Assembly: GCF_003206135.1 (NCBI RefSeq)
Contig: NZ_PZJT01000003.1
Location: 227,200 to 291,199 of the forward strand
Direction: 5' to 3'
Length of the DNA: 64,000 bases
From: Salinicola salarius
GTDB lineage: Bacteria; Pseudomonadota; Gammaproteobacteria; Pseudomonadales; Halomonadaceae
Made by a program: the position numbers and the translations under genes. Positions 1-64,000 of this stretch are shown one piece after another (position 1 is the first letter of the stretch; each line of letters begins with the position of its first letter). The notes beneath the pieces were generated by a model, which made no database searches, had not been told where the DNA came from, and saw only the letters and a list, made by a program, of their open reading frames with translations.

Positions 1-30
1 TGTCTGCCCGGCCTTTCTGTCATGCGTCAT
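1..30 (-). CDS. Possible start of a gene running off the left edge
   Basis: Reading leftward after the eboF-like stop there is an ATG at 30 (or in another frame at 23), preceded by a weak GTGGA-type ribosome binding site. Only about ten codons are visible (MTHDRKAGQT), so no product can be named. In ebo clusters the UbiA-type prenyltransferase, the dehydroquinate synthase-like protein and a TIM-barrel isomerase accompany eboF, eboA and eboB. None of those three is elsewhere in this window, so this could be one of them. This is inference from context. Confidence 0.3.
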   Translation of the reverse strand, partial: MTHDRKAGQT

Positions 31-64
31 TCCACGTCAGGATTCGGCGTGGCGTACACTCGTC

Positions 65-1501
65 TCAGGCGCTGGTGACATCGGTAGCGGTCTGGCGTGA
101 CGCCATGTCGATCTCGTCGCCCTCGAACACATGCGCCAGTACCAGCGCCTTGAAGTCCGTCGCGTCGACCGCGCCGTCGGGCAGTAGGCCCGCTTCCGAC
201 GAGATCACCAGCGGCCCCATGGCGGGATCGTCGGTCAACCGGCCGTGGGCGCCCTTGACCAGCGCCGTGTCCTTGAGCGAGATGACATCCAGCAACTGGC
301 GCATGCCCAGCTTGCGCTTGGCCAGACGCCACCCGGCCGACAGCTTGGGCGACTTCAGCGCCGGGTCGAAGAACAGCTCCACCGGGTCGTATCCCGGCTT
401 GCGATGAATGTCGACGGTGCGCGCGTAATCCGGCGCCCGGGCGTCGTCCAGCCAGTAGTAGTAGCTGAACCAGCGATCCGGCTCGGCAATCGCCACCAGC
501 TCTCCCGAGTTGGGGTGATCGAGCCCGTGCTCGCGTTTCTCGCGATCGCCCCAGACCGCTTCCACCCCCTTCAGCCCTTCGAGCACTGCCCGGACCTTCG
601 GAATCTCTTCGGGATCGCGGACGTAGACGTGCGCCACCTGATGATCGGCCACCGCAAAGGCCCGCGACGCGCCGGCATCGAGCTGTTCGCGCTCCTTCTC
701 CCGGCGCACCGCGACCAGGCCCGCCCTGCGCAGGGCGCGATTGATGTGGATGGCGTCACGCACCGGCGTGATTCCGTACTCGGACACCACGATGACCCGT
801 CGTCCTTCCCGCTCGGCCGCGTCGATCAGTTCGCCGCACAGGGCATCGACATCGCGGAGATCGCGCTGCAGTTCGGGGTGTGACAGATCCGGCCCCAGCC
901 GCTGGAGGTTGTAGTCCAGATGCGGCAGGTAGGTCAGCGTCAGCGTCGGATCGCGGGTTTCCATGACATGGCGCGTGGCATCGCTGATCCAGCGACTCGA
1001 GGAGATGTCCGCCATCGGCCCCCAGAAGGTGAACAGCGGAAACGTGCCCAAGCGCTCGTCGAGTTCGTCGTGCAGCGCCGGCGGATAGGTGTAATGTTCG
1101 GGCAGCTTGCGACCGTCGGCGGGATACATCGGCCGGGGTGTCGCGCTCCAGTCCGCCGTCGAATACATGTTGTACCACCAGAACATCTTGGCGCAGGTAA
1201 AGTCGGGATTCTTCCGCTTGCCGGCTTCCCAGATCTTCTCCCCCGCCACCAGCCGATTGGACTGGCGCCAGAACCACACTTCGGACAGATCGCGAAAATA
1301 CCAGCCGTTGGCCACGGCGCCATGCCCGCTTGGCGGCAGGCCGGTCATCAGCGTCGCCTGAACGCTGCAGGTCACCGCAGGTGTCACGGTATTGAGCGGC
1401 CTCGATCCGCCACGCTCGGCGAGACGTTTAAGGGCCGGCGTATGCTTGCCGACCAGTTGGGGGGTCAGCCCCACCACCAGAATGACGAGAGTCTTATTCA
1501 T
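65..1501 (-). CDS. eboF: EboF-like alkaline phosphatase/nucleotide pyrophosphatase family protein
   Basis: A 478-residue type I phosphodiesterase/nucleotide pyrophosphatase family protein. The N-terminus carries the VVGLTP metal-site region, followed by a TCSVQATLMTG nucleophile segment near residue 45 and NGWYFRD, a pattern typical of the ebo-linked members. There is no signal peptide, so it is probably cytoplasmic. Its substrate is unknown. It is transcribed away from eboA and the eboB-like gene across a 324-bp divergent region, which supports the ebo assignment. The family call is firm; the ebo name depends on context. Confidence 0.8.
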   Translation of the reverse strand: MNKTLVILVVGLTPQLVGKHTPALKRLAERGGSRPLNTVTPAVTCSVQATLMTGLPPSGHGAVANGWYFRDLSEVWFWRQSNRLVAGEKIWEAGKRKNPDFTCAKMFWWYNMYSTADWSATPRPMYPADGRKLPEHYTYPPALHDELDERLGTFPLFTFWGPMADISSSRWISDATRHVMETRDPTLTLTYLPHLDYNLQRLGPDLSHPELQRDLRDVDALCGELIDAAEREGRRVIVVSEYGITPVRDAIHINRALRRAGLVAVRREKEREQLDAGASRAFAVADHQVAHVYVRDPEEIPKVRAVLEGLKGVEAVWGDREKREHGLDHPNSGELVAIAEPDRWFSYYYWLDDARAPDYARTVDIHRKPGYDPVELFFDPALKSPKLSAGWRLAKRKLGMRQLLDVISLKDTALVKGAHGRLTDDPAMGPLVISSEAGLLPDGAVDATDFKALVLAHVFEGDEIDMASRQTATDVTSA

Positions 1502-1825
1502 GATTTCTGCCTGCCGATTCAGCCATGGATACCAACCGTCACGAGACGATCGAAACGATATGTAAAGGCTGCATATCAGCTGGGAAGGCGCCAGACAATC
1601 GGCACGAGTTCCGACACGCCATTTTGAGGCGTTATCAGGAAAAAAGCGGTGGTATTGCCGACTCTAAGGATCAGAAATACCGATTTTAAAGAACCAGAAA
1701 ACCCACGCCAAAAAAGGAAATCATCTTCGAATGACGGGCCTTCAATTGGCCAGATAATTGAGCTTGGGGATTGTTTTATCCAGCCGATAGAGTAACGCCA
1801 ACGACAATCGTATCGGGACGCTTAC
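1502..1825. promoter_or_regulatory. Divergent ebo intergenic region with a palindrome
   Basis: This 324-bp non-coding stretch separates eboF from eboA and must hold both promoters. It is more A+T-rich than its surroundings. A perfect inverted repeat TCAATT-N8-AATTGA lies at 1742-1761, about 65 bp before the eboA start, and could be an operator. I could not settle on convincing -35/-10 pairs. No small gene is supported here. Confidence 0.5.
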
Positions 1826-2692
1826 ATGACCGTTACATGCTTCGAACTTCTCCGCGACTGGATCTGCCGCCAGGCGCCCGATCAGGCCAATTGGCTGGAT
1901 GACCGCTATGCCGCGTTCAGCCGGGGCGCCAACGAGCAGGATCTCCATCTCTTCCTCGGCCTGGCGCCGAGACGACTGGGCAAGCAGGACCTGATGCTGT
2001 CGCCGGCGGATCTGGCGCTGGCGAACCAGGCCTATCCCGGCTGGAACCCTGCGGGCTGGAGCCTCGACGGCGCGGCCCGCGTCGCCGCCCTGCTCGCGTT
2101 CGAGGGCCCGCGCCCGTTCGCCGCCATGTTCCAGGATCTGGTCAGAACCGCCGATGCCCGCGAACTGGTCACGCTGTATCGGGGTCTGGCGCTCTATCCC
2201 CAGCCGGAATCACTCGAATTCGAAGTGGGCGAAGGGCTGCGCTCCAACATGCGGGCGGTGTTCGAGTCCATCGTTCATCACAACCCCTATCCGCGCGATC
2301 ACTTCGACGAACATCGCTGGAACCACATGGTGCTCAAGGCGCTGTTCATCGGCAGCGGGCTGGGCGCCATCGTCGGCCTCGACGAGCGCGCCAATGCCGA
2401 GCTGGCGAGAATCCTGCTCGACTACGCCCAGGAGCGCTGGGCCGCGGGGCGTCAGGTCAGCCCGGAGCTGTGGCGCTGCGTCGGCCCGTTCGCGGAGCGG
2501 GTTTCGGCCTACGCGGCCCTGCAGCGCGCGCTGGCGGGAACCCCGACGGAACGCGGCGCCGCCACCCTGGCGTTGATCGCCGCCGATACCCCCGCCGCCC
2601 GAGATCTGCTGTCGACGGCACCGGACACCGCCGCGCTGGCGGCAGACGGCCGCCTCGACTGGAACCACCTTACCCTCCAAGAGGCCGCCTGA
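1826..2692 (+). CDS. eboA: EboA domain-containing protein
   Basis: A 288-residue soluble protein whose N-terminal third has the EboA-type pattern FLGLAPRRLGKQDL, followed by WNPAGWSLDGAARVAALLA. No catalytic motif is visible and its biochemical role is unknown. Ebo loci have been tied to export of the scytonemin monomer in cyanobacteria and to nematode repellence in a pseudomonad, so a role in making or moving a small secondary metabolite is the usual guess. It ends 1 bp before the TatD-like gene starts, so the two are probably co-translated. Confidence 0.8.
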   Translation: MTVTCFELLRDWICRQAPDQANWLDDRYAAFSRGANEQDLHLFLGLAPRRLGKQDLMLSPADLALANQAYPGWNPAGWSLDGAARVAALLAFEGPRPFAAMFQDLVRTADARELVTLYRGLALYPQPESLEFEVGEGLRSNMRAVFESIVHHNPYPRDHFDEHRWNHMVLKALFIGSGLGAIVGLDERANAELARILLDYAQERWAAGRQVSPELWRCVGPFAERVSAYAALQRALAGTPTERGAATLALIAADTPAARDLLSTAPDTAALAADGRLDWNHLTLQEAA

Positions 2693-2693
2693 G

Positions 2694-3629
2694 ATGTTCA
2701 TCGATCCCCACGCCCACATGGTGTCCCGTACCACCGACGACTACGAGGCCATGGCCGCGGCCGGCATCGTGGCGCTGGTCGAACCGGCCTTCTGGGTCGG
2801 CCAGCCGCGCACCTTCGTCGGCACGTATGTGGACTATCTCTCGTCGCTGGTCGGCTGGGAGCGCTTCCGCGCCGGGCAGTTCGGCATTCGCCACTACTGC
2901 ACCATCGGCCTCAACTCCAAGGAGGCCAATAACGAAGCGCTGGCGGAAGGCGTCATGGAGTGGCTGCCGCGCTTTGCCATGAAGGAAGGCGTCGTCGCCA
3001 TCGGCGAGATCGGCTACGACGAGCAGACACCGCTGGAAGACAAGTATTTCCGTGCCCAGTTGACGCTGGCCAGAGAGCTCGGGCTGCCGGTGATGGTGCA
3101 CACGCCGCATCGCGACAAGAAGCGCGGCACCTCGCGCTCGATGGACGTGTGCGAAGAGATGGGGCTGGATCCTTCCTGGGTGGTGATCGACCACAACAAC
3201 GAGGAGACGGTTCGCGAAACGCTGGACCGGGGCTACTGGGCCGGCTTTTCGATCTACCCGTCGACCAAGATGGGCAACGCGCGCATGGTCGAACTGCTCA
3301 GGCAGTACGGCGGCGACCGCATCATCGTCGACAGCGCCTGCGACTGGGGGATTTCCGACTGCCTGGGCGTGCCCAAGACCGCACGGCTGGCGCTCGAATC
3401 CGGCATCGCCGAATCCGTGGTGCGCCAGGTCACCTACGAAAACGCGCTCACCGTCTACGGCAAGAGCGGCCAGATGCAGGCCTCCGACTGGCTGAATCCA
3501 CCGCCCATCGACCAGCGCACCCTGTTCGAGGGCAATTCGATCCTGCGTGGCGGCCGCGATCCCCTGGTCGAGACGCCGGTCCGGCATCGATGCGACAGCC
3601 TGCACGGCGACGATCTGCTGATCGAGTAG
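2694..3629 (+). CDS. eboB: EboB-like TatD-family metal-dependent hydrolase
   Basis: A 311-residue amidohydrolase-fold protein. It shows the TatD-type metal ligands in order: DPHAHM at residues 4-9, GEIGYDEQ near 103, VHTPHRD near 137, IDHNN near 163 and VDSACDWGISD near 212. The DNase-type TatD proteins are shorter (about 260 residues), and members of this longer form occur in ebo clusters. The substrate is unknown. It follows eboA with a 1-bp gap. Downstream genes are unrelated, so this ebo unit is split or reduced on this side. Confidence 0.8.
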   Translation: MFIDPHAHMVSRTTDDYEAMAAAGIVALVEPAFWVGQPRTFVGTYVDYLSSLVGWERFRAGQFGIRHYCTIGLNSKEANNEALAEGVMEWLPRFAMKEGVVAIGEIGYDEQTPLEDKYFRAQLTLARELGLPVMVHTPHRDKKRGTSRSMDVCEEMGLDPSWVVIDHNNEETVRETLDRGYWAGFSIYPSTKMGNARMVELLRQYGGDRIIVDSACDWGISDCLGVPKTARLALESGIAESVVRQVTYENALTVYGKSGQMQASDWLNPPPIDQRTLFEGNSILRGGRDPLVETPVRHRCDSLHGDDLLIE

Positions 3630-3682
3630 CGCCCGCGACCTCGAGCCACCTCCGCCATTTCCAACCGGACTGGCACCCGACG

Positions 3683-3728
3683 CCTCTCGACGGCAAAATG
3701 CGGGCAACTACCGCATGCCGTCGAGAGG
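3683..3728 (+). promoter_or_regulatory. Hairpin that sequesters the RBS of the DUF4870 gene
   Basis: The arms CCTCTCGACGGC (3683-3694) and GCCGTCGAGAGG (3717-3728) are perfectly complementary. Inside them ATGCGG (3698-3703) pairs with CCGCAT (3711-3716) around a 7-nt loop, leaving only an AAA bulge. The 3' arm contains the AGAGGAA ribosome binding site of the gene starting at 3735, so the folded RNA would block translation. It could also serve as an eboB-side terminator, but there is no T-run. Confidence 0.55.
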
Positions 3729-3734
3729 AATCTC

Positions 3735-4112
3735 ATGTCTTCGCCGACCGATAACGTCGTCGCCGAGTCGAACACCGAAGCGAGGCAACCGGACACCACG
3801 CTGGCCATGATCGTCTACGCCCTGCTCCTCGGCGTCTTCGTGACCGGCATCACTCCGGTGATCGGCGTGATCATCGCCTACGTCTATCGCGGCAACGGCC
3901 CACGCTGGCTGGACGAGCACTATCGCTACCATATCCGCACTTTCTGGATCGGGCTGCTCTACGCCTGCATCAGTTGGGTACTGGCCTTCGTGCTGGTCGG
4001 TTTCGTGCTGATGGCGCTGCAGGCCGTGTGGCTGATCGTGCGCTGCGTCATCGGATTCAAGGCATTGCAGGAACGTCGCGCGCCGGACAAGGTCGATAGC
4101 TGGCTGTGGTAA
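3735..4112 (+). CDS. DUF4870-like small membrane protein
   Basis: A 125-residue protein with a polar N-terminus and three predicted membrane segments at about residues 24-50, 70-95 and 97-112. The middle part, GVIIAYVYRGNGPRWLDEHY, and the C-terminal YRAL/FKAL-type helix fit the DUF4870 family. The function of the family is unknown. AGAGGAA precedes the ATG by about 5 nt but lies inside a strong hairpin (3683-3728). The gene stands alone before the acyltransferase at 4181. Confidence 0.7.
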   Translation: MSSPTDNVVAESNTEARQPDTTLAMIVYALLLGVFVTGITPVIGVIIAYVYRGNGPRWLDEHYRYHIRTFWIGLLYACISWVLAFVLVGFVLMALQAVWLIVRCVIGFKALQERRAPDKVDSWLW

Positions 4113-4180
4113 AGCCCGGGTGTGAAGGCTGGGTGGTGAAGCCCGGATGACAAAGACGCCAACCAAAAAAAGAGAAACGC

Positions 4181-5104
4181 ATGATCGAAGGTCTGCAAGC
4201 CCGCGCCATTCATGGACTGTGGCGCCTGCTGTCCCACTGGCGGCTGAAGACGATATGGTCACTGGCGGGGGTCGCCAGCCGGCTGCTCTACGCCTTCTCC
4301 CGCCGTGAGCGCCACGTCAGCCGGCGCAATCTCGAAGTCGCCTACCCGCAGGACAGCAGCACCCAGCGGCGTGAACGGGTGCGTGAAAGCCTGCGCCACT
4401 CCGCGGCCACCATGCTGGAGCTCGGCTTTGCCTGGATCGCCAGGCCGGAACGCGTCGAGGCCGCCATTGTCGAGGTTCACGGCCGCGAGCTGCTGGACGA
4501 CGCGCGGGCCGAGAATCGCGGTGTGATCGTGCTGGCGCCGCATTTCGGCAACTGGGAAGTGCTCAACTTCTGGCTATCCAGCCACTTCCCGTTCACCGCC
4601 ATGTACGAGCCGCCCAAGATTGCCGATCTCGACCCCGTCATCCGTCACGGTCGCGAACGCATGGGGGCGGAGCTGGTGCCGACCAATCCACGAGGCGTCG
4701 CCGCCCTGCTCAAGGCGCTCAAGCGGGCCGAAGCCGTCGGCATCCTGCCCGATCAGGAGCCCAGCTGGGGCAGCGGGGTCTTCGCCGACTTCTTCGGCCG
4801 CCCGGCCTACACCGCCACGCTGCTGCCCAAGCTGGTCGCCCGTACCCAGGCTCGTGTCGTCACCGGCGTCGCCAAGCGCCTGCCCGACGGTCGCGGCTTC
4901 GCGATTCATTTCCTAGCCGCCGACGAACGGGTCTACGACACCGAAGAAGCCACCTCGGCCGCCGGCGTCAATGCCTGTGTCGAATCCGCCATTGCCCTCG
5001 ACCCGGTCCAGTACCAGTGGGAATACAAACGCTGGAAGAAGACCGAGCAGGAGCAGCAGAAAGTCCCCGGGTATCGCCAGCAGCGCCTGTACAGCAAGCG
5101 CTGA
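4181..5104 (+). CDS. LpxL/HtrB-like lysophospholipid or lipid A acyltransferase
   Basis: A 307-residue member of the bacterial lipid A acyltransferase family. The HX4E catalytic motif is visible as HFGNWE (H121, E126), followed by the block LKRAEAVGILPDQEP and the C-terminal QYQWEYKRWK segment typical of the family. An N-terminal hydrophobic stretch near residues 22-36 would anchor it to the inner membrane. It probably transfers a secondary acyl chain during lipid A synthesis, but the acyl and acceptor specificity cannot be read from sequence. An AGAGAAA ribosome binding site lies upstream. Confidence 0.8.
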   Translation: MIEGLQARAIHGLWRLLSHWRLKTIWSLAGVASRLLYAFSRRERHVSRRNLEVAYPQDSSTQRRERVRESLRHSAATMLELGFAWIARPERVEAAIVEVHGRELLDDARAENRGVIVLAPHFGNWEVLNFWLSSHFPFTAMYEPPKIADLDPVIRHGRERMGAELVPTNPRGVAALLKALKRAEAVGILPDQEPSWGSGVFADFFGRPAYTATLLPKLVARTQARVVTGVAKRLPDGRGFAIHFLAADERVYDTEEATSAAGVNACVESAIALDPVQYQWEYKRWKKTEQEQQKVPGYRQQRLYSKR

Positions 5105-5149
5105 TCGTCGTCGAAGGACCGGCGTCGCTGGAAAGCCCTTCGTCGACGA
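5105..5149. terminator. Inverted repeat between convergent genes
   Basis: Arms at 5105-5117 and 5137-5149 match in 12 of 13 positions. They lie between the convergent acyltransferase and pirin genes. There is no clear T-run on either side, so this is a possible bidirectional terminator only. Confidence 0.3.
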
Positions 5150-5157
5150 AAACCGCG

Positions 5158-6030
5158 TTACTGCTCCAATCCGCCGAAGCGCCCGGCCTGGTAATCGTCG
5201 ATCGCCTCGACGATCTCCTCGCGGGTATTCATCACGAACGGGCCGTGGGAGACCACTGGCTCGCCGATCACATCGGCATGACCGAACAGCAACCGGGCAT
5301 CGCTGGACGCGTCGATCTCGACGCCATTCCCTTCACGGTCCAGCTCGACCAGATGCCGTGGTTCGACCGGCTCGTCGCCCACGGTGACCTCGCCGTCGAC
5401 GACATAAAGGAACACCTGCCGCCCGGGCACGACCGGCAACTGCTCGCTCGTGCCGGCCGGGAGCGCCAGGGTCGACATGAACACGTTCGTCTGGCTCTCG
5501 ATCGGCCCGACCGACTTCCCGCTCTCGAATTCACCCGCTATCAGGTTCAACTCCCCGCCGCCGGGCAGGGAAACCGTCGGAATCGACTCGCACTGCAAAC
5601 CGGTATAACGCGGCTCGCTCATCTTCAGCCGCGCCGGCAGATTGATCCACAGCTGCAGGATCTCCAGCGGCCCGCCGTCGCGCAGAAACTCGGGCGGCGA
5701 GACCTCGGCATGGACGATGCCGCTGCCCGCCGTCATCCATTGCACGCCACCGGCATGAATGACGCTCTGATGCTCGGCGCTGTCGGCATGCGCCAGCGAG
5801 CCCTCGAGAATGAAGGTGACGGTTTCGAAGCCCCGATGCGGATGCGGCCCGAACGGCAGCCCGCGATTGTTGGCGGGGTAGACCTGCGGCCCGTGATGGT
5901 TGAGGAACAGGAACGGATCGAGCTGGTCGAGCCCCGGACCCGGCAGTGGCCGGCGGGTCGTCAGATCGCCGATATCGTCGCGGATGGCCGGGTGCTGGGC
6001 GATGACGCCGCGTGGCGTGAAGGCAGACAT
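5158..6030 (-). CDS. Pirin family protein
   Basis: A 290-residue bicupin of the pirin family. The N-terminal cupin has the metal-binding pattern PHPHRGFETVT near residue 63, then VQWMTAGSGIVHAE near 96 with a further histidine. The C-terminal pirin half contains LPAGTSEQLPVVPG. Relatives include YhhW-type quercetinases, and others bind iron without known activity, so the substrate is open. It is convergent with the acyltransferase. The start follows a good AGGAG-type site (AGGAGCCTCTT). Confidence 0.85.
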   Translation of the reverse strand: MSAFTPRGVIAQHPAIRDDIGDLTTRRPLPGPGLDQLDPFLFLNHHGPQVYPANNRGLPFGPHPHRGFETVTFILEGSLAHADSAEHQSVIHAGGVQWMTAGSGIVHAEVSPPEFLRDGGPLEILQLWINLPARLKMSEPRYTGLQCESIPTVSLPGGGELNLIAGEFESGKSVGPIESQTNVFMSTLALPAGTSEQLPVVPGRQVFLYVVDGEVTVGDEPVEPRHLVELDREGNGVEIDASSDARLLFGHADVIGEPVVSHGPFVMNTREEIVEAIDDYQAGRFGGLEQ

Positions 6031-6124
6031 AAGAGGCTCCTGAATAGAATCAGCAAGAAGTCTAGGTCACACCTACCGCAAAAAAAGCGAATGATTTACG
6101 TCCAATCATTGCATGGAGTCGTTT

Positions 6125-6853
6125 TCACCACGGCACGGTCTCGCCGAAGCGGTCGAGATACTCGATGCCCGGCCGGCTTCTCTTCTCCAGCAGGACATCG
6201 ACGATCGGCGGCACCGCCTCTTCCATCGTATAGGGCGCGTCATCTCCACCCAGGTCGGTACGAATCCAGCCCGGCGCCATCACCAGTACTGCCCGCCCGG
6301 TAGCGGCGTGACGCGCCGCGAAGCTGCGCATGAACATGTTGAGCGCTGCCTTGCTGCCCCGGTAGAGCTCACGCATGCCGTTCTCGTTGTTGGCGATGCT
6401 GCCCTGCCCGGAAGACATTACTCCGATTAGTCCTACCGCCGGCACCAGGCCCTCCAAACGCTCGATCACGCGCATCGGACTGAGCGCGTTGGTGATCATG
6501 ACCTGGGTGAATTCCTCGGTGGAGATGGTGCCGGTGGCCTGATCGGGATCCCGGTTGGTGGTCCCGGCGTTGACGAAAAGCAGATCGATCGCGCGTCCCT
6601 TCAAGCGCTCTTGCAACGCTTCGATCTGATCCGGTGCCGTGATGTCGAGGGTTTCGATCTCGACCCGGCCAGGGTTGCCGTCCGCCAGGGTGTGCAACGG
6701 CGTCTGCTCGGCGCCAGCGCGAACCGTACCGATGACGTCCCACTCGGTCTCCGGCGTCGTGCCTCGCGTCAGCAGCTCCGCGGCGATGGCGTGACCCAGC
6801 CCCCGCGAGGCGCCCACGATCAGGGAGGTCAGGCGATTGGCAGATGTCGTCAT
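6125..6853 (-). CDS. Short-chain dehydrogenase/reductase
   Basis: A 242-residue SDR. The nucleotide-binding motif GASRGLG is near the N-terminus, NAG is replaced by the segment VNAGTTN, and the catalytic YRGSK (YxxxK) lies near residue 154 after VMSS. I chose the ATG at 6853 because GAGGT sits about 9 nt upstream and because the family normally starts a few residues before the glycine motif; the longer reading to 6910 adds an unrelated tail. A LysR gene is divergent, so that regulator probably controls it. Substrate unknown. Confidence 0.85.
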   Translation of the reverse strand: MTTSANRLTSLIVGASRGLGHAIAAELLTRGTTPETEWDVIGTVRAGAEQTPLHTLADGNPGRVEIETLDITAPDQIEALQERLKGRAIDLLFVNAGTTNRDPDQATGTISTEEFTQVMITNALSPMRVIERLEGLVPAVGLIGVMSSGQGSIANNENGMRELYRGSKAALNMFMRSFAARHAATGRAVLVMAPGWIRTDLGGDDAPYTMEEAVPPIVDVLLEKRSRPGIEYLDRFGETVPW

Positions 6854-6988
6854 GGGAAGTGACCTCATGGATGTTGGGTTCATCTCCAAGGATGGAGGTC
6901 GGCGTGACAATGCACCAGACGCACAGAATGCACATAATCATTGCACCAAACGCTAGTCCAGAAGCAGGGTCTCGGTTACCGTGAGTCG
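6854..6988. promoter_or_regulatory. SDR/LysR divergent control region
   Basis: This 135-bp gap carries the divergent promoters of the SDR and the LysR gene. TGCACC or TGCACA recurs three times between about 6910 and 6950, which is the kind of spaced element a LysR dimer pair could use. The assignment is tentative. Confidence 0.35.
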
Positions 6989-7909
6989 ATGAACGATATC
7001 GATTTGAACCTCCTCATCGCACTGGATGTGCTGCTGGAAGAGGGCAGCGTGACGGCGGCCGCGAAGCGCTTGAATCTGAGCGCGTCGGCGATGAGCCGCA
7101 CGCTCAAGCGTCTGCGCGAGGCGACGGGAGATCCGCTGCTGGTGCGGGCGGGGCGCGGGCTGGTACCTACCCCCCACGCCTCCTCACTGCGCGATCGCGT
7201 TCATGAACTGGCGCGGGAGTCGCGGTCGGTCCTGCGTCCACGCCCACACGACCTCGATCTCTCGACGCTGGAGCGGACGTTCACCCTGCGCACCAACGCG
7301 TCGTTCGTCGAGCGCTTTTCGGTGCCGCTGGTGAATGCCATTGCGGAAGCCGCGCCGAGGGTGTGCCTGCGCTTCGTGCCCAAGCCGACCAAAGCGATAG
7401 AGCCCCTGCGTGACGGGCAGCTCGACCTCGAGATCGGGGTCATCGAGACCACCGCGCCGGAGCTGCTGACACGGGGGCTATTTCAAGACCGCTTCGTCGG
7501 CGTGGCAGGCGAGGGACACCCGTTGCTCAATGGCACCATCACGCCGGAACGCATTGCCGCGTGCCGGCACGTGATGGCGTCTCCCAGCGGCGAATTCACT
7601 GGACCGATGGAAAACGCGTTGAGCGCACTCAGCCTCGACCGGGAATTCGGCGTCATCGTGCCGGGCTTCTCGGATGCCCTGCGGATCGCTCGCCACACCG
7701 ATCGGATCACGCTGGTACCGCACTCCTGCCTGATGCCGGTGCGACGGCATGAAGATCACAAGCCCCTGGTGGCGTTCGAGCTCCCCACACCGATCGATCC
7801 GTTCACGATCTCGGCGCTGTGGCATCCGCGGCTGGGTGCCGACCCGGCTCATCGCTGGTTCCGGGAACTCGTGATCTCGACCTGCCGCGCGGCCTATCTG
7901 GAACGTTGA
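6989..7909 (+). CDS. LysR-family transcriptional regulator
   Basis: A 306-residue LysR protein. The helix-turn-helix covers residues 3-62 (DLNLLIALDVLLEEGSVTAA, then LNLSASAMSRTLKRLRE), followed by a periplasmic-binding-like effector domain. I chose ATG 6989 because LysR proteins of this branch begin with a short MNDIDLN lead; the reading from 6941 adds 16 unrelated residues. It is divergent from the SDR gene at 6125-6853 and is probably its regulator. The effector is unknown. Confidence 0.85.
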   Translation: MNDIDLNLLIALDVLLEEGSVTAAAKRLNLSASAMSRTLKRLREATGDPLLVRAGRGLVPTPHASSLRDRVHELARESRSVLRPRPHDLDLSTLERTFTLRTNASFVERFSVPLVNAIAEAAPRVCLRFVPKPTKAIEPLRDGQLDLEIGVIETTAPELLTRGLFQDRFVGVAGEGHPLLNGTITPERIAACRHVMASPSGEFTGPMENALSALSLDREFGVIVPGFSDALRIARHTDRITLVPHSCLMPVRRHEDHKPLVAFELPTPIDPFTISALWHPRLGADPAHRWFRELVISTCRAAYLER

Positions 7910-7923
7910 TTTCCCGGCATCGA

Positions 7924-8802
7924 TCATCCGACCTCCCCGGTGCCGGTTGCCGCCAACGCCTCCTCGATCAACGCCACCAGCGGCGACTGGGTCGGCGAGA
8001 GGCGCGAAACCATCACCAGTTCGCGGTAGAACGTCTGTTCTCCCAGCGCCACGATCCTCACCGGCAGCGGTTGACGGTGCCGCCAAAGCCCGGTCAGCGG
8101 AATCAGCGCGACGCCCAGGCCGCACTCCACCATGCGGGCGATGGCGTCGATCTCGTCGAGCTCCAGCCGGATCGCGGGGCGCAACCGCTGTCTTTCGAGA
8201 AAGCGCACCACCTGACGGCCGCCGAAAGAGCCCCGGTCGTAGAGCACCAGCGGGTGGCTTTCGAGCAGCGATTCCACCGTGCCGCCTTCGACATCGGGCG
8301 GTGCGATCAGCACGAACGGTTCGCGAGCGATGACGCGGGAATAGAGATCGCCGGGGAGCGCGAACGGCGGGCGGACGATCAGCGCCATGTCCAGGTCGCC
8401 CTTGTCGACCTGATCGAGCAGCGCCAGCGAGACACCGGGGACCACGCGGGTCATCACGCCCGGCGCCTCGCGGGTCAGCGCCTGCAGTACCTCGGGCAAG
8501 GCCCCGCTCTGCAGGCTGGCGATCGCGCCGAGATGCCACTCGCCGGTCAGGCCGTCCGCCCCGGAGTGCCGGATCCGCTCGGCCAGCGCCAGCATCTCGT
8601 TGGCCTGCGGCAGCAGCCGGCGTCCAGCCGCGTTGAGTCTGACGGCACGCCCGGTGCGCTCGAACAGCGGCTCACCGATATCGGCTTCGAGATTGCGGAT
8701 CTGGGCACTCACTGCGGACTGGGTCAGCCCGACGGCGCTGCCGGCGGCGGAGAAGGTGCCGTGACGGACGACGGCGAGAAAAGTACGAAGTTCTCTCAGC
8801 AT
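7924..8802 (-). CDS. LysR-family transcriptional regulator
   Basis: A 292-residue LysR protein with the HTH at residues 1-60 (LRTFLAVVRHGTFSAAGSAV, then LTQSAVSAQIRNLE) and a C-terminal effector domain containing MVECGLGVALIPLTG. It is divergent from the VOC gene at 8943, with an inverted repeat between them, so it probably controls that gene. It is convergent with the LysR gene at 6989-7909. Confidence 0.85.
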   Translation of the reverse strand: MLRELRTFLAVVRHGTFSAAGSAVGLTQSAVSAQIRNLEADIGEPLFERTGRAVRLNAAGRRLLPQANEMLALAERIRHSGADGLTGEWHLGAIASLQSGALPEVLQALTREAPGVMTRVVPGVSLALLDQVDKGDLDMALIVRPPFALPGDLYSRVIAREPFVLIAPPDVEGGTVESLLESHPLVLYDRGSFGGRQVVRFLERQRLRPAIRLELDEIDAIARMVECGLGVALIPLTGLWRHRQPLPVRIVALGEQTFYRELVMVSRLSPTQSPLVALIEEALAATGTGEVG

Positions 8803-8831
8803 GGCGAATCGCGACGGGAAGAATCCAGATT

Positions 8832-8872
8832 ATTTGATGGCAGACAGCAATATTATGCGCTTTTCATCAAAT
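8832..8872. promoter_or_regulatory. Inverted repeat between LysR and VOC genes
   Basis: ATTTGATG (8832-8839) and CATCAAAT (8865-8872) are exact inverted copies around an A+T-rich centre. They lie in the 140-bp divergent region between the LysR gene and the VOC gene. A LysR-type operator is the natural reading, although it does not show the classic T-N11-A core. Confidence 0.45.
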
Positions 8873-8942
8873 TTATTCGCCGTCAGAATGCAGTCACTGT
8901 CATCACCGATCCATTCCATCCAAGACAATCAGGAGCTTTTCC

Positions 8943-9368
8943 ATGGCGCTGTCCCCTTTCCACCTCGCCATTCCGGTCCACGACCTGCCCGCAGCCCGCA
9001 AGTTCTACGGCGAGACCTTCGGTCTCAGCGAAGGCCGCTCCAGCGAGCAGTGGGTGGATTTCGACTTCTATGGCCACCAGCTGGTGATCCACGAGCATCC
9101 CATGACGCCGTCGCAGGAGTCGGCCCACACCAACCCCGTCGACGGTCATGACGTGCCGGTACCGCACTTCGGCATCGTGCTGAGCTGGCCGGAATGGGAA
9201 GCGCTGGCAGAGCGCCTGAAAGGCTTCGGCACCGACTTCGTGATCGAGCCCTATATCCGCTTCAAGGGCCAGCCCGGCGAGCAGGCGACCATGTTCCTGC
9301 TGGATCCGTGCGGCAACGCGCTGGAGTTCAAGGCGTTCAAGGACATGGGCCAGCTGTTCGCCAAGTGA
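8943..9368 (+). CDS. VOC superfamily (glyoxalase/dioxygenase-like) protein
   Basis: A 141-residue protein of the vicinal oxygen chelate fold. It starts with [19 protein letters not shown], giving a first-strand histidine ligand, and ends with [15 protein letters not shown], giving a glutamate ligand. [11 protein letters not shown] near residue 76 supplies the second-module histidine. Such proteins include glyoxalases, dioxygenases and resistance proteins, and the exact reaction cannot be inferred. AGGAGCTTTTCC precedes the ATG. A strong terminator follows. Confidence 0.8.
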
Positions 9369-9392
9369 TCCCTCTGGCAACGCCCAGACGAT

Positions 9393-9458
9393 GACGAGGC
9401 CGCCGACTCCGAACTGACTTTCGGAATCGGCGGCCTCGTCGTTTTTCTCGTCGTTTTT
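9393..9458 (+). terminator. Strong intrinsic terminator with duplicated tail
   Basis: The 14-bp arms GACGAGGCCGCCGA (9393-9406) and TCGGCGGCCTCGTC (9427-9440) are continued inward by TCCGAA/TTCGGA and followed by GTTTTT. The tail unit CTCGTCGTTTTT is repeated at 9435-9446 and 9447-9458, with two decayed copies up to 9482. It terminates the VOC gene. Confidence 0.85.
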
Positions 9459-9517
9459 CTCGTCGTGCTTCTCGCCGTTCCCACTTCAGGCGCGTCGCCT
9501 CTCGAGCGGCGCTGGCG

Positions 9518-10789
9518 TCAGGCCGTCTCCAGCCGTCTCAGATGCAGAGCGCCAATCGCCAGCGCAGCCAGCAGCAGCACCGCGATGAACAGCGCAACAC
9601 CGTTCCAGCCGCCCCAGTACCAGAACGCCCCGCCCAAAGTGCCGGCGACGCTGGAGCCGAGATAGTAGCTGAACAGGTAGAGCGAAGAGGCCTGCCCCTT
9701 GGCCTGCCTGGCGCGCTGGCCGACCCAGCCGCTGGCCAGCGAGTGCGCCGCGAAGAAGCCGAAGGTGAACACCAGCATGCCGATCAGGATCAGACTGATG
9801 GGCTCGAACAGCGTGATCGCAAGCCCAACCAGCATCATCGCGATGAACAGCCAGAAGATCCGCGGACGCCCGAGCTTGTCGGCCAGGGAACCGGCCCAGG
9901 CCGAGCTGTAGGTGCCGGAAAGATAGGCAACCGACAGAACACCGACCAGCGCCTGGCTGACATGATAGGGTTCCGCCAGCAGCCGAAAGGCGATGTAGTT
10001 GTAAAGCGTGACGAAGCCGCCCATGAGCAGGAAAGCCTCGAGGAACAGAAGCGGCAGCCCGCGATCCTTGAACTGCACAGTGAAGCCGGAAACCACGTTG
10101 CGCCAGTTGAGCGCCCGCGGCGTGAAATGCCTCGACGGCGGCAGCCAGCGCATGAACAGCAGCGCCGCGACCAGGGCCACCACACCGATCGTCGCGATCA
10201 CGATGCGCCATGGCATCCAGTCCACCATGACGCCGCTGATCAGGCGCCCGCTCATGCCGCCGATGGAACTGCCGCTGATGTAGAGCCCCATCGACAAGCC
10301 GATATAACGGGGGTGAATCTCCTCGTTGAGATAGGTCATCGCCACCGCGCACAACCCGGAGAGCGACAGCCCCGCCAGCCCCCGCATGACCAATACTCCC
10401 GTCCAGCTCGGCATCGCCGCGGCAATCAGGGTACAGACCGCCGCCGCCAATAGCGCCACCGACATCACCGACTTGCGCCCCACCGCGTCCGAGATCGGCC
10501 CGGTGATCAGCAGGCCGATCGCCAGCATGCCGGTGGCGACCGACAGCGACAGGCTGCTGGTGGCGGCGTCGATGCCGAAGGCGTCCGACAGGATCGGTAG
10601 CAGCGGTTGGACGCAGTAGAGCAGCACGAAGGTCGAGAAGGCACCGAGGAACAGTGCCAGCATGGTCGGCCGATAGCCGCGCTGACCGCGTTCGATGAAA
10701 CCGCTTTCGGCGGCTTCCGCCTCGCGCGCCAGCCGATGATTGGCGGCCTGGGTGGCATTGTGGATGTCGGATGAGGTATGGCGGGACAA
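9518..10789 (-). CDS. MFS transporter, YnfM-like
   Basis: A 423-residue major facilitator with about twelve membrane segments after a roughly 40-residue polar N-terminus. The MFS signature GPISDAVGRKSVM lies between TM2 and TM3 near residue 97, and GSLADKLGRPRIF is its second-half counterpart. Overall it resembles the YnfM/arabinose-efflux-like group, which suggests drug or metabolite export. The substrate is not known. It is divergent from the LysR gene at 10935, its likely regulator. Confidence 0.85.
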   Translation of the reverse strand: MSRHTSSDIHNATQAANHRLAREAEAAESGFIERGQRGYRPTMLALFLGAFSTFVLLYCVQPLLPILSDAFGIDAATSSLSLSVATGMLAIGLLITGPISDAVGRKSVMSVALLAAAVCTLIAAAMPSWTGVLVMRGLAGLSLSGLCAVAMTYLNEEIHPRYIGLSMGLYISGSSIGGMSGRLISGVMVDWMPWRIVIATIGVVALVAALLFMRWLPPSRHFTPRALNWRNVVSGFTVQFKDRGLPLLFLEAFLLMGGFVTLYNYIAFRLLAEPYHVSQALVGVLSVAYLSGTYSSAWAGSLADKLGRPRIFWLFIAMMLVGLAITLFEPISLILIGMLVFTFGFFAAHSLASGWVGQRARQAKGQASSLYLFSYYLGSSVAGTLGGAFWYWGGWNGVALFIAVLLLAALAIGALHLRRLETA

Positions 10790-10934
10790 CCCGATTCTCC
10801 CGAAGACGATGGCTGGCGCCGGAGTGCCATGGTCGGCCCGTTGCGCCGAGTTGATTTAGATCTTGGTAGGTTACGCCGCCACCATTAAGCTTTCTAATAT
10901 ATTATTCGATGCTTTTGAGAGGTTTCGCGACTCA

Positions 10935-11825
10935 ATGGAACTGCGCTATCTGCGCTACTTCGTCGCCGTGGCCGAAGAGCTGCATTTCAGCCGCGCGGCC
11001 GCGCGGCTGGGAATCTCGCAGCCGCCGCTGAGCCAGCAGATCCAGGCGCTGGAGCGCGAGCTGGGCACACGCCTGCTGACACGGACCAACCGCCGCGTCG
11101 AGCTGACCGAAGCCGGCCTGGTCTTCCTCGACGAGGCGCGCGACATCCTGGCACGAACCGAACGCGCCACACGGCTGGTTTCCCGGCTCGGGCGTGGCGA
11201 GGCCGGCCAGCTGCGCATCGGCTTCACCACCTCGGTGCCCTTGAGCCCGACGCTGCCGCGTACGTTGATGCGTTACCGCCAGCGCTATCCCAATGTCGAG
11301 CTGCGCATGCACGAGCTCAACAGCCAGCGCCAGGTCGCCCCGCTGCTCGAGGGCGACCTGGATATCGGCATCATGCGCCCCGCCACCCTGCCGGATGGCC
11401 TCGACGCCTTCACCCTGATTCGCGAACCGCTGATGGCCGTGGTCAACGAGCAGGGGCCGCTCGGTGGCAGCGCGCTACCGCTGACGCTCGAAGCCTTGGC
11501 GGCTCACCCCTTCGTCTATTTCTCGCCTGCCGCCGGCACCGGCCTGCTCGATCAGTTCAATGCCCTGTTCGCCAAGCGCGGCCTGACGCCCCGACTGGTG
11601 CAGGAGGTCGGCGGGCCGAACACCATTATCAGCCTCGTCGCGGGCGGCATGGGCGTGTCGGTTCTTCCTGCCTCGTTCCAGCACATCCGGATCGACAATG
11701 TCCGCTATCGTCCGCTGAGCGATGCCGACGCCGTGTCCGAAGTCTGGCTGACTCACGCCCGCCATCACCTGACGCCCCAGGCCCGATCGTTCATCGATCT
11801 GGTCCAGCGCCCCGTCGACCCATGA
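10935..11825 (+). CDS. LysR-family transcriptional regulator
   Basis: A 296-residue LysR protein of the CatR/BenM-like branch. It starts MELRYLRYFVAVAEELHFSR with the HTH continuing to about residue 60, and has FTTSVPLSPTLPRTLMRYR at the beginning of the effector domain. ATG 10935 is preferred because this branch starts almost invariably with MELR-type sequences; upstream codons to 10863 look non-coding. It is divergent from the MFS gene and probably controls it. Confidence 0.9.
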   Translation: MELRYLRYFVAVAEELHFSRAAARLGISQPPLSQQIQALERELGTRLLTRTNRRVELTEAGLVFLDEARDILARTERATRLVSRLGRGEAGQLRIGFTTSVPLSPTLPRTLMRYRQRYPNVELRMHELNSQRQVAPLLEGDLDIGIMRPATLPDGLDAFTLIREPLMAVVNEQGPLGGSALPLTLEALAAHPFVYFSPAAGTGLLDQFNALFAKRGLTPRLVQEVGGPNTIISLVAGGMGVSVLPASFQHIRIDNVRYRPLSDADAVSEVWLTHARHHLTPQARSFIDLVQRPVDP

Positions 11826-11932
11826 CGCCTTCCCTCCTCGCGGGCCCGGCCGTGATCGCCGCCCTCACACAACCGGCTTGACCTCGCTCGCCCCTCGTCA
11901 CAGACTGCCCGTGGCGATGCACGATATCGCCA

Positions 11933-14068
<2,136 letters not shown>

Positions 14069-14078
14069 ACGCTCGCGG

Positions 14079-14099
14079 CGTCGGGCATCGTGCCCGACG
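14079..14099 (+). terminator. Hairpin after thiC
   Basis: CGTCGGGCA (14079-14087) and TGCCCGACG (14091-14099) form a perfect 9-bp stem with a TCG loop just after the thiC stop. No T-run follows, so it is a probable but atypical terminator between convergent genes. Confidence 0.5.
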
Positions 14100-14105
14100 T
14101 CTGCG

Positions 14106-14135
14106 GCTTGGCTTGGCTTGGCTTGGCTTGGCTTG
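14106..14135. repeat. Six tandem GCTTG pentamers
   Basis: Six exact copies of GCTTG run from 14106 to 14135 between the thiC hairpin and the stop of the convergent cyclo-ligase paralog at 14140. The block is non-coding in both neighbours. Such perfect pentamers are prone to slippage and could vary between strains. Confidence 0.9.
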
Positions 14136-14139
14136 GCCC

Positions 14140-14883
14140 TCAGATCGTGCCCTGCGCTTCCATTCGGCACAGCTCCTGCAGCGGCGGAATCGTGTCGTAC
14201 ATCTGCTGATCCAGCAGTTGCCACACGATGCCCACGGTGGGCTTGTGGGGCGCATCGACTTCGATCGTGCGGGTCGGCGTGAAGATCACGTCCGAAACGG
14301 TATCGAAGACCTCCGGATGCAGCTCCTCCTCAAGTACCTGGCAGTCATGGACCAGGGCCGCCGAGGGGGTATTCACGTCGATGTTGCCGATGCGATAGAG
14401 CATGCCCCACTCGGCATCGAAGTAACCGTGGCCCTTGCCGAAACGAATGCCGGCTTCGTTGATCGCGCCGGTGCCCGTCACCATGAAATCGGTCTTGGGC
14501 CGCTCGTGGATCTCCGTCAGCGAGATCGGCCGTCCCATGCGCTCCATGCCGTCCAGCGTCGCGGCATAGAGGTACATTTCCTCCGGAATCTCGGCGGGAT
14601 CGAGCAGCCAGAAACCGCGCTTGATCGAATAGGTCGTCATCAGCACCGTCTTGCCGTCGAGCAGCGCCCGGTGACGCAGCTCTTCCAGGCAATTGTCCGG
14701 CGTGATGAAAATGGTCGATGCCTGTTGATAGAACGGATGGGCGACCAGGCGACGGGTCGCGTCCTCCCGGTTCTGGAAGTCGGCGATGAACTCGCCGAAA
14801 TCGAAGTGAAAGCGACTGTCGGGAAAGGCGACCTTGCGCAGATTGGCGAACACCCGCCGACGTACGTCGGATTTATGATTCAT
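14140..14883 (-). CDS. 5-formyl-THF cyclo-ligase family paralog (COG0212-type), copy 1
   Basis: A 247-residue protein related to 5-formyltetrahydrofolate cyclo-ligase. It has FPDSRFHFDFGEFIADF near residue 19 and FGKGHGYFDAEW near 147, where true cyclo-ligases have a GxGGGYYDR loop, so it is a divergent paralog rather than the housekeeping enzyme. Comparative genomics has linked such paralogs to thiamin metabolism. ATG 14883 is favoured because homology begins there. It is the last gene of the minus-strand ABC operon, 32 bp after the permease, and is convergent with thiC. Confidence 0.8.
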   Translation of the reverse strand: MNHKSDVRRRVFANLRKVAFPDSRFHFDFGEFIADFQNREDATRRLVAHPFYQQASTIFITPDNCLEELRHRALLDGKTVLMTTYSIKRGFWLLDPAEIPEEMYLYAATLDGMERMGRPISLTEIHERPKTDFMVTGTGAINEAGIRFGKGHGYFDAEWGMLYRIGNIDVNTPSAALVHDCQVLEEELHPEVFDTVSDVIFTPTRTIEVDAPHKPTVGIVWQLLDQQMYDTIPPLQELCRMEAQGTI

Positions 14884-14915
14884 ATCGACCTCAGGCTCTG
14901 AATGAGATATTGGCG

Positions 14916-16487
14916 TTACTGTACGGGCGTCATCGCAAAGCGCTTCAGCACGCGCTGCTCGATGACGGTCACCATCAGATAGAGCAGCACCGACACCAGG
15001 ACGGCGGCGACCACCACGGCCCAGACCAGGCCGTAGTCCAGCGATCCGCGAGCGACGTTGAGCAGATTGCCGATGCCCGTTCCGGTGGCGAGCCACTCGG
15101 CGATCATCACGCCCAGAAAGGCCCGCGGCGCCACCAGCCGTGCGGCGGCGCACAGATACGGCAGGCTCCAGGGCAGCGACACCAGGCGGATCTGCTTGAG
15201 CCGGGAGCCGCCCAGCGCGCGAACGCAGTCCTGCGTCGCTTCCGGCACCAGCGCCATTCCCTGGGCCAGGGTGACGTAGGCCGGGAAGAACGTGACCGAG
15301 ATCGTGATGGCAAGAATCGTCGCGCCGTCACGACCGAAGATCAGCACGATCAGCGGCGTGAGCGCGACCAGCGGCATCGACTGGCTGAGCAGCGACAGCG
15401 GCATCAGCACGCGCTCCAGCACCGGACTGAGCGTACCCAGAATGGCCAGCAGCAGCGCAAAACCGAGCCCCAGCGCCATCCCGGCGAGACACCAGGGCAG
15501 CGTCTCGAGAAGCGCTCCCCCGATGATGCTCGCGAGGCTTTCCGGCCGCGTCGAGGAGAACAGCTCGGCGGCCAGGTCGACCGGCGTGCGCAGCACGAAG
15601 CCGGACACGCCGGCCTGCTCGAGCCCCCAGACCGCCGCCCACCACGCCAGCAGCGGCAGCACCACCGCGACCAGCGTGATCAGCCACTGCGTGCCGGCAC
15701 CACGCGCGGCGTCTCCCTGACTGCCCAGACTCTCCTGCGTCGGTGCCTGAGCGCCTACCCAGCAGCGCGCGACGAGCAGGATCGCGACGTAGAACAGCGC
15801 GCTGATCGCGGTCGCGACCAGGCCGATGCCCCACAGCCGCTCCGGATCGCCGCGCCCCAGCGAACCGATCAGATAGTGGCCGAGCCCCGCACCGGACCCG
15901 CTTCCGAACTCCGCCAGCAGCGAACCGAGCACCGCGTTGGGTGCCGCGACCCGCAGTCCGGCCAGCAAGGTCGGCAGCGCGTGGCGCAGCCGTACCCAGC
16001 GCAGAGCCGCCCAGCGCCCGCCGCCATAGAGGCGAACGACGTCGAGCAGGCGCGGATCGATCCGGGTCAGGCCGAGCACGGTGGCGACCATGGTCGGGTA
16101 GTAGGTCGCGAGCGCGGCCAGCACGATCCTCGGCGCGTCGCCATCGAACGCGATCACCAGGATCGGCGTCAGCGCGATCGGCGGCATCGCGAAAAGGGTA
16201 ACGTTGATGCCGCTCAGCAGCCGGCCGACGGGGCGCCAACTGGCCATCAGAAAGCCGCAGAGCACGGCGACGGCGTTGCCGACGAGGAAGCCGATCAGCG
16301 ACGTGCGCACGGTGGCCCAGATGTGCGGCGGGTAATCGCCCCAATCCTCGACCAGTTGCCGCAGCACGCCGCTCAGGCTGGGCAAGGCGCCATCCGCCAC
16401 CCAATGCAGCCGCCCCGCCACTTCCCACAGCAGCAGCAGCGCCAGCCAGCCGATCGCGATGGTCGTGCGCTGTCGTCGATCACGCAT
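14916..16487 (-). CDS. ABC transporter permease, two fused membrane domains
   Basis: A 523-residue inner-membrane protein that contains two copies of the binding-protein-dependent permease domain, at about residues 60-250 and 325-515. Each has its own EAA-like loop: GGGRWAALRWVRLRHALPTL and ALGGSRLKQIRLVSLPWSLP. Relatives (ThiX, SsuC, TauC) are single-domain proteins of about 250 residues that dimerise, so this is a fused pseudo-dimer. It overlaps the upstream ATPase gene by 8 bp. The substrate is that of the adjoining NMT1-type binding protein. Confidence 0.88.
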   Translation of the reverse strand: MRDRRQRTTIAIGWLALLLLWEVAGRLHWVADGALPSLSGVLRQLVEDWGDYPPHIWATVRTSLIGFLVGNAVAVLCGFLMASWRPVGRLLSGINVTLFAMPPIALTPILVIAFDGDAPRIVLAALATYYPTMVATVLGLTRIDPRLLDVVRLYGGGRWAALRWVRLRHALPTLLAGLRVAAPNAVLGSLLAEFGSGSGAGLGHYLIGSLGRGDPERLWGIGLVATAISALFYVAILLVARCWVGAQAPTQESLGSQGDAARGAGTQWLITLVAVVLPLLAWWAAVWGLEQAGVSGFVLRTPVDLAAELFSSTRPESLASIIGGALLETLPWCLAGMALGLGFALLLAILGTLSPVLERVLMPLSLLSQSMPLVALTPLIVLIFGRDGATILAITISVTFFPAYVTLAQGMALVPEATQDCVRALGGSRLKQIRLVSLPWSLPYLCAAARLVAPRAFLGVMIAEWLATGTGIGNLLNVARGSLDYGLVWAVVVAAVLVSVLLYLMVTVIEQRVLKRFAMTPVQ

Positions 16488-17262
16488 CGTCGTTCTCGTG
16501 GTCGAACATCAGCTGCAGGATCTCGGCCTCGAGCTGGCGACACTCGGCGCTGTTGAGCAGCGACAACGGCCGCTCGCGCTCGAACGGCACGTCGATGACC
16601 CGGCCGATCCGCCCTGGTCTTCCGGTCATGACCACCACCTTGTCGGCGAGGAAGATCGCCTCGTCGACACTGTGGGTCACCATCACGGTGGTGACCGGGC
16701 GCTTGAGCCAGAGCTTCTGCAGCTCGCGGTTCATGCTGCGGCGCAGGATCTGGTCCAGCGCGCCGAAAGGCTCGTCGAGCAGCAGCAGTTGCGGCTCGCT
16801 GACCAGCGCTCGGGCAATGGCGACGCGCTGGCGCATCCCGCCGGAAAGCTGGCCGGGCAGCGCCTGCTCGAAGCCTCCCAGGCCGACGAGTTCGATCATC
16901 TCCTGCACGCGGCTTCGGTCCGCCTCGCTCATCCGGCCGATCACGTCGAACGGAAAGCGCACGTTGGCTTCCACGCTGCGCCAGGGCAGCAGCGACGCAT
17001 CCTGAAAAGCGATACCCAGCGCGCCGCGTTGCTGCAGCGTCCGCGGCGACAGGCCGCCGATCCGGATCGTGCCCTCGCTGGGCTGATCCAGCCCCGCCAG
17101 CATGCGCAGCAGCGTCGACTTCCCACAGCCCGACGGGCCGATCAGGGCAATAAAGCTGCCGGCCGGCGCCTCGAGAGAGACGCTGTCCAGCGCCAGCAGC
17201 GCTCGGCCATCGACATCGAAGCGACGGCTGACGTCCTCGATGCGCAGATCCCCTACCGTCAC
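16480..17262 (-). CDS. ABC transporter ATP-binding protein
   Basis: A 260-residue ATPase of the nitrate/sulfonate/thiamin-precursor importer family. Walker A is GPSGCGKST near residue 40, the signature LSGGMRQRVAIARAL near 140, and Walker B LLLLDEPFGALD near 160. I chose the GTG at 17262: AGAGGAA lies about 8 nt upstream and the GTGA overlaps the stop of the binding-protein gene by 4 bp, a classic coupling. The longer reading to 17514 is only antisense-like coding and is rejected. Confidence 0.9.
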   Translation of the reverse strand: MTVGDLRIEDVSRRFDVDGRALLALDSVSLEAPAGSFIALIGPSGCGKSTLLRMLAGLDQPSEGTIRIGGLSPRTLQQRGALGIAFQDASLLPWRSVEANVRFPFDVIGRMSEADRSRVQEMIELVGLGGFEQALPGQLSGGMRQRVAIARALVSEPQLLLLDEPFGALDQILRRSMNRELQKLWLKRPVTTVMVTHSVDEAIFLADKVVVMTGRPGRIGRVIDVPFERERPLSLLNSAECRQLEAEILQLMFDHENDDA

Positions 17263-18248
17263 GCCGCGATTTCCTCTAGCAACGAGGTATCGAAATTGTC
17301 CCGCGAGGCCTGGATACCGATACGTTCGAGTGCCGTCAGGCAGCGCTCGATATCGGCTTCGGCCATCGAAAAGATGCCGTTCGGGGACTCGATCAGCGAT
17401 TTCTGCGCCTGATTGAAGAAGATTTCGTTCTCGATAGAGCGGCCGTTGCCCTGGAAGAAGCTGTCCGCGAAAAGCGGCGGGTAATAGGCAGGATCCTTGA
17501 AGTTCTCCTGCCAACCCTGGCGGCTGGCCCGCAGCCAGGCCACCAGGTCGTCGCGGCGTGTCTCGAGGGTATCGCGCGTCACCACCACGGTGTCGTTGAA
17601 GACCGGAAAGCCATGATCGTAGAGCAGGAAGCTGACGGCTTTCTCGCCCTGCAGGCCAATCGTGTAGGGCACGTTGGTGACGAAGTCGAGCGAGGCGTCA
17701 ATCTCGCCCTTGAGCAGCGGTGTCGGGTCGTAGGCGTAGGGCACGATGCGCACGTCGTTCGGCGAAATTCCGTTGGCTTCGAGCATCGCTTCGACCGCCA
17801 GACGGTTGACCGGCGGCACGGCGAGGACCTTGCCGACGAGATCCTCGGGCTTCTCGACCGGGTTGCTGGCCAGGCTGACGATGCCCGCCGGGTTCTTCTG
17901 ATACTGCGTCCCGATGATGACCAGCGGCGCGCCCTGCTGCGTCACCGCCTTGAGCGTACTCTCCACCGTCGTCAGCGCTATCTCGGCGCGGTTGGAAAGC
18001 AGCGCCCCTTCGGGAATGACGTCCGGGCCGCCCGAGCGATAGTCGAGCGAGAGCCCCTGGTCGGCATAGAAGCCCTTGTGCCGCGCGACGATATAGCCGA
18101 GAAATTCGGCATCGTTGACCCAGGAAGCCTGCATGCCGATCGACGTACCCTGGCCGCTCTGAGCCATCGAGAACGCCGGCCATCCCAGAGCGCCCGCCAG
18201 GGCACCGGAACCGGTCATCTGAAGGAAACGCCGTCTGCTGAGCGTCAT
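17259..18248 (-). CDS. NMT1/ThiY-like periplasmic substrate-binding protein
   Basis: A 329-residue ABC substrate-binding protein. The N-terminus has a Tat motif, SRRRFLQ at residues 4-10, a hydrophobic segment and a likely cleavage site near residue 29 (SMAQ). The mature part fits the NMT1/THI5-like fold: ASWVNDAEFLGYIVARHKGF, then GALLSNRAEIALTTVE. Members bind thiamin pyrimidine precursors, sulfonates, riboflavin or other ring compounds. With thiC and two COG0212 paralogs beside it, a pyrimidine or thiamin breakdown product is a reasonable guess, not shown. Confidence 0.88.
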   Translation of the reverse strand: MTLSRRRFLQMTGSGALAGALGWPAFSMAQSGQGTSIGMQASWVNDAEFLGYIVARHKGFYADQGLSLDYRSGGPDVIPEGALLSNRAEIALTTVESTLKAVTQQGAPLVIIGTQYQKNPAGIVSLASNPVEKPEDLVGKVLAVPPVNRLAVEAMLEANGISPNDVRIVPYAYDPTPLLKGEIDASLDFVTNVPYTIGLQGEKAVSFLLYDHGFPVFNDTVVVTRDTLETRRDDLVAWLRASRQGWQENFKDPAYYPPLFADSFFQGNGRSIENEIFFNQAQKSLIESPNGIFSMAEADIERCLTALERIGIQASRDNFDTSLLEEIAA

Positions 18249-18402
18249 CGCTGTATCCTCGTGTCGTTGTTCGTTATCTCGACTGATTGCTCGTTGTCTC
18301 GACTCGTTCGTCGCTTCGCCGCAAAGTCGAACAGGAAAGATGGGGTGTGACGGCAGTACGACGCTGCCCAGTGCCAGTTTCTCTCCATGCCGGCCCGCCT
18401 GC

Positions 18403-19140
18403 CTACGCCAGCCCCAGTGCTCGCTGCAGCTCGCGCAGCGGTGGCATGGCGTCGATCTCCGTCTGCATCAGGCGCTGCCAGTCGATACGCGCAGGTCGTG
18501 GCGTCTGGCGGTTTATCTCGAGCGTGCGCGTTGGCGTGGCGATCACGTCGAGAACGACATCGCGCTCGCCGGGAAAGAGCTCTTCCTCGACCACCTGAAC
18601 GTCGTGGACCAGCGTCCAGATCGGCGTGGTGTCGTCGACCAGGCCCAGTTCGCGAAAGAGCAGCCACTCGAGATCGAGAAAGCCGTGACCGCGCCCGAAG
18701 CGCACGCCGCTGGTGGCGACGGCCGAGGCGCCGGTGACGATGGCATCGAACCCGCCCAGCGCGACCAGCGATTCCAGCGAGAGCGGCTTGCCGAAGTGTT
18801 CGAGGCCGTCGAGCCAGGCGGCAAACCTGGCTTCGCCCCGGGGCACCGAGCCGGGCTCGATCCAGAAAAAGCCGCGTGCCATGCCGTGGGTCGATACCAC
18901 CAGGCTCGTGCCGGATTCGATCAGCTGCTGACGCAGGCCGGCCAGGCTGTTGTCCGGCGTGACGAAGACATGGCGCACGTCACCAAACCGCGCATCGTCG
19001 AGAATACGGCGCAGGGCCGCATCGGAGCCGACGAAGTCGGGAATGAATTCGGAGAAACGCATGTGGAAGCGGGAATCGGGTATCGCGACATCTCGCAGCC
19101 GACTCCAGATTCGTTCGCGGATCGCACGCCTGGCCAGCAC
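18403..19140 (-). CDS. 5-formyl-THF cyclo-ligase family paralog (COG0212-type), copy 2
   Basis: A 245-residue paralog of the protein at 14140-14883. Shared landmarks are IPDSRFHMRFSEFIPDF near residue 20, VFVTPDNSLAGLR near 60, FGRGHGFLDLEW near 147 and a C-terminal PPLRELQRALG. The loop FGRGHGFLDLEW again replaces the GxGGGYYDR of active cyclo-ligases. It is the first gene of the minus-strand operon, 154 bp before the binding protein and divergent from the RpiR regulator. Two non-identical copies in one operon suggest a heteromer or two sequential steps. Confidence 0.8.
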   Translation of the reverse strand: MLARRAIRERIWSRLRDVAIPDSRFHMRFSEFIPDFVGSDAALRRILDDARFGDVRHVFVTPDNSLAGLRQQLIESGTSLVVSTHGMARGFFWIEPGSVPRGEARFAAWLDGLEHFGKPLSLESLVALGGFDAIVTGASAVATSGVRFGRGHGFLDLEWLLFRELGLVDDTTPIWTLVHDVQVVEEELFPGERDVVLDVIATPTRTLEINRQTPRPARIDWQRLMQTEIDAMPPLRELQRALGLA

Positions 19141-19173
19141 TCGAGCGCCCTCTTGGAAGCGTTTGGAACCTTT

Positions 19174-19209
19174 GGTTTCAAAATAATGCTACACTGAAAC
19201 CGTAGTTTC
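19174..19209. promoter_or_regulatory. Putative RpiR operator
   Basis: GGTTTCA (19174-19180) is inverted as TGAAACC (19195-19201), and the right half also forms GAAAC-N4-GTTTC (19196-19209). This places three TTTC/GAAA half-sites in the 142-bp divergent region between copy 2 of the cyclo-ligase paralog and the RpiR gene. Dyads of this kind are typical targets of RpiR-family regulators. Confidence 0.55.
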
Positions 19210-19282
19210 TAAAAGATCGCTAGCGGAAAAATCGGCAGGCTCCGCCTCGTCATGAAGCCCCGCCAGAAAGACGGACGCGCCT

Positions 19283-20134
19283 ATGTCTACGAGATTGGTT
19301 CTCGCCATCCAGGAACATTACGAACAGCTCTCTCCCAGCGAACGCAAGCTGGCGACGCTGATACTGGATCGGATCGACGACATGCTCGCCTACTCGGCCA
19401 AGGAGATGGCCGATATGGCGGGAGTTTCCAAGGCCACCGCCGCCCGCCTGTTCCGCAGCCTCGGCTATCGGGACTTCAGCGAGGTCCGGGCGCAGGCACG
19501 GGAAGAGCGCAATCGGACCCAGCCGTTTCGCAACATTCCTTCGTCCGGCGAGACGAGGACATCGGCTCGTGGCCTGACGGTCGCGACGCATCTGCAAATG
19601 GAAACGGACAGTCTGGCGCGAACCTTCGAGGTCACGCGCAACGACGAACTGGTCAAGGCAGCAGATGGGCTTGCCACCGCGCCACGTGTCTGGCTTCTGG
19701 GTCTGGGCGTGGATCAGGGTCTGGTCTACTACATGCGTCCGCTGCTGAGCCGTATCCGCACGGATGTCTTCTCTCTCGGGGCGCAAAGCGGAACCTGGGC
19801 GGAGGAGCTGGCGATGCCCTCGCCGCGTGACGTCGTGCTGCTGGTCCTCTCGCAACACCGCCCGGCGATGCTGGAACGCGCGATGGAGCAGCTCACGCTG
19901 TCGCGCGTCACAGTGATGGCCGTCGTCGACGTGCGCAATGCCGCCTGGGCACGGCGCTTTTCCGACAACGTGCTGCCCTGCTACAGCACCGGCGGGCCAT
20001 ACGGCTATTCGGCGATGAGTCTCATCAGCATGCTGCACCTGCTCGCCCATACCACGGCAGACAGACTGGGCGACCGTGCCCTGCAGCGCACCCACCTCAT
20101 CGACGATATCTCCGAGGCGCTGGATCCAGGCTGA
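19283..20134 (+). CDS. MurR/RpiR-family transcriptional regulator
   Basis: A 283-residue regulator. The N-terminal HTH_6 domain (residues 1-75) shows EHYEQLSPSERKLATLILDR and MADMAGVSKATAARLFRSLG. A SIS sugar-phosphate-binding domain follows at about 125-260, with WLLGLGVDQGLVYYMRPLL. These regulators usually sense phosphorylated sugars or similar metabolites. It is divergent from the COG0212/ABC operon with dyads between them, so local control is likely. The following carrier gene at 20276 is on the same strand 141 bp away. Confidence 0.88.
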   Translation: MSTRLVLAIQEHYEQLSPSERKLATLILDRIDDMLAYSAKEMADMAGVSKATAARLFRSLGYRDFSEVRAQAREERNRTQPFRNIPSSGETRTSARGLTVATHLQMETDSLARTFEVTRNDELVKAADGLATAPRVWLLGLGVDQGLVYYMRPLLSRIRTDVFSLGAQSGTWAEELAMPSPRDVVLLVLSQHRPAMLERAMEQLTLSRVTVMAVVDVRNAAWARRFSDNVLPCYSTGGPYGYSAMSLISMLHLLAHTTADRLGDRALQRTHLIDDISEALDPG

Positions 20135-20275
20135 TTCGGCTACCCGCTCCGGGGTTAGCGGCTTAGTCAGGCGATTTTAGACCATCGAATGAATCATCTA
20201 GAGATTGCCCACCGACTCGGTAGAATGCGCGGTCTTTCACTTATTGGCCATTAACAACGCAGCCGGAGCCGTCTC

Positions 20276-21541
20276 ATGTCAGAAAGATCTTCACCGCAAT
20301 CCTCCGCCCGGCCAAATCTGTGGCGACGCATTCCCCTGTGGCAAAAAATCATCGCGGGCTTGGCATTAGGGATCCTGGCAGGCGCACTAATGGGCGAGCA
20401 GGCCAGCATGTTCAAGCCGCTCGGCGATATCTTCATCAACGGCATCAAGATGCTGATCGTGCCGCTGGTGTTCTCGACCCTGGTCGTCGGCATTACCGGC
20501 ATGCGCGATCCGCAGAAGATGGGGCGGGTCGGCGCGCGAACGATCGGGCTCTATCTGGTGACGACCGCTTTTGCCATCGTCATCGGTCTGGTCGCGGCGA
20601 CGATCTTCCAGCCCGGCGTCGGTGCGGATGCGTCGATGAGCGCGGCGCAGCAGGCGGGCGAGGCGCCGTCGCTGGTGGATATCGTGGTCGGCCTGGTGCC
20701 TTCGAACCCGCTGCAGGCGATGATCGAAGGCAATATCCTGCAGATCATCGTCTTCGCCATCGGCCTGGGCATCTCGCTGATGCTGATCGGCGAAAAGGGC
20801 GAACCCGTCGTGCGCGTGTTCGAAAGCTTCGCCGAAGCGATGTACAAGCTGACCGCTATCGTCATGGCGTTCGCGCCGTTCGGGGTGTTCGGCCTGATGG
20901 CCAACGTCTCCGGGCAGTATGGGCTGGACGTGCTGCTGCCGCTGGCCAAGGTCATCGGCGTGGTCTATCTCGCCTGTATCGTGCACGTGCTGGTCGTCTA
21001 CACCGGGCTCTTGAGCCTGATCGGTCGCCTCAACCCGATGCGCTACCTGCAGGGCATCCTCGACGCGCTGGTGGTCTCGTTCTCGTCGGCCTCCTCTTCC
21101 GGCACGCTACCCGTTTCGATTCGCTGCGCGCAGAAGAACTTGGGCGTATCGGAAGGCGTGTCGAGCTTCGTGCTGCCGGTGGGCGCCACCATCAACATGG
21201 ACGGTACCGCCATCTATCAGGGCGTGGCGGCGCTGTTCGTCGCCCAGCTGGTCGGCGCCGACCTTTCGATGATGGACTACGGGATGATCGTGCTGACCGG
21301 CACGCTGGCCTCGATCGGCACGGCGGGCGTGCCCGGCGCCGGGCTGATCATGCTGTCGATCGTGCTGGCGCAGATCGGCCTGCCGCTGGAGGCGATCGGC
21401 GTCGTTGCCGGCGTGGACAGGATCCTTGATATGGCGCGCACCAGCGTCAACGTCGCCGGCGACCTGATGGTGACGACACTGGTCGCCAAGAGCGAGAAGG
21501 AACTGGATCTGGACGTCTACAACCGGCCCGGTAAAGCCTGA
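20276..21541 (+). CDS. Dicarboxylate/amino acid:cation symporter (DAACS family)
   Basis: A 421-residue inner-membrane carrier of the GltP/DctA family. The helical hairpin 1 serine motif SSASSSGTLP lies near residue 280, followed by GATINMDGTA near 303, GTAGVPGAG near 347 and the TM8 motif DRILDMART near 380, which bind substrate and sodium or protons. It probably takes up glutamate, aspartate or a C4-dicarboxylate. The motif set does not decide between these. A strong GC hairpin follows the stop. Confidence 0.9.
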   Translation: MSERSSPQSSARPNLWRRIPLWQKIIAGLALGILAGALMGEQASMFKPLGDIFINGIKMLIVPLVFSTLVVGITGMRDPQKMGRVGARTIGLYLVTTAFAIVIGLVAATIFQPGVGADASMSAAQQAGEAPSLVDIVVGLVPSNPLQAMIEGNILQIIVFAIGLGISLMLIGEKGEPVVRVFESFAEAMYKLTAIVMAFAPFGVFGLMANVSGQYGLDVLLPLAKVIGVVYLACIVHVLVVYTGLLSLIGRLNPMRYLQGILDALVVSFSSASSSGTLPVSIRCAQKNLGVSEGVSSFVLPVGATINMDGTAIYQGVAALFVAQLVGADLSMMDYGMIVLTGTLASIGTAGVPGAGLIMLSIVLAQIGLPLEAIGVVAGVDRILDMARTSVNVAGDLMVTTLVAKSEKELDLDVYNRPGKA

Positions 21542-21575
21542 CGGATCATATCCTTGCGGCTCTCGCCCAAACGAT

Positions 21576-21602
21576 AGCGGCCCCGCATAGTGCGGGGCCG
21601 CT
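21576..21602 (+). terminator. GC-rich hairpin after the symporter
   Basis: AGCGGCCCCGCA (21576-21587) and TGCGGGGCCGCT (21591-21602) pair perfectly over 12 bp with a TAG loop, 34 bp after the symporter stop. There is no T-run, but position and stability suggest a terminator. Confidence 0.65.
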
Positions 21603-21666
21603 GCGTGAAGAGTCTCGAGTGGGCTGCTGGTGTCGAAGACTCGATGTTTCCGGGATTCAGTGATAA

Positions 21667-21855
21667 CTAGTGGCGTGGTTTGGTGGCGTCCTTCAAGTTG
21701 CCTTTGGCGGACTTGGCATCCCCCTTGGCCTGTTGAGTCTTGCCTTTACCTTCGAGTTCGCGATCCTTGGTCATCTTGCCGGCGGCCTCCTTGACCTTGC
21801 CGGCTGCCTTGTCGACCTTGCCTTCCGTCTTGTCCGACTTTGAATGCGTCGTCAT
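21667..21855 (-). CDS. CsbD family stress-related protein
   Basis: A 62-residue, lysine- and alanine-rich, very hydrophilic protein built from the CsbD-type repeated segment, seen as EGKVDKAAGKVKEAAGK and ELEGKGKTQQAKGDAKSAKG. There are no aromatic residues. CsbD-like proteins (YjbJ group) are induced by stress in many bacteria and their mechanism is unknown. An AGGTAGC-type site lies upstream. It is convergent with the symporter. Confidence 0.85.
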   Translation of the reverse strand: MTTHSKSDKTEGKVDKAAGKVKEAAGKMTKDRELEGKGKTQQAKGDAKSAKGNLKDATKPRH

Positions 21856-22081
21856 CGCTGCTACCTCGCTTTGCGTGGATATCCTTATCCGCTCGCCGTC
21901 ATTCGGTTACCGAACGCTTCGGCAACGGCGGGCGTGTCTTCAGAATAGTTCGCCGCGGAAAAGCCGAAACGGAAGATTGGTAACGAATTGTTCGTGAAAA
22001 ACGGAGGGACAGCTGCCTGCCGGGATGATCGTCAGGGAGTCGAGGGGAACGGATAAAAGAGAGAACGGCGGATCGACGAGA

Positions 22082-22101
22082 GCCGCCCGGAGGTGGGCGG
22101 C
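22082..22101 (-). terminator. Hairpin downstream of the parvulin gene
   Basis: GCCGCCC (22082-22088) pairs with GGGCGGC (22095-22101). On the minus strand it follows the parvulin stop by 25 nt, and a pyrimidine-rich, T-containing stretch comes about 20 nt later. A probable weak terminator. Confidence 0.4.
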
Positions 22102-22126
22102 CCGAGGGGAGATCAAGTGCGGAAGA

Positions 22127-22405
22127 TCAAGTGCGCGAGGTCACTTCCAGCAGATGATAGCCGAACTGGGTCTTCACCGGCCCGTGAACTTCGTTCAATG
22201 CGCCATTGAAGACGACTTCGTCGAATTCCTTGACCATCTGGCCGCGGCCGAACGTGCCCAGCTCGCCGCCCTGACGCCCGGAGGGGCAGGTGGAGTGCTG
22301 ACGGGCCACGTCGGCGAAGTCGCTGCCGGCTTCGATCTGCTGCTTGAGTTCGAGACACTTCTGTTCGCTGTCGACGAGAATGTGGCGGGCGCTGGCCTGT
22401 GCCAT
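22127..22405 (-). CDS. ppiC: Parvulin-type peptidyl-prolyl cis-trans isomerase
   Basis: A 92-residue single-domain parvulin matching E. coli PpiC in size. It starts AQASARHILV and contains CPSGRQGGELGTFGRGQMVKEF and the C-terminal VKTQFGYHLLEV, which hold the active-site histidines. There is no signal peptide, so it is cytoplasmic. ATG 22405 follows an AGGAGTG site at good spacing; the longer reading to 22489 is rejected. Confidence 0.92.
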   Translation of the reverse strand: MAQASARHILVDSEQKCLELKQQIEAGSDFADVARQHSTCPSGRQGGELGTFGRGQMVKEFDEVVFNGALNEVHGPVKTQFGYHLLEVTSRT

Positions 22406-22568
22406 GAGATCACTCCTGAATCTTGCTCGTTGGGAAAGCGGGCATTCTACGAAACCCCGCCGCTCGCCGTCACCGACAATCGACACCATCAGCCGTTTTC
22501 AGCCAGCAAGACGATTCGAACGGCAGCGCTGGCGGGCATGGCTTGAGCATGGCCGGCATCCGCCAGAA

Positions 22569-22880
22569 TCAGCCGAATCGCCGCTCCAGGTAGCGGTTGA
22601 TATCGGCGGACTCGTACATCCACTCCACGGCGCCGTCCTCTGTCTCGATACGCAGGCACGGCACCATGGTGCGGCCACCGCCCGCCATCAGATCCTGGCG
22701 ATGCTGGGGATCGCGCTGGATGTCTCGCAGCTCGATGGGCAACGCCAGCCGCTCGATTTGGCTGCGCACGCGCTGGCAGAACGGGCAGCTCATGAAGTGG
22801 TAGAGCGCGAGACGCTGGCAGGCGCGGTCGACTTCGGCCTGATGCTCCGCGGAGCGAACGATGGGAGTCGCTGAAAACAT
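22569..22880 (-). CDS. Glutaredoxin-like/GST N-terminal domain protein
   Basis: A 103-residue thioredoxin-fold protein with the redox motif CPFC near residue 32, in the context ALYHFMSCPFCQRVRSQIE, and a TVPCLRI-like cis-proline element, here MVPCLRIE. The C-terminal half YESADINRYLERRF resembles GST N-terminal domains. It probably reduces disulfides or glutathionylated proteins with glutathione. ATG 22880 follows CAGGAG. It stands alone and is divergent from the aminotransferase gene. Confidence 0.8.
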   Translation of the reverse strand: MFSATPIVRSAEHQAEVDRACQRLALYHFMSCPFCQRVRSQIERLALPIELRDIQRDPQHRQDLMAGGGRTMVPCLRIETEDGAVEWMYESADINRYLERRFG

Positions 22881-23051
22881 GCGTTTGAGTCTCCTGATAA
22901 TCGGGGTCATGTGGACTCGCTACAGAGGAAAGCGCGCCACGATTCCCGCAGCGCCGGTCATGGTCTTCAGTGTGTCAGAGGAACGATTGGCCCGCCAACG
23001 AGCGAGCGTTATATGATCAGGAAACCTTCTTTCCCAACCAGCGAGCTCATC

Positions 23052-24287
23052 ATGTCCGACGTCATCCCTTCCAGCCTGCGCCGCTACTGCTCTTCTCGCG
23101 TTCAGGAAATGCCCGACAACCAGATCGTCGCGGTAGCGGATCTCGCCCGTCACGACGCCTCGGTCGTGCGGCTCTGGATTGGCGAAGGCGATCTGCCGAC
23201 GCCTGCCTACATCAAGCAGGCGGCGATGGATGCACTGGAAGGAGACGATACCCGCTACAGCTACTCCCAGGGCTTGCCCGAGCTTCGCCAGGCGCTCTCC
23301 GACTACCACCGCCGGCACTGGCAGGTCGACGTCGCCGCCGACCGGTTCTGCGTCTCCATCGGCGGCATGAACGCCGTCACCATGGCGATGCAGGCGATCC
23401 TCGACGAAGGCAGCGAGGTGATCATGCCGACGCCGGCCTGGCCCAACGCCAGGCAGATGATCGAGATCGTCGGCGGGGTCAACGTACCGGTCGCCTTCGA
23501 TTTCCACCCGGACGGCAGCATCGAGCTCGACCTGGAAAAGCTGTTCGCGGCGGTGACCGATCGCACCCGCGCCATCTTCATCAACTCGCCCTCCAACCCG
23601 ACCGGCTGGCGCATGCCGCTCGAGGATATGACGCGGCTGCGGGACTTCTGCCGGGACAAGGGGCTGTGGATCGTGGCCGACGAGGTCTACAACCATTTTG
23701 TTTACGATAAAGGGGTCGACGACAGCAAGGGGCCGGCCGCCTCCTTCCTGCAGATCTGCGAACCACAAGACCGGCTGCTGGTGACCAACACCTTCTCCAA
23801 GAACTGGTGCATGACCGGCTGGCGCGCGGGCTGGGTCACGTTCCCGCAGGGCATGGATCAGCTGTTCGCCCGTCTTTGCCAATACAACACCACCGGCGTG
23901 GCGCCGTTCGTTCAGCGGGCCTGCATCGCGGCGCTCGAGCAGGGCGACGACTTCATCGCTCATCAGGTCAAACGCTGCCAGGCCTCGCGGGACATTCTGG
24001 TCGAGGGGCTGACCGCGCTGGACAGCGTGACCGTGTTCTCGCCGCAAGGCACCTTCTACCTCTTCTTCAAGGTGCATGGTCTGGACGGCTCGAGCCTGGA
24101 CACGGCCAAACGTATCCTGCGGGAGGCCAAGGTCGGCGTGGCGCCGGGCAGCGCCTTCGGCCCCGAGGGTGAGGATTATCTGCGAATCTGCTTCGCCATC
24201 GACCCGGAGCTCGCCAGGGAAGCGCTCGATCGGCTGGTGCCCTTCCTTTCGGCGCTGGCTGACGCACCGCAAGGCGCTACCGTCTAG
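23052..24287 (+). CDS. Pyridoxal-phosphate class I/II aminotransferase
   Basis: A 411-residue fold-type I aminotransferase. The PLP lysine is K250 in NTFSKNWCMTGWRAGW. Other landmarks are YSYSQGLPELRQAL near 74, the INSPSNPTGW segment near 177 and VADEVYNHFVYD near 210. This resembles the aspartate/aromatic aminotransferase-like group that also includes arginine:pyruvate enzymes, so the amino donor is undecided. ATG 23052 is chosen from homology; an in-frame ATG at 23013 is possible. Confidence 0.85.
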   Translation: MSDVIPSSLRRYCSSRVQEMPDNQIVAVADLARHDASVVRLWIGEGDLPTPAYIKQAAMDALEGDDTRYSYSQGLPELRQALSDYHRRHWQVDVAADRFCVSIGGMNAVTMAMQAILDEGSEVIMPTPAWPNARQMIEIVGGVNVPVAFDFHPDGSIELDLEKLFAAVTDRTRAIFINSPSNPTGWRMPLEDMTRLRDFCRDKGLWIVADEVYNHFVYDKGVDDSKGPAASFLQICEPQDRLLVTNTFSKNWCMTGWRAGWVTFPQGMDQLFARLCQYNTTGVAPFVQRACIAALEQGDDFIAHQVKRCQASRDILVEGLTALDSVTVFSPQGTFYLFFKVHGLDGSSLDTAKRILREAKVGVAPGSAFGPEGEDYLRICFAIDPELAREALDRLVPFLSALADAPQGATV

Positions 24288-24304
24288 TCGGTACGCTGAA
24301 CGAC

Positions 24305-24331
24305 ACTGCCCGGCCTGATCGGCCGGGCAGT
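24305..24331. terminator. Bidirectional hairpin between convergent genes
   Basis: ACTGCCCGGCC (24305-24315) and GGCCGGGCAGT (24321-24331) pair perfectly over 11 bp around TGATC. It sits between the convergent aminotransferase and adenine deaminase genes. No T-runs follow on either side. Confidence 0.6.
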
Positions 24332-24360
24332 CATGAGGCGGGCTGTGGATTGGCAGCCGA

Positions 24361-25353
24361 TCAACAGGCCGCCAGGCGCTTTTGCAACTCGCTGCGGCGA
24401 GATTCCGGCATGAACGCGACGTCGATCGCATTGCCCGCCAGTTGCTTGAACATCGCCTGATCCCAGTCGAACGCCTCGAGACAGGCGAGGTAATTGTCCA
24501 GCACGCCGCCGCCGAAGTAGGCCGGGTCGTCGGAGTTGAGCGTCACTTTGAGACCCTGCTCGGTGATATGCGGCAACGGATGGTCGGTCATCTGCTCCAC
24601 CACTTTCAGCCGTACGTTGGAAAGCGGACAGACCGTCAGCGGAATCTGCGACGCCCGCAGCCGTTCGACGAGGGCGGCATCCTGCAGGCAGGCGACGCCA
24701 TGATCGACCCGGCAGATATCGAGCACGTCCAGCGCCTCGCTGATGTAGGCCGCCGGCCCCTCCTCGCCCGCGTGCGCGACGCGCGGAATGCCCAGCGCCC
24801 TGGCGCGTTCGAACACCGCCGCGAACTTGGCCGGCGGGTTGCCCATCTCCGCGCTGTCGAGACCCACGGCGTCGATCAGCTCGTAGTAGGGTGCCGCCTT
24901 CTCCAGCACGTCCATTGCATCGCTCGCGTCACGATCCCGCAGGAAGCTCATGATCAGCGCCGTGGTCATGCCCCAGCGGCGCTCCGCGTCTCGCATGGCG
25001 CGGCGCAGCCCCTCGAACGGTGTCGCCAGCTCGACGCCACGGCTCAGGTGCGCTTGCGGATCGAACGACAGCTCGACATGCACCACGCCCTCTGCCTGCG
25101 CGCGCTCGAAGTACGCCATCGCCAGGTCATGGAAATCCTGCTCGGTGCGCAGCACCCGCATTCCCTGGTAGTAGAGATCCAGAAACGACTGCAGATCGCT
25201 GAAATCGTAGGCGGCACGCACCTCGTCCACCGTCGCGTAGGGCAGCGACACGTTGTTGCGCGCCGCCAGCGCAAACATCAGCTCCGGCTCCAGCGAACCC
25301 TCGATATGTAGATGCAGTTCGACCTTGGGTAATTCACGCAGCCAAGTCTTCAC
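24361..25353 (-). CDS. Adenine deaminase (adenosine deaminase superfamily)
   Basis: A 330-residue amidohydrolase. Metal ligands appear as ELHLHIEGSLEPEL near residue 12, VAHAGEEG near 195 and LNSDDPAYFGG near 275, with the segments CRVDHGVACL and TVCPLSN between. The pattern AHAGEEGP and overall similarity favour the bacterial adenine aminohydrolase subgroup over adenosine deaminase. It would convert adenine to hypoxanthine for purine salvage. I chose the GTG at 25353 with a GAGGAG site 5 nt upstream; the ORF open to 26619 is a shadow extension. Confidence 0.85.
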   Translation of the reverse strand: MKTWLRELPKVELHLHIEGSLEPELMFALAARNNVSLPYATVDEVRAAYDFSDLQSFLDLYYQGMRVLRTEQDFHDLAMAYFERAQAEGVVHVELSFDPQAHLSRGVELATPFEGLRRAMRDAERRWGMTTALIMSFLRDRDASDAMDVLEKAAPYYELIDAVGLDSAEMGNPPAKFAAVFERARALGIPRVAHAGEEGPAAYISEALDVLDICRVDHGVACLQDAALVERLRASQIPLTVCPLSNVRLKVVEQMTDHPLPHITEQGLKVTLNSDDPAYFGGGVLDNYLACLEAFDWDQAMFKQLAGNAIDVAFMPESRRSELQKRLAAC

Positions 25354-25454
25354 GAGCGCTCCTCGCCAGTTTGAGTGGATGCGTTTCAGGATGCCGAAAA
25401 GCACGCGTGGTGGAAAGCGTCGGGCGAGCGCCGTCGTCTGTCGGCGTTCCCGGC

Positions 25455-26087
25455 TCATACCCGCGTCGTCAACACCTTGATCCCCAGCGCCACCATCGCC
25501 AGGCCCAGCACCCGGTCGATCCAGTGGCTGAAGCGCTTGAACGCGCGGTGGATCGGGGGCGTGGAGAGCAGCAGCGCCACCGCCGAGAACCACCCCAGCT
25601 GGATCAGCATGATCCAGGCGCCGTAGATGGCGATCTGGTAGAGCGGCATCGACGGCGACAACACGATGGTGAACAGCGAGACGAAGTAGATCGGCGCCTT
25701 GGGATTGAGCGCGTTGCAGAGAAATCCCATGCCGACGGTGCGCAGCGCCGAGCGAGGCGGTGCCACCTTCGGCGTCACCGTCGCCGTGTCGGTCGCTGCC
25801 GGGCGCGAGCGCAATCCCGAAATCCCCAGATAGAGCAGATACGCGCCGCCGATCAGCTTGATCGCCCATAGCGCCTCGGCGGAGTTGGCGATCACCGCTG
25901 CCAGCCCGAACGCGGAATAGACGATGTGAATCGACAGCCCCAGCGCGATACCCAGGCTGCACAGGAGGCCGATGCGCTTGCCGTGATTCAGCGTCTGCTG
26001 GGTGACCAGCACGAAGTCCGGCCCCGGCGAGGCGGCCGCCAGCAGATGCACGAAAGTGATGACGATCAGGCCGTGTAGCATTTCCAT
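25455..26087 (-). CDS. LysE/RhtB family amino acid exporter
   Basis: A 210-residue membrane protein with about six helices. It carries the family N-terminal pattern ASPGPDFVLVTQQTLNHGKR near residue 20 and GFLCNALNPKAPIYF near 120. Members export lysine, threonine, homoserine or related amino acids. The substrate is unknown. ATG 26087 is preceded by AGGAA at 6 nt. It is divergent from the DinB gene and lies upstream of the adenine deaminase on the same strand. Confidence 0.88.
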   Translation of the reverse strand: MEMLHGLIVITFVHLLAAASPGPDFVLVTQQTLNHGKRIGLLCSLGIALGLSIHIVYSAFGLAAVIANSAEALWAIKLIGGAYLLYLGISGLRSRPAATDTATVTPKVAPPRSALRTVGMGFLCNALNPKAPIYFVSLFTIVLSPSMPLYQIAIYGAWIMLIQLGWFSAVALLLSTPPIHRAFKRFSHWIDRVLGLAMVALGIKVLTTRV

Positions 26088-26136
26088 GACGATTCCTGAG
26101 ATGCTGGAGAGGAAGACGATTGAGCGATGCCCGAAC

Positions 26137-26694
26137 ATGATCGAATATTTTCGCCATCAAGCCTACTGCAACCTGTGGTCGAACCATCGGCTGTTGGCTG
26201 CCTGCGCCCGCTTGTCCGACGAAGCCTTTCACGCCAGGCGGAGCAGCTTCTTCCCGTCGATTCACGCCACGCTCAACCATATCCTGATCGTCGATGCCTA
26301 CTATATCGATGCCCTCGAAGGCGGCACGCTCGGCCAGCGCGCCTTCGATGACGAGCTGCCCCACTCTTGTGTCGACACGCTGTGGCCAGCCCAGGAAGCG
26401 CGGGATAGACGCTTGATCGCGATCTGTTATGCGCTCGACGAGGCTTCGCTGATCGCCGACGTCACGCTCGAGCGGGCCGACCGCCAGCAGCGCGAGCCGG
26501 CGCACCGGGTGCTGGCGCATCTGTTCGTGCACCAGACGCATCACCGCGGCCAGGTTCACGCCATGCTTTCGGAGACCGATGTCGCCCCGCCGCAGCTCGA
26601 CGAATTCTTCATGACCCAAGAAGCGCCGCTGCGGCGAGCCGAATTCGAGGCGCTGGGCATCAGCGAAGCGCAGGTGTGGCGCCCGCTTCGCTGA
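26137..26694 (+). CDS. DinB family protein
   Basis: A 185-residue four-helix-bundle protein. The N-terminal RHQAYCNLWSNHRLLAACAR, the NHILIVDAYYID segment near residue 50 and the HQTHHRGQVHAML segment near 137 supply the three-histidine metal site of the DinB/YfiT fold. Relatives include thiol-transferases that use bacillithiol, mycothiol or glutathione and many of unknown role. It ends 5 bp before the convergent haloacid dehalogenase gene. Confidence 0.85.
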   Translation: MIEYFRHQAYCNLWSNHRLLAACARLSDEAFHARRSSFFPSIHATLNHILIVDAYYIDALEGGTLGQRAFDDELPHSCVDTLWPAQEARDRRLIAICYALDEASLIADVTLERADRQQREPAHRVLAHLFVHQTHHRGQVHAMLSETDVAPPQLDEFFMTQEAPLRRAEFEALGISEAQVWRPLR

Positions 26695-26699
26695 AAGCT

Positions 26700-27416
26700 T
26701 CAGCCCAATTTCCGGTGCGCCTCGGCCAGCTCCGCCATGTTGTTGAAGCGGAAGTCGACCGTGGGCATGTCGCCGGGGTTCATCGTCGCGCCGAAGCCTT
26801 GCTTGTTGTGGCGGCGATAGATCCAGCAGTTGGCGAGGTCGTGACGGTTGGCGGGCTGGTGGTCGTGGAACATGCTCTCGGCGGTGTGCAGAATCTGCGA
26901 CTTGTCGATGCCGCGCTCACCGAGCTTTTCCAGCATGTAGTCGAAATTGCGCGGCGACGGCTTGTAGGAGCCGATGTCCTCGGCGGTGTAGACCGCGTCG
27001 AACTCGACGCCGAGCTTGCGCTGGCTGTAGGCGAAGCTTTCGTTGTCGACGTTGGAGAGCACCACCAGCTTGTAGTGCTGCTTGAGGTAGGCCAGCGCCT
27101 CGGCGGTGTCGGCGAAGGCCGGCCACTGCTTGACGAAATCGCCGTAGGCCAGGCATTCGTCGTGCGTCACCGTCACGCCCCACTCCTCCGCCAGACGCTT
27201 GTAGACCACCGCCAGCAGCAGCCGGTACTGCAGATGCGGGGTGTAGCGCTGCTGGGTGGACTCGTGCCGGGCGTGCGCCTCGAGAATCTGGTCGCGGCTC
27301 AGGCCCAGTTCGCTACGCTGCAGCAGTGGCTGCAGCCCGGCCACCATGCCGCTCTCCCAGTCGATCAGGGTGCCGTAGACATCGAAGGTCAGGGTAGTGA
27401 AATCCGTCAGTTGCAT
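26700..27416 (-). CDS. Haloacid dehalogenase type II
   Basis: A 238-residue HAD hydrolase. The nucleophile motif FDVYGTLIDW is near residue 11 (first Asp), VVLSNVDNESF near 117 gives motif II and the lysine segment GSYKPSPRNF near 150 motif III. TAESMFHDHQPANRHDLANC near 177 replaces the usual acidic motif IV. This subgroup is annotated as (S)-2-haloacid dehalogenase, although many members act on other substrates. GAGAGA lies before the ATG. Confidence 0.85.
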   Translation of the reverse strand: MQLTDFTTLTFDVYGTLIDWESGMVAGLQPLLQRSELGLSRDQILEAHARHESTQQRYTPHLQYRLLLAVVYKRLAEEWGVTVTHDECLAYGDFVKQWPAFADTAEALAYLKQHYKLVVLSNVDNESFAYSQRKLGVEFDAVYTAEDIGSYKPSPRNFDYMLEKLGERGIDKSQILHTAESMFHDHQPANRHDLANCWIYRRHNKQGFGATMNPGDMPTVDFRFNNMAELAEAHRKLG

Positions 27417-27476
27417 GGTCGTCTCTCTGATTGAATGTCGGGTACGTTCGTGAAAGCGTAACGAGATGATCGCTCA

Positions 27477-29063
27477 TCAATCGGCATCGTCATTGAGCAG
27501 CCGCATCGCCACCTGCAGTTGCAGCCGGATATCGGCGTCGTTCAGGTTCATGCCCAATGCCGTTTCCAACCGCTCGATGCGATAGCGCAAGGTACTGATA
27601 TGAATGTCGAGCGCCCGCGCGGTCTGCGCCAGCTGGAAGCCGCTTGCGGCCAGCGCCGAGAGCGTCTCGAAGGCGTTGTGACGACGAGCCCCCTCGCCCA
27701 GCGCTTGCGAGATGCGCGCCAGAAACAGTTGCCGCGCTTCGCTGTCGCCTTCCAGCACGCGGGTGAACAGCAGCGTCTCGAAATCCCGCCGTTCGCCGGC
27801 CTTGAGCGAAGGCAGCAACCGCGCCACGTCGCCCGCTCCCCGGGCGATGGCTGCCGCCCCTCTCGCCTCGCGGCTGATCGCCAGGGCGGCTTCGCCGTCG
27901 CTCAACTCGCGCCATAGCGCCTCGGTCGAGATATCGGCGCGAACCAGGAACAACAGCTGGTTGAGGGAGACGGAGATCAACCGTGGCAGACCGAGCGCTT
28001 CGAGACGATCGCCCAGCCGGCGCTCCCAGCGCTCCCGCCGCAGCAGCCCCTCGCGGGTCAGCGGCACCGGCTCGTTGAGCAGGATCGCGCAGACGTGATA
28101 CGCGCCATGGGGCTCCCACCCCTGCAACGATGCCCGCTCCAGCGCTGCCGGCGTGGCTTCGAAGCGTCCTTCGAGCAGCGAGTCGACGAAGGCGTAGCCC
28201 AGCCGGGTCTCCTGAGCCTGCAACGCCCGCTGGTGCGACAGATGTAGCGCGGAGATCAGCGCCGCCTGCTCCGCCGCCCGGCGTTCGAGCTCGCTGACAT
28301 GAGAGGCCGTTTCATCGATCCACAGCGTGGCCGCCGGCGCTTCCCGAATTCGTACCGGACAGGCCAGCATCCGGCACCCGGCCTCCTCGCCGAAGGAGCG
28401 AGCCGTGGCCTCGGCCAGAAACTGGGCCTCGGTCAGCATGGTCGGCGTGGGCAGGCGCATCGTCTCAAGCTCGGCGCTGCCGCCCAGCCATTCGCCGTCC
28501 AGCCCGGTGAAGAACACATCCCGCTCGAGCAGCAGGCTCAAGGCCGTGGCGATATCGCCCAAGCTACGCGCCGTCAACGCCGAGCGGGTGAGATCGCGGT
28601 GAATGCGTTCCGCCCGTGCGATCAACTGGCCCTGCCGCGCGATCAGCCAGGCGTGCACCTCCTCGGTGATCTGGCTGAACGGAACGTCCCAGGGAATCTC
28701 CAGCAGCGGGAAGTCGAGCGATGCCGCCACGCGACGGCTGGTTTTAGGGAAAGCGGTGAGAAACCGCGGTACCGCCAGCGCCACGCCGGCCAGGCCCTTG
28801 TCGACCAGCGCCTCGATCAGCGCTCGCTCGGCTTCCGGCTCGTCGGGCCAGTGATAGCCGGTGGTCAGCAGCAGTTGGCCTTCACGAACCCAGGCAATGA
28901 TGTCGGGATGATCCACCATGTGCACCCAGCGCAGCGGACGGCCCAGCGAGCGCTCGCCGGCCACCACGCGGGCCTGGCGCAGGTTGGTCTCGCGCAGCGC
29001 GGTGGCGAGGTCGAGCTCGGCCGGCAACCGCGCTGCGTTGGCTTCCCCATCCCCCATCGCCAT
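27477..29063 (-). CDS. PucR-family transcriptional regulator
   Basis: A 528-residue regulator with a PucR N-terminal domain (about 20-145, with GQLLLTTGYHW), a central GGDEF-related domain, and a C-terminal HTH (about 465-520, ALAASGFQLAQTARALDIHI then STLRYRIERLE). Such regulators act on purine, GABA or amine catabolism genes. Its start overlaps the stop of the dehydrogenase gene by one base (TGATG), so the two are co-translated. This places it as a likely local regulator. Confidence 0.88.
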   Translation of the reverse strand: MAMGDGEANAARLPAELDLATALRETNLRQARVVAGERSLGRPLRWVHMVDHPDIIAWVREGQLLLTTGYHWPDEPEAERALIEALVDKGLAGVALAVPRFLTAFPKTSRRVAASLDFPLLEIPWDVPFSQITEEVHAWLIARQGQLIARAERIHRDLTRSALTARSLGDIATALSLLLERDVFFTGLDGEWLGGSAELETMRLPTPTMLTEAQFLAEATARSFGEEAGCRMLACPVRIREAPAATLWIDETASHVSELERRAAEQAALISALHLSHQRALQAQETRLGYAFVDSLLEGRFEATPAALERASLQGWEPHGAYHVCAILLNEPVPLTREGLLRRERWERRLGDRLEALGLPRLISVSLNQLLFLVRADISTEALWRELSDGEAALAISREARGAAAIARGAGDVARLLPSLKAGERRDFETLLFTRVLEGDSEARQLFLARISQALGEGARRHNAFETLSALAASGFQLAQTARALDIHISTLRYRIERLETALGMNLNDADIRLQLQVAMRLLNDDAD

Positions 29064-30571
29064 CAGCCGTCCAGTCGCGTCGAGACGAACTTGAGATCGA
29101 GATATTCATCGATGCCGTAGCGGCCACCCTCGCGGCCGAGGCCGCTATCCTTGACGCCACCGAACGGCGCCTGCGGCACGGACGGCGCGCCATCGTTGAC
29201 CCCGACGATGCCGTAGTCCAGCGCTTCGGAGACACGTGCCGCGCGCCCGAGATTGCGGGTCCACAGATAGGCGGCGAGCCCGAACGGCGTGGCGTTGGCC
29301 GCCGCGATCGCCTCTTCCTCGCTGTCGAAGGCGATCAACGGCGCGACGGGGCCGAAGGTCTCTTCCTGCATGATTCGCATGTCGCCGGTGACATCCGCCA
29401 GCACCGTCGGCGCCACGAAGAAGCCGTCGACATCGCGCGCGGCGGTCAGGCGCTTGGCGCCCTTGGCCAGCGCATCGTCGATGTGGGATTGCGCCTTGTC
29501 GCGGCCGGCCTGGCTAACCAGCGGGCCGATCTGGGTCGACTCGTCTTCCGGCTGCCCGACGCGCAGCGCGTCCACCGCGGCGGTCAGGCGCGCGGAGAAG
29601 GTCTCGAGAATGCCGCGCTGCACGTAGATGCGGTTGGCACAGACGCAGGTCTGGCCGCCATTGCGGAACTTGCTCGCCATCACTTCGGCCACGGCGGCGT
29701 CGATATCGGCATCGTCGAAGACCAGGAACGGCGCATGGCCGCCCAGCTCCAGCGACATCCGCTTCATGGTGGCGGCGGATTTGGCGTAGAGGTGCTTGCC
29801 GACCGGCGTGCTGCCGGTGAAGGTCACCTTGCGGATGCGCCGGTCCGCCATCAGCTCGTCGCTGACCGCGGCCGGACGCTCGGCGGTAATCACCTGGAAG
29901 ACCTCCGCCGGCCCGCCGACCTGCTGCCACAGCCGGGCCAGCATGAGTGCCGTGATCGGCGTCTGTTCCGCCGGCTTGACGATCACCGAGCAGCCGGCCG
30001 CCAGCCCCGGCGCCACCTTGCGGGTGATCATCGCCGCCGGGAAGTTCCACGGCGTGATCGCGAGCACCGGGCCGACCGGCTGACGCAGCACAGCAAGTCG
30101 CTTGTCCGGATGCTGGGCGGGCAGGATGTCGCCGTCGATGCGCTTGGCCTGCTCGGCGTACCACTCCAGGAAGCTGGCGGCGTAGTCGACCTCGCCCCGC
30201 GCTTCGCGGATCGGTTTGCCCATCTCCCGCGCCATGGTCACGGCGAGGGTCTCCTTGGCCTCCAGCATCGCCTGGTGCCAGGCCTTGAGCAGCGCCGCGC
30301 GCTCGAATGAGGTGGTCTTGCGCCAGGACTCGAAGCCGCGCTGGGCGTTGTCGGCGGCCAGCTTCGCCTGCTCGACGCCGCAATCGGCGACCTCGGCGAT
30401 CACCTCGCCGGTGGCGGGAGAACGCAGCGCGTAGCGGCCTGCCCCGTCGGCATCGAAACCGACGATGGCGGCGGGATAGTAGGCAGCGTCAGCGGGGGCC
30501 TCGAGCGGCGCGAGTGAAGAAGACGTTGATGAAGAAGGCGTTGATGAAGAAGACGTAGATGAAGAAGACAT
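29063..30571 (-). CDS. gabD: NAD(P)-dependent succinate-semialdehyde dehydrogenase-like protein
   Basis: A 502-residue aldehyde dehydrogenase closest to the GabD group. The NAD-binding PWNFPAAMITRK is near residue 165, the general-base motif LELGGHAPFLVF near 265, and the catalytic cysteine in GGQTCVCANR near 300. It would oxidise succinate semialdehyde to succinate, with PucR co-transcribed as the probable regulator. The first 20 residues are an unusual Ser/Thr string encoded by four 15-bp repeats. ATG 30571 has AGGTGA 9 nt upstream; an upstream GTG at 30583 is an alternative. Confidence 0.88.
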   Translation of the reverse strand: MSSSSTSSSSTPSSSTSSSLAPLEAPADAAYYPAAIVGFDADGAGRYALRSPATGEVIAEVADCGVEQAKLAADNAQRGFESWRKTTSFERAALLKAWHQAMLEAKETLAVTMAREMGKPIREARGEVDYAASFLEWYAEQAKRIDGDILPAQHPDKRLAVLRQPVGPVLAITPWNFPAAMITRKVAPGLAAGCSVIVKPAEQTPITALMLARLWQQVGGPAEVFQVITAERPAAVSDELMADRRIRKVTFTGSTPVGKHLYAKSAATMKRMSLELGGHAPFLVFDDADIDAAVAEVMASKFRNGGQTCVCANRIYVQRGILETFSARLTAAVDALRVGQPEDESTQIGPLVSQAGRDKAQSHIDDALAKGAKRLTAARDVDGFFVAPTVLADVTGDMRIMQEETFGPVAPLIAFDSEEEAIAAANATPFGLAAYLWTRNLGRAARVSEALDYGIVGVNDGAPSVPQAPFGGVKDSGLGREGGRYGIDEYLDLKFVSTRLDG

Positions 30572-30575
30572 CGAT
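30516..30575. repeat. Four 15-bp repeats in the dehydrogenase N-terminus
   Basis: Four near-identical units of GAAGAAGACGTTGAT lie at 30516-30530, 30531-30545, 30546-30560 and 30561-30575. On the coding strand they specify a Ser/Thr-rich leader and the last one overlaps the start codon. The length, a multiple of three, means copy changes keep the frame. Confidence 0.9.
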
Positions 30576-30691
30576 CCGGTCACCTGTTCGGAAAGTAGGG
30601 AGTCCAGTCATCCTAACCGCAGGACGAACCGAATACTTCCTGCCCATGACAGGATAGAAATACGATCAAAGTCTACGAAAGGCAGGAAACC

Positions 30692-31468
30692 TCACACCAC
30701 TTTGACTTTCGCGGCGTCGCTCTCCTTCAACCGATCCCGCCACGCCCGGCCCGGATCGCCGCTGGTCAGCAGCGTGTCGAAGTCAGCAAGGTCGGCGAAG
30801 AACGCCGCACGCATGACGTCGAGCTTGCTCTCGTCGGCGACCAGGATGCGTCGTTCCGCGTGTTCGATGGCGGCCTGCTTGGGCGCCACCTCGTGAAAGT
30901 GAAAGCAGCTCGCCCCCTTCTCTGCATGCACGCCGGCGGCGGAAATGAGCGCCTTGTTGATGCCCAGCCGGCGAATCGCGGTAGTGACGTCCTGCCCGCC
31001 AAAGGAGTCCGAAGAGGCGTAGTAGAGCCCGCCGAGCACCACGAGCCGCATGTTGGGCATATCGCGCTGGCTGAAGGCGTTGGCGACGTTGAGCGCGTAG
31101 GTGACGATGGTGACGTTCATCTCTCTCGGCAGCAGCGTGCAGAACGGCATCAGCGTGGTGCCGCAGTCGACGAACACGGTATCGCCGTCCTCGATCCTCG
31201 ACGCGATCGCCTCGCACAGGCGCTGCTTGGCCTTCGCGTACTGATCCCTCTGCGCATCGAGATTGTAGGCGGCGGCAAACTGGGGGTTGTCGGCCATGAC
31301 CAGATGGCCGCCGAAGGAGACGATCGCGCCGTTGCTGGCGGCAATGTCCCGCCGCACCGTCATCTCGGAGACGTCGCACAGCGCCGCCGCCTCGGCCAAC
31401 GGCAGGGTGCCGTTGCGCCTGATCGCTTCACGAAGTCTCTCGAGCCGTACGGCGCTGCGGCCATTCAT
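30692..31468 (-). CDS. deoR: DeoR-type transcriptional repressor of deo genes
   Basis: A 258-residue DeoR-family protein. The HTH spans residues 5-55 (RLREAIRRNGTLPLAEAAAL then CDVSEMTVRRDIA), and the C-terminal sugar-binding domain contains VFVDCGTTLMPF, ISAAGVHAEKGASCFHF and ILVADESKLD. The sequence resembles E. coli DeoR along its length, especially GGxxV and SAAGVHxxKGxxCF. E. coli DeoR responds to deoxyribose 5-phosphate. The adjacent tsx, nupC and deo genes support this role here. Confidence 0.88.
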   Translation of the reverse strand: MNGRSAVRLERLREAIRRNGTLPLAEAAALCDVSEMTVRRDIAASNGAIVSFGGHLVMADNPQFAAAYNLDAQRDQYAKAKQRLCEAIASRIEDGDTVFVDCGTTLMPFCTLLPREMNVTIVTYALNVANAFSQRDMPNMRLVVLGGLYYASSDSFGGQDVTTAIRRLGINKALISAAGVHAEKGASCFHFHEVAPKQAAIEHAERRILVADESKLDVMRAAFFADLADFDTLLTSGDPGRAWRDRLKESDAAKVKVV

Positions 31469-31536
31469 GACATTCTCCCGATCCTGCCTTCTGAGGGTCA
31501 GATCTTATCCCCGATCTCTACTTGAAACGCAACGCA

Positions 31537-31560
31537 ACGAGGAGCCCGAAGGCTCCTCGT
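31537..31560 (-). terminator. Terminator with UUCG tetraloop after tsx
   Basis: On the minus strand ACGAGGAGCC and GGCTCCTCGT pair over 10 bp around TTCG, just after the tsx stop, and are followed by TTGCGTTGCGTTT. The stable UUCG loop and T-rich tail make this a convincing terminator separating tsx from deoR. Confidence 0.75.
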
Positions 31561-31583
31561 CGATGACATCCATCGCTGTCGCG

Positions 31584-32588
31584 TCAGAACTGCCAGCCGA
31601 CACCGAAATAGTAGCCCCAGCCGGTGGAGCGCAGTTCGAAACTGTCGCCATGGCTGTTGGGAAACGGCGCCATCTCGCCGTCGTTCCACTGTCCGCCGTT
31701 ATGGAAGTAACGCGCCACCGCCATGAAGCGCAGGTGCGTGAACTGGTACAACAGCACGTTGGTCGCCACGGTCGACTCGTTGGTACGCGTCGGGTCGTTA
31801 TCGCCCAGATCCGAACCGAAGTCGTGGTTGGTGAAACCGACGTAGACCAGCGACGCGCCGTTATCGAAGCTGGCCAGCGGATAGGAGTAGTTCAGCTGTG
31901 CGCGGTAACCGTCCCAGGAATTCTCGTTCGCGGCGCCATAGTTCTCCCACTGGCGGCGCTTGTAGAAATTGAACGAGAGTCCCAGCGGCGAGCCGGTTTC
32001 GATATCGGTTCCCAGACCGGCGTAGAGCGTGTTCTGGCGGTTCTCGGTGTTGTGGCCCCAGTCGAAGATATAGTCGAAGGCGACGAACCACTCCTTGAAC
32101 GGGCCGAAGCTCAGATCCTGGCCGGTCATGTCGTCGATCGACAGGCGCGGTTCCAGCTCCATGAAGACCGGCGAGCCCTTGTCGAAGATACCGCTGTCCG
32201 CGGCGTTACCGGTGCCGAAGAACTTGGGAAAATCGATATAGCCGTAGAGATCCAGCGGCCCCTTGCGACCGAAGAATTCGTATTCCAGATAGATATCGTC
32301 GACCTGCTGCGGGCCGAAGCGAATGTTCTTGCTGCCGATGACCGTAACGTTCTGGTGATACCAGTCGGAGAGATAGGGTCCGTCGGCCGTCTGGCCTTCC
32401 GACATCGGCCCTTCGTCAGGCGTTTCCTGTTCGATGACCGGCGCATCGCCCTGATCGTCCGCAGCCCAGACCGGCGCGGCCGCCAGTGTCATCGATCCCA
32501 ATCCCAACGAGACCGACAGCGCCAGAAGACGAGATCCCTTGCCTGCCCACCGTTCAGCCGATGCCGGCTGTGCGAGTCCTTCTACCAT
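31584..32588 (-). CDS. tsx: Nucleoside-specific outer membrane channel Tsx
   Basis: A 334-residue outer membrane beta-barrel. A signal peptide covers about residues 1-43 (LLALSVSLGLGSMTLAAA, cleavage after APVWA). The mature part has the Tsx pattern YLSDWYHQNVTVIG, then YGYIDFPKFFG, and ends in GVGWQF with a C-terminal aromatic residue for BAM recognition. It would let nucleosides cross the outer membrane for NupC. ATG 32588 follows a GGGGGA site. Divergent from nupC. Confidence 0.9.
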   Translation of the reverse strand: MVEGLAQPASAERWAGKGSRLLALSVSLGLGSMTLAAAPVWAADDQGDAPVIEQETPDEGPMSEGQTADGPYLSDWYHQNVTVIGSKNIRFGPQQVDDIYLEYEFFGRKGPLDLYGYIDFPKFFGTGNAADSGIFDKGSPVFMELEPRLSIDDMTGQDLSFGPFKEWFVAFDYIFDWGHNTENRQNTLYAGLGTDIETGSPLGLSFNFYKRRQWENYGAANENSWDGYRAQLNYSYPLASFDNGASLVYVGFTNHDFGSDLGDNDPTRTNESTVATNVLLYQFTHLRFMAVARYFHNGGQWNDGEMAPFPNSHGDSFELRSTGWGYYFGVGWQF

Positions 32589-32951
32589 GCCATCCCCCAC
32601 TTTGTTGTTATGGCGTTTTGATGCTGATTTTTGTGACTATTTTCTCGTCTGGCCTGTGATCGAGGCGGTTAGAGAGAAAGCGAACGCATGACCCGAACAT
32701 CGCCAGATCGAGCCGAAAGCACTATATATGGGCCTCTGCCTCGCCTGGAACTACTCTATGAGCTTGTGAGAATAAAAACAATAAGTGACGAGCAAAACCA
32801 AAAAATGTTAAAAACCTCTCAAGAAAAGGCATTGACCAATGCGTGAGCGGACGGCATGAAACGGTCGGCATGACATCGTTCCGTTTCATTGGCTCCGGCA
32901 CGTCCTGGCATGCATTTTCGACTCATCAAGGCCAACACCAAGGACAACAAC
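32589..32951. promoter_or_regulatory. Divergent tsx/nupC control region
   Basis: This 363-bp non-coding stretch must hold the tsx and nupC promoters. Positions 32740-32830 are markedly A+T-rich. TGTGA half-sites of the CRP/CytR kind occur at 32632, 32655 and 32765, and a DeoR-type half-site TGTTA at 32806, but I see no complete palindrome for either. No small gene is supported. Confidence 0.45.
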
Positions 32952-34223
32952 ATGACACTCCTCATGGGTCTGGTCGGCGTCATCGTGCTGCTGCTGATCG
33001 CGCTGATCTTTTCGAGCAACCGCAAGGCGATCAGCCTGCGTACCGTCATCGGCGCCTTCGCCATTCAGGCCGGCATCGGAGCTTTCGTGCTCTATGTACC
33101 GTTCGGCCAGGCCGTGCTGGGCTCCGTTTCCAGCGCCGTCAGCCAGGTCATCAACTACGCCAACGACGGTATCGGCTTCCTGTTCGGCAACCTCGCCGAC
33201 CCGGCCAACGTCGGCTTCGTCTTCGCCGTCAAGGTCCTACCGATCATCATCTTCTTCTCGTCGCTGACGGCCGTGCTCTACTACCTGGGCATCATGCAGT
33301 GGGTCGTGCGGATCCTGGGTGGCGCGTTGCAGAAAGTGCTGGGCACCTCGCGCACCGAATCGCTCTCCGCTACCGCCAACATCTTCGTCGGCCAGACCGA
33401 GGCACCGCTGGTGGTGAGACCGTTCCTGGCCAGCATGACCAAGTCCGAGCTGTTCGCCGTCATGTGTGGCGGGCTCGCCTCCGTTGCCGGTTCCGTGCTC
33501 GCCGGTTACGCCGAACTCGGCATCCCGATGGAGTATCTGATCGCCGCGTCCTTCATGGCGGCCCCGGGCGGCCTGCTGTTCGCCAAGATCCTGATGCCGG
33601 AAACCGAGAAGCCCGACGACCGCACCGAGCAGGCCAAGGAGATCCTGGAAGCCGAGGACAAGCCGGCCAACGTGCTCGACGCGGCCGCTGCCGGCGCGTC
33701 ATCCGGGTTGATGCTGGCCGCCAACGTGGGCGCCATGCTGCTTGCCTTCATCGGCCTGATCGCAATGATCGACGGCATCCTGGGCGGCATCGGCGGCTGG
33801 TTCGGCATGGACTCGCTGAGTCTGTCGATGATCCTCGGCTGGCTGTTCTCGCCGCTGGCGTTCGTGCTCGGCATCCCCTGGAACGAGGCGATGCTGGCCG
33901 GCTCGTTCATCGGCCAGAAGCTGGTGGTCAACGAATTCGTGGCCTACATCAATCTGGCCCCGTACATCAGCGGCGACACCATCGTGGAGTCGACCGGGCA
34001 GGCAATGTCCGCCCACACCGCCGCGATCCTGTCGTTCGCGCTGTGCGGGTTCGCCAACCTGTCCTCGATCGCGATCCTGCTCGGCGGTCTTGGCACGCTG
34101 GCGCCCAGCCGCCGCCCAGAGATCGCCCGCTACGGTCTCAAGGCCGTACTCGCCGGCACGCTATCCAATCTGATGTCCGCCACCCTGGCGGGGATCTTCC
34201 TCTCGCTGGCCGGCACCGCCTGA
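32952..34223 (+). CDS. nupC: Concentrative nucleoside transporter NupC-like
   Basis: A 423-residue inner-membrane carrier of the CNT family, which imports nucleosides with protons or sodium. The diagnostic segments are [16 protein letters not shown] near residue 153, then NEFVAYINL near 331 and [13 protein letters not shown] near 363. About ten membrane helices follow a short N-terminus. ATG 32952 has AAGGA 8 nt upstream. It leads the deoCABD-cdd unit, 163 bp before deoC. Confidence 0.92.
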
Positions 34224-34231
34224 CCCAGAAC

Positions 34232-34276
34232 TGCTTTGGACAGAATCGCTCTGGACAGGACCGCTCTGGACAGGAT
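34232..34276. repeat. Three 15-bp tandem repeats between nupC and deoC
   Basis: Units of the form CGCTCTGGACAGGAC occur at 34232-34246, 34247-34261 and 34262-34276 in the 163-bp gap after nupC. The first copy is the most diverged. They are not coding. An operator array or a slippage product are both possible. Confidence 0.8.
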
Positions 34277-34386
34277 CGTCATGAAAATCCGGCAGACTCG
34301 CGGAAGTACTGCCGGATCCTTGCGCGAGCCAGAACACGGAAACGGCAGGAGGCCGTCGTGACCACGCCGAACATGGAGACAAGAAG

Positions 34387-35163
34387 ATGAATAGCCTCAA
34401 GCACGCCGCCAGCCAGGCGCTGGCCATGATGGACCTCACCTCGCTCAACGACGGCGATGACGACGCCGCCATCCGGGCGCTGTGCCGCCGCACCGATACG
34501 CCGTACGGCGCCCCGGCCGCGGTCTGCATCTACCCCGCCTTCATCGAGACGGCGAACCGTGAACTGGTCGACATGGGCATGCGTGAACGCGTGCGGATCG
34601 CCACCGTCACCAACTTCCCGGACGGCTGCGTCAACGTCGAGCGCGCCTCCCGCGAAACCCGCGCAGCCGTAGCGGCCGGCGCCGACGAAGTCGACGTGGT
34701 CTTTCCCTACAAGGCCTTGATCGGCGGTGACGCCGATGCCGGCCGGGCGCTGGTGACGGCTTGCCGTGAGGCCTGCGGCGATTGCCTGCTCAAGGTGATT
34801 CTGGAAACCGGCGAACTCAAGGATCCTGCGCTGATCCGCCAGGCCGCGGATATCGCCCTCGCCTGCGGCGCGGACTTCCTCAAGACCTCCACCGGCAAGG
34901 TGCCGGTCAACGCAACGCTCGAGGCCGCCGAGATTCTGCTGACCGCCATTCGCGACAGCGGTCGCGACGTGGGTTTCAAGGCGGCCGGCGGCATTCGCTC
35001 CGCCGAGGATGCCAAGGCCTATCTGGACCTGGCCGCCGGTATCATGGGCGAGGCCTGGCTCACGCCGTCTCACTTCCGCTTCGGCGCTTCGGGGTTGCTG
35101 GATGCGCTGCTCGCCACGCTCTCCGATGACGACAGCCGACCGACGACTACCAGCGGTTACTGA
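34387..35163 (+). CDS. deoC: Deoxyribose-phosphate aldolase
   Basis: A 258-residue class I aldolase that cleaves 2-deoxyribose 5-phosphate to acetaldehyde and glyceraldehyde 3-phosphate. The Schiff-base lysine is K166 in DFLKTSTGK; E. coli uses K167. FKAAGGIRSAEDAKAYL follows and holds the second active-site lysine. The length equals that of E. coli DeoC. It follows nupC in the deo unit with GGAGACAAGAAG before the ATG. Confidence 0.96.
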   Translation: MNSLKHAASQALAMMDLTSLNDGDDDAAIRALCRRTDTPYGAPAAVCIYPAFIETANRELVDMGMRERVRIATVTNFPDGCVNVERASRETRAAVAAGADEVDVVFPYKALIGGDADAGRALVTACREACGDCLLKVILETGELKDPALIRQAADIALACGADFLKTSTGKVPVNATLEAAEILLTAIRDSGRDVGFKAAGGIRSAEDAKAYLDLAAGIMGEAWLTPSHFRFGASGLLDALLATLSDDDSRPTTTSGY

Positions 35164-35227
35164 TCGACAGTAGTTATTGATCAGCCGCGGTTACCGAGAA
35201 ACCCGCCCATCACTGCGGACCCATATC

Positions 35228-36586
35228 ATGCTGACCCAGGAAATCATTCGTCGTAAACGCGATGGTCAGACGCTCAATCGCCAGATGCTCGATCTGGTCA
35301 TGCGGGGCATCGCCGACGGCAGTATCGGCGATGCGCAGATCGGCGCCTTCGCCATGGCCGTCTATCTCAACGGCATGAACCGGGACGAGGCCGTCGCATT
35401 GACGGAGTCGATTCGGGATTCCGGCCAGGTGATGCGCTGGGACGATCTCGATCTTGCCGGTCCGGTGCTCGACAAGCACTCCACCGGAGGCGTCGGCGAT
35501 CTGGTGTCGCTGGTGCTGGGGCCATGGGTCGCTGCCTGCGGCGGTCACGTGCCGATGGTCTCCGGGCGCGGCCTGGGCCACACCGGTGGCACGCTGGACA
35601 AGCTCGAGTCGATCCCCGGCTACGACGTCACCCCCAGCGACGAGACCTTCCGCCGGCTGGTGAAGGACGTCGGCGTCGCGATCATCGGCCAGACCGGATC
35701 GCTGGCGCCGGCCGACAAGCGCCTCTATGGCGTGCGCGACGTCACTGCCACGGTGGAGTCGATCCCGCTGATCGTCGCCTCGATCCTGGGCAAGAAGCTG
35801 GCCTGCGGCCTCGAGACGCTGGTGATGGACGTCAAGGTCGGCAGTGGCGCCTTCATGCCCACCGAGGAGGCCTCCCGCGAACTCGCCGAGGCGATCGTCG
35901 CGATCGGCTGCGGCGCGGGTACCAAGACCAGCGTGCTTCTGACCGACATGAACCAGCCGCTGGCCGACTGCGCCGGCAATTCGCTGGAAGTCTTCGAGGC
36001 GCTACGATTGCTGCGTGGCGACGGACGCAATGAAGAGCGTGGCGAAGGCAGGAATAGTCGCCTCTACCGGGTCACCCGACCGCTGGCGGCGGAGATGCTG
36101 CTTCAATCCGGCATCGCCAGCGATACCGAAGACGCCGAAGCCCGCCTCGACCGCGCGCTCGATTCCGGCGAGGCGCTGGAGCGCTTCTCGCGCATGGTCC
36201 ACGGGCTCGGCGGCCCCGCCGATCTGGCGGAACGCCCCGAAGACCACCTCGCCACCGCGCCGATCACCATCGATCTCGACGCCGACCGGGCGGGATGCAT
36301 CAGCGCCATCGACACGCGTTCGCTCGGTCTCGGCGTGGTCGAACTGGGCGGTGGCCGGCGCAACGCGGGCGATGCCATCGATCATCGGGTCGGCCTGTCG
36401 CACATCGCCGCGCTCGGCCAGCGAGTCGAACCGGGCCAGCCGCTGCTGCGCATCCATGCCGCCGAACGGGCCGATGCCGAAGCCGTCACCCAGCGTCTGC
36501 GTCGCGCCTTTACCTTGAGCGAGACGGACGACGTCGCCATCCCGCCGCTGGTCCATGCCACCCTGCGCGAAGGCCAGTCGGCATGA
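35228..36586 (+). CDS. deoA: Thymidine phosphorylase
   Basis: A 452-residue pyrimidine nucleoside phosphorylase that releases thymine from thymidine and yields deoxyribose 1-phosphate. The N-terminal [12 protein letters not shown], the phosphate-binding KHSTGGVGD near residue 84 and the signature [20 protein letters not shown] near 115 are all present. ATG 35228 gives the standard N-terminus; the reading from 35177 adds unrelated residues. Its stop overlaps an in-frame ATG preceding deoB. Confidence 0.96.
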
Positions 36587-36633
36587 CCGAGACGAGAGAC
36601 GGACAAGAACGCGACATGCACGGGAGAAACGAC

Positions 36634-37890
36634 ATGAAACGCGCCATTTTGCTGGTTCTCGATTCCTTCGGCATCGGCAACGCGCCGGACGCCGCCGACT
36701 ATGGCGATGCCAGCTCGAGCGATGCCGGCTCGGACACGCTCGGCCATATCGCCCGCTATCGCGCCGATGCCGGCCGCCCGCTCCAACTACCCAACCTGGC
36801 TCGTCTCGGGCTCTATCACGCCCACCACCTGAGCACCGGCGACTGGGCGACAGGCGTCGACGTTCCCGAGGTCGTCGAAGGGGCTTACGCCTGCGCCAGC
36901 GAGATCTCCTCCGGCAAGGACACGCCCTCCGGCCACTGGGAGATCGCCGGCGTCCCGGCGCTGTTCGAATGGGGCTACTTCCACGAACGCGAGAACAGCT
37001 TTCCATCCGACCTGCTGGAAGCATTGATTGAGCGCGCCGACCTGCCCGGCGTGCTCGGCAACTGCCAGGCGTCAGGCATGCCGATCCTCGAAGCGCTGGG
37101 CGAGGCGCATATCAAGAGCGGCAAGCCGATCGTCTACACCTCGGCGGACTCGGTCTTCCAGATCGCCGCCCACGAGACCCATTTCGGCCTCGACCGCCTC
37201 TATCGGCTCTGCGAGATCGCCCGCGAACTGCTGATGCCCTACAACATCGGCCGTGTCATCGCCCGCCCCTTCGTTGGCGAGACCCCCGAGACCTTCGAAC
37301 GTACCGGCAACCGCCGCGACTATGCCATCGAGCCGCCGACGCCCACCGTGTTGCAGAAGCTGCATGACGACGGCGGCAAGGTGCTCGGCGTGGGCAAGAT
37401 CGGCGACATCTACGCCCACTGTGGCATCTCGAAAGTGATCAAGGCCCACGGTCACGATGCCCTGTTCGACGCCACGCTATCTGCCATCGACGAGGCCGCC
37501 GAGCGTTCAGTGGCGAATAAACAGACACTGGTAATGACCAACTTCGTCGACTTCGACACCCTCTACGGTCACCGCCGCGACCCGGAAGGCTACGCCAGTG
37601 CGCTGGAAGCGTTCGACCGCCGCCTGCCGGAGATCATCGCGAAGCTGGAACCCGGCGACCTGTTGATCCTGACCGCCGACCACGGCAACGACCCGACCTG
37701 GAGCGGCACCGATCACACCCGCGAGCAGGTGCCCGTTCTGATCGCCGGCGACGTGCTGGCGCCCGGCAGCTACGGCCGCCGCGAGACCTATGCCGACATT
37801 GGCCAGACGCTGGCCGAGTATCTCGGCCTGTCGCCGATGGAATACGGACGGTCCCTGCTGAAAGACACCCCCGACAACGGAGACCCGTGA
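36634..37890 (+). CDS. deoB: Phosphopentomutase
   Basis: A 418-residue alkaline phosphatase-fold mutase that converts (deoxy)ribose 1-phosphate to the 5-phosphate. It starts with [20 protein letters not shown], including the first metal Asp; the catalytic Thr is in [10 protein letters not shown] near residue 93, and [16 protein letters not shown] near 350 carries the remaining metal ligands. ATG 36634 has GGGAG nearby and fits homologs; an in-frame ATG at 36583 overlaps the deoA stop (ATGA) and could start a slightly longer form. Confidence 0.95.
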
Positions 37891-37891
37891 G

Positions 37892-38620
37892 ATGCCCACT
37901 CCCCATATCGAAGCCCAGCCGGGCGACTTCGCCGATACCGTACTGATGCCCGGCGATCCGCTGCGTGCCCAGTTCATCGCCGAGACGTTTCTCGAAGACG
38001 CCCGGTGCGTCAATCGCGTGCGCAACATGCTCGGCTTCACCGGCACCTACCGGGGGCGCAAGATCTCGGTGATGGGCAGCGGCATGGGGATTCCGTCGCT
38101 GTCGATCTACGCCAAGGAGCTGATCACCGAGTACGGCGTCGAGCGGCTGGTGCGGGTCGGTTCCTGCGGCGCGGTACGCGACGACGTCGCGGTCAACGAC
38201 ATCGTCATCGGCATGGGAGCGTGCACCGATTCCGGCGTCAACCGGGCGCGATTCAACGGCCACGACTTCGCCGCCATCGCCGATTTCGACCTGACCCGTC
38301 ATGCCGTCGAGGCGGCGCGTGAACGCGGTACGAAGGTCAAGGTCGGCAATCTTTTCTCCGCCGATCTGTTCTACACCCCGGACATCGAATTCTTCCAGAG
38401 CATGAAGCGCCACGGCATTCTCGGCGTCGAGATGGAAGCCGCCGGCCTGTACGGCGTTGCCGCCGAATTCGGTGCCCGCGCGCTGACGGTCTGCACCGTT
38501 TCCGACCATATTCTCAAGGGGGAAGCGCTCGACTCCCAGGCCCGGCAGACCGGCTTTTCCGAGATGATGGCGATCACACTGGAAGGTCTGTTGCGCGACG
38601 ACGAGGAAGCGAAACGATGA
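37892..38620 (+). CDS. deoD: Purine nucleoside phosphorylase, DeoD type
   Basis: A 242-residue hexameric-type phosphorylase that splits purine (deoxy)nucleosides. It has the start [36 protein letters not shown] near residue 64, RVGSCGAV near 87 and [16 protein letters not shown] near 180. It begins 1 bp after the deoB stop and its stop overlaps the cdd start by 4 bp, so the genes are tightly coupled. Confidence 0.96.
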
Positions 38621-39063
38621 GCAAGACGACGAACGATATCCGGGTTCCCGACGAGATCCGCCAGACGGCACTGAACGTCCGCGATCACGCCTACGTGCCC
38701 TACTCCGACCATCCCGTCGGCGCCGTGCTGATCAGCGAGAGCGGCAAGACCTACGCCGGCTGCAACGTCGAAAGCGCCAACTACAAGGGACTCTGCGCCG
38801 AGGCCAGCGCCATCGCCGGCCTGGTCTCCAGCGGGGAACGACAGATCCGCACGATCTACGTCATCGGCCCCGGCGAACATCTCTGTACGCCCTGCGGCGA
38901 CTGCCGCCAGCGAATCCGCGAATTCGCCACGCCGGAAACCGAAATCATCGTGCTCGACGGCGAAGGCGCTCCGCTCAAGCACTACACCATGGACGAACTG
39001 CTGCCCGACTCCTTCGGCCCGGAGAACCTGAACAGGACCTCGGGCATGGCGACAACGCGTTGA
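38617..39063 (+). CDS. cdd: Cytidine deaminase
   Basis: A 148-residue homotetrameric-type cytidine deaminase that turns (deoxy)cytidine into (deoxy)uridine. The zinc motifs are complete: CAEASAIAG near residue 65 (Cys and catalytic Glu) and PCGDCRQ near 99. The active-site segment [11 protein letters not shown] is near 50. It overlaps deoD by ATGA (38617-38620). It closes the deoxynucleoside operon, feeding pyrimidines to DeoA or uridine routes. A slight C-terminal extension of about 15 residues is present. Confidence 0.93.
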
Positions 39064-39229
39064 CGCCCGCTAGCCCGGGAAGCAGCAGCAGCAGGCAGAA
39101 GAAGCGATAAGAGAAGGCGCAGAAGCAGACGCGAAGAAGGAAAAGCACAACGGTGACGACTCGTCATCGAGTTTGGGTATACTCGGGTCCAACAAATGAC
39201 AACAACCCTTTCTCCGCCTGGATTCGTCG

Positions 39230-40339
39230 ATGGCCCCCGCGCGCTTTTCCGCTTTCGAGCTCCTGCTGCTGAAAAGTCGTTATCCGCCCGATACTGCATC
39301 CCTGTTGCTGCTGACGTGGGTATACGTCAACAAGCGCGTCGTGCTTGCCGAGGACCAGCGTTATCTCGAAGCGCTGGCCAACGGCTTTCGTCACTCCCAT
39401 GATCTGGAAACGCTGCTGACGATCGCCCGGACCGATCTGACGGCCATCCAGCTGGCGGCCGAAGTCGTGCTGCGCGAACACGTCGATGAGCAGTCGCACC
39501 CCTTTCTGCGCCGTGCGATCGGCCTCGCCACCAGCGAGGGCGAACCGAGCCTGCGAAATCATCACATCCTGCGCTTTCTCGCCGATCTTTCCGGCGCGAC
39601 GCCGGGCGATTTCGCCCGTCTGTTTCGCGAGGTGACGGGGCGTCCGCTGAAGGCACCGGACGACCCCAGCCGCCTGGCTTATTGGCATCGGGAGGACAAC
39701 CCCGAAGCGGCGGCGGATCAGGAGACAAACAGAACCGACAGGGACACAAGCGAAGCCGACGGAAACAACGATGGAGAAACCGCCGAGCTCGCGCCGAAGA
39801 TTCGTTGCTGGCGAGGCTGGCGGCTACGCGCCAGCGCGGCCCGGGCGCAGCGGCGGCAGCTGCGCCAGGAACGAATCCGTCTGCGTCGCCAGGCCAAGAG
39901 CCGACATCAGGCGGAAGCGCGTCAAGCGCAGGAACGTCAACGACAAGCGCGCGAGGAAGAGACCAGGCGCCAGGAGCAGGAGCGCGAGGCCGAAAGCCGG
40001 CGCCGGGAACAGGCGGAGCGGGAGGAGGCCTACCGGCGGGAACGATGGCGCCAGCAGCAACAAGAACAGAAACAACAGGAACAGAAACAACAGGAACAGA
40101 AACAACAGCAGCAGACCGCAGGAGCGGCGCGACCCCACTACCGGATCCGCCTGGCGCTACAAGTGCTGGAACTCGACGAGAACGCGTCGCCCACCGAGAT
40201 CAAGCGAGCCTATCGTCGCCTGGCGCAGCGCCATCATCCCGATCGCTTTCATGGCCAGAGCGAGCTGCGCATCTCGCTGGCCTCGCAGCGCTTCCAGCGC
40301 ATCAAGAACGCCTACGACTATCTGATGACGACCCTTTAA
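39230..40339 (+). CDS. DjlA-like protein with C-terminal J domain and coiled-coil linker
   Basis: A 369-residue soluble protein. Residues 1-150 form a helical, TerB-like region (SAFELLLLKSRYPPDTASLL, then YLEALANGFRHSHDLETL). Residues 180-295 are a long Arg/Gln/Glu coiled coil ending in a Q-rich repeat. Residues 300-369 are a J domain with the HPD motif in LAQRHHPDRF. The order matches DjlA but lacks its N-terminal membrane segment. It would stimulate DnaK/Hsc70-type chaperones on an unknown client. The degenerate J-like gene follows. Confidence 0.75.
   Translation: MAPARFSAFELLLLKSRYPPDTASLLLLTWVYVNKRVVLAEDQRYLEALANGFRHSHDLETLLTIARTDLTAIQLAAEVVLREHVDEQSHPFLRRAIGLATSEGEPSLRNHHILRFLADLSGATPGDFARLFREVTGRPLKAPDDPSRLAYWHREDNPEAAADQETNRTDRDTSEADGNNDGETAELAPKIRCWRGWRLRASAARAQRRQLRQERIRLRRQAKSRHQAEARQAQERQRQAREEETRRQEQEREAESRRREQAEREEAYRRERWRQQQQEQKQQEQKQQEQKQQQQTAGAARPHYRIRLALQVLELDENASPTEIKRAYRRLAQRHHPDRFHGQSELRISLASQRFQRIKNAYDYLMTTL
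40061..40105 (+). repeat. 15-bp repeats encoding a Gln-rich linker
   Basis: Three in-frame units of the type CAGGAACAGAAACAA lie at 40061-40075, 40076-40090 and 40091-40105. They encode repeated QEQKQ in the linker just before the J domain. The period again keeps the frame. Confidence 0.9.
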
Positions 40340-40340
40340 C

Positions 40341-40390
40341 GATGACGCTCCAACGACGACTCCCTGACGACGCTCCAACGACGATTCCCT
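40341..40390. repeat. Two 25-bp direct repeats between the J-protein genes
   Basis: Units at 40341-40365 and 40366-40390 differ at only a few positions (both contain GACGCTCCAACGACGA). A decayed third copy follows up to about 40411, just before the next gene at 40413. They are non-coding. Confidence 0.85.
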
Positions 40391-40412
40391 GACGAGGACG
40401 GTCCAACACGAT

Positions 40413-40820
40413 ATGCGAGATCTCTATCGCCGCCTCGGCGTCAGCAAGGACGCCCCTGCCGATACCATCATTCGCGCCGCGCAGCGCTGCAACAACCGTA
40501 CCCTGAAAGCGGATGCGCTGAGCGCGCTGGGAGAGGCGACACATCGGGAAGCCTACGACGACCTCCATGACCTGCTGGGCGATCTCGGCAGGCTGCGGGC
40601 GGGCCTGGGCATGACCCATGCGCCCCACTGGCAGGGAGACGCCGCCAACGATTTTTCCGTCTTGCCGCAACGCATCGTGGTTCGCCATGAACTGCTGGCG
40701 CGGCAGCTGGAAATGGCGCTGGGAAATCACCAGACACGCTGGCGCCGCCGGGGCTGGCTCGTTCTGGCCGTCGTGGTCGGGTTGATTGCCGCGCATGTCG
40801 CCGGACGCTGGATGAGCTAG
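40413..40820 (+). CDS. Degenerate J-domain-like protein with C-terminal membrane anchor
   Basis: A 135-residue protein whose first 50 residues align with a J domain (LYRRLGVSKDAPADTIIRAA, then REAYDDLHDLLGD) but lack the HPD tripeptide needed to stimulate Hsp70. A hydrophobic segment near residues 113-132 (GWLVLAVVVGLIAAHVAG) would anchor it in the membrane with the J-like part in the cytoplasm. DjlB/DjlC have this layout. It may compete with or tether its neighbour. Expression signal is weak, so the function is open. Confidence 0.6.
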   Translation: MRDLYRRLGVSKDAPADTIIRAAQRCNNRTLKADALSALGEATHREAYDDLHDLLGDLGRLRAGLGMTHAPHWQGDAANDFSVLPQRIVVRHELLARQLEMALGNHQTRWRRRGWLVLAVVVGLIAAHVAGRWMS

Positions 40821-40872
40821 CGACCGGCCGACGGTACCTGGCTGTGCGGGCACACGTCCTGCCCCGGGCTCT

Positions 40873-41079
40873 TCAGCGCAACGGCTCGAGCAGCGGGCTC
40901 AAGCCGTTGTGATCGATCTCCTGCATCAGCGCCAGCAGGCGCCCGATCTCGCCATAGGGAAAGCCTTCGCGGGCGAACCAGTTGAGATAGGGGCCGGGGA
41001 GATCGGCGATCAACCATCCTTCGTACTTGCCGAACGGCATCTTGCGGGTGATCAGCTTCTTGAGGTCTTCAGACTCCAT
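40873..41079 (-). CDS. DUF3820 family protein
   Basis: A 68-residue protein with the family pattern MPFGKYEGWLIADLPGPYL and WFAREGFPYGEIGRLL. ATG 41079 follows a near-perfect AGGAGG site; the reading to 41178 is upstream shadow. The family is found across Gammaproteobacteria without a firm function. It is convergent with the J-like gene. Confidence 0.85.
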   Translation of the reverse strand: MESEDLKKLITRKMPFGKYEGWLIADLPGPYLNWFAREGFPYGEIGRLLALMQEIDHNGLSPLLEPLR

Positions 41080-41286
41080 CTCGCCTCCTCTCGTGACATT
41101 GCGCGCCATTCTACACGGATGGCGCCAGCGCCGAGCCATGCGGCCAATCATGTCAGCCCAGCCATGCACTGGACGCATATCCTCATTCCCAGAAGCCGTT
41201 TGCCCAAGCAGGTACGAAGGACGTTAGGTTATACCGCCATGAGCGCTGCGCATCGGCGCCTACGATAACGATAACGGGAGACGGGA

Positions 41287-42855
41287 ATGCAAACTTCACT
41301 CCGGCCGCTGGTATTCTGGCCGACCTTTCTGATACTGCTGGCCGCGGTGATCGCCAGCTATGTCGATCTGGATGCGTTTCTGGCCACTGCCAGCGCGCTC
41401 AACGACGCCGTTCTGACCAACTTTTCATGGCTATTCAGCCTGGGCAGCCTCTACCTGCTGATCATGGCCGTCGTCGTCTATTTTTCGCCGGTCGGACGCA
41501 TTCGTATCGGCGGCCGGGATGCCACGCCTTTACTCTCCCGCCTGCGCTGGTTCTCGATCACGCTGTGTACCACCCTGGCCGTGGGCGTGCTGTTCTGGAC
41601 CACCGCCGAGCCGCTCTACCACTTCATGGCCCCGCCCGAGTCCGCCGGGCTCGAAGCCGGCTCCGGCGATGCCATTCTGTTCGCGATGTCGACCATGTTC
41701 CTGCACTGGTCGTTCACGCCCTACGCGATCTACGCCGTCCCGGCGCTGATCTTCGCGCTGGCCTTCTATAACCTGCGCCTGCGCTTCTCGATCTCGAGCA
41801 TGCTGGAGCCGATCTTCGGCCCCAAGGTAAAGCGCTTCGGCGGTCTGATCGACGCCATCTCGCTTTATGCGCTGGTGGCCGGCATGGCCTCGTCGCTGGG
41901 GACCGGCGCACTGACCCTGGCCGGCGGCGCGGGTCAATATCTCGGCGGCGAGACCAGCCCGCTGCGACTCGGCGTGATCATCGCCATCATCGTGGTGACC
42001 TTCGTGCTGTCCGCCGCCAGCGGCCTGCAGAAGGGGATCGCCCGGCTGTCGTCGCTGAACGCCATTCTGCTCGCGATTCTCGGCGTGTTCATGTTCATCG
42101 TCGGGCCGACGGTGTTCTGCCTGGCGCTGGGCGTCGAATCGTTCGGTGTCTATCTCGACAACTTCTTCACCAAAAGCCTGTTCACCGGCGCTGCTGGGAA
42201 CGATCCGTGGCCGCAGTGGTGGTCGATCTTCTACTGGGCGGTCTGGTTCGCCTGGGCGCCGGTGGCGGCGCTGTTCCTGGGCAAGATCTCGCGGGGTTAC
42301 ACCGTGCGCGAGTTCCTGCGCGTCAATCTGCTCTACCCGGCGCTGTTCGCCAGCGTGTGGATACTGATCTTCTCCGGTACCGCGCTCTACTTTCAGGCTC
42401 ACGCCGACACTGCCGGCGTCGATCTCTATGCCGTACTCAACGATCGCGGCGTCGAAAACGTGCTCTACGAGCTGTTCCGCCAGTTGCCGTTCTCCGAGGT
42501 GTGGATTCCGCTGCTGCTGTTCATCGCCTACATCTCCTACGTCACCGCGGCGGATTCGCAGACCGACGCCATCGGCAACCTCTGCACTCGCGGCCTGACG
42601 GCGGACTCCGATCTCAATGCCGGCGTGCCGATGAAGGTGATCTGGGGCGTGATCGTCGGCATGGTCTCCTGGGTGATGGTCAGCTTCGTCGGCATCGACG
42701 GTATCAAGATGCTCTCCAACCTGGGCGGGTTGCCCGCCATGCTGATCGTGCTGCTGGCTACCGGCTCGCTGTGGGTCTGGCTCAAGCATCCCGAACGGCT
42801 GGATGCCGTGCCGACACGCTCAACTTCCTCCCGCGCAGCCAAGGATGACGCATGA
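41287..42855 (+). CDS. BCCT family transporter
   Basis: A 522-residue inner-membrane carrier with about twelve helices, of the betaine/choline/carnitine family. The characteristic segment ASGLQKGIARLSSLN near residue 240 and the tryptophan-rich region WWSIFYWAVWFAWAPVAAL near 310 that lines the substrate site are present. Substrates are trimethylammonium or related osmolytes. Its N-terminus is short and it overlaps the hydrolase gene by ATGA, so the imported compound may be the hydrolase substrate. GGGAGACGGGA precedes the start. Confidence 0.9.
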   Translation: MQTSLRPLVFWPTFLILLAAVIASYVDLDAFLATASALNDAVLTNFSWLFSLGSLYLLIMAVVVYFSPVGRIRIGGRDATPLLSRLRWFSITLCTTLAVGVLFWTTAEPLYHFMAPPESAGLEAGSGDAILFAMSTMFLHWSFTPYAIYAVPALIFALAFYNLRLRFSISSMLEPIFGPKVKRFGGLIDAISLYALVAGMASSLGTGALTLAGGAGQYLGGETSPLRLGVIIAIIVVTFVLSAASGLQKGIARLSSLNAILLAILGVFMFIVGPTVFCLALGVESFGVYLDNFFTKSLFTGAAGNDPWPQWWSIFYWAVWFAWAPVAALFLGKISRGYTVREFLRVNLLYPALFASVWILIFSGTALYFQAHADTAGVDLYAVLNDRGVENVLYELFRQLPFSEVWIPLLLFIAYISYVTAADSQTDAIGNLCTRGLTADSDLNAGVPMKVIWGVIVGMVSWVMVSFVGIDGIKMLSNLGGLPAMLIVLLATGSLWVWLKHPERLDAVPTRSTSSRAAKDDA

Positions 42856-44888
42856 AGATCAAACAGGACTTTCCGCACCGCGTGCGTGAAATCGAGAACC
42901 AATGGATCGTGCTGACCGACGGCACCCGCCTGGCCGCCAGAATCTGGTTACCCGAGAATGCCGAAGCGACTCCGGTGCCGGCGATCCTCGAATACCTGCC
43001 CTACCGCAAGCGGGATGGCACGGCGGTGCGCGACGAGCTGACCCATCCCTATTTTGCCGGTCACGGCTACGCCTGCGTGCGTGTCGACATGCGCGGCAAC
43101 GGTGAATCCGACGGGCTGATGCTCGACGAGTACGCCCCGCAGGAGCAGGTCGACGCGCTGGAAGTGATCGACTGGATCGCCAGCCAGCCCTGGTGCAACG
43201 GCAAGCTGGGCATGATGGGCATCTCCTGGGGCGGCTTCAACGGCCTGCAGGTGGCGGCGCTGCGCCCCGAACCGCTCAAGGCGATCATCACGCTGTGCTC
43301 CACCGACGACCGCTACGCCGACGACATCCACTACAAGGGCGGCAACATGCTGCTGGAGAATCTCGGCTGGGCGGCGACCATGCTGAGCTTTTCCGCCGCC
43401 GTGCCCGACCCGGCGCTGGTGGGCGAACGCTGGCGCGAGATGTGGAAGCACCGGCTCGACCACATGCCGCTGCTGATGGATCCCTGGCTCACGCATCAGC
43501 ACCGGGACGACTACTGGAAGCATGGCTCGATCTGCGAGAGCTACGAAGATATCGAGGCAGCGGTCTACATGATCAGCGGCTGGGGGGATTCGTACATCAA
43601 TACGATCCCGCGGATGATGGAGAATCTCTCCTGCCCGAAAAAGGCGCTGCTGGGGCCGTGGATGCACAAGTACCCGCACTTCGCGATTCCCGATCCCGCC
43701 ATCGGCTTCCTGCAGGAGGCGCTGCGCTGGTGGGACTACTGGCTCAAGGACATCGACACCGGAATCATGGACGAGCCCGAGTGCACCTTCTACCTGCAGG
43801 ATGGCGTGCCGCCGGCGCCCAGGTATCTGGAGCGCCCCGGCCGGTGGGTTCACACCCGTGGCTGGCCCGCGCCGGCGGATGAGGTCGAAGAGTGGTCGCT
43901 TGCGCTGGGCGACACCGGTCTGACGCCGAACGGCCGATTGAGCCAGGACCGCGCGATCGCCTCCCCGCTCACCGCCGGCTCGCTGCAGGGAGAATACATT
44001 CCACTGTGGTTCGGCGCGGACTTCCCGCCCGATCAGCGCCGCGACGACGGCCTGGCGCTGACCTTCGACTCCGAGCCCTATCTCTACGGTCTCGATATCC
44101 TCGGCCAGCCCACACTCACCGCCACGCTGACGAGTGCCGAGGATTGCGGCCAGTTGCACGTGCGCCTGTGCGACGTGGCGCCGAGCGGCGAGAGCGCGCT
44201 GATCAGCTACGCCACGCTCAACCTCAACTTGCGAGACGATCCGGGCACGATCGCCCCGCCGGTACCGGGCGAGCCAATACAGATACGCATGGCGCTGGAC
44301 CTGATCGGCTACCGCCTGCCCGAGGGGCATCGCCTGCGCGTGGCGCTCTCCAGTGCCAGCTTTCCGCTGGTGTGGTCGCCGAAGAAACGCGCCGACCTCA
44401 TCCTCAAGGCCGGCACGCCGACGCTGTCGCTGCCGATCTGCAAGGCGGAATACGTACCCATGCCGTTCGAGCCGCCGGAGAGCGCCACGCCCTGCCGGGT
44501 CGACACCCTGCGTGCCGGTCAGCCCAAGCGCACCATCAGCGAGGATGTCGGCAGCGGCGAGGTCACGGTGACCGTCGAGGACGACATGGGCGATATCCGC
44601 TTCGCCGATCACGGCCTGCGCGTCGAGCAGAAGGCGAAGGAAATCTATACCAGCCACCCGACCGACGCCACGCGGACCCGTGCTGATATCGAGTGGGTCT
44701 ACCGCGCCAGCCGCGACGAAGGCCATGGCGATAAAGAAGCGCAGTTCGCGGTAGAAGTCACCAGTCGCTACCACCTGCACTGCGACGAACAGACGTTCTA
44801 TCTCAGCGCCGAGCAGATCGCCCACGAGGGCGAGACGCTGGTCAGCGAGAAGTCCTGGACGCGGGAGATTCCGCGGACGGCGATCTGA
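42852..44888 (+). CDS. CocE/NonD family hydrolase
   Basis: A 678-residue alpha/beta hydrolase of the X-Pro dipeptidyl-peptidase/cocaine esterase group. The nucleophile Ser is S125 in GISWGGFNG, and the acid and His lie in the later YMISGWGDSYI and GPWMHKYPHF segments. The C-terminal 250 residues form the family's jelly-roll domain. It lacks a signal peptide and so acts in the cytoplasm. Overlap with the BCCT gene (ATGA) points to hydrolysis of an ester or amide of an imported quaternary amine. Activity is inferred. Confidence 0.85.
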   Translation: MKIKQDFPHRVREIENQWIVLTDGTRLAARIWLPENAEATPVPAILEYLPYRKRDGTAVRDELTHPYFAGHGYACVRVDMRGNGESDGLMLDEYAPQEQVDALEVIDWIASQPWCNGKLGMMGISWGGFNGLQVAALRPEPLKAIITLCSTDDRYADDIHYKGGNMLLENLGWAATMLSFSAAVPDPALVGERWREMWKHRLDHMPLLMDPWLTHQHRDDYWKHGSICESYEDIEAAVYMISGWGDSYINTIPRMMENLSCPKKALLGPWMHKYPHFAIPDPAIGFLQEALRWWDYWLKDIDTGIMDEPECTFYLQDGVPPAPRYLERPGRWVHTRGWPAPADEVEEWSLALGDTGLTPNGRLSQDRAIASPLTAGSLQGEYIPLWFGADFPPDQRRDDGLALTFDSEPYLYGLDILGQPTLTATLTSAEDCGQLHVRLCDVAPSGESALISYATLNLNLRDDPGTIAPPVPGEPIQIRMALDLIGYRLPEGHRLRVALSSASFPLVWSPKKRADLILKAGTPTLSLPICKAEYVPMPFEPPESATPCRVDTLRAGQPKRTISEDVGSGEVTVTVEDDMGDIRFADHGLRVEQKAKEIYTSHPTDATRTRADIEWVYRASRDEGHGDKEAQFAVEVTSRYHLHCDEQTFYLSAEQIAHEGETLVSEKSWTREIPRTAI

Positions 44889-44953
44889 CGGTGAAAGGCC
44901 CCGCGGAGGCCGGTATCGGAGCCTCCCGTGTTATGCTCCGGAGCCGTGATCCC

Positions 44954-45877
44954 ATGGCTCCGGATGCCTGCATGCCCTCGCGTGATCCCCTCCCGCCACT
45001 CTCCTGCCTTCGCGCTTTCGAAGCGGCCGCGCGCCATGGCAGCTTCACTCAGGCCGGCAGCGAACTGCACCTGACCCAGAGCGCCGTCAGCCGGCAGATC
45101 AAGCGCCTGGAGAGCGACCTCGGCAGACCGCTCTTCGAGCGCCACTACGATGGGCTGCGTTTGACCCCGGCGGGTGAACACTACTTTCGCGTCGTTCAGC
45201 GGCTGCTGCGTGATCTGCGTGACGAAACGGCCCGCCTGCGCCGGCGTGGCGACGATCGCCAGCTGACCCTGGCGTCCAGCCCGACCATCGCCTCGATCTG
45301 GCTGGCGCGTCAGTTGCCCGACTTCCAGCGCGCCCATCCCGATATCGAAATTCGCATCCTGACCGTCGAGGACCCGCACCGGCTGGATCTGGCGGAGTTC
45401 GACCTCGGTATCTACTACCACGTGCACAACGAGGTGGACCCGCCCGGGGTTTACGCCGATGCCATCTTCGAGCAGGAGAGCGTCGCCGCCGTCTGCAGCC
45501 CGGTCTATCTGGAACGCCATGGACAGATCCTGGACCCGGCGGCGCTGCTCACCCGGCACACGCTGATGGTGGTCGAGGATCACTATCACGACTGGCTGAC
45601 CTGGGAGCTCTGGTTCCGGGAACTCGGCCTGGCGTGGCAGCCGCCCGTTCACACGCTGCGGGCCAACAGCTTCCAGTTGTTGATGAACGCGACACTGGCG
45701 GGCCAAGGCATCACGCTGGGCTGGATGCGGCTGCTGGCGGCCGAGCTGGATCAGGGAACCCTGGTCCAGGCACTGCCGCAAACCTTGCCCAGCCGCGGCC
45801 GCCTCTCTCTCTTCACGCCCGAACACCGGCACCTGACCGAACCGATGCGCGCCTTCCGGGAGTGGGTGCTGCGCTAG
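44954..45877 (+). CDS. LysR-family regulator, GcvA-like
   Basis: A 307-residue LysR protein. The HTH is PPLSCLRAFEAAARHGSFTQ then LHLTQSAVSRQIKRLE, as in the GcvA subgroup, and the effector domain ends with GITLGWMRLLAAELDQGTL. ATG 44954 is preceded by GGAG at 10 nt, and ATG 44972 is a close alternative. It lies 65 bp after the BCCT/hydrolase pair on the same strand and is the obvious candidate regulator. Confidence 0.88.
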   Translation: MAPDACMPSRDPLPPLSCLRAFEAAARHGSFTQAGSELHLTQSAVSRQIKRLESDLGRPLFERHYDGLRLTPAGEHYFRVVQRLLRDLRDETARLRRRGDDRQLTLASSPTIASIWLARQLPDFQRAHPDIEIRILTVEDPHRLDLAEFDLGIYYHVHNEVDPPGVYADAIFEQESVAAVCSPVYLERHGQILDPAALLTRHTLMVVEDHYHDWLTWELWFRELGLAWQPPVHTLRANSFQLLMNATLAGQGITLGWMRLLAAELDQGTLVQALPQTLPSRGRLSLFTPEHRHLTEPMRAFREWVLR

Positions 45878-45958
45878 CCCGCCGTACGGCCAATCGCTAT
45901 GAACGGCTGCCGGACTGTCTGTCTTGAACTATCTGCCTCGGGCTGTCTGGCCCACCGG

Positions 45959-48205
45959 TCATTGCGGATCCGGCGCGCCCGGTGCCGTCACCGATTCTCT
46001 TGGCCCGGTGCTGCCGGCAGCCACCGGCGCCTGTTCCATCACCACGCTCATTCGCGGCATGGCCAGGTCGATGCCCTGCTCGTCGAAGCGCTGCTTGAGA
46101 CGCAAATTGAAGGCACGCGCCACGTCCCACTGCATGATCGGCGCCGTACGCATGCGAACCCGCAGGATGGCCGCGCCGGCATCGAAGCTCTCGATCCCCT
46201 GGACCTCCAGCGCGGACCAGATGTAGTGGCGCATCATCGGGTCGTTGCGCAGGTCCTCGGCGATCCCGCGCACGATCTCGATCGCCTCGTCGATCTTCAT
46301 GTGATGGGCGATACGGATTCGCATCAACGCGATACCGAATTCCCGGGAGTAGTTCTGAATTCCCTGGATCTGGCTGAACGGAATGATATGCACGATACCG
46401 TCCAGGTCGCGCAATTTGACGGTACGGATACTCAGCGCCTCGACCGTACCCATGTGCGATCCCAGGTTGACGAAGTCGTCGATCGCCAGGGAGTCCTCGA
46501 TCAGGATGAACAGCCCGGTAATGAGATCCTGGACCAGCGTCTGGGCGCCGAAACCGACTGCCAGACCGATGACACCGGCACCCGCCAGCAGCGGCGTCAC
46601 GTTCACGCCCAGGTTCGCCAGTGCAATGATGAAAGCGATCACCGCGATGGTCACGAAGACGGTGTTGCGCAACAGCGGCGTGATGGTCTGGGCGCGGGCA
46701 CTGGCATTGGCCCGACGACCATGGCGGCGGCTGCTGCGCAACAGCGCGTGCTTGATCGCGGTATCGGCCAGAATCCACACCAGCCACGCCACCAGGAACG
46801 TCATCCCCAGGCCGAAGACGCCCTTGGCGATCTGCTGGCCGATACCCGCCGAGCCGCCTACGGCCCAGAGCGACGAACCCCAGACCCGCATCGCCAGTTC
46901 GGCGAAGATTACCCAGCTCACCAGGTGGGCCAGCGTGAAACCGAAGCGCACCAGCCGTGACGCATACTCCGATGAGGATTTCTCCCGGGCGTTCTCGCCG
47001 CGCCGATGAATCAGCCCGGTGACGACCAGCGTCGCGATCATGAGACCCGCGGTCACGATCGCCCGGAAGAACGCGCTGCGCGAATCCTCAGCGGACAGGA
47101 TCATCGCGATCAGCGAGACTCCCACCATGATCAGAATCGGGATGTGCCAGATCCGGCTGAACGCACGGATCAGTTCCGTCGTCGCACGACGTTCCTGACG
47201 CTGCGAGTAGGGTCGGTTGCGAATCAGATGCCGGATGGGGCGCCGGAACACCATGACGAAGATGCCCAGCAGCAGGGCGGCGCAGACATTGGCAACCAGC
47301 GCAACGAGCGCCGTCAGCCCTTCGCCCAGTGGCACTACCAGCGCCTCGGCATGCGCGGCATCGCCCAGCGCGACCAGCGCGCCAAGCGCGAACAACCAGC
47401 GGGCGCCACGCTGGCGCAATATGCGCAGCGCCGTGTGTCGATGGCCGTTGCCGAACAGCGAGAAGACGATTTCACAGACCGAAGAGAAGACCGCCCCGCA
47501 AAGCGTGGCGTAGGCCGCGACCATGGCCAGAGCGATACCCACCGATGCGGATTCGACCTGATGGACGGTCGTCAGCGCGACGGCGAAGCCGATGGCCAAT
47601 GGCACCACGCGCCGGATGATGTGGCGGATCAGCATCCAGGTCGTCGGATCCTCGGGCAAGTGCCAGGGCAACCCAAACTGACGCACCGCCCAGCGCCAGA
47701 GCATGGCGATCAGCAACGTCACGCCGACCCACAATCCCGTCACCCACAGCAGGTCCAGCAGGATGCCCTGCAACCGCCGAGGATCGTCGAGCAGCCCCGA
47801 CACATCCTTGCCCGCCTGGCTGGCCCGCGCCGACCAGTACCGAATCGGGTTGTCGAGCCCGTCCGTCTCCAGCGATGAAAACGATTGCGCCAGTGCGCCC
47901 AATAGCCCGGCCGAACCGCTCGCCTGTTCGGTATCCGCCGCGGTGACGTCGCGCAATTGCTTGAGATGGTCAAGCAAGGCCTGGCGCTGGTCGCTGTTTT
48001 CGAGTGTGGCGATGATCTGATCGAGGGAAGTGCGCAGCTCTTGCGGAGACGGCGCCGATGCCGCACTCGGCTCGCTGCTCTGACCGCCGCCCACCAGTGA
48101 TGTCAAGGACTGCGCCGATGCCGGCAGACTGATCATCAACGTCAGGGCCAGCACCCACATCCATCCCAACTGTCTCAATCCGCTCACGGTGACTCCTGTC
48201 TGCAT
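45959..48205 (-). CDS. ybiO: MscS-type mechanosensitive channel, YbiO-like
   Basis: A 748-residue inner-membrane channel. A signal peptide (about 1-31) precedes a periplasmic region with Gln- and Ser-rich segments, then about nine to ten membrane helices. The C-terminal MscS domain begins near residue 530 with TPLLAGAGVIGLAVGFGAQTL, the pore helix, followed by IEDSLAIDDFVNLGSHMGTVE. Length and layout match E. coli YbiO (741 residues). It would release solutes on hypo-osmotic shock, which suits a halophile. Convergent with the LysR gene. Confidence 0.88.
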   Translation of the reverse strand: MQTGVTVSGLRQLGWMWVLALTLMISLPASAQSLTSLVGGGQSSEPSAASAPSPQELRTSLDQIIATLENSDQRQALLDHLKQLRDVTAADTEQASGSAGLLGALAQSFSSLETDGLDNPIRYWSARASQAGKDVSGLLDDPRRLQGILLDLLWVTGLWVGVTLLIAMLWRWAVRQFGLPWHLPEDPTTWMLIRHIIRRVVPLAIGFAVALTTVHQVESASVGIALAMVAAYATLCGAVFSSVCEIVFSLFGNGHRHTALRILRQRGARWLFALGALVALGDAAHAEALVVPLGEGLTALVALVANVCAALLLGIFVMVFRRPIRHLIRNRPYSQRQERRATTELIRAFSRIWHIPILIMVGVSLIAMILSAEDSRSAFFRAIVTAGLMIATLVVTGLIHRRGENAREKSSSEYASRLVRFGFTLAHLVSWVIFAELAMRVWGSSLWAVGGSAGIGQQIAKGVFGLGMTFLVAWLVWILADTAIKHALLRSSRRHGRRANASARAQTITPLLRNTVFVTIAVIAFIIALANLGVNVTPLLAGAGVIGLAVGFGAQTLVQDLITGLFILIEDSLAIDDFVNLGSHMGTVEALSIRTVKLRDLDGIVHIIPFSQIQGIQNYSREFGIALMRIRIAHHMKIDEAIEIVRGIAEDLRNDPMMRHYIWSALEVQGIESFDAGAAILRVRMRTAPIMQWDVARAFNLRLKQRFDEQGIDLAMPRMSVVMEQAPVAAGSTGPRESVTAPGAPDPQ

Positions 48206-48411
48206 GCCTATCGAGCCTTCGATGGCTTGTCGTCGGACATCATGCTATCCAAGGGGAGTCACGACAACGCCAAACCGATTTTGGTCCTGACCTCGATGCT
48301 GCTCTATCTTCAACAGACGCGTCTGACAGAAGCCCTCTCTGGGTGTTATCTGAAACGTCGGCGCGCCTCGATCGAAGTGTCACGCAAGGATTCCTACGCA
48401 AGGAGAGCAAC

Positions 48412-49176
48412 ATGCGCCTTTCAGGCAAGGTGGCCCTGGTCACCGGCAGCACCCAGGGCATCGGCCGTGCCGTCGCCGAACGACTCGCCCAGGCCGGCGC
48501 CGATGTAGTCGTCAGCGGCAGCCGTCCTTCCGAGCGCGCCGAGGAAACCGCAGCGCGCGTTCGCGCCCACGGCCGAAGAGCCGCGATCGTCACCGGTGAC
48601 ATCGGCGATGTCGAGACCAACCGGCGCCTGATCGATGAGAGCGTCGAGGCCATGGGCCGGCTGGATATCCTGGTCAACAACGCCGGCCTGGAGATCGACT
48701 CCCCTTTTCTGGACCTCGACGAGGCTGACTATGACAAGGTCATGCAGACCAATCTGAAAGGCGTCTTCTTCACGACCCAGGCCTTCGTTCGCCATCTGCG
48801 TGACGAAGGCCGCGGCGGCCGCGTGATCAACATGAGTTCGGTGCATGAGGATCTGCCGTTTCCAGGCTTTACCAGCTATTGCATGAGCAAGGGCGGCATG
48901 CGCATGCTGACCCGCAACCTGGCCGTCGAGCTGGCGCCGCTCGGGATCACGGTCAACAGCGTGGCGCCCGGCGCGATCAAGACACCGATCAATTCGGCAC
49001 TCGACGAAGATCCGGAGAAGCTGCGCCATCTGCTTGGCAACATTCCGCTCAACCGGCTGGGCCGACCCGAAGACGTGGCCGGCGTGGTCGAATTCCTGGC
49101 CTCGGACGACGCCGACTACATGACTGGGGCATCGCTGCCGGTAGATGGTGGCCTGCTATGGCAATATGAGGAATGA
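48412..49176 (+). CDS. Short-chain dehydrogenase (glucose 1-dehydrogenase-like)
   Basis: A 254-residue classical SDR. TGSTQGIG near residue 12 binds NAD(P), NNAG near 88, and the catalytic set is S in NMSSVH with YCMSK near 155. The C-terminus, MTGASLPVDGGLLW, is typical of the glucose 1-dehydrogenase/3-oxoacyl-ACP reductase-like subgroup. The ATG at 48412 has AAGGAGAG 5 nt upstream. The substrate is unknown. It lies directly before the trehalase on the same strand. Confidence 0.9.
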   Translation: MRLSGKVALVTGSTQGIGRAVAERLAQAGADVVVSGSRPSERAEETAARVRAHGRRAAIVTGDIGDVETNRRLIDESVEAMGRLDILVNNAGLEIDSPFLDLDEADYDKVMQTNLKGVFFTTQAFVRHLRDEGRGGRVINMSSVHEDLPFPGFTSYCMSKGGMRMLTRNLAVELAPLGITVNSVAPGAIKTPINSALDEDPEKLRHLLGNIPLNRLGRPEDVAGVVEFLASDDADYMTGASLPVDGGLLWQYEE

Positions 49177-49191
49177 TGGTGCCGCTGTTTT

Positions 49192-49315
49192 GCCATCGAT
49201 AATGTTTTTTGCATCGTCAATGCTTTTGCCATCGTTAATGCTTTTGACATCGCCCATGTTTCGCGATCGACAAGGCTTTGTCAGAGATAATATTTTCGCC
49301 ACCGACAATGTGTTC
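49192..49315. repeat. Seven degenerate ~18-bp tandem repeats before treF
   Basis: Units close to GCCATCGTTAATGCTTTT recur with a period of 17-19 bp at 49192, 49211, 49228, 49246, 49263, 49281 and 49298, then stop 17 bp before the treF start. The later copies are more diverged. The array fills almost the whole gap between the SDR and trehalase genes. Confidence 0.75.
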
Positions 49316-49332
49316 GTCACACAGGAAAAGGC

Positions 49333-50889
49333 ATGCTCGACAGTATTCAGGTGAAGTTCGAAGACGCTGAATCCATAGACGAAGCGGCGGTCACGCCTTA
49401 TGACCGTTACGGGGAGTTGTTCGAAGCGGTCGCTCTTGCCCATATCTTTCATGATTCCAAGACGTTTGCCGACTGCATCCCGCAGCTGCCACCCGCGCAG
49501 ATCATGGAGGCCTACGAGCAGCAGCGAAACCGGCCAGGATTCGATCTGAGAGCCTTCGTGGCCGATCATTTCTACAGTGACATGCTCCCCGGCAAGGGCT
49601 ACGAGTCCCGCCCCGAGCACGACCTGGTCACGCATATCGATAGTCTCTGGCCCATCCTCACCCGCAATTCCCGCCAGCACCCGCGCTGGTCGTCGCTGCT
49701 CGAACTGTGCCATGACTATGTCGTCCCCGGTGGACGCTTCCGCGAGTACTACTACTGGGATTCCTACTTCACCATGCTGGGCTTGGCTGCCAGCGGTGAA
49801 AATCACCTGATGTGCGCCGTCACCGATAACTGTGCCGACCTGATCTCGCGCTACGGCCACATGCCCAACGGCAACCGCAGTTACTACCTGAGCCGCTCCC
49901 AGCCGCCGCTGTTCTCGATGATGGTCGAGCTGACCGAACGTCAGGGCTTGCGGAACGCCGTCGACTACTTGCCTCAACTGGAGCGGGAGTATGCCTTCTG
50001 GATGAATGGCGAAGAGAGGCTGTCGCCCGGAGAATCTCACCGACGCTGCGTCCGTCTAGACGAGGCGGCCTGGCTGAATCGCCACTGGGACGACCGCGCC
50101 ACGCCGCGGGAGGAGTCTTACCGCGAGGACTACGAGTTGGCCCAAGGCTCGGATCGCCCAGCGGAGCAGCTCTATCGCAATCTCCGCGCCGGCGCGGAAA
50201 CTGGTTGGGACTTCAGCGGTCGCTGGCTGGACGACGTGCAGAATCTCGGCTCGATCCGCACGACTCACTTCGTTACGCCGGAGCTCAATGCCCTGCTGTT
50301 TCACCTCGAGCAGACACTGGAACGTCTCCATGCCATCGTTGGCGACCATCGCAAGGCGGGAAACTTTCGACGTCGAGCCCTTCGCCGGCGGGCCGCCATG
50401 GATGAGTATCTATGGAGCGATTCGCGAGGCGCCTACTATGACTACGATTTCACGCGCGGCCGCAGTAGCGTTCACCTGACGGCCGCCTGCGTCGTCCCGC
50501 TGTTCGTCGGCGCAGCCTCCGAAGCACAGGCAGAGCGGGTTGCCAATATCGTCGCCAACCGCCTCATGGCGCCAGGCGGACTCGCCACCACGGAGATCAC
50601 CGATAGTCACCAGCAGTGGGACCATCCCAACGGCTGGGCACCGCTACAGTGGATGGCGACCGAAGGGCTGCGGCGCTACGGATTCACCGAACTCGCCGAC
50701 GACATCGCCGACCGCTGGCTGGCCCTGGTCGAGGATCTCTATCGCCGCGAACACAAGCTGGTCGAAAAGTACGTGCTCTACCCGGGCGCGGATTTCGCTA
50801 CCGGCGGCGAATATCCGCTGCAGGACGGCTTTGCCTGGACCAACGGCGTAACCCGGGCGTTACTCGCCCGACGCGCCGGGCACGAGTAA
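49333..50889 (+). CDS. treF: Cytoplasmic trehalase
   Basis: A 518-residue GH37 alpha,alpha-trehalase that hydrolyses trehalose to two glucose molecules. The two family signatures are complete: [15 protein letters not shown] near residue 137 and [12 protein letters not shown] near 433. With no signal peptide it matches TreF (549 residues in E. coli) rather than periplasmic TreA. AGGAAAAGGC precedes the ATG. It converges on glgB and their 3' ends overlap by 30 bp. Confidence 0.95.
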
Positions 50890-53097
50890 CACCACCCCCA
50901 GCGGCGGTAGCGTCAGCGAAATACTGGCCGTCTGCCCGTGCAGCGGCGCATCGAGGGCCTGGATCTGCCCCATGTTGCCCAGGTTGGATCCGCCATAGCA
51001 CTGCGCGTCGCTATTGAATATCTCCTCCCAGGCGCCCATGACCGGCACGCCGAGCCGATAATCGTGGCGCGGCACCGGGGTCATGTTGGCCACCACCAGC
51101 AGCGGCTCGCCGATCAGGTTCCAGCGCAGCCAGGCGAATACGCTGTTGGTGCTGTCGTCGCCCACCACCCAGGCGAAGCCCTCCGGCTCGGTGTCGCGCT
51201 GATGCAGCGGCGTCTTCTCCTGATAGAGCCGGTTGAGATCGCCGATCAGGCGCTGGATGCCGGCATGGTGAGACTCGCCGAGCAGCGACCAGTCGAGCTC
51301 GCGGTCGTGATTCCATTCGCGCCACTGACCGAACTCGCAGCCCATGAACAAGAGCTTCTTGCCGGGCTGGGTCCACATGATCGACAGGTAGGCGCGCAGG
51401 TTGGCGAACCGCTGCCATTCGTCGCCCGGCATCTTGTTGATCAGCGACCCCTTGCCGTGCACCACCTCGTCATGCGAGATCGGCAGCACGTACTTTTCGG
51501 AGAACGCGTAGACCATCGGAAAGGTCAGTTCGTGATGGGCATACGAGCGATAGACCGGATCCTTGGCGATGTACTCCAGGGTGTCGTGCATCCAGCCCAT
51601 GTTCCATTTGTAGGCAAAGCCCAGGCCGCCATCACGGGTTGGCTGGGTCACGCCCGGCCAGGCGGTGGATTCCTCGGCGATCACCACCGCGCCAGGCACC
51701 TCCTCCGCGACCACGTCGTTCAAATGGCGCAGGAATTCGATCGCCTCGAGATTCTCCTGGCCGCCGTATTGATTGGGAATCCACTCGCCCTCGTTGCGCG
51801 AGTAGTTGCGATACAGCATCGAGGCCACGGCATCGACGCGAAGCGCATCGATGTGGAAATGGCGCAGCCAGTACAGCGCCGAGGCCAGCATGAAGCCGTG
51901 CACCTCGCGCCGTCCCAGGTTGTAGATGTAGGTGTTCCAGTCCTGGTGGAAGCCCTCGAAAGGATGCTCGTACTCGTAGAGTGCCGTGCCATCGAAGCGC
52001 GCCAGACCATGCGGGTCGGTAGGAAAGTGCGCCGGCACCCAGTCGAGGATCACCCCAAGGCCAGCCTGGTGGCAGGCATCCACGAAGTAGGCGAAGTCCT
52101 CGGGCTTGCCAAAACGCCCGCTGGGCGCGAACTGGCTTAGTGGCTGGTAGCCCCAGGAGCCGCCGAAGGGATGTTCCATGATCGGCAGCAATTCGACGTG
52201 GGTGAACCCCATCCCGAGCACGTAGGGGATCAGGTGTTCGGTCAGGTCGCGCCAGCTATAGGTGACGCCGTCGTGCCCGCCATGCTTGCGCCACGAGGCG
52301 GCATGCACTTCATAGACGGAGATCGGCCGGTCGGGCGCCTGATGATCGCCGCGATGGGCGATCCACTCGGCATCGTGCCAGGTGAACGGCGTGGTATCGG
52401 CGACCACCGATGAGGTGTGCGGCGGCGTCTCGGTGGCCAGCGCCACCGGGTCGGCCTTGAGCGCGAGGGTGCCGTGGGCATCGAGAATCTCGTATTTGTA
52501 GGCTTCGCCCGGCCCCAGGCGGGGTATGAACAGCTCCCAGACCCCGGCGGGATGACGCAGGCGCATCACATGCCGCCGGCCGTCCCAGCCATTGAAGTTG
52601 CCCACCACCGAGACACGCCGAGCATTGGGCGCCCAGACGGCGAAGCGCACCCCGGACACGCCATCGATTTCCATCGACTGGGCGCCCAGGCAGTGCCCCA
52701 GGTTACGGTGATTGCCCTCGCCAATCAGGTAAAGATCCATCTCGCCGAGCAGCAGGTCGAACGAGTAGGGATCCTCGGTTTCCTGCTCGCCGCCTGGCCA
52801 GCGGATGCGCAGTTTATACGGCGCAACATGCGGCAACCTGCCGGCAAACAGCCCGGGCTTCTGGATGCCCGTCAGGCTGCAACGACGCTCGCCGGTATCA
52901 CGGTCGAGCACATCCACACCCAACGCACCGGGCAGGTAGACCCGCAGCAGACAGGTTTCCTCACTCTCCTCGCCACAGGCATGCACGCCGAGCACGGAAA
53001 ACGGGTTGCCGTGGCTACCCCGAACCAGCGCCTCGGCATCATCGGCGGACAACCAGAGGGCGTCGTCCTTGACGGTAGTGACGTTCAGATCGGTCAT
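50860..53097 (-). CDS. glgB: 1,4-alpha-glucan branching enzyme
   Basis: A 745-residue GH13 enzyme with an N-terminal CBM48 domain (about 120-215). It forms alpha-1,6 branches. The catalytic Asp is in [13 protein letters not shown] near residue 410, the Glu in [11 protein letters not shown] near 463, and [11 protein letters not shown] near 528 is the third conserved site. It overlaps the upstream treS gene by ATGA, completing the GlgE-pathway operon glgE-treS-glgB as in Pseudomonas. Confidence 0.96.
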
Positions 53098-56000
53098 TGT
53101 GACTCTCTCTTGGACAGTTGTTCGCTCGTGGACAATTGGTCGACGATGGCTGCCAGGCCGCGCAGCGGCACGCCCAGCCAGGCGGGGCGATTGGCAGCTT
53201 CGTAGGCGATCTCGTAGACCGTCTTTTCCAGCACGAACAGTTCCAGTGCGGCATCAGCGCCTTCCGGGGAAGTCCAGCGGTGGGCGATATCGGCGGTACT
53301 CTGCCAATAGGCCTCAAGGAAGGCACGACGACTGGCAATCAGGTAGCGCTCGGCGACATCATGAGTCACCTCGCTGACACTCTCGTCGCTCGACTTGCCG
53401 ACAGCGGCTTCGTCCATCTTGGCGCCAGCATAGTCGAAGGAGCGCAGCATGCCGGCGACGTCGCGCAAAGGGCAGTCCTTGGCGCGTCGTTCTTCCAGCG
53501 AGCGGGCGGGTTCACCTTCGAAGTCGATGATGTAGGCATCGTCGTGGGCCACCAGCACCTGACCGAGGTGCAGATCGCCATGGATACGCGTGAGCAGACT
53601 CCCCCTGGCGCGCTGCGCCAGCGGCTCGACGGCGGACATCAGCGCATCGCGCTCGGCCAGCACCCGGTCGGCCAGTGCCTGGTCGGCTTCACTGGCATTG
53701 CCCTTGTGGCGCGCCAGCAGGTCGAGCGCTTTCTCGATCTGCTCGCGGACTCGCTGCGTCCAGGCGGTCACATGCGTTTTATCAGCCAGTTCCGGTGCGA
53801 AGTCGGGGTTATCGCTCGGCGACGCCAGCACCCGATGCAGCTCGCCCAGGCGCTGGCCCAGGGTCGTGGCGAATCCCTCGAGTTCGTCGAAGGCACTGTA
53901 GCCACTCTCTTCGGTACTGGACTCGCTCTCCTCGCCCGCCTCTCGAATCGCCCGTTCGAGCGCGTTGCGTGTCCATGACCAAGCATCGCCCTGGTTGGCG
54001 ATGAAGCCCTGCACCAGCATCAGGGTCTGGGCTTCGCCAGCGGCGTTGCGGCGCGCCACCTCGCCATACAATGGCGGCACGTTCTCGAAACCCTGTTCGC
54101 TCAGGTAGCGACCGAACTCGGCCTCGGGATGCACGCCGGGCTCCAGACGCCGGAACAGCTTGAGTACCACCTGGTGGCCGATGATCACCGAGCTGTTGGA
54201 CTGCTCGACGTTGTTGTGGGCGACATCGACATCCTCGGGCAGTTCCAGCTCGTCAAGCGCCGGCGTCGGCACGAAGCGGATCTCGCCGTCGGCGCAAGGC
54301 AGGCTCGCCCCGCTACGCAGCAGGTCGAGAATGCGCAGCGCGAAGGCATCCAGCCCGAGCGCATCGGTCAACAGGCCGACATCGCGCCCGCGACGCACCC
54401 GCGCCAAGGCGAGCTGCTGAGCCACGGCACCGCTGCGATCGTCCTCGCCGAGAAAGCCCAGCGGCAGCAGATAGCGATCGCTACCCTGCGAGTGCTGAAC
54501 CTCGATCTCGCTTAGCAGCATGGAGTGCCGAGTATCCTCGATGCGCACGGCATAAAGGATGTGTACCCGGTCGATCCGCGACTGCTTGGCGGCAAACCAG
54601 CGCCGCTTGGGCAGGTACTTGGGCAGCGCTTCGTGCTCGAGCATGCCGCGCGACGGGGCGTCGAGGATCTCTTCCAGATGACGCTTGACGATCAGCGTGA
54701 CGTAATCCGGCATCGCCTCGGGCGCCGGCACGTGCCAGGCGGGCATCGCCGTCTCGGGCGCCAGCAGGAACCAGTAGAAGCCGTAGGGCGGCAATGTCAG
54801 CAGATACGACAGCTTGCCGATCGGCGGGAAGGCGCTGCCACCGACCATCTCCACCGGCACCTGGCCGGCAAATGACGACAGGTCGAGCTCCACCGCCTGA
54901 GCGTTGCGTGCCACGTTGGCGACGCACAACAACACTTCGCTCTCGCCATTGTCGAGCACCAGCTCGCGCAGGTAGGCGAGGATATGCCGGTTGGCCGGAT
55001 AGAGCGGCTGCATGGTGCCGCGGCTGAATACACGATGCTGACTGCGCACCGCCAGCAGGCGTCGCATGCTGTTGAGCAGCGAGTGCGGATCGCGGGTCTG
55101 GGCTTCGACGTTGACCGCCTGGAAGCCGTACAACGGATCCATGACCGACGGTAGCACCAGCTTGGCCGGATCGGCCCGCGAGAAGCCGCCATTGCGATCC
55201 ATCGACCACTGCATCGGCGTGCGCACGCCATCGCGATCGCCCAGATAGATGTTGTCGCCCATGCCGATCTCGTCGCCGTAATAGAGTACCGGCGTGCCCG
55301 GCATCGACAGCAGCAGGCTGTTGAGCAGTTCGATCCGTCGGCGATCGCGTTCGAGCAGCGGCGCCAGGCGCCGGCGGATGCCTAAGTTGATGCGCGCGCG
55401 GCGATCGGCGGCGTAGTGGTTCCAGAGATAGTCGCGCTCCTTGTCGGTGACCATCTCGAGGGTCAGCTCGTCATGGTTGCGCAGGAAGATCGCCCACTGA
55501 CAATTGGGGGGGATCTCCGGCGTCTGACGCAGGATGTCGGTGATCGGAAAGCGATCCTCCTGGGCCAATGCCATGTACATGCGCGGCATCAGCGGGAAAT
55601 GGAACGCCATGTGACATTCGTCGCCCTCGCCGCTCTCGTTGCCGCCAAAGTAGGGCCGCGTGTCCTCGGGCCACTGGTTGGCCTCGGCCAGCAGCATGCG
55701 ATCGGGGTAGCGCTCGTCGATCACCGCCCGGATCTTCTTGAGCACCTCGTGCGTCTCGGGCAGGTTCTCGTTGTTGGTGCCTTCGCGCTCGACCAGATAG
55801 GGAATCGCATCCAGGCGCAGGCCGTCGACTCCCATGTCCAGCCAGTACGCCATCACCTTGAGCACTTCGTCGAGCACCTGCGGATTGTCGAAGTTCAAAT
55901 CCGGCTGATGGGAATAGAAACGGTGCCAGAAGTAGGCACCCGCCACCGGGTCCCAGGTCCAGTTGGACGATTCGGTATCGAGAAAGATGATCCGCGTGCC

Positions 56001-56462
56001 GGGATATTTCTGATCGCTGTCCGACCACACGTAGAAGTCGCGCTCCGGCGAGCCCGGCGGCGCGCGGCGGGCGCGCTGGAACCACTCGTGCTGATCCGAG
56101 GTGTGGTTGATGACCAGTTCGGTGATCACTCGCAGGCCGCGCTTGTGCGCCTGTTCGATGAAACGCTGGGCATCCTCGAGCGTGCCGTAGTCGGGGCTGA
56201 CGCCGGTGTACTCGGCAATGTCATAGCCGTCATCGCGGCGCGGCGATGGGTAGAACGGCAGGATCCAGATAGCGTTCACGCCCAGGCTGACGATGTAGTC
56301 CAGCTTGTCGATCAGCCCCTGGAAGTCGCCGATTCCGTCATCGTTGGCATCGAAGAACGACTTGACGTGTACCTGGTAGATGACGGCGTCCTTGTACCAT
56401 AGCGGATCCTCGAGAAAATCGATGGTCTCGACGGCGTGCGACTCGCTGCTGGCATCCATCAT
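53094..56462 (-). CDS. treS: Trehalose synthase-maltokinase fusion (TreS-Mak)
   Basis: A 1122-residue two-domain protein. Residues 20-560 are TreS, a GH13 isomerase of maltose and trehalose: Asp in [11 protein letters not shown] near 215, Glu in [11 protein letters not shown] near 257, and [12 protein letters not shown] near 325. Residues about 620-1110 form a maltokinase with [11 protein letters not shown] and [10 protein letters not shown] near 960, which makes maltose 1-phosphate with ATP. Fusion feeds GlgE directly. It lies 21 bp after glgE and overlaps glgB by 4 bp. MMDAS start follows GGAAGG. Confidence 0.96.
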
Positions 56463-56483
56463 GGTGCCTTCCTCCTTGGCTGA

Positions 56484-58511
56484 TCAGCGCACCGGGTGGA
56501 TGCGCCAGATGGCGAATGGCAAGTGCCATGGTTCCAGCCGCATCGACTGCCACTTGCCCTGCCATGTCCAGCGATGACCGGACATCAAGTCTTCCACGTG
56601 CAGGGCCGCATCGTCGGGAAGCGCGAACTCCCACAGCGGCAGCTCGAAGGCCCCTTCCTGGGCTTCGAACGGATCGAGATTGATCATCACCAGAACGAAA
56701 TTGCCCAGATCGTCGGTGCGCTTGCCGAAGTAGAGCAGGCGCTCGTTGTATGCCGGATAGAAGGCAACCCCGAGATGGGTCTGCAGCGCCGGATTCTCGC
56801 GGCGAATACGATTGAGCTGGGCGATCTCGTAGCTGATGTTGCCGGGCGCGGTATAGTCGCGCGGCTTGATCTGGTACTTCTCCGAATCGAGATACTCCTC
56901 CTTGCCCGGCACCGGCTCGCCCTCGCACAGCTCGAAGCCGGAATACATGCCCCACAGCCCGGAGCCCATGGTGGCCAGTGCGGCGCGGATCAGAAACCCG
57001 GGACGGCCGGAAGACTGCAGGAAGTAGGGGTTGATGTCCGGCGTGTTGACGAAGAAGTTGGGCCGGTAGCACTCGCGCATCGGCGATTCGTTGAGCTCGG
57101 TCAGGTAGTCGGTCAGTTCGGCCTTGGTATTGCGCCAGGTGAAGTAGGTGTAGCTCATGTTGAAGCCGATCTTGCCCAGGCGCTTCATCATCGCCGGCCG
57201 CGTGAACGCCTCGGCGAGGAACAGCACCCCCGGGTCGCGCGCGCGGATGTCGGCGATCAGCCACTCCCAGAACGGCAGCGGCTTGGTGTGGGGGTTATCG
57301 ACGCGGAAGATCTTCACCCCTTCGTCCACCCAGCCCTGCACCACGTCGCGCAGTGCCAACCACAGCGAGGGCACCGCGTCCTCGGCATAAAAGTCGACGT
57401 TGACGATGTCCTGGTATTTCTTGGGCGGATTCTCGGCGTAACGGATCGAGCCATCCGGCCGCCACGAGAACCAGCCGGGATGCTCCTGGAGCCAGGGGTG
57501 ATCCGGCGAGCACTGGATAGCGAAATCCAGCGCGATCTCCAGGCCGTGCTCGGCAGCGGCCTGGACCAGGGCGCGAAAATCCTCGCGCGTGCCGAGTTCG
57601 GGATGGATCGCCTCGTGGCCGCCCTCCTGGCTTCCGATGGCATAGGGGCTGCCGGGATCGTCCGGGCCGGCCTGGAGGGTGTTGTTGCGGCCCTTGCGGT
57701 GGGCGCGGCCCACCGGATGTATGGGCGGGAAATAGAGCACGTCGAAGCCCATGTCGCGAATCATCGGCAAGCGCTTGTGGACATCGCCGAAAGTACCGTG
57801 ACGGTTGGGGTCGTCGGTTTCCGAACGCGGGAACAGCTCGTACCAGCTGGCGAACTGGGCCCCCCGGCGTTCCACCTCGAGCGGGTAGACCGAGTTGCTG
57901 CGCGTCAGGTGCGGCCGGGCATCGGCGGCATGCATCCACTGGGCGGTCCGCGTGTCGAGCATGATGCCGACCCGCTCGCCGTCGCTGTCACAGGCCTGGA
58001 AACGTTCATGAATGTTTTCCAGTGCTTCGCGCGCCTCGCCTTCCATCCGCTCGGCAGCGGCCACCAGCAGACGCCGCCCTTCCTCGAGTTCGAGCCCGAC
58101 CGGAACGCCGGCCTGATGCTTCTTGAACAGCTCGTCGCGGTAGGTGCCGAACACATCCCACCACGCCTCGATCACGAAGGTATGCCGACCGACCCGCGTG
58201 GGGGTGAACGCCGCTTCCCAGAGATCCTTGCCCAGCGGACGCATGAGGTGCATCGGTTCGCGGCGGTGCTGGCCCTGGTCATCGCACCAGTTCACGGCAG
58301 CGGCCAGCACATCGTGACCGTCGGCGAAGATCACCGCGGAGACGGTCACGGGTCGACCGGCGATCGCCTTGGCTGCGAAACGCCCTTGTTCCAGCGAGGG
58401 CTGCACGGCCTCGATGGCGATACGCGGTGAATGCGCTGCCGCGTGGGCGCTTTCGTCTCCCGACGATGATGACGCATCCGGCGTCTGATACGGCGATGAG
58501 CGCGTAACCAT
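56484..58511 (-). CDS. glgE: Alpha-1,4-glucan:maltose-1-phosphate maltosyltransferase
   Basis: A 675-residue GH13 subfamily 3 enzyme that adds maltose units from maltose 1-phosphate to alpha-glucan. The catalytic Asp is in IFRVDNPHTKPLPFW near residue 400 and the Glu in FLAEAFTRPAMMKRLGKIG near 430, followed by NMSYTYFTWRN, which is specific to GlgE. An N-terminal Ig-like domain precedes the barrel. AAGGAGG stands before the ATG, and an inverted repeat lies in the leader. It heads the glgE-treS-glgB unit. Confidence 0.96.
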   Translation of the reverse strand: MVTRSSPYQTPDASSSSGDESAHAAAHSPRIAIEAVQPSLEQGRFAAKAIAGRPVTVSAVIFADGHDVLAAAVNWCDDQGQHRREPMHLMRPLGKDLWEAAFTPTRVGRHTFVIEAWWDVFGTYRDELFKKHQAGVPVGLELEEGRRLLVAAAERMEGEAREALENIHERFQACDSDGERVGIMLDTRTAQWMHAADARPHLTRSNSVYPLEVERRGAQFASWYELFPRSETDDPNRHGTFGDVHKRLPMIRDMGFDVLYFPPIHPVGRAHRKGRNNTLQAGPDDPGSPYAIGSQEGGHEAIHPELGTREDFRALVQAAAEHGLEIALDFAIQCSPDHPWLQEHPGWFSWRPDGSIRYAENPPKKYQDIVNVDFYAEDAVPSLWLALRDVVQGWVDEGVKIFRVDNPHTKPLPFWEWLIADIRARDPGVLFLAEAFTRPAMMKRLGKIGFNMSYTYFTWRNTKAELTDYLTELNESPMRECYRPNFFVNTPDINPYFLQSSGRPGFLIRAALATMGSGLWGMYSGFELCEGEPVPGKEEYLDSEKYQIKPRDYTAPGNISYEIAQLNRIRRENPALQTHLGVAFYPAYNERLLYFGKRTDDLGNFVLVMINLDPFEAQEGAFELPLWEFALPDDAALHVEDLMSGHRWTWQGKWQSMRLEPWHLPFAIWRIHPVR

Positions 58512-58552
58512 TGGCGCCTCCTTCCATCCTTGGGGTGGAGTTGCTGTTCCGG

Positions 58553-58575
58553 CATTGCCGTCCCGGACGGCAATG
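58553..58575. promoter_or_regulatory. Hairpin in the glgE leader
   Basis: CATTGCCGTC (58553-58562) and GACGGCAATG (58566-58575) pair perfectly around CCG, 42 bp upstream of glgE. Without a T-run it may be a protein site or a leader hairpin; a glgX terminator is also possible. The rest of 58512-58740 shows no gene. Confidence 0.4.
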
Positions 58576-58740
58576 TCGCGCTATATCACTGCTTTCATTA
58601 CTGCTCTCGTGGACGAATGATCCGGCCCTGTCGCAAAGCCCTGTCATGACAGGCGCCGGAGTGAAAAGCATCATCTATCCATGATGTGCGAGAGCCACTG
58701 TCAGCCACAGGCAACCTGCTGCCTCGCAGGCTCCAGATGA

Positions 58741-60927
58741 TCAGCAATACGGAGCCTCCGCTTCGATGAGTTCGAAAAGCGAAAGACTTCGGGCCTTGAC
58801 TTGATAATCGCTCTGCATCGGGCAACGTACGTTGGCAGCGCCCGGATCGAAGGTCTCGACACGTCTGCGCCATTCGCTACCACCAGGCACGTCCGGCAGT
58901 ACGAAGTCGATATCCTGATCTCCGGCATTGAGCGCAAGAAAAACCGTTACGTCGGAGCCATAACGACAGATACCAGTGGGCTGCGCGTGACCATTGAGGA
59001 CCACCCCAATCGCCTTGACTTCTCCATCGTGCCAATGCTCCACGCCCATCTCTTCAGCTGCCGGCGTGAGCCAGGTGACATCCTTGATGCCCAGATTCTC
59101 GTTCAGCTCGCCGGTCATGAAGCGCCCGCGCTCCAGAATCGGGTATTGGCGACGCAGACGAATCACATAGCGGGTGAAAGCCAGCAGTTCGCGGCCTTCG
59201 TCGGAAAGATCCCAATCGATCCAGCCGATCTCGCCATCCTGGCAATAGGCATTGTTATTGCCGCCTTGCGTACGGCCGAATTCATCGCCGGCCAACAGCA
59301 TCGGCGTGCCTTGTGAAAGCATCAGCGTCGCCAGCAGGTTACGCATCTGACGCATGCGTAACTCCCGGATCTGGGGATCGTCGGTCTCTCCCTCGGCCCC
59401 GTGATTCCAGGAGACGTTGTCGTCGTGACCGTCCTGATTGTCCTCGCCGTTGGCCTCGTTATGCTTGTCGTTGTAGCTGACCAGATCCCGCAGCGTGAAA
59501 CCGTCGTGGGCAGTAACGAAGTTGATCGACGAAAAGGCCTTGCGCCCTCTGTGATTGAACAGGTCGGCCGAGGCCGTCAGACGATTGGCGAAGGCCGGCA
59601 GCTTGCCTTCGTCACCGCGCCAGAACCCGCGCATGTCATCGCGGAACCGGTCGTTCCACTCCGCCCATCCGGGCGGGAACTTGCCGACCTGGTAACCGCC
59701 GGGCCCGCAGTCCCAGGGTTCGGCGATCAGCTTGCACTGCGACAGCAGCGGATCCTGTCGGCAGGAATCGAGGAAGCCGCCGCCTTCGTCGAAACCTTCG
59801 GCCTCGCGTCCCAGGATCGTCGCCAGATCGAAACGGAAACCGTCGACACGCATCTCGTCCGCCCAGTAGCGCAGGGAGTCGTTGACCATCTGCAGAATCC
59901 GCGGATGCGACAGATTCAGCGTATTGCCGGTACCGGTATCGTTGATATAGAAGCGCGGCTCTTCCGGCATCAGGCGGTAATAGGAGGCATTGTCGATTCC
60001 TCTGAAGGATAACGTCGGCCCCATCTCGTTGCCTTCCGCCGTGTGGTTGTAGACCACGTCGAGCAGGACTTCGATACCCGCAGCGTGAAAACGCGCCACC
60101 ATCTGCTTGAACTCGCTGATCGACTCGCTGGCCATGTAGTTCGGATGGGGGGCGAAGAATGCGAGCGTGTTATAGCCCCAGTAGTTGTGCAGTCCCTTTT
60201 CCTGCAGATGACGATCATCGGCGAAGGCGTGGATCGGCATCAGCTCCAGCGAGGAGATGCCAAGATCGCTGAGATAATCGATCACCTTGGGCACGGCGAG
60301 GCCGGAAAACGTGCCGCGCAGTGCTTCCGGCACATCCGGGTGACGCATGGTGTAGCCGCGCACGTGCGTCTCGTAGATGACGGTATCGCTCCACGGCACG
60401 CGGATTTCGCCGGAGCGCCCCCAGGTAAAGGCTGGATCGATGACCCGGCAGCGGGGCATGAACGGGGCGCTGTCACGCTCGTCGAAGCTGAGATCGCCGT
60501 CCTCATGGCCGATGGTGTAGCCATAGAGTGCATCGTCCCAGACCAGCTCACCCACCAGCTGCTTGGCATAGGGGTCGATCAGCAGCTTGTTGGGATTGAA
60601 ACGATGCCCCGCTTCCGGATCATAGGGACCATGAACCCGATAACCATAGAGTTGGCCGGGGTGAGCGTCCGGCAGATAACCGTGCCAGACCTCGTCGGTA
60701 TACTCCGGCAAAACGACCCGCTCCACTTCTTCCTTTCCGGTTTCATCGAACAGGCAAAGTTCGACTCGCGTCGCATTCGCCGAAAACAGTGCAAAATTGA
60801 CCCCGAGCCCATCCCAGGTTGCCCCCAACGGATAGGGCAAGCCTTCTCGAATCCGCGAGCGCGACAAGCTCGCTTCCTGGACGATATGACCCATTGCCGC
60901 TTCACGGCCCAATCCCATGTCACTCAT
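58741..60927 (-). CDS. glgX: Glycogen debranching enzyme GlgX
   Basis: A 728-residue GH13 isoamylase-type enzyme with an N-terminal CBM48 (about 25-120). It removes short alpha-1,6 branches from glucan. The catalytic Asp is in DGFRFDLATILGRE near residue 370, the Glu in LIAEPWDCGPGGYQVG near 407, and VTAHDGFTLRDLVSYN near 478 is the third motif. ATG 60927 sits behind CAGGA and fits homologs; the reading to 60987 adds 20 residues. It follows the DUF2934 gene after 56 bp. Confidence 0.94.
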   Translation of the reverse strand: MSDMGLGREAAMGHIVQEASLSRSRIREGLPYPLGATWDGLGVNFALFSANATRVELCLFDETGKEEVERVVLPEYTDEVWHGYLPDAHPGQLYGYRVHGPYDPEAGHRFNPNKLLIDPYAKQLVGELVWDDALYGYTIGHEDGDLSFDERDSAPFMPRCRVIDPAFTWGRSGEIRVPWSDTVIYETHVRGYTMRHPDVPEALRGTFSGLAVPKVIDYLSDLGISSLELMPIHAFADDRHLQEKGLHNYWGYNTLAFFAPHPNYMASESISEFKQMVARFHAAGIEVLLDVVYNHTAEGNEMGPTLSFRGIDNASYYRLMPEEPRFYINDTGTGNTLNLSHPRILQMVNDSLRYWADEMRVDGFRFDLATILGREAEGFDEGGGFLDSCRQDPLLSQCKLIAEPWDCGPGGYQVGKFPPGWAEWNDRFRDDMRGFWRGDEGKLPAFANRLTASADLFNHRGRKAFSSINFVTAHDGFTLRDLVSYNDKHNEANGEDNQDGHDDNVSWNHGAEGETDDPQIRELRMRQMRNLLATLMLSQGTPMLLAGDEFGRTQGGNNNAYCQDGEIGWIDWDLSDEGRELLAFTRYVIRLRRQYPILERGRFMTGELNENLGIKDVTWLTPAAEEMGVEHWHDGEVKAIGVVLNGHAQPTGICRYGSDVTVFLALNAGDQDIDFVLPDVPGGSEWRRRVETFDPGAANVRCPMQSDYQVKARSLSLFELIEAEAPYC

Positions 60928-60983
60928 GTCCTGCTCTCCCAATGAGCCAAATCGACCTTGCCGCCTGTGTTCCAGACGAGAAA

Positions 60984-61448
60984 TCATTCACTCTTGCCAC
61001 GGGGCTTCCGTGGTTTGGGTGCTGGCTTGACCTTGTCGCTCTCGGCGCTCGAGGCTTTCGTGGCACGCTTGCGTGGGGCCGGTTTATCGCTTCCCGCTCC
61101 GCCGCTCGCCGCCTTGCTCCGCGAGGCAGACTTGGCGCGTCCCGGCTGCGTCGTCACCTCGACACCCGTGTCCTCTTCCTTGCGGGCTTCCGTTTCCGGA
61201 TCGTCCAGTGGCAGCCGCATTTCGTCGATGCCGAGTTCTTCGGGCTCGGCCGGCGGCTCCTCACCTTCCAACAGGGAAGGTTCATCGGACGCGGTACGCC
61301 ATTCGTGCTCTTCCTCGCGCGCGTTTTCGGCCTCGACGATTCGCTCGGCCATTTCCCAATGGCGCGCTTCCTGATCCTCAGGGCGGCCTTCCGACTCCCA
61401 AATGCGATAAGCCAGCATCCGTACACGTTGTTCGCGACTGGTCATCAT
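60984..61448 (-). CDS. DUF2934 domain-containing protein
   Basis: A 154-residue protein. The N-terminal 40 residues are the DUF2934 domain (REQRVRMLAYRIWESEGRP, then EARHWEMAERIVE). An acidic middle is followed by a Lys/Arg/Ala/Pro-rich tail of about 45 residues (KSASRSKAASGGAG, PKPRKPRGKSE) that looks disordered and could bind nucleic acid. AGGAGG stands 5 nt before the ATG pair at 61448/61445. The domain recurs in trehalose/glucan clusters of Pseudomonas, but its function is unknown. It sits between treY and glgX. Confidence 0.8.
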   Translation of the reverse strand: MMTSREQRVRMLAYRIWESEGRPEDQEARHWEMAERIVEAENAREEEHEWRTASDEPSLLEGEEPPAEPEELGIDEMRLPLDDPETEARKEEDTGVEVTTQPGRAKSASRSKAASGGAGSDKPAPRKRATKASSAESDKVKPAPKPRKPRGKSE

Positions 61449-61556
61449 GACGCCCTCCTTTCTCTTTTCGTTGCGTGGCGGGGTCATCCCTGCCCCGCCA
61501 AATTCATGCAAGACCGGCGCCGGCTGGACCGACGCCTCACTTTCAAAGTAGCGGGT

Positions 61557-64000
61557 TCAGGATGTCCATACCCAAGCTCCGCAAGGGAAATCCGACAAAT
61601 GTTGATGTAGCGACAACTCGGACGACGACGCTACCGGTGCCGACGTCAGCCAGGGGTCTCCGCTCCCTGTCAGTCCCAGCGTCTCGAGAGACAGCGCCGT
61701 ATCCGACCACCGCAGCTCCCGTTGCGCCGATGACGGCGACAGCACCCTCGACAGGCGCGGCACGACGACTATCAGAGTCAGGGTCGGCGTCCGGCGGGCG
61801 AAGGCAATGACGTAATCCGCGTAGGCGCCGCCGGCCTCCAATGGCAGGTACTCTCCTTCGCTGAAGAGGCGCGGATGCTCCCGCCTCAGATTCAGCAGCC
61901 GCTGCACGACCGCCTGCTTGACGATACCGTCCCGCCAATGCTTCCAGGCCGAGTCCGGCATCTCGGCGCTCCCCAATGCCTCACGGCGCGCAGCCATGTC
62001 CACCGGGCGGCGGTTGTCGGGATCGACCAGCGACTGGTCCCAGAACTCGGTGCCCTGGTAGAGATCCGGTATGCCCGGCGAACACAGCCGCAACACCGTC
62101 TGCGCCAGGCCGTTGATCGCCCCGGGCAGGTCCAGCAGCGCTGCCGCCTCGGCCAGTTCCCGCGTCAGATCGCCACCGCTCAGCGCACAGCGCACGGCAT
62201 CTTCGCCCGCCTGCTCATAGGTTTCGTCGGGTGCCAGCCAGTGGCTCGCGAGCTTGGCCTCGCGCATCGCCTTCTGCTGCCAGGCGACGATTCGGTCGGC
62301 GAAGTCGTTCAGCGCCTGGCGGTTCCGGTCGGCGAACTCGGCGTCAGGCTCCAGCTTCAGTTCCAGGGGCCAGGCCGCCAGCAACAGCTGGAGCATCATC
62401 AGGCGATCCCCGCCGCTGGGCGTCTCGCCGCTATCGTAGAGGCGCTGGTCGCCTGCCCAGGCCCGCATCCTCGGTACCAGCACGTCGCTCATTTCGCTCA
62501 TCGCCGCCAGCCGGGCGCGGACGTCTTCGCCACGCTTGTGATCATGCGTCGCGGTGGTCAGCAACGTACGGGGAAAGCTCGCCAGGCGCTCCCGGTTCGC
62601 CTCGTGCAGACGTTTCGGTGCATAGGCAAAATGCGCCCCTTCGCAGCCGACGTCGTTGCGGGACAGCAACACCGCCGAGCGATAACCCGCGGTGTCCTCG
62701 ACCGCCTTCGCCGCCAGCGGCGATGTCAGCTGCTGAAAACCGGTCACCGCTTTCAGGCGCAGCGTACGCTCGGGTTCGTCGAAAGCGCCGGGCGCTTCGC
62801 CTCCCAGCCAGTCATCGAGCAGCGGGAGCCAGGCCGCATCGGCTGCCGACAGCTGCGATCGGGCCACCTGCATGGCATGGTCGAAGTCTTCGGCGTCGGC
62901 ATCGGGCCGACCATCCTGATCGGCGTAGCTGCGATAGACGGGATAGCCGACCGCGAGTGCTCCCAGCACACGGCGGATCGCCGGCGACGTGAACTCCCGT
63001 GTCTCGGGTCTGAGCCGGGCCAGAGCGTCGACCGTCCGAATGCATCTTTCGAACTCGGCGGTCAGGGCGCCGTCGAGCATTTCCCGACGAGCTGTCTGCA
63101 CCTCGGCAGCGAAATCGTCCGTACGTCCGCTGACCTCTCGCCACAGGCGAGTCAGCGGCTCGCGTCCTGCCGGATCGTGCTGGATGCCGGAAACCAGATC
63201 GAGAAATTCGTACCCCGTGGTGCCATCCACGTCCCAATCCGTATGCAGACGCTCGTCGTGACCCAGGATCTTTTCTACATAGATGGGGCGTCGATCCTCG
63301 TAGCGTTCGCCATTGAGGGCGCGACGGCGTCCAGCGATCGCTTCGAGACGCGCGCGCAGGCGCAGTGCGTAACCGCGGGGATCGGCCAGGCCATCGATAT
63401 GATCGATGCGCAGCCCGTCGATCCAGCCGCGTTCGACCAGCGAGAGCATGTAGGCATGAGACAGATCGAAAACGCTCTCGTCCTCGACCCGCACGCCGAC
63501 CAGTTCGGTGATATCGAAGAATCGACGCCAGTTGAGCGCGTCGTTGGCGGTGCGCCAATAGGCCAGCCGATAGGCCTGACGCTCCAGCAGCGCGTGCAGT
63601 CGCGCCCTGCCCTCCTCGGTTGCGGGGTCATGACGGGCGAGGGTGGCCGCGATGAGCGGATCGTCCGCTCCGCGCTCTGGGTGGCTGGTTTCCGGTGACC
63701 GGAATCGTTCGGGTGTCGGGCCGTCTCGATCAGCATCGGCGTCGGCCGATGCCAATAGCGCAGCGGTATGGGCCGGGTCCAGCGGAAACCGGTGCTCATG
63801 GTAGGCGACGAAAAAGGCCGCTCTTTGCGCGTCCCATTCCAGCGTCAGCTCACCGTTTTCCAATACCTGCGTGTAACGGTCGCCGAGAAACGGCAACAAC
63901 AGCTTGCCGTCGGCGCCGGACTGTTCCCAGTCGATGTCGAAGAATCGGGCGTACTCACTGGTACGGCCATGCGCCAGCACGTCCTGCCACCAGGGATTTT
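61557..64000 (-). CDS. treY: Maltooligosyltrehalose synthase, N-terminus beyond the window
   Basis: The C-terminal 814 residues of a GH13 enzyme that isomerises the reducing end of maltodextrin to an alpha,alpha-1,1 link, releasing trehalose with TreZ. The visible part begins at NPWWQDVLAHGR and continues RTSEYARFFDIDW. Catalytic segments are GLRIDHIDGLADPRG near the Asp, VEKILGHDERL near the Glu and TATHDHKRGEDVRARL near the third carboxylate. GIPDLYQGTEFWDQSLVDPD near the C-terminus is family-specific. The reading open to the edge means the GTG at 63980 is not the start. Probable neighbours outside are malQ and treZ. Confidence 0.95.
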   Translation of the reverse strand, partial: NPWWQDVLAHGRTSEYARFFDIDWEQSGADGKLLLPFLGDRYTQVLENGELTLEWDAQRAAFFVAYHEHRFPLDPAHTAALLASADADADRDGPTPERFRSPETSHPERGADDPLIAATLARHDPATEEGRARLHALLERQAYRLAYWRTANDALNWRRFFDITELVGVRVEDESVFDLSHAYMLSLVERGWIDGLRIDHIDGLADPRGYALRLRARLEAIAGRRRALNGERYEDRRPIYVEKILGHDERLHTDWDVDGTTGYEFLDLVSGIQHDPAGREPLTRLWREVSGRTDDFAAEVQTARREMLDGALTAEFERCIRTVDALARLRPETREFTSPAIRRVLGALAVGYPVYRSYADQDGRPDADAEDFDHAMQVARSQLSAADAAWLPLLDDWLGGEAPGAFDEPERTLRLKAVTGFQQLTSPLAAKAVEDTAGYRSAVLLSRNDVGCEGAHFAYAPKRLHEANRERLASFPRTLLTTATHDHKRGEDVRARLAAMSEMSDVLVPRMRAWAGDQRLYDSGETPSGGDRLMMLQLLLAAWPLELKLEPDAEFADRNRQALNDFADRIVAWQQKAMREAKLASHWLAPDETYEQAGEDAVRCALSGGDLTRELAEAAALLDLPGAINGLAQTVLRLCSPGIPDLYQGTEFWDQSLVDPDNRRPVDMAARREALGSAEMPDSAWKHWRDGIVKQAVVQRLLNLRREHPRLFSEGEYLPLEAGGAYADYVIAFARRTPTLTLIVVVPRLSRVLSPSSAQRELRWSDTALSLETLGLTGSGDPWLTSAPVASSSELSLHQHLSDFPCGAWVWTS

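Follow-up and report, generated by a model that had tools for sequence, protein, structure and literature searches.

The window, i.e. the whole stretch of DNA analysed, is 64 000 nt long. Two of its plus-strand genes concern us here: a gene for an SDR-family oxidoreductase, glucose 1-dehydrogenase-like (48412–49176, stop codon at 49174–49176), and treF (49333–50889), encoding an alpha,alpha-trehalase of the TreF type with 518 aa. The upstream product matches Pfam adh_short_C2 / adh_short; its NCBIfam scores are 256.6 bits for NF005559, glucose 1-dehydrogenase (cut-off 215), and 264.1 for NF009384, SDR (cut-off 264). The downstream product matches Pfam PF01204 and scores 673 bits against NCBIfam NF009773 (cut-off 512); this places it in the TreF family, and an earlier note on this DNA, made from the letters alone, had correctly called it a trehalase. 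The SDR and treF products may act sequentially on trehalose. On the opposite strand, 3′ of treF, there are glgB and a fusion of treS with maltokinase. The source genome also has another trehalase homologue (G000:C10:22439–23938), which shares 44% identity with TreF.

The SDR-treF intercistronic spacer (49177–49332, plus strand) has a length of 156 bp and a GC content of 0.45, compared with 0.64 for the window. Close to its end is AGGA (49323–49326, plus strand), which, judging by the sequence and the alignments, is likely to be the Shine-Dalgarno-like core of treF; it sits within a CAGGRAA stretch retained in most close relatives. Positions 49188–49311 of the spacer are occupied by seven degenerate head-to-tail units of 17–18 bp, all read on the plus strand. 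With unit borders placed by eye, from the sequence and the output of TRF, units 1 to 4 (49188–49205, 49206–49223, 49224–49241 and 49242–49259) have 18 bp each; the diverged unit 5 (49260–49276) and the most diverged unit 6 (49277–49293) have 17 bp each; unit 7 (49294–49311), again of 18 bp, is the nearest to the single-copy spacer of the relatives and is probably ancestral. Pairwise identity ranges from 0.47 to 0.89 among all seven units and from 0.72 to 0.89 among units 1–4. The array is AT-rich (GC 0.41).

The repeat is far from what would be expected by chance. TRF reported it with period 18 at 49188–49252 (score 88) and with period 36 at 49186–49279, the latter with a score of 109, the top one among 52 rows in the 64-kb window. 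The fraction of matches at lag 18 was 0.51 in the 156-bp spacer, while in its shuffles the mean was 0.25 (sd 0.04) and the maximum 0.40; none of 2000 dinucleotide shuffles attained the lag-18 match of the spacer at any lag from 8 to 59. Comparable lag scores occur elsewhere in the window, with periods 15 and 33. The seven repeats of ∼18 bp that had been described upstream of treF are thus real by both TRF and shuffles, and the coordinates given for them were right to within a few bases. Two details need correction. The last unit ends at 49311, i.e. 21 bp before the treF ATG and not 17 bp, a figure counted from the end coordinate of that description; and 18 bp, said to be no codon multiple, is six codons, with the two 17-bp units breaking the phase.

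An intergenic minisatellite is a tandem repeat located between genes, with a unit of about 10–60 bp. The treF array consists of head-to-tail copies more alike than expected by chance, as judged from the TRF scores and the shuffles; it is intergenic, and its copy number differs among close relatives, as follows.

The nearest matches to TreF come from Salinicola species, the closest one from the S. salarius relative genome (94% protein identity). We found an orthologous treF in 16 of the 17 other Salinicola genomes, with one genome per species; genome G008 had no match. In 15 of these 16 congeners a full homologue of the SDR (81–96% identity) ends just 5′ of treF. In the 16th, S. halophyticus, the SDR was lost save for its last 12 codons (L041:2909–2944), and treF thereby adjoins a mechanosensitive-channel gene. 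A homologue of the SDR (61–65% identity) was also located directly 5′ of treF at all 13 Stutzerimonas/Pseudomonas loci. At seven of them the SDR stop is four bases past the first matched treF codon, so that the genes overlap in at least seven loci; at the remaining six the stop is 32–74 bp before the first matched treF residue, and an ATG overlapping the SDR stop is present at 12 of the 13. Since the SDR precedes or overlaps treF at these loci too, the gap lies between the two cistrons of a long-standing gene pair, which are probably co-transcribed.

The array itself was not seen in any of the 16 congener spacers preceding an orthologous treF, either when these were read directly or when TRF was run at score 40 on the 170 bp immediately 5′ of the treF match, and a DNA search for the array was positive in one of the 18 genomes of the genus, namely the source genome. 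Spacers of the nine closest relatives have 43, 49, 49, 52, 52, 52, 52, 53 and 57 bp (that of S. halophyticus measured from the SDR remnant); those of the other seven congeners, with the farthest in-frame ATG taken as the start, have 26, 35, 36, 36, 36, 102 and 110 bp. If six units are subtracted from the 156-bp spacer of the source genome, 50 bp are left, a length within the 43–57 bp of the nine closest relatives. In a Salinicola MAG we saw an 18-bp array of 2.8 copies just 5′ of the SDR gene (L042:1864–2183, TRF score 60).

Which of the units is the founding one was addressed by alignments. When a single unit was retained in the spacer, unit 7 gave the best fit in seven of nine relatives, three of these seven having near-identical spacers; for G017 and S. 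avicenniae, unit 5 fitted better. Among 1000 shuffled units, those equalling unit 7 numbered 3 for S. salarius, 8 for S. socius and 1 for S. halophyticus; for the other six relatives, 215–439 of 1000 shuffled units matched as well as unit 7 did. Alignment of full spacers matched the sequence of the relatives chiefly to unit 7; the sequences of S. salarius and S. halophyticus were divided between two positions. When eight relatives (S. rhizosphaerae excluded) were aligned to the window, the extra DNA made a single block and the sequence of the relatives was placed at unit 1. As these two alignments disagree, the founding copy is uncertain. Three relatives have a single-copy spacer that unit 7 resembles, and the array thus looks like a tandem expansion of an older spacer; going by the sequence, the array was most likely built from spacer DNA that is older than the array.

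What the array could do is another question. The earlier note had favoured a regulatory binding array for osmotic control of trehalose breakdown, in which the units would make an operator cluster for a regulator coupling treF expression to the osmotic state. The array is indeed directly 5′ of treF, and a CATCG core is repeated in units 1–4, being followed by AATG in units 1–3. However, an operator should be conserved upstream of orthologues, while the array is missing in 16 of 16 congeners that retain treF; it has no inverted repeats, its unit spacing shifts from 18 to 17 bp and the gap sits inside a conserved SDR-treF gene pair. The exact unit pattern, TTTNNCATCGNNAATG, has four matches in the genome, three in the array and one in a GpJ-like phage tail gene. 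When up to two mismatches were allowed, the genome gave 162 forward and 119 reverse matches and the backwards control 31 and 41, an excess that may stem from codon composition. In addition, arrays with other units exist in about one in nine of the sampled spacers of this genome (see below). A comparison of treF upstream regions among relatives had been proposed by the same note, and the finding of no repeats in any of the 16 congeners is one half of what it had named as speaking against regulation. We consider an operator cluster very improbable.

An open frame of 62 codons plus stop (49166–49354) crosses the array and shares bases with the end of the SDR gene and with the start of treF. One could think of a short leader peptide encoded by the array, as the frame is open and the 18-bp units hold phase across the first four copies; still, any stop-free unit of 18 bp necessarily yields a periodic frame that is open, the two 17-bp units shift the phase, the frame has no Pfam match and the congeners have no array. 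We see next to no chance that such a peptide is encoded.

Several other candidates were rejected. A search of 48100–51100 for Rfam cis-regulatory RNA, with E-values up to 1, gave one match, below the gathering score and outside the spacer. As to structured RNA, 189 of 200 shuffles of 49166–49362 folded at least as well as the native sequence. A C-rich, G-poor stretch of the Rho type was not seen (T46 C28 A27 G23). A dispersed or mobile repeat was dismissed, the exact unit pattern being found just once outside the array; a stricter pattern of two units had no exact match in viral contigs. The DNA search of 275 genomes of the family produced, besides the source genome, two matches of 31–32 bp, L141 (considered below) and L140, the latter outside long ORFs.

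It is also conceivable that the array arose neutrally and now alters treF expression, either by providing a new weak promoter or by a longer spacer that uncouples treF translation from the SDR. Two overlapping sigma70-like matches, weak ones with 9 of 12 positions, are present on the plus strand at 49267–49296, within units 5–7, compared with 0.4 (sd 0.6) such matches in shuffles of the 1.4-kb region. Two or more plus-strand matches appeared in just 0.4% of 1000 spacer shuffles; however, at least one appeared in 8.4% of them, and the two matches overlap and share one −35 element; the site is weak and located in diverged units. The spacer has roughly three times the length seen in the closest relatives, and tandem repeats of variable copy number in promoters are described for Mycobacterium tuberculosis in PMC12817950; on the other hand, the RNA 49166–49362 is not unusually structured (z +1.5). 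Taken as a whole, an effect on treF expression seems unlikely, if less so than an operator cluster. With its AT-richness and its weak promoter-like matches, the array may not be inert as far as can be told from sequence features.

To see how ordinary the treF array is for its genome, we used a census of spacers. Genes were predicted by a home-made codon-bias gene caller in 714 031 bases of the source genome, the window included; spacers of 30–600 bp were considered and a TRF array was counted if it had period ≥10 and score ≥50. Tandem arrays were found in 48 of the 423 sampled spacers (29 with score ≥70 and 11 with score ≥100) and in no shuffled spacer; the caller is crude, and at least one counted array, L171:4230–4342, looks like an in-frame coding repeat. 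The units have 12–38 bp and, by eye, their sequences differ from one array to another. Samples of the source genome with spacer arrays include L123, L126, L130, L131, L165, L166 and L167. An earlier version of the census, with a lower TRF score, had 44 of 294 gaps with an array.

In other Salinicola genomes arrays were observed in 18 of 230, 9 of 101 and 11 of 142 spacers. Genomes from the rest of the family had 7 of 107 (G027, GC 0.65), 1 of 107 (GC 0.56) and 3 of 128 (GC 0.59), and a genome of the order 2 of 108 (GC 0.54); shuffled spacers of these comparison genomes gave 0 or 1 array each. Stutzerimonas (GC 0.61) had none in 233 spacers (Fisher p 4e-10 versus the source genome). Genome G027, which is not Salinicola and has a similar GC, is nearly as rich in arrays as Salinicola, and GC may explain a part of the contrast in array rate between genomes. 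In the surroundings of treF, arrays were present in 0 of 42 spacers of Stutzerimonas/Pseudomonas, 1 of 27 at ten named Salinicola loci and 3 of 277 at 57 other loci. The low figure at the Salinicola loci counts against the minisatellite reading favoured below.

One could speculate that Salinicola, and maybe further members of the family with a high GC content, have an unusually active process continually making spacer minisatellites with units of 12–38 bp and rewriting the lengths of operon spacers, the treF array being one product and some of the arrays possibly regulatory; we regard this as a tentative proposal, somewhat more likely to be wrong than right.

Turnover was assessed in 124 of the 423 source spacers, those that could be paired with contig C1 of S. 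salarius. In 105 pairs neither genome had an array, and the median difference in length was 0 (IQR −1 to 1). Arrays were present in both genomes in five pairs and in just one genome in 14. Of the latter, nine were in the source genome only, with source minus S. salarius length differences of 1, 1, 11, 18, 24, 53, 60, 66 and 107 (the 66 is that of the likely coding array L171:4230–4342); the treF spacer, with 156 versus 49 bp, has the largest difference of the nine. The other five were in S. salarius only (−83, −37, −20, −16 and −2). The arrays differ in both directions, as expected of slippage. Two copies in the source genome versus one in S. salarius were seen in L176:9473–9566 and L122:11081–11130. 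At the orthologous spacer L175:5819–6003 there is a 14-bp repeat in the source genome and about seven 7-bp units in S. salarius.

Regarding local horizontal exchange, identity with S. salarius in 500-bp segments was 86–97% over 48001–51000, inside the range of 81–99% observed over 30001–63500. On the two sides of the treF spacer, the 200 bp of flanking DNA are 86% and 83% identical to S. salarius, the lowest values among 19 array-bearing pairs, and such an exchange at the treF spacer is conceivable.

We characterize the treF array as a lineage-specific, decaying minisatellite produced by tandem duplication of spacer DNA, a reading to which we assign a probability of roughly 0.85. In an SDR-treF spacer of roughly 50 bp, tandem duplication would have turned an 18-bp stretch into about seven copies and lengthened the spacer by 106 bp, probably through replication slippage or unequal recombination; the copies would then have diverged by point mutations and two 1-bp changes, presumably losses. 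The decaying minisatellite, which the earlier note had listed as its alternative, is well supported by the array-free congeners and by arrays with other units in many spacers. Given similar arrays in many other spacers of the genome, the treF array, located in an intercistronic spacer and ordinary for this genome, is most likely a common by-product of copying rather than a dedicated salt switch, and it probably has no dedicated function. Alone it matters little; it cautions against calling repeats in front of a stress gene regulatory before the relatives have been checked. The wider value is in the genus: as about one in nine sampled spacers of the source genome carries an array, and 14 of 124 orthologous spacers have one in just one of two close species, Salinicola is convenient for measuring the rate at which tandem duplication remodels operon spacers and for asking whether expression changes as a result.

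In a small search of the open literature (Salinicola with trehalose; tandem repeats with Halomonas) we found neither this array nor spacer arrays of the genus; the text of the Salinicola genome paper PMC5518125 contains neither the word 'tandem' nor 'trehalase'.

Within the family, a comparable case comes from another genus. L141:1438–1510 is an intercistronic array of 19-bp units (TRF scores 77 and 56), with 3.4 degenerate copies just before a start codon. It is located between a dUTPase gene and a gene of the phosphomannomutase family, genes that differ from the SDR-treF pair, and by eye its unit is similar to the dUTPase gene at the 3′ end of the latter. A 31-bp stretch there shares 87% identity with unit 7 and its tail, the treF leader (E-value 8.9e-4; one genome of the 275 searched); this likeness to the treF unit may be due to chance.

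Bacterial intergenic minisatellites, or VNTR loci, are like the treF array short units in tandem between genes that differ among close relatives; those counted in PMC2884548 had units of ≥20 bp and copies ≥90% alike, whereas the treF array has 18-bp units that are 47–89% alike and is known from one strain. The promoter tandem repeats of M. tuberculosis (lpdA, dop and cysG), according to PMC12817950, have units of 54–58 bp, are carried by promoters and vary among strains, whereas the treF array, with its 18-bp unit, is inside a gene pair, has no known promoter and is seen in one strain. Still, the repeats of both kinds end a few bases 5′ of a gene; the lpdA repeat ends 12 bp upstream.
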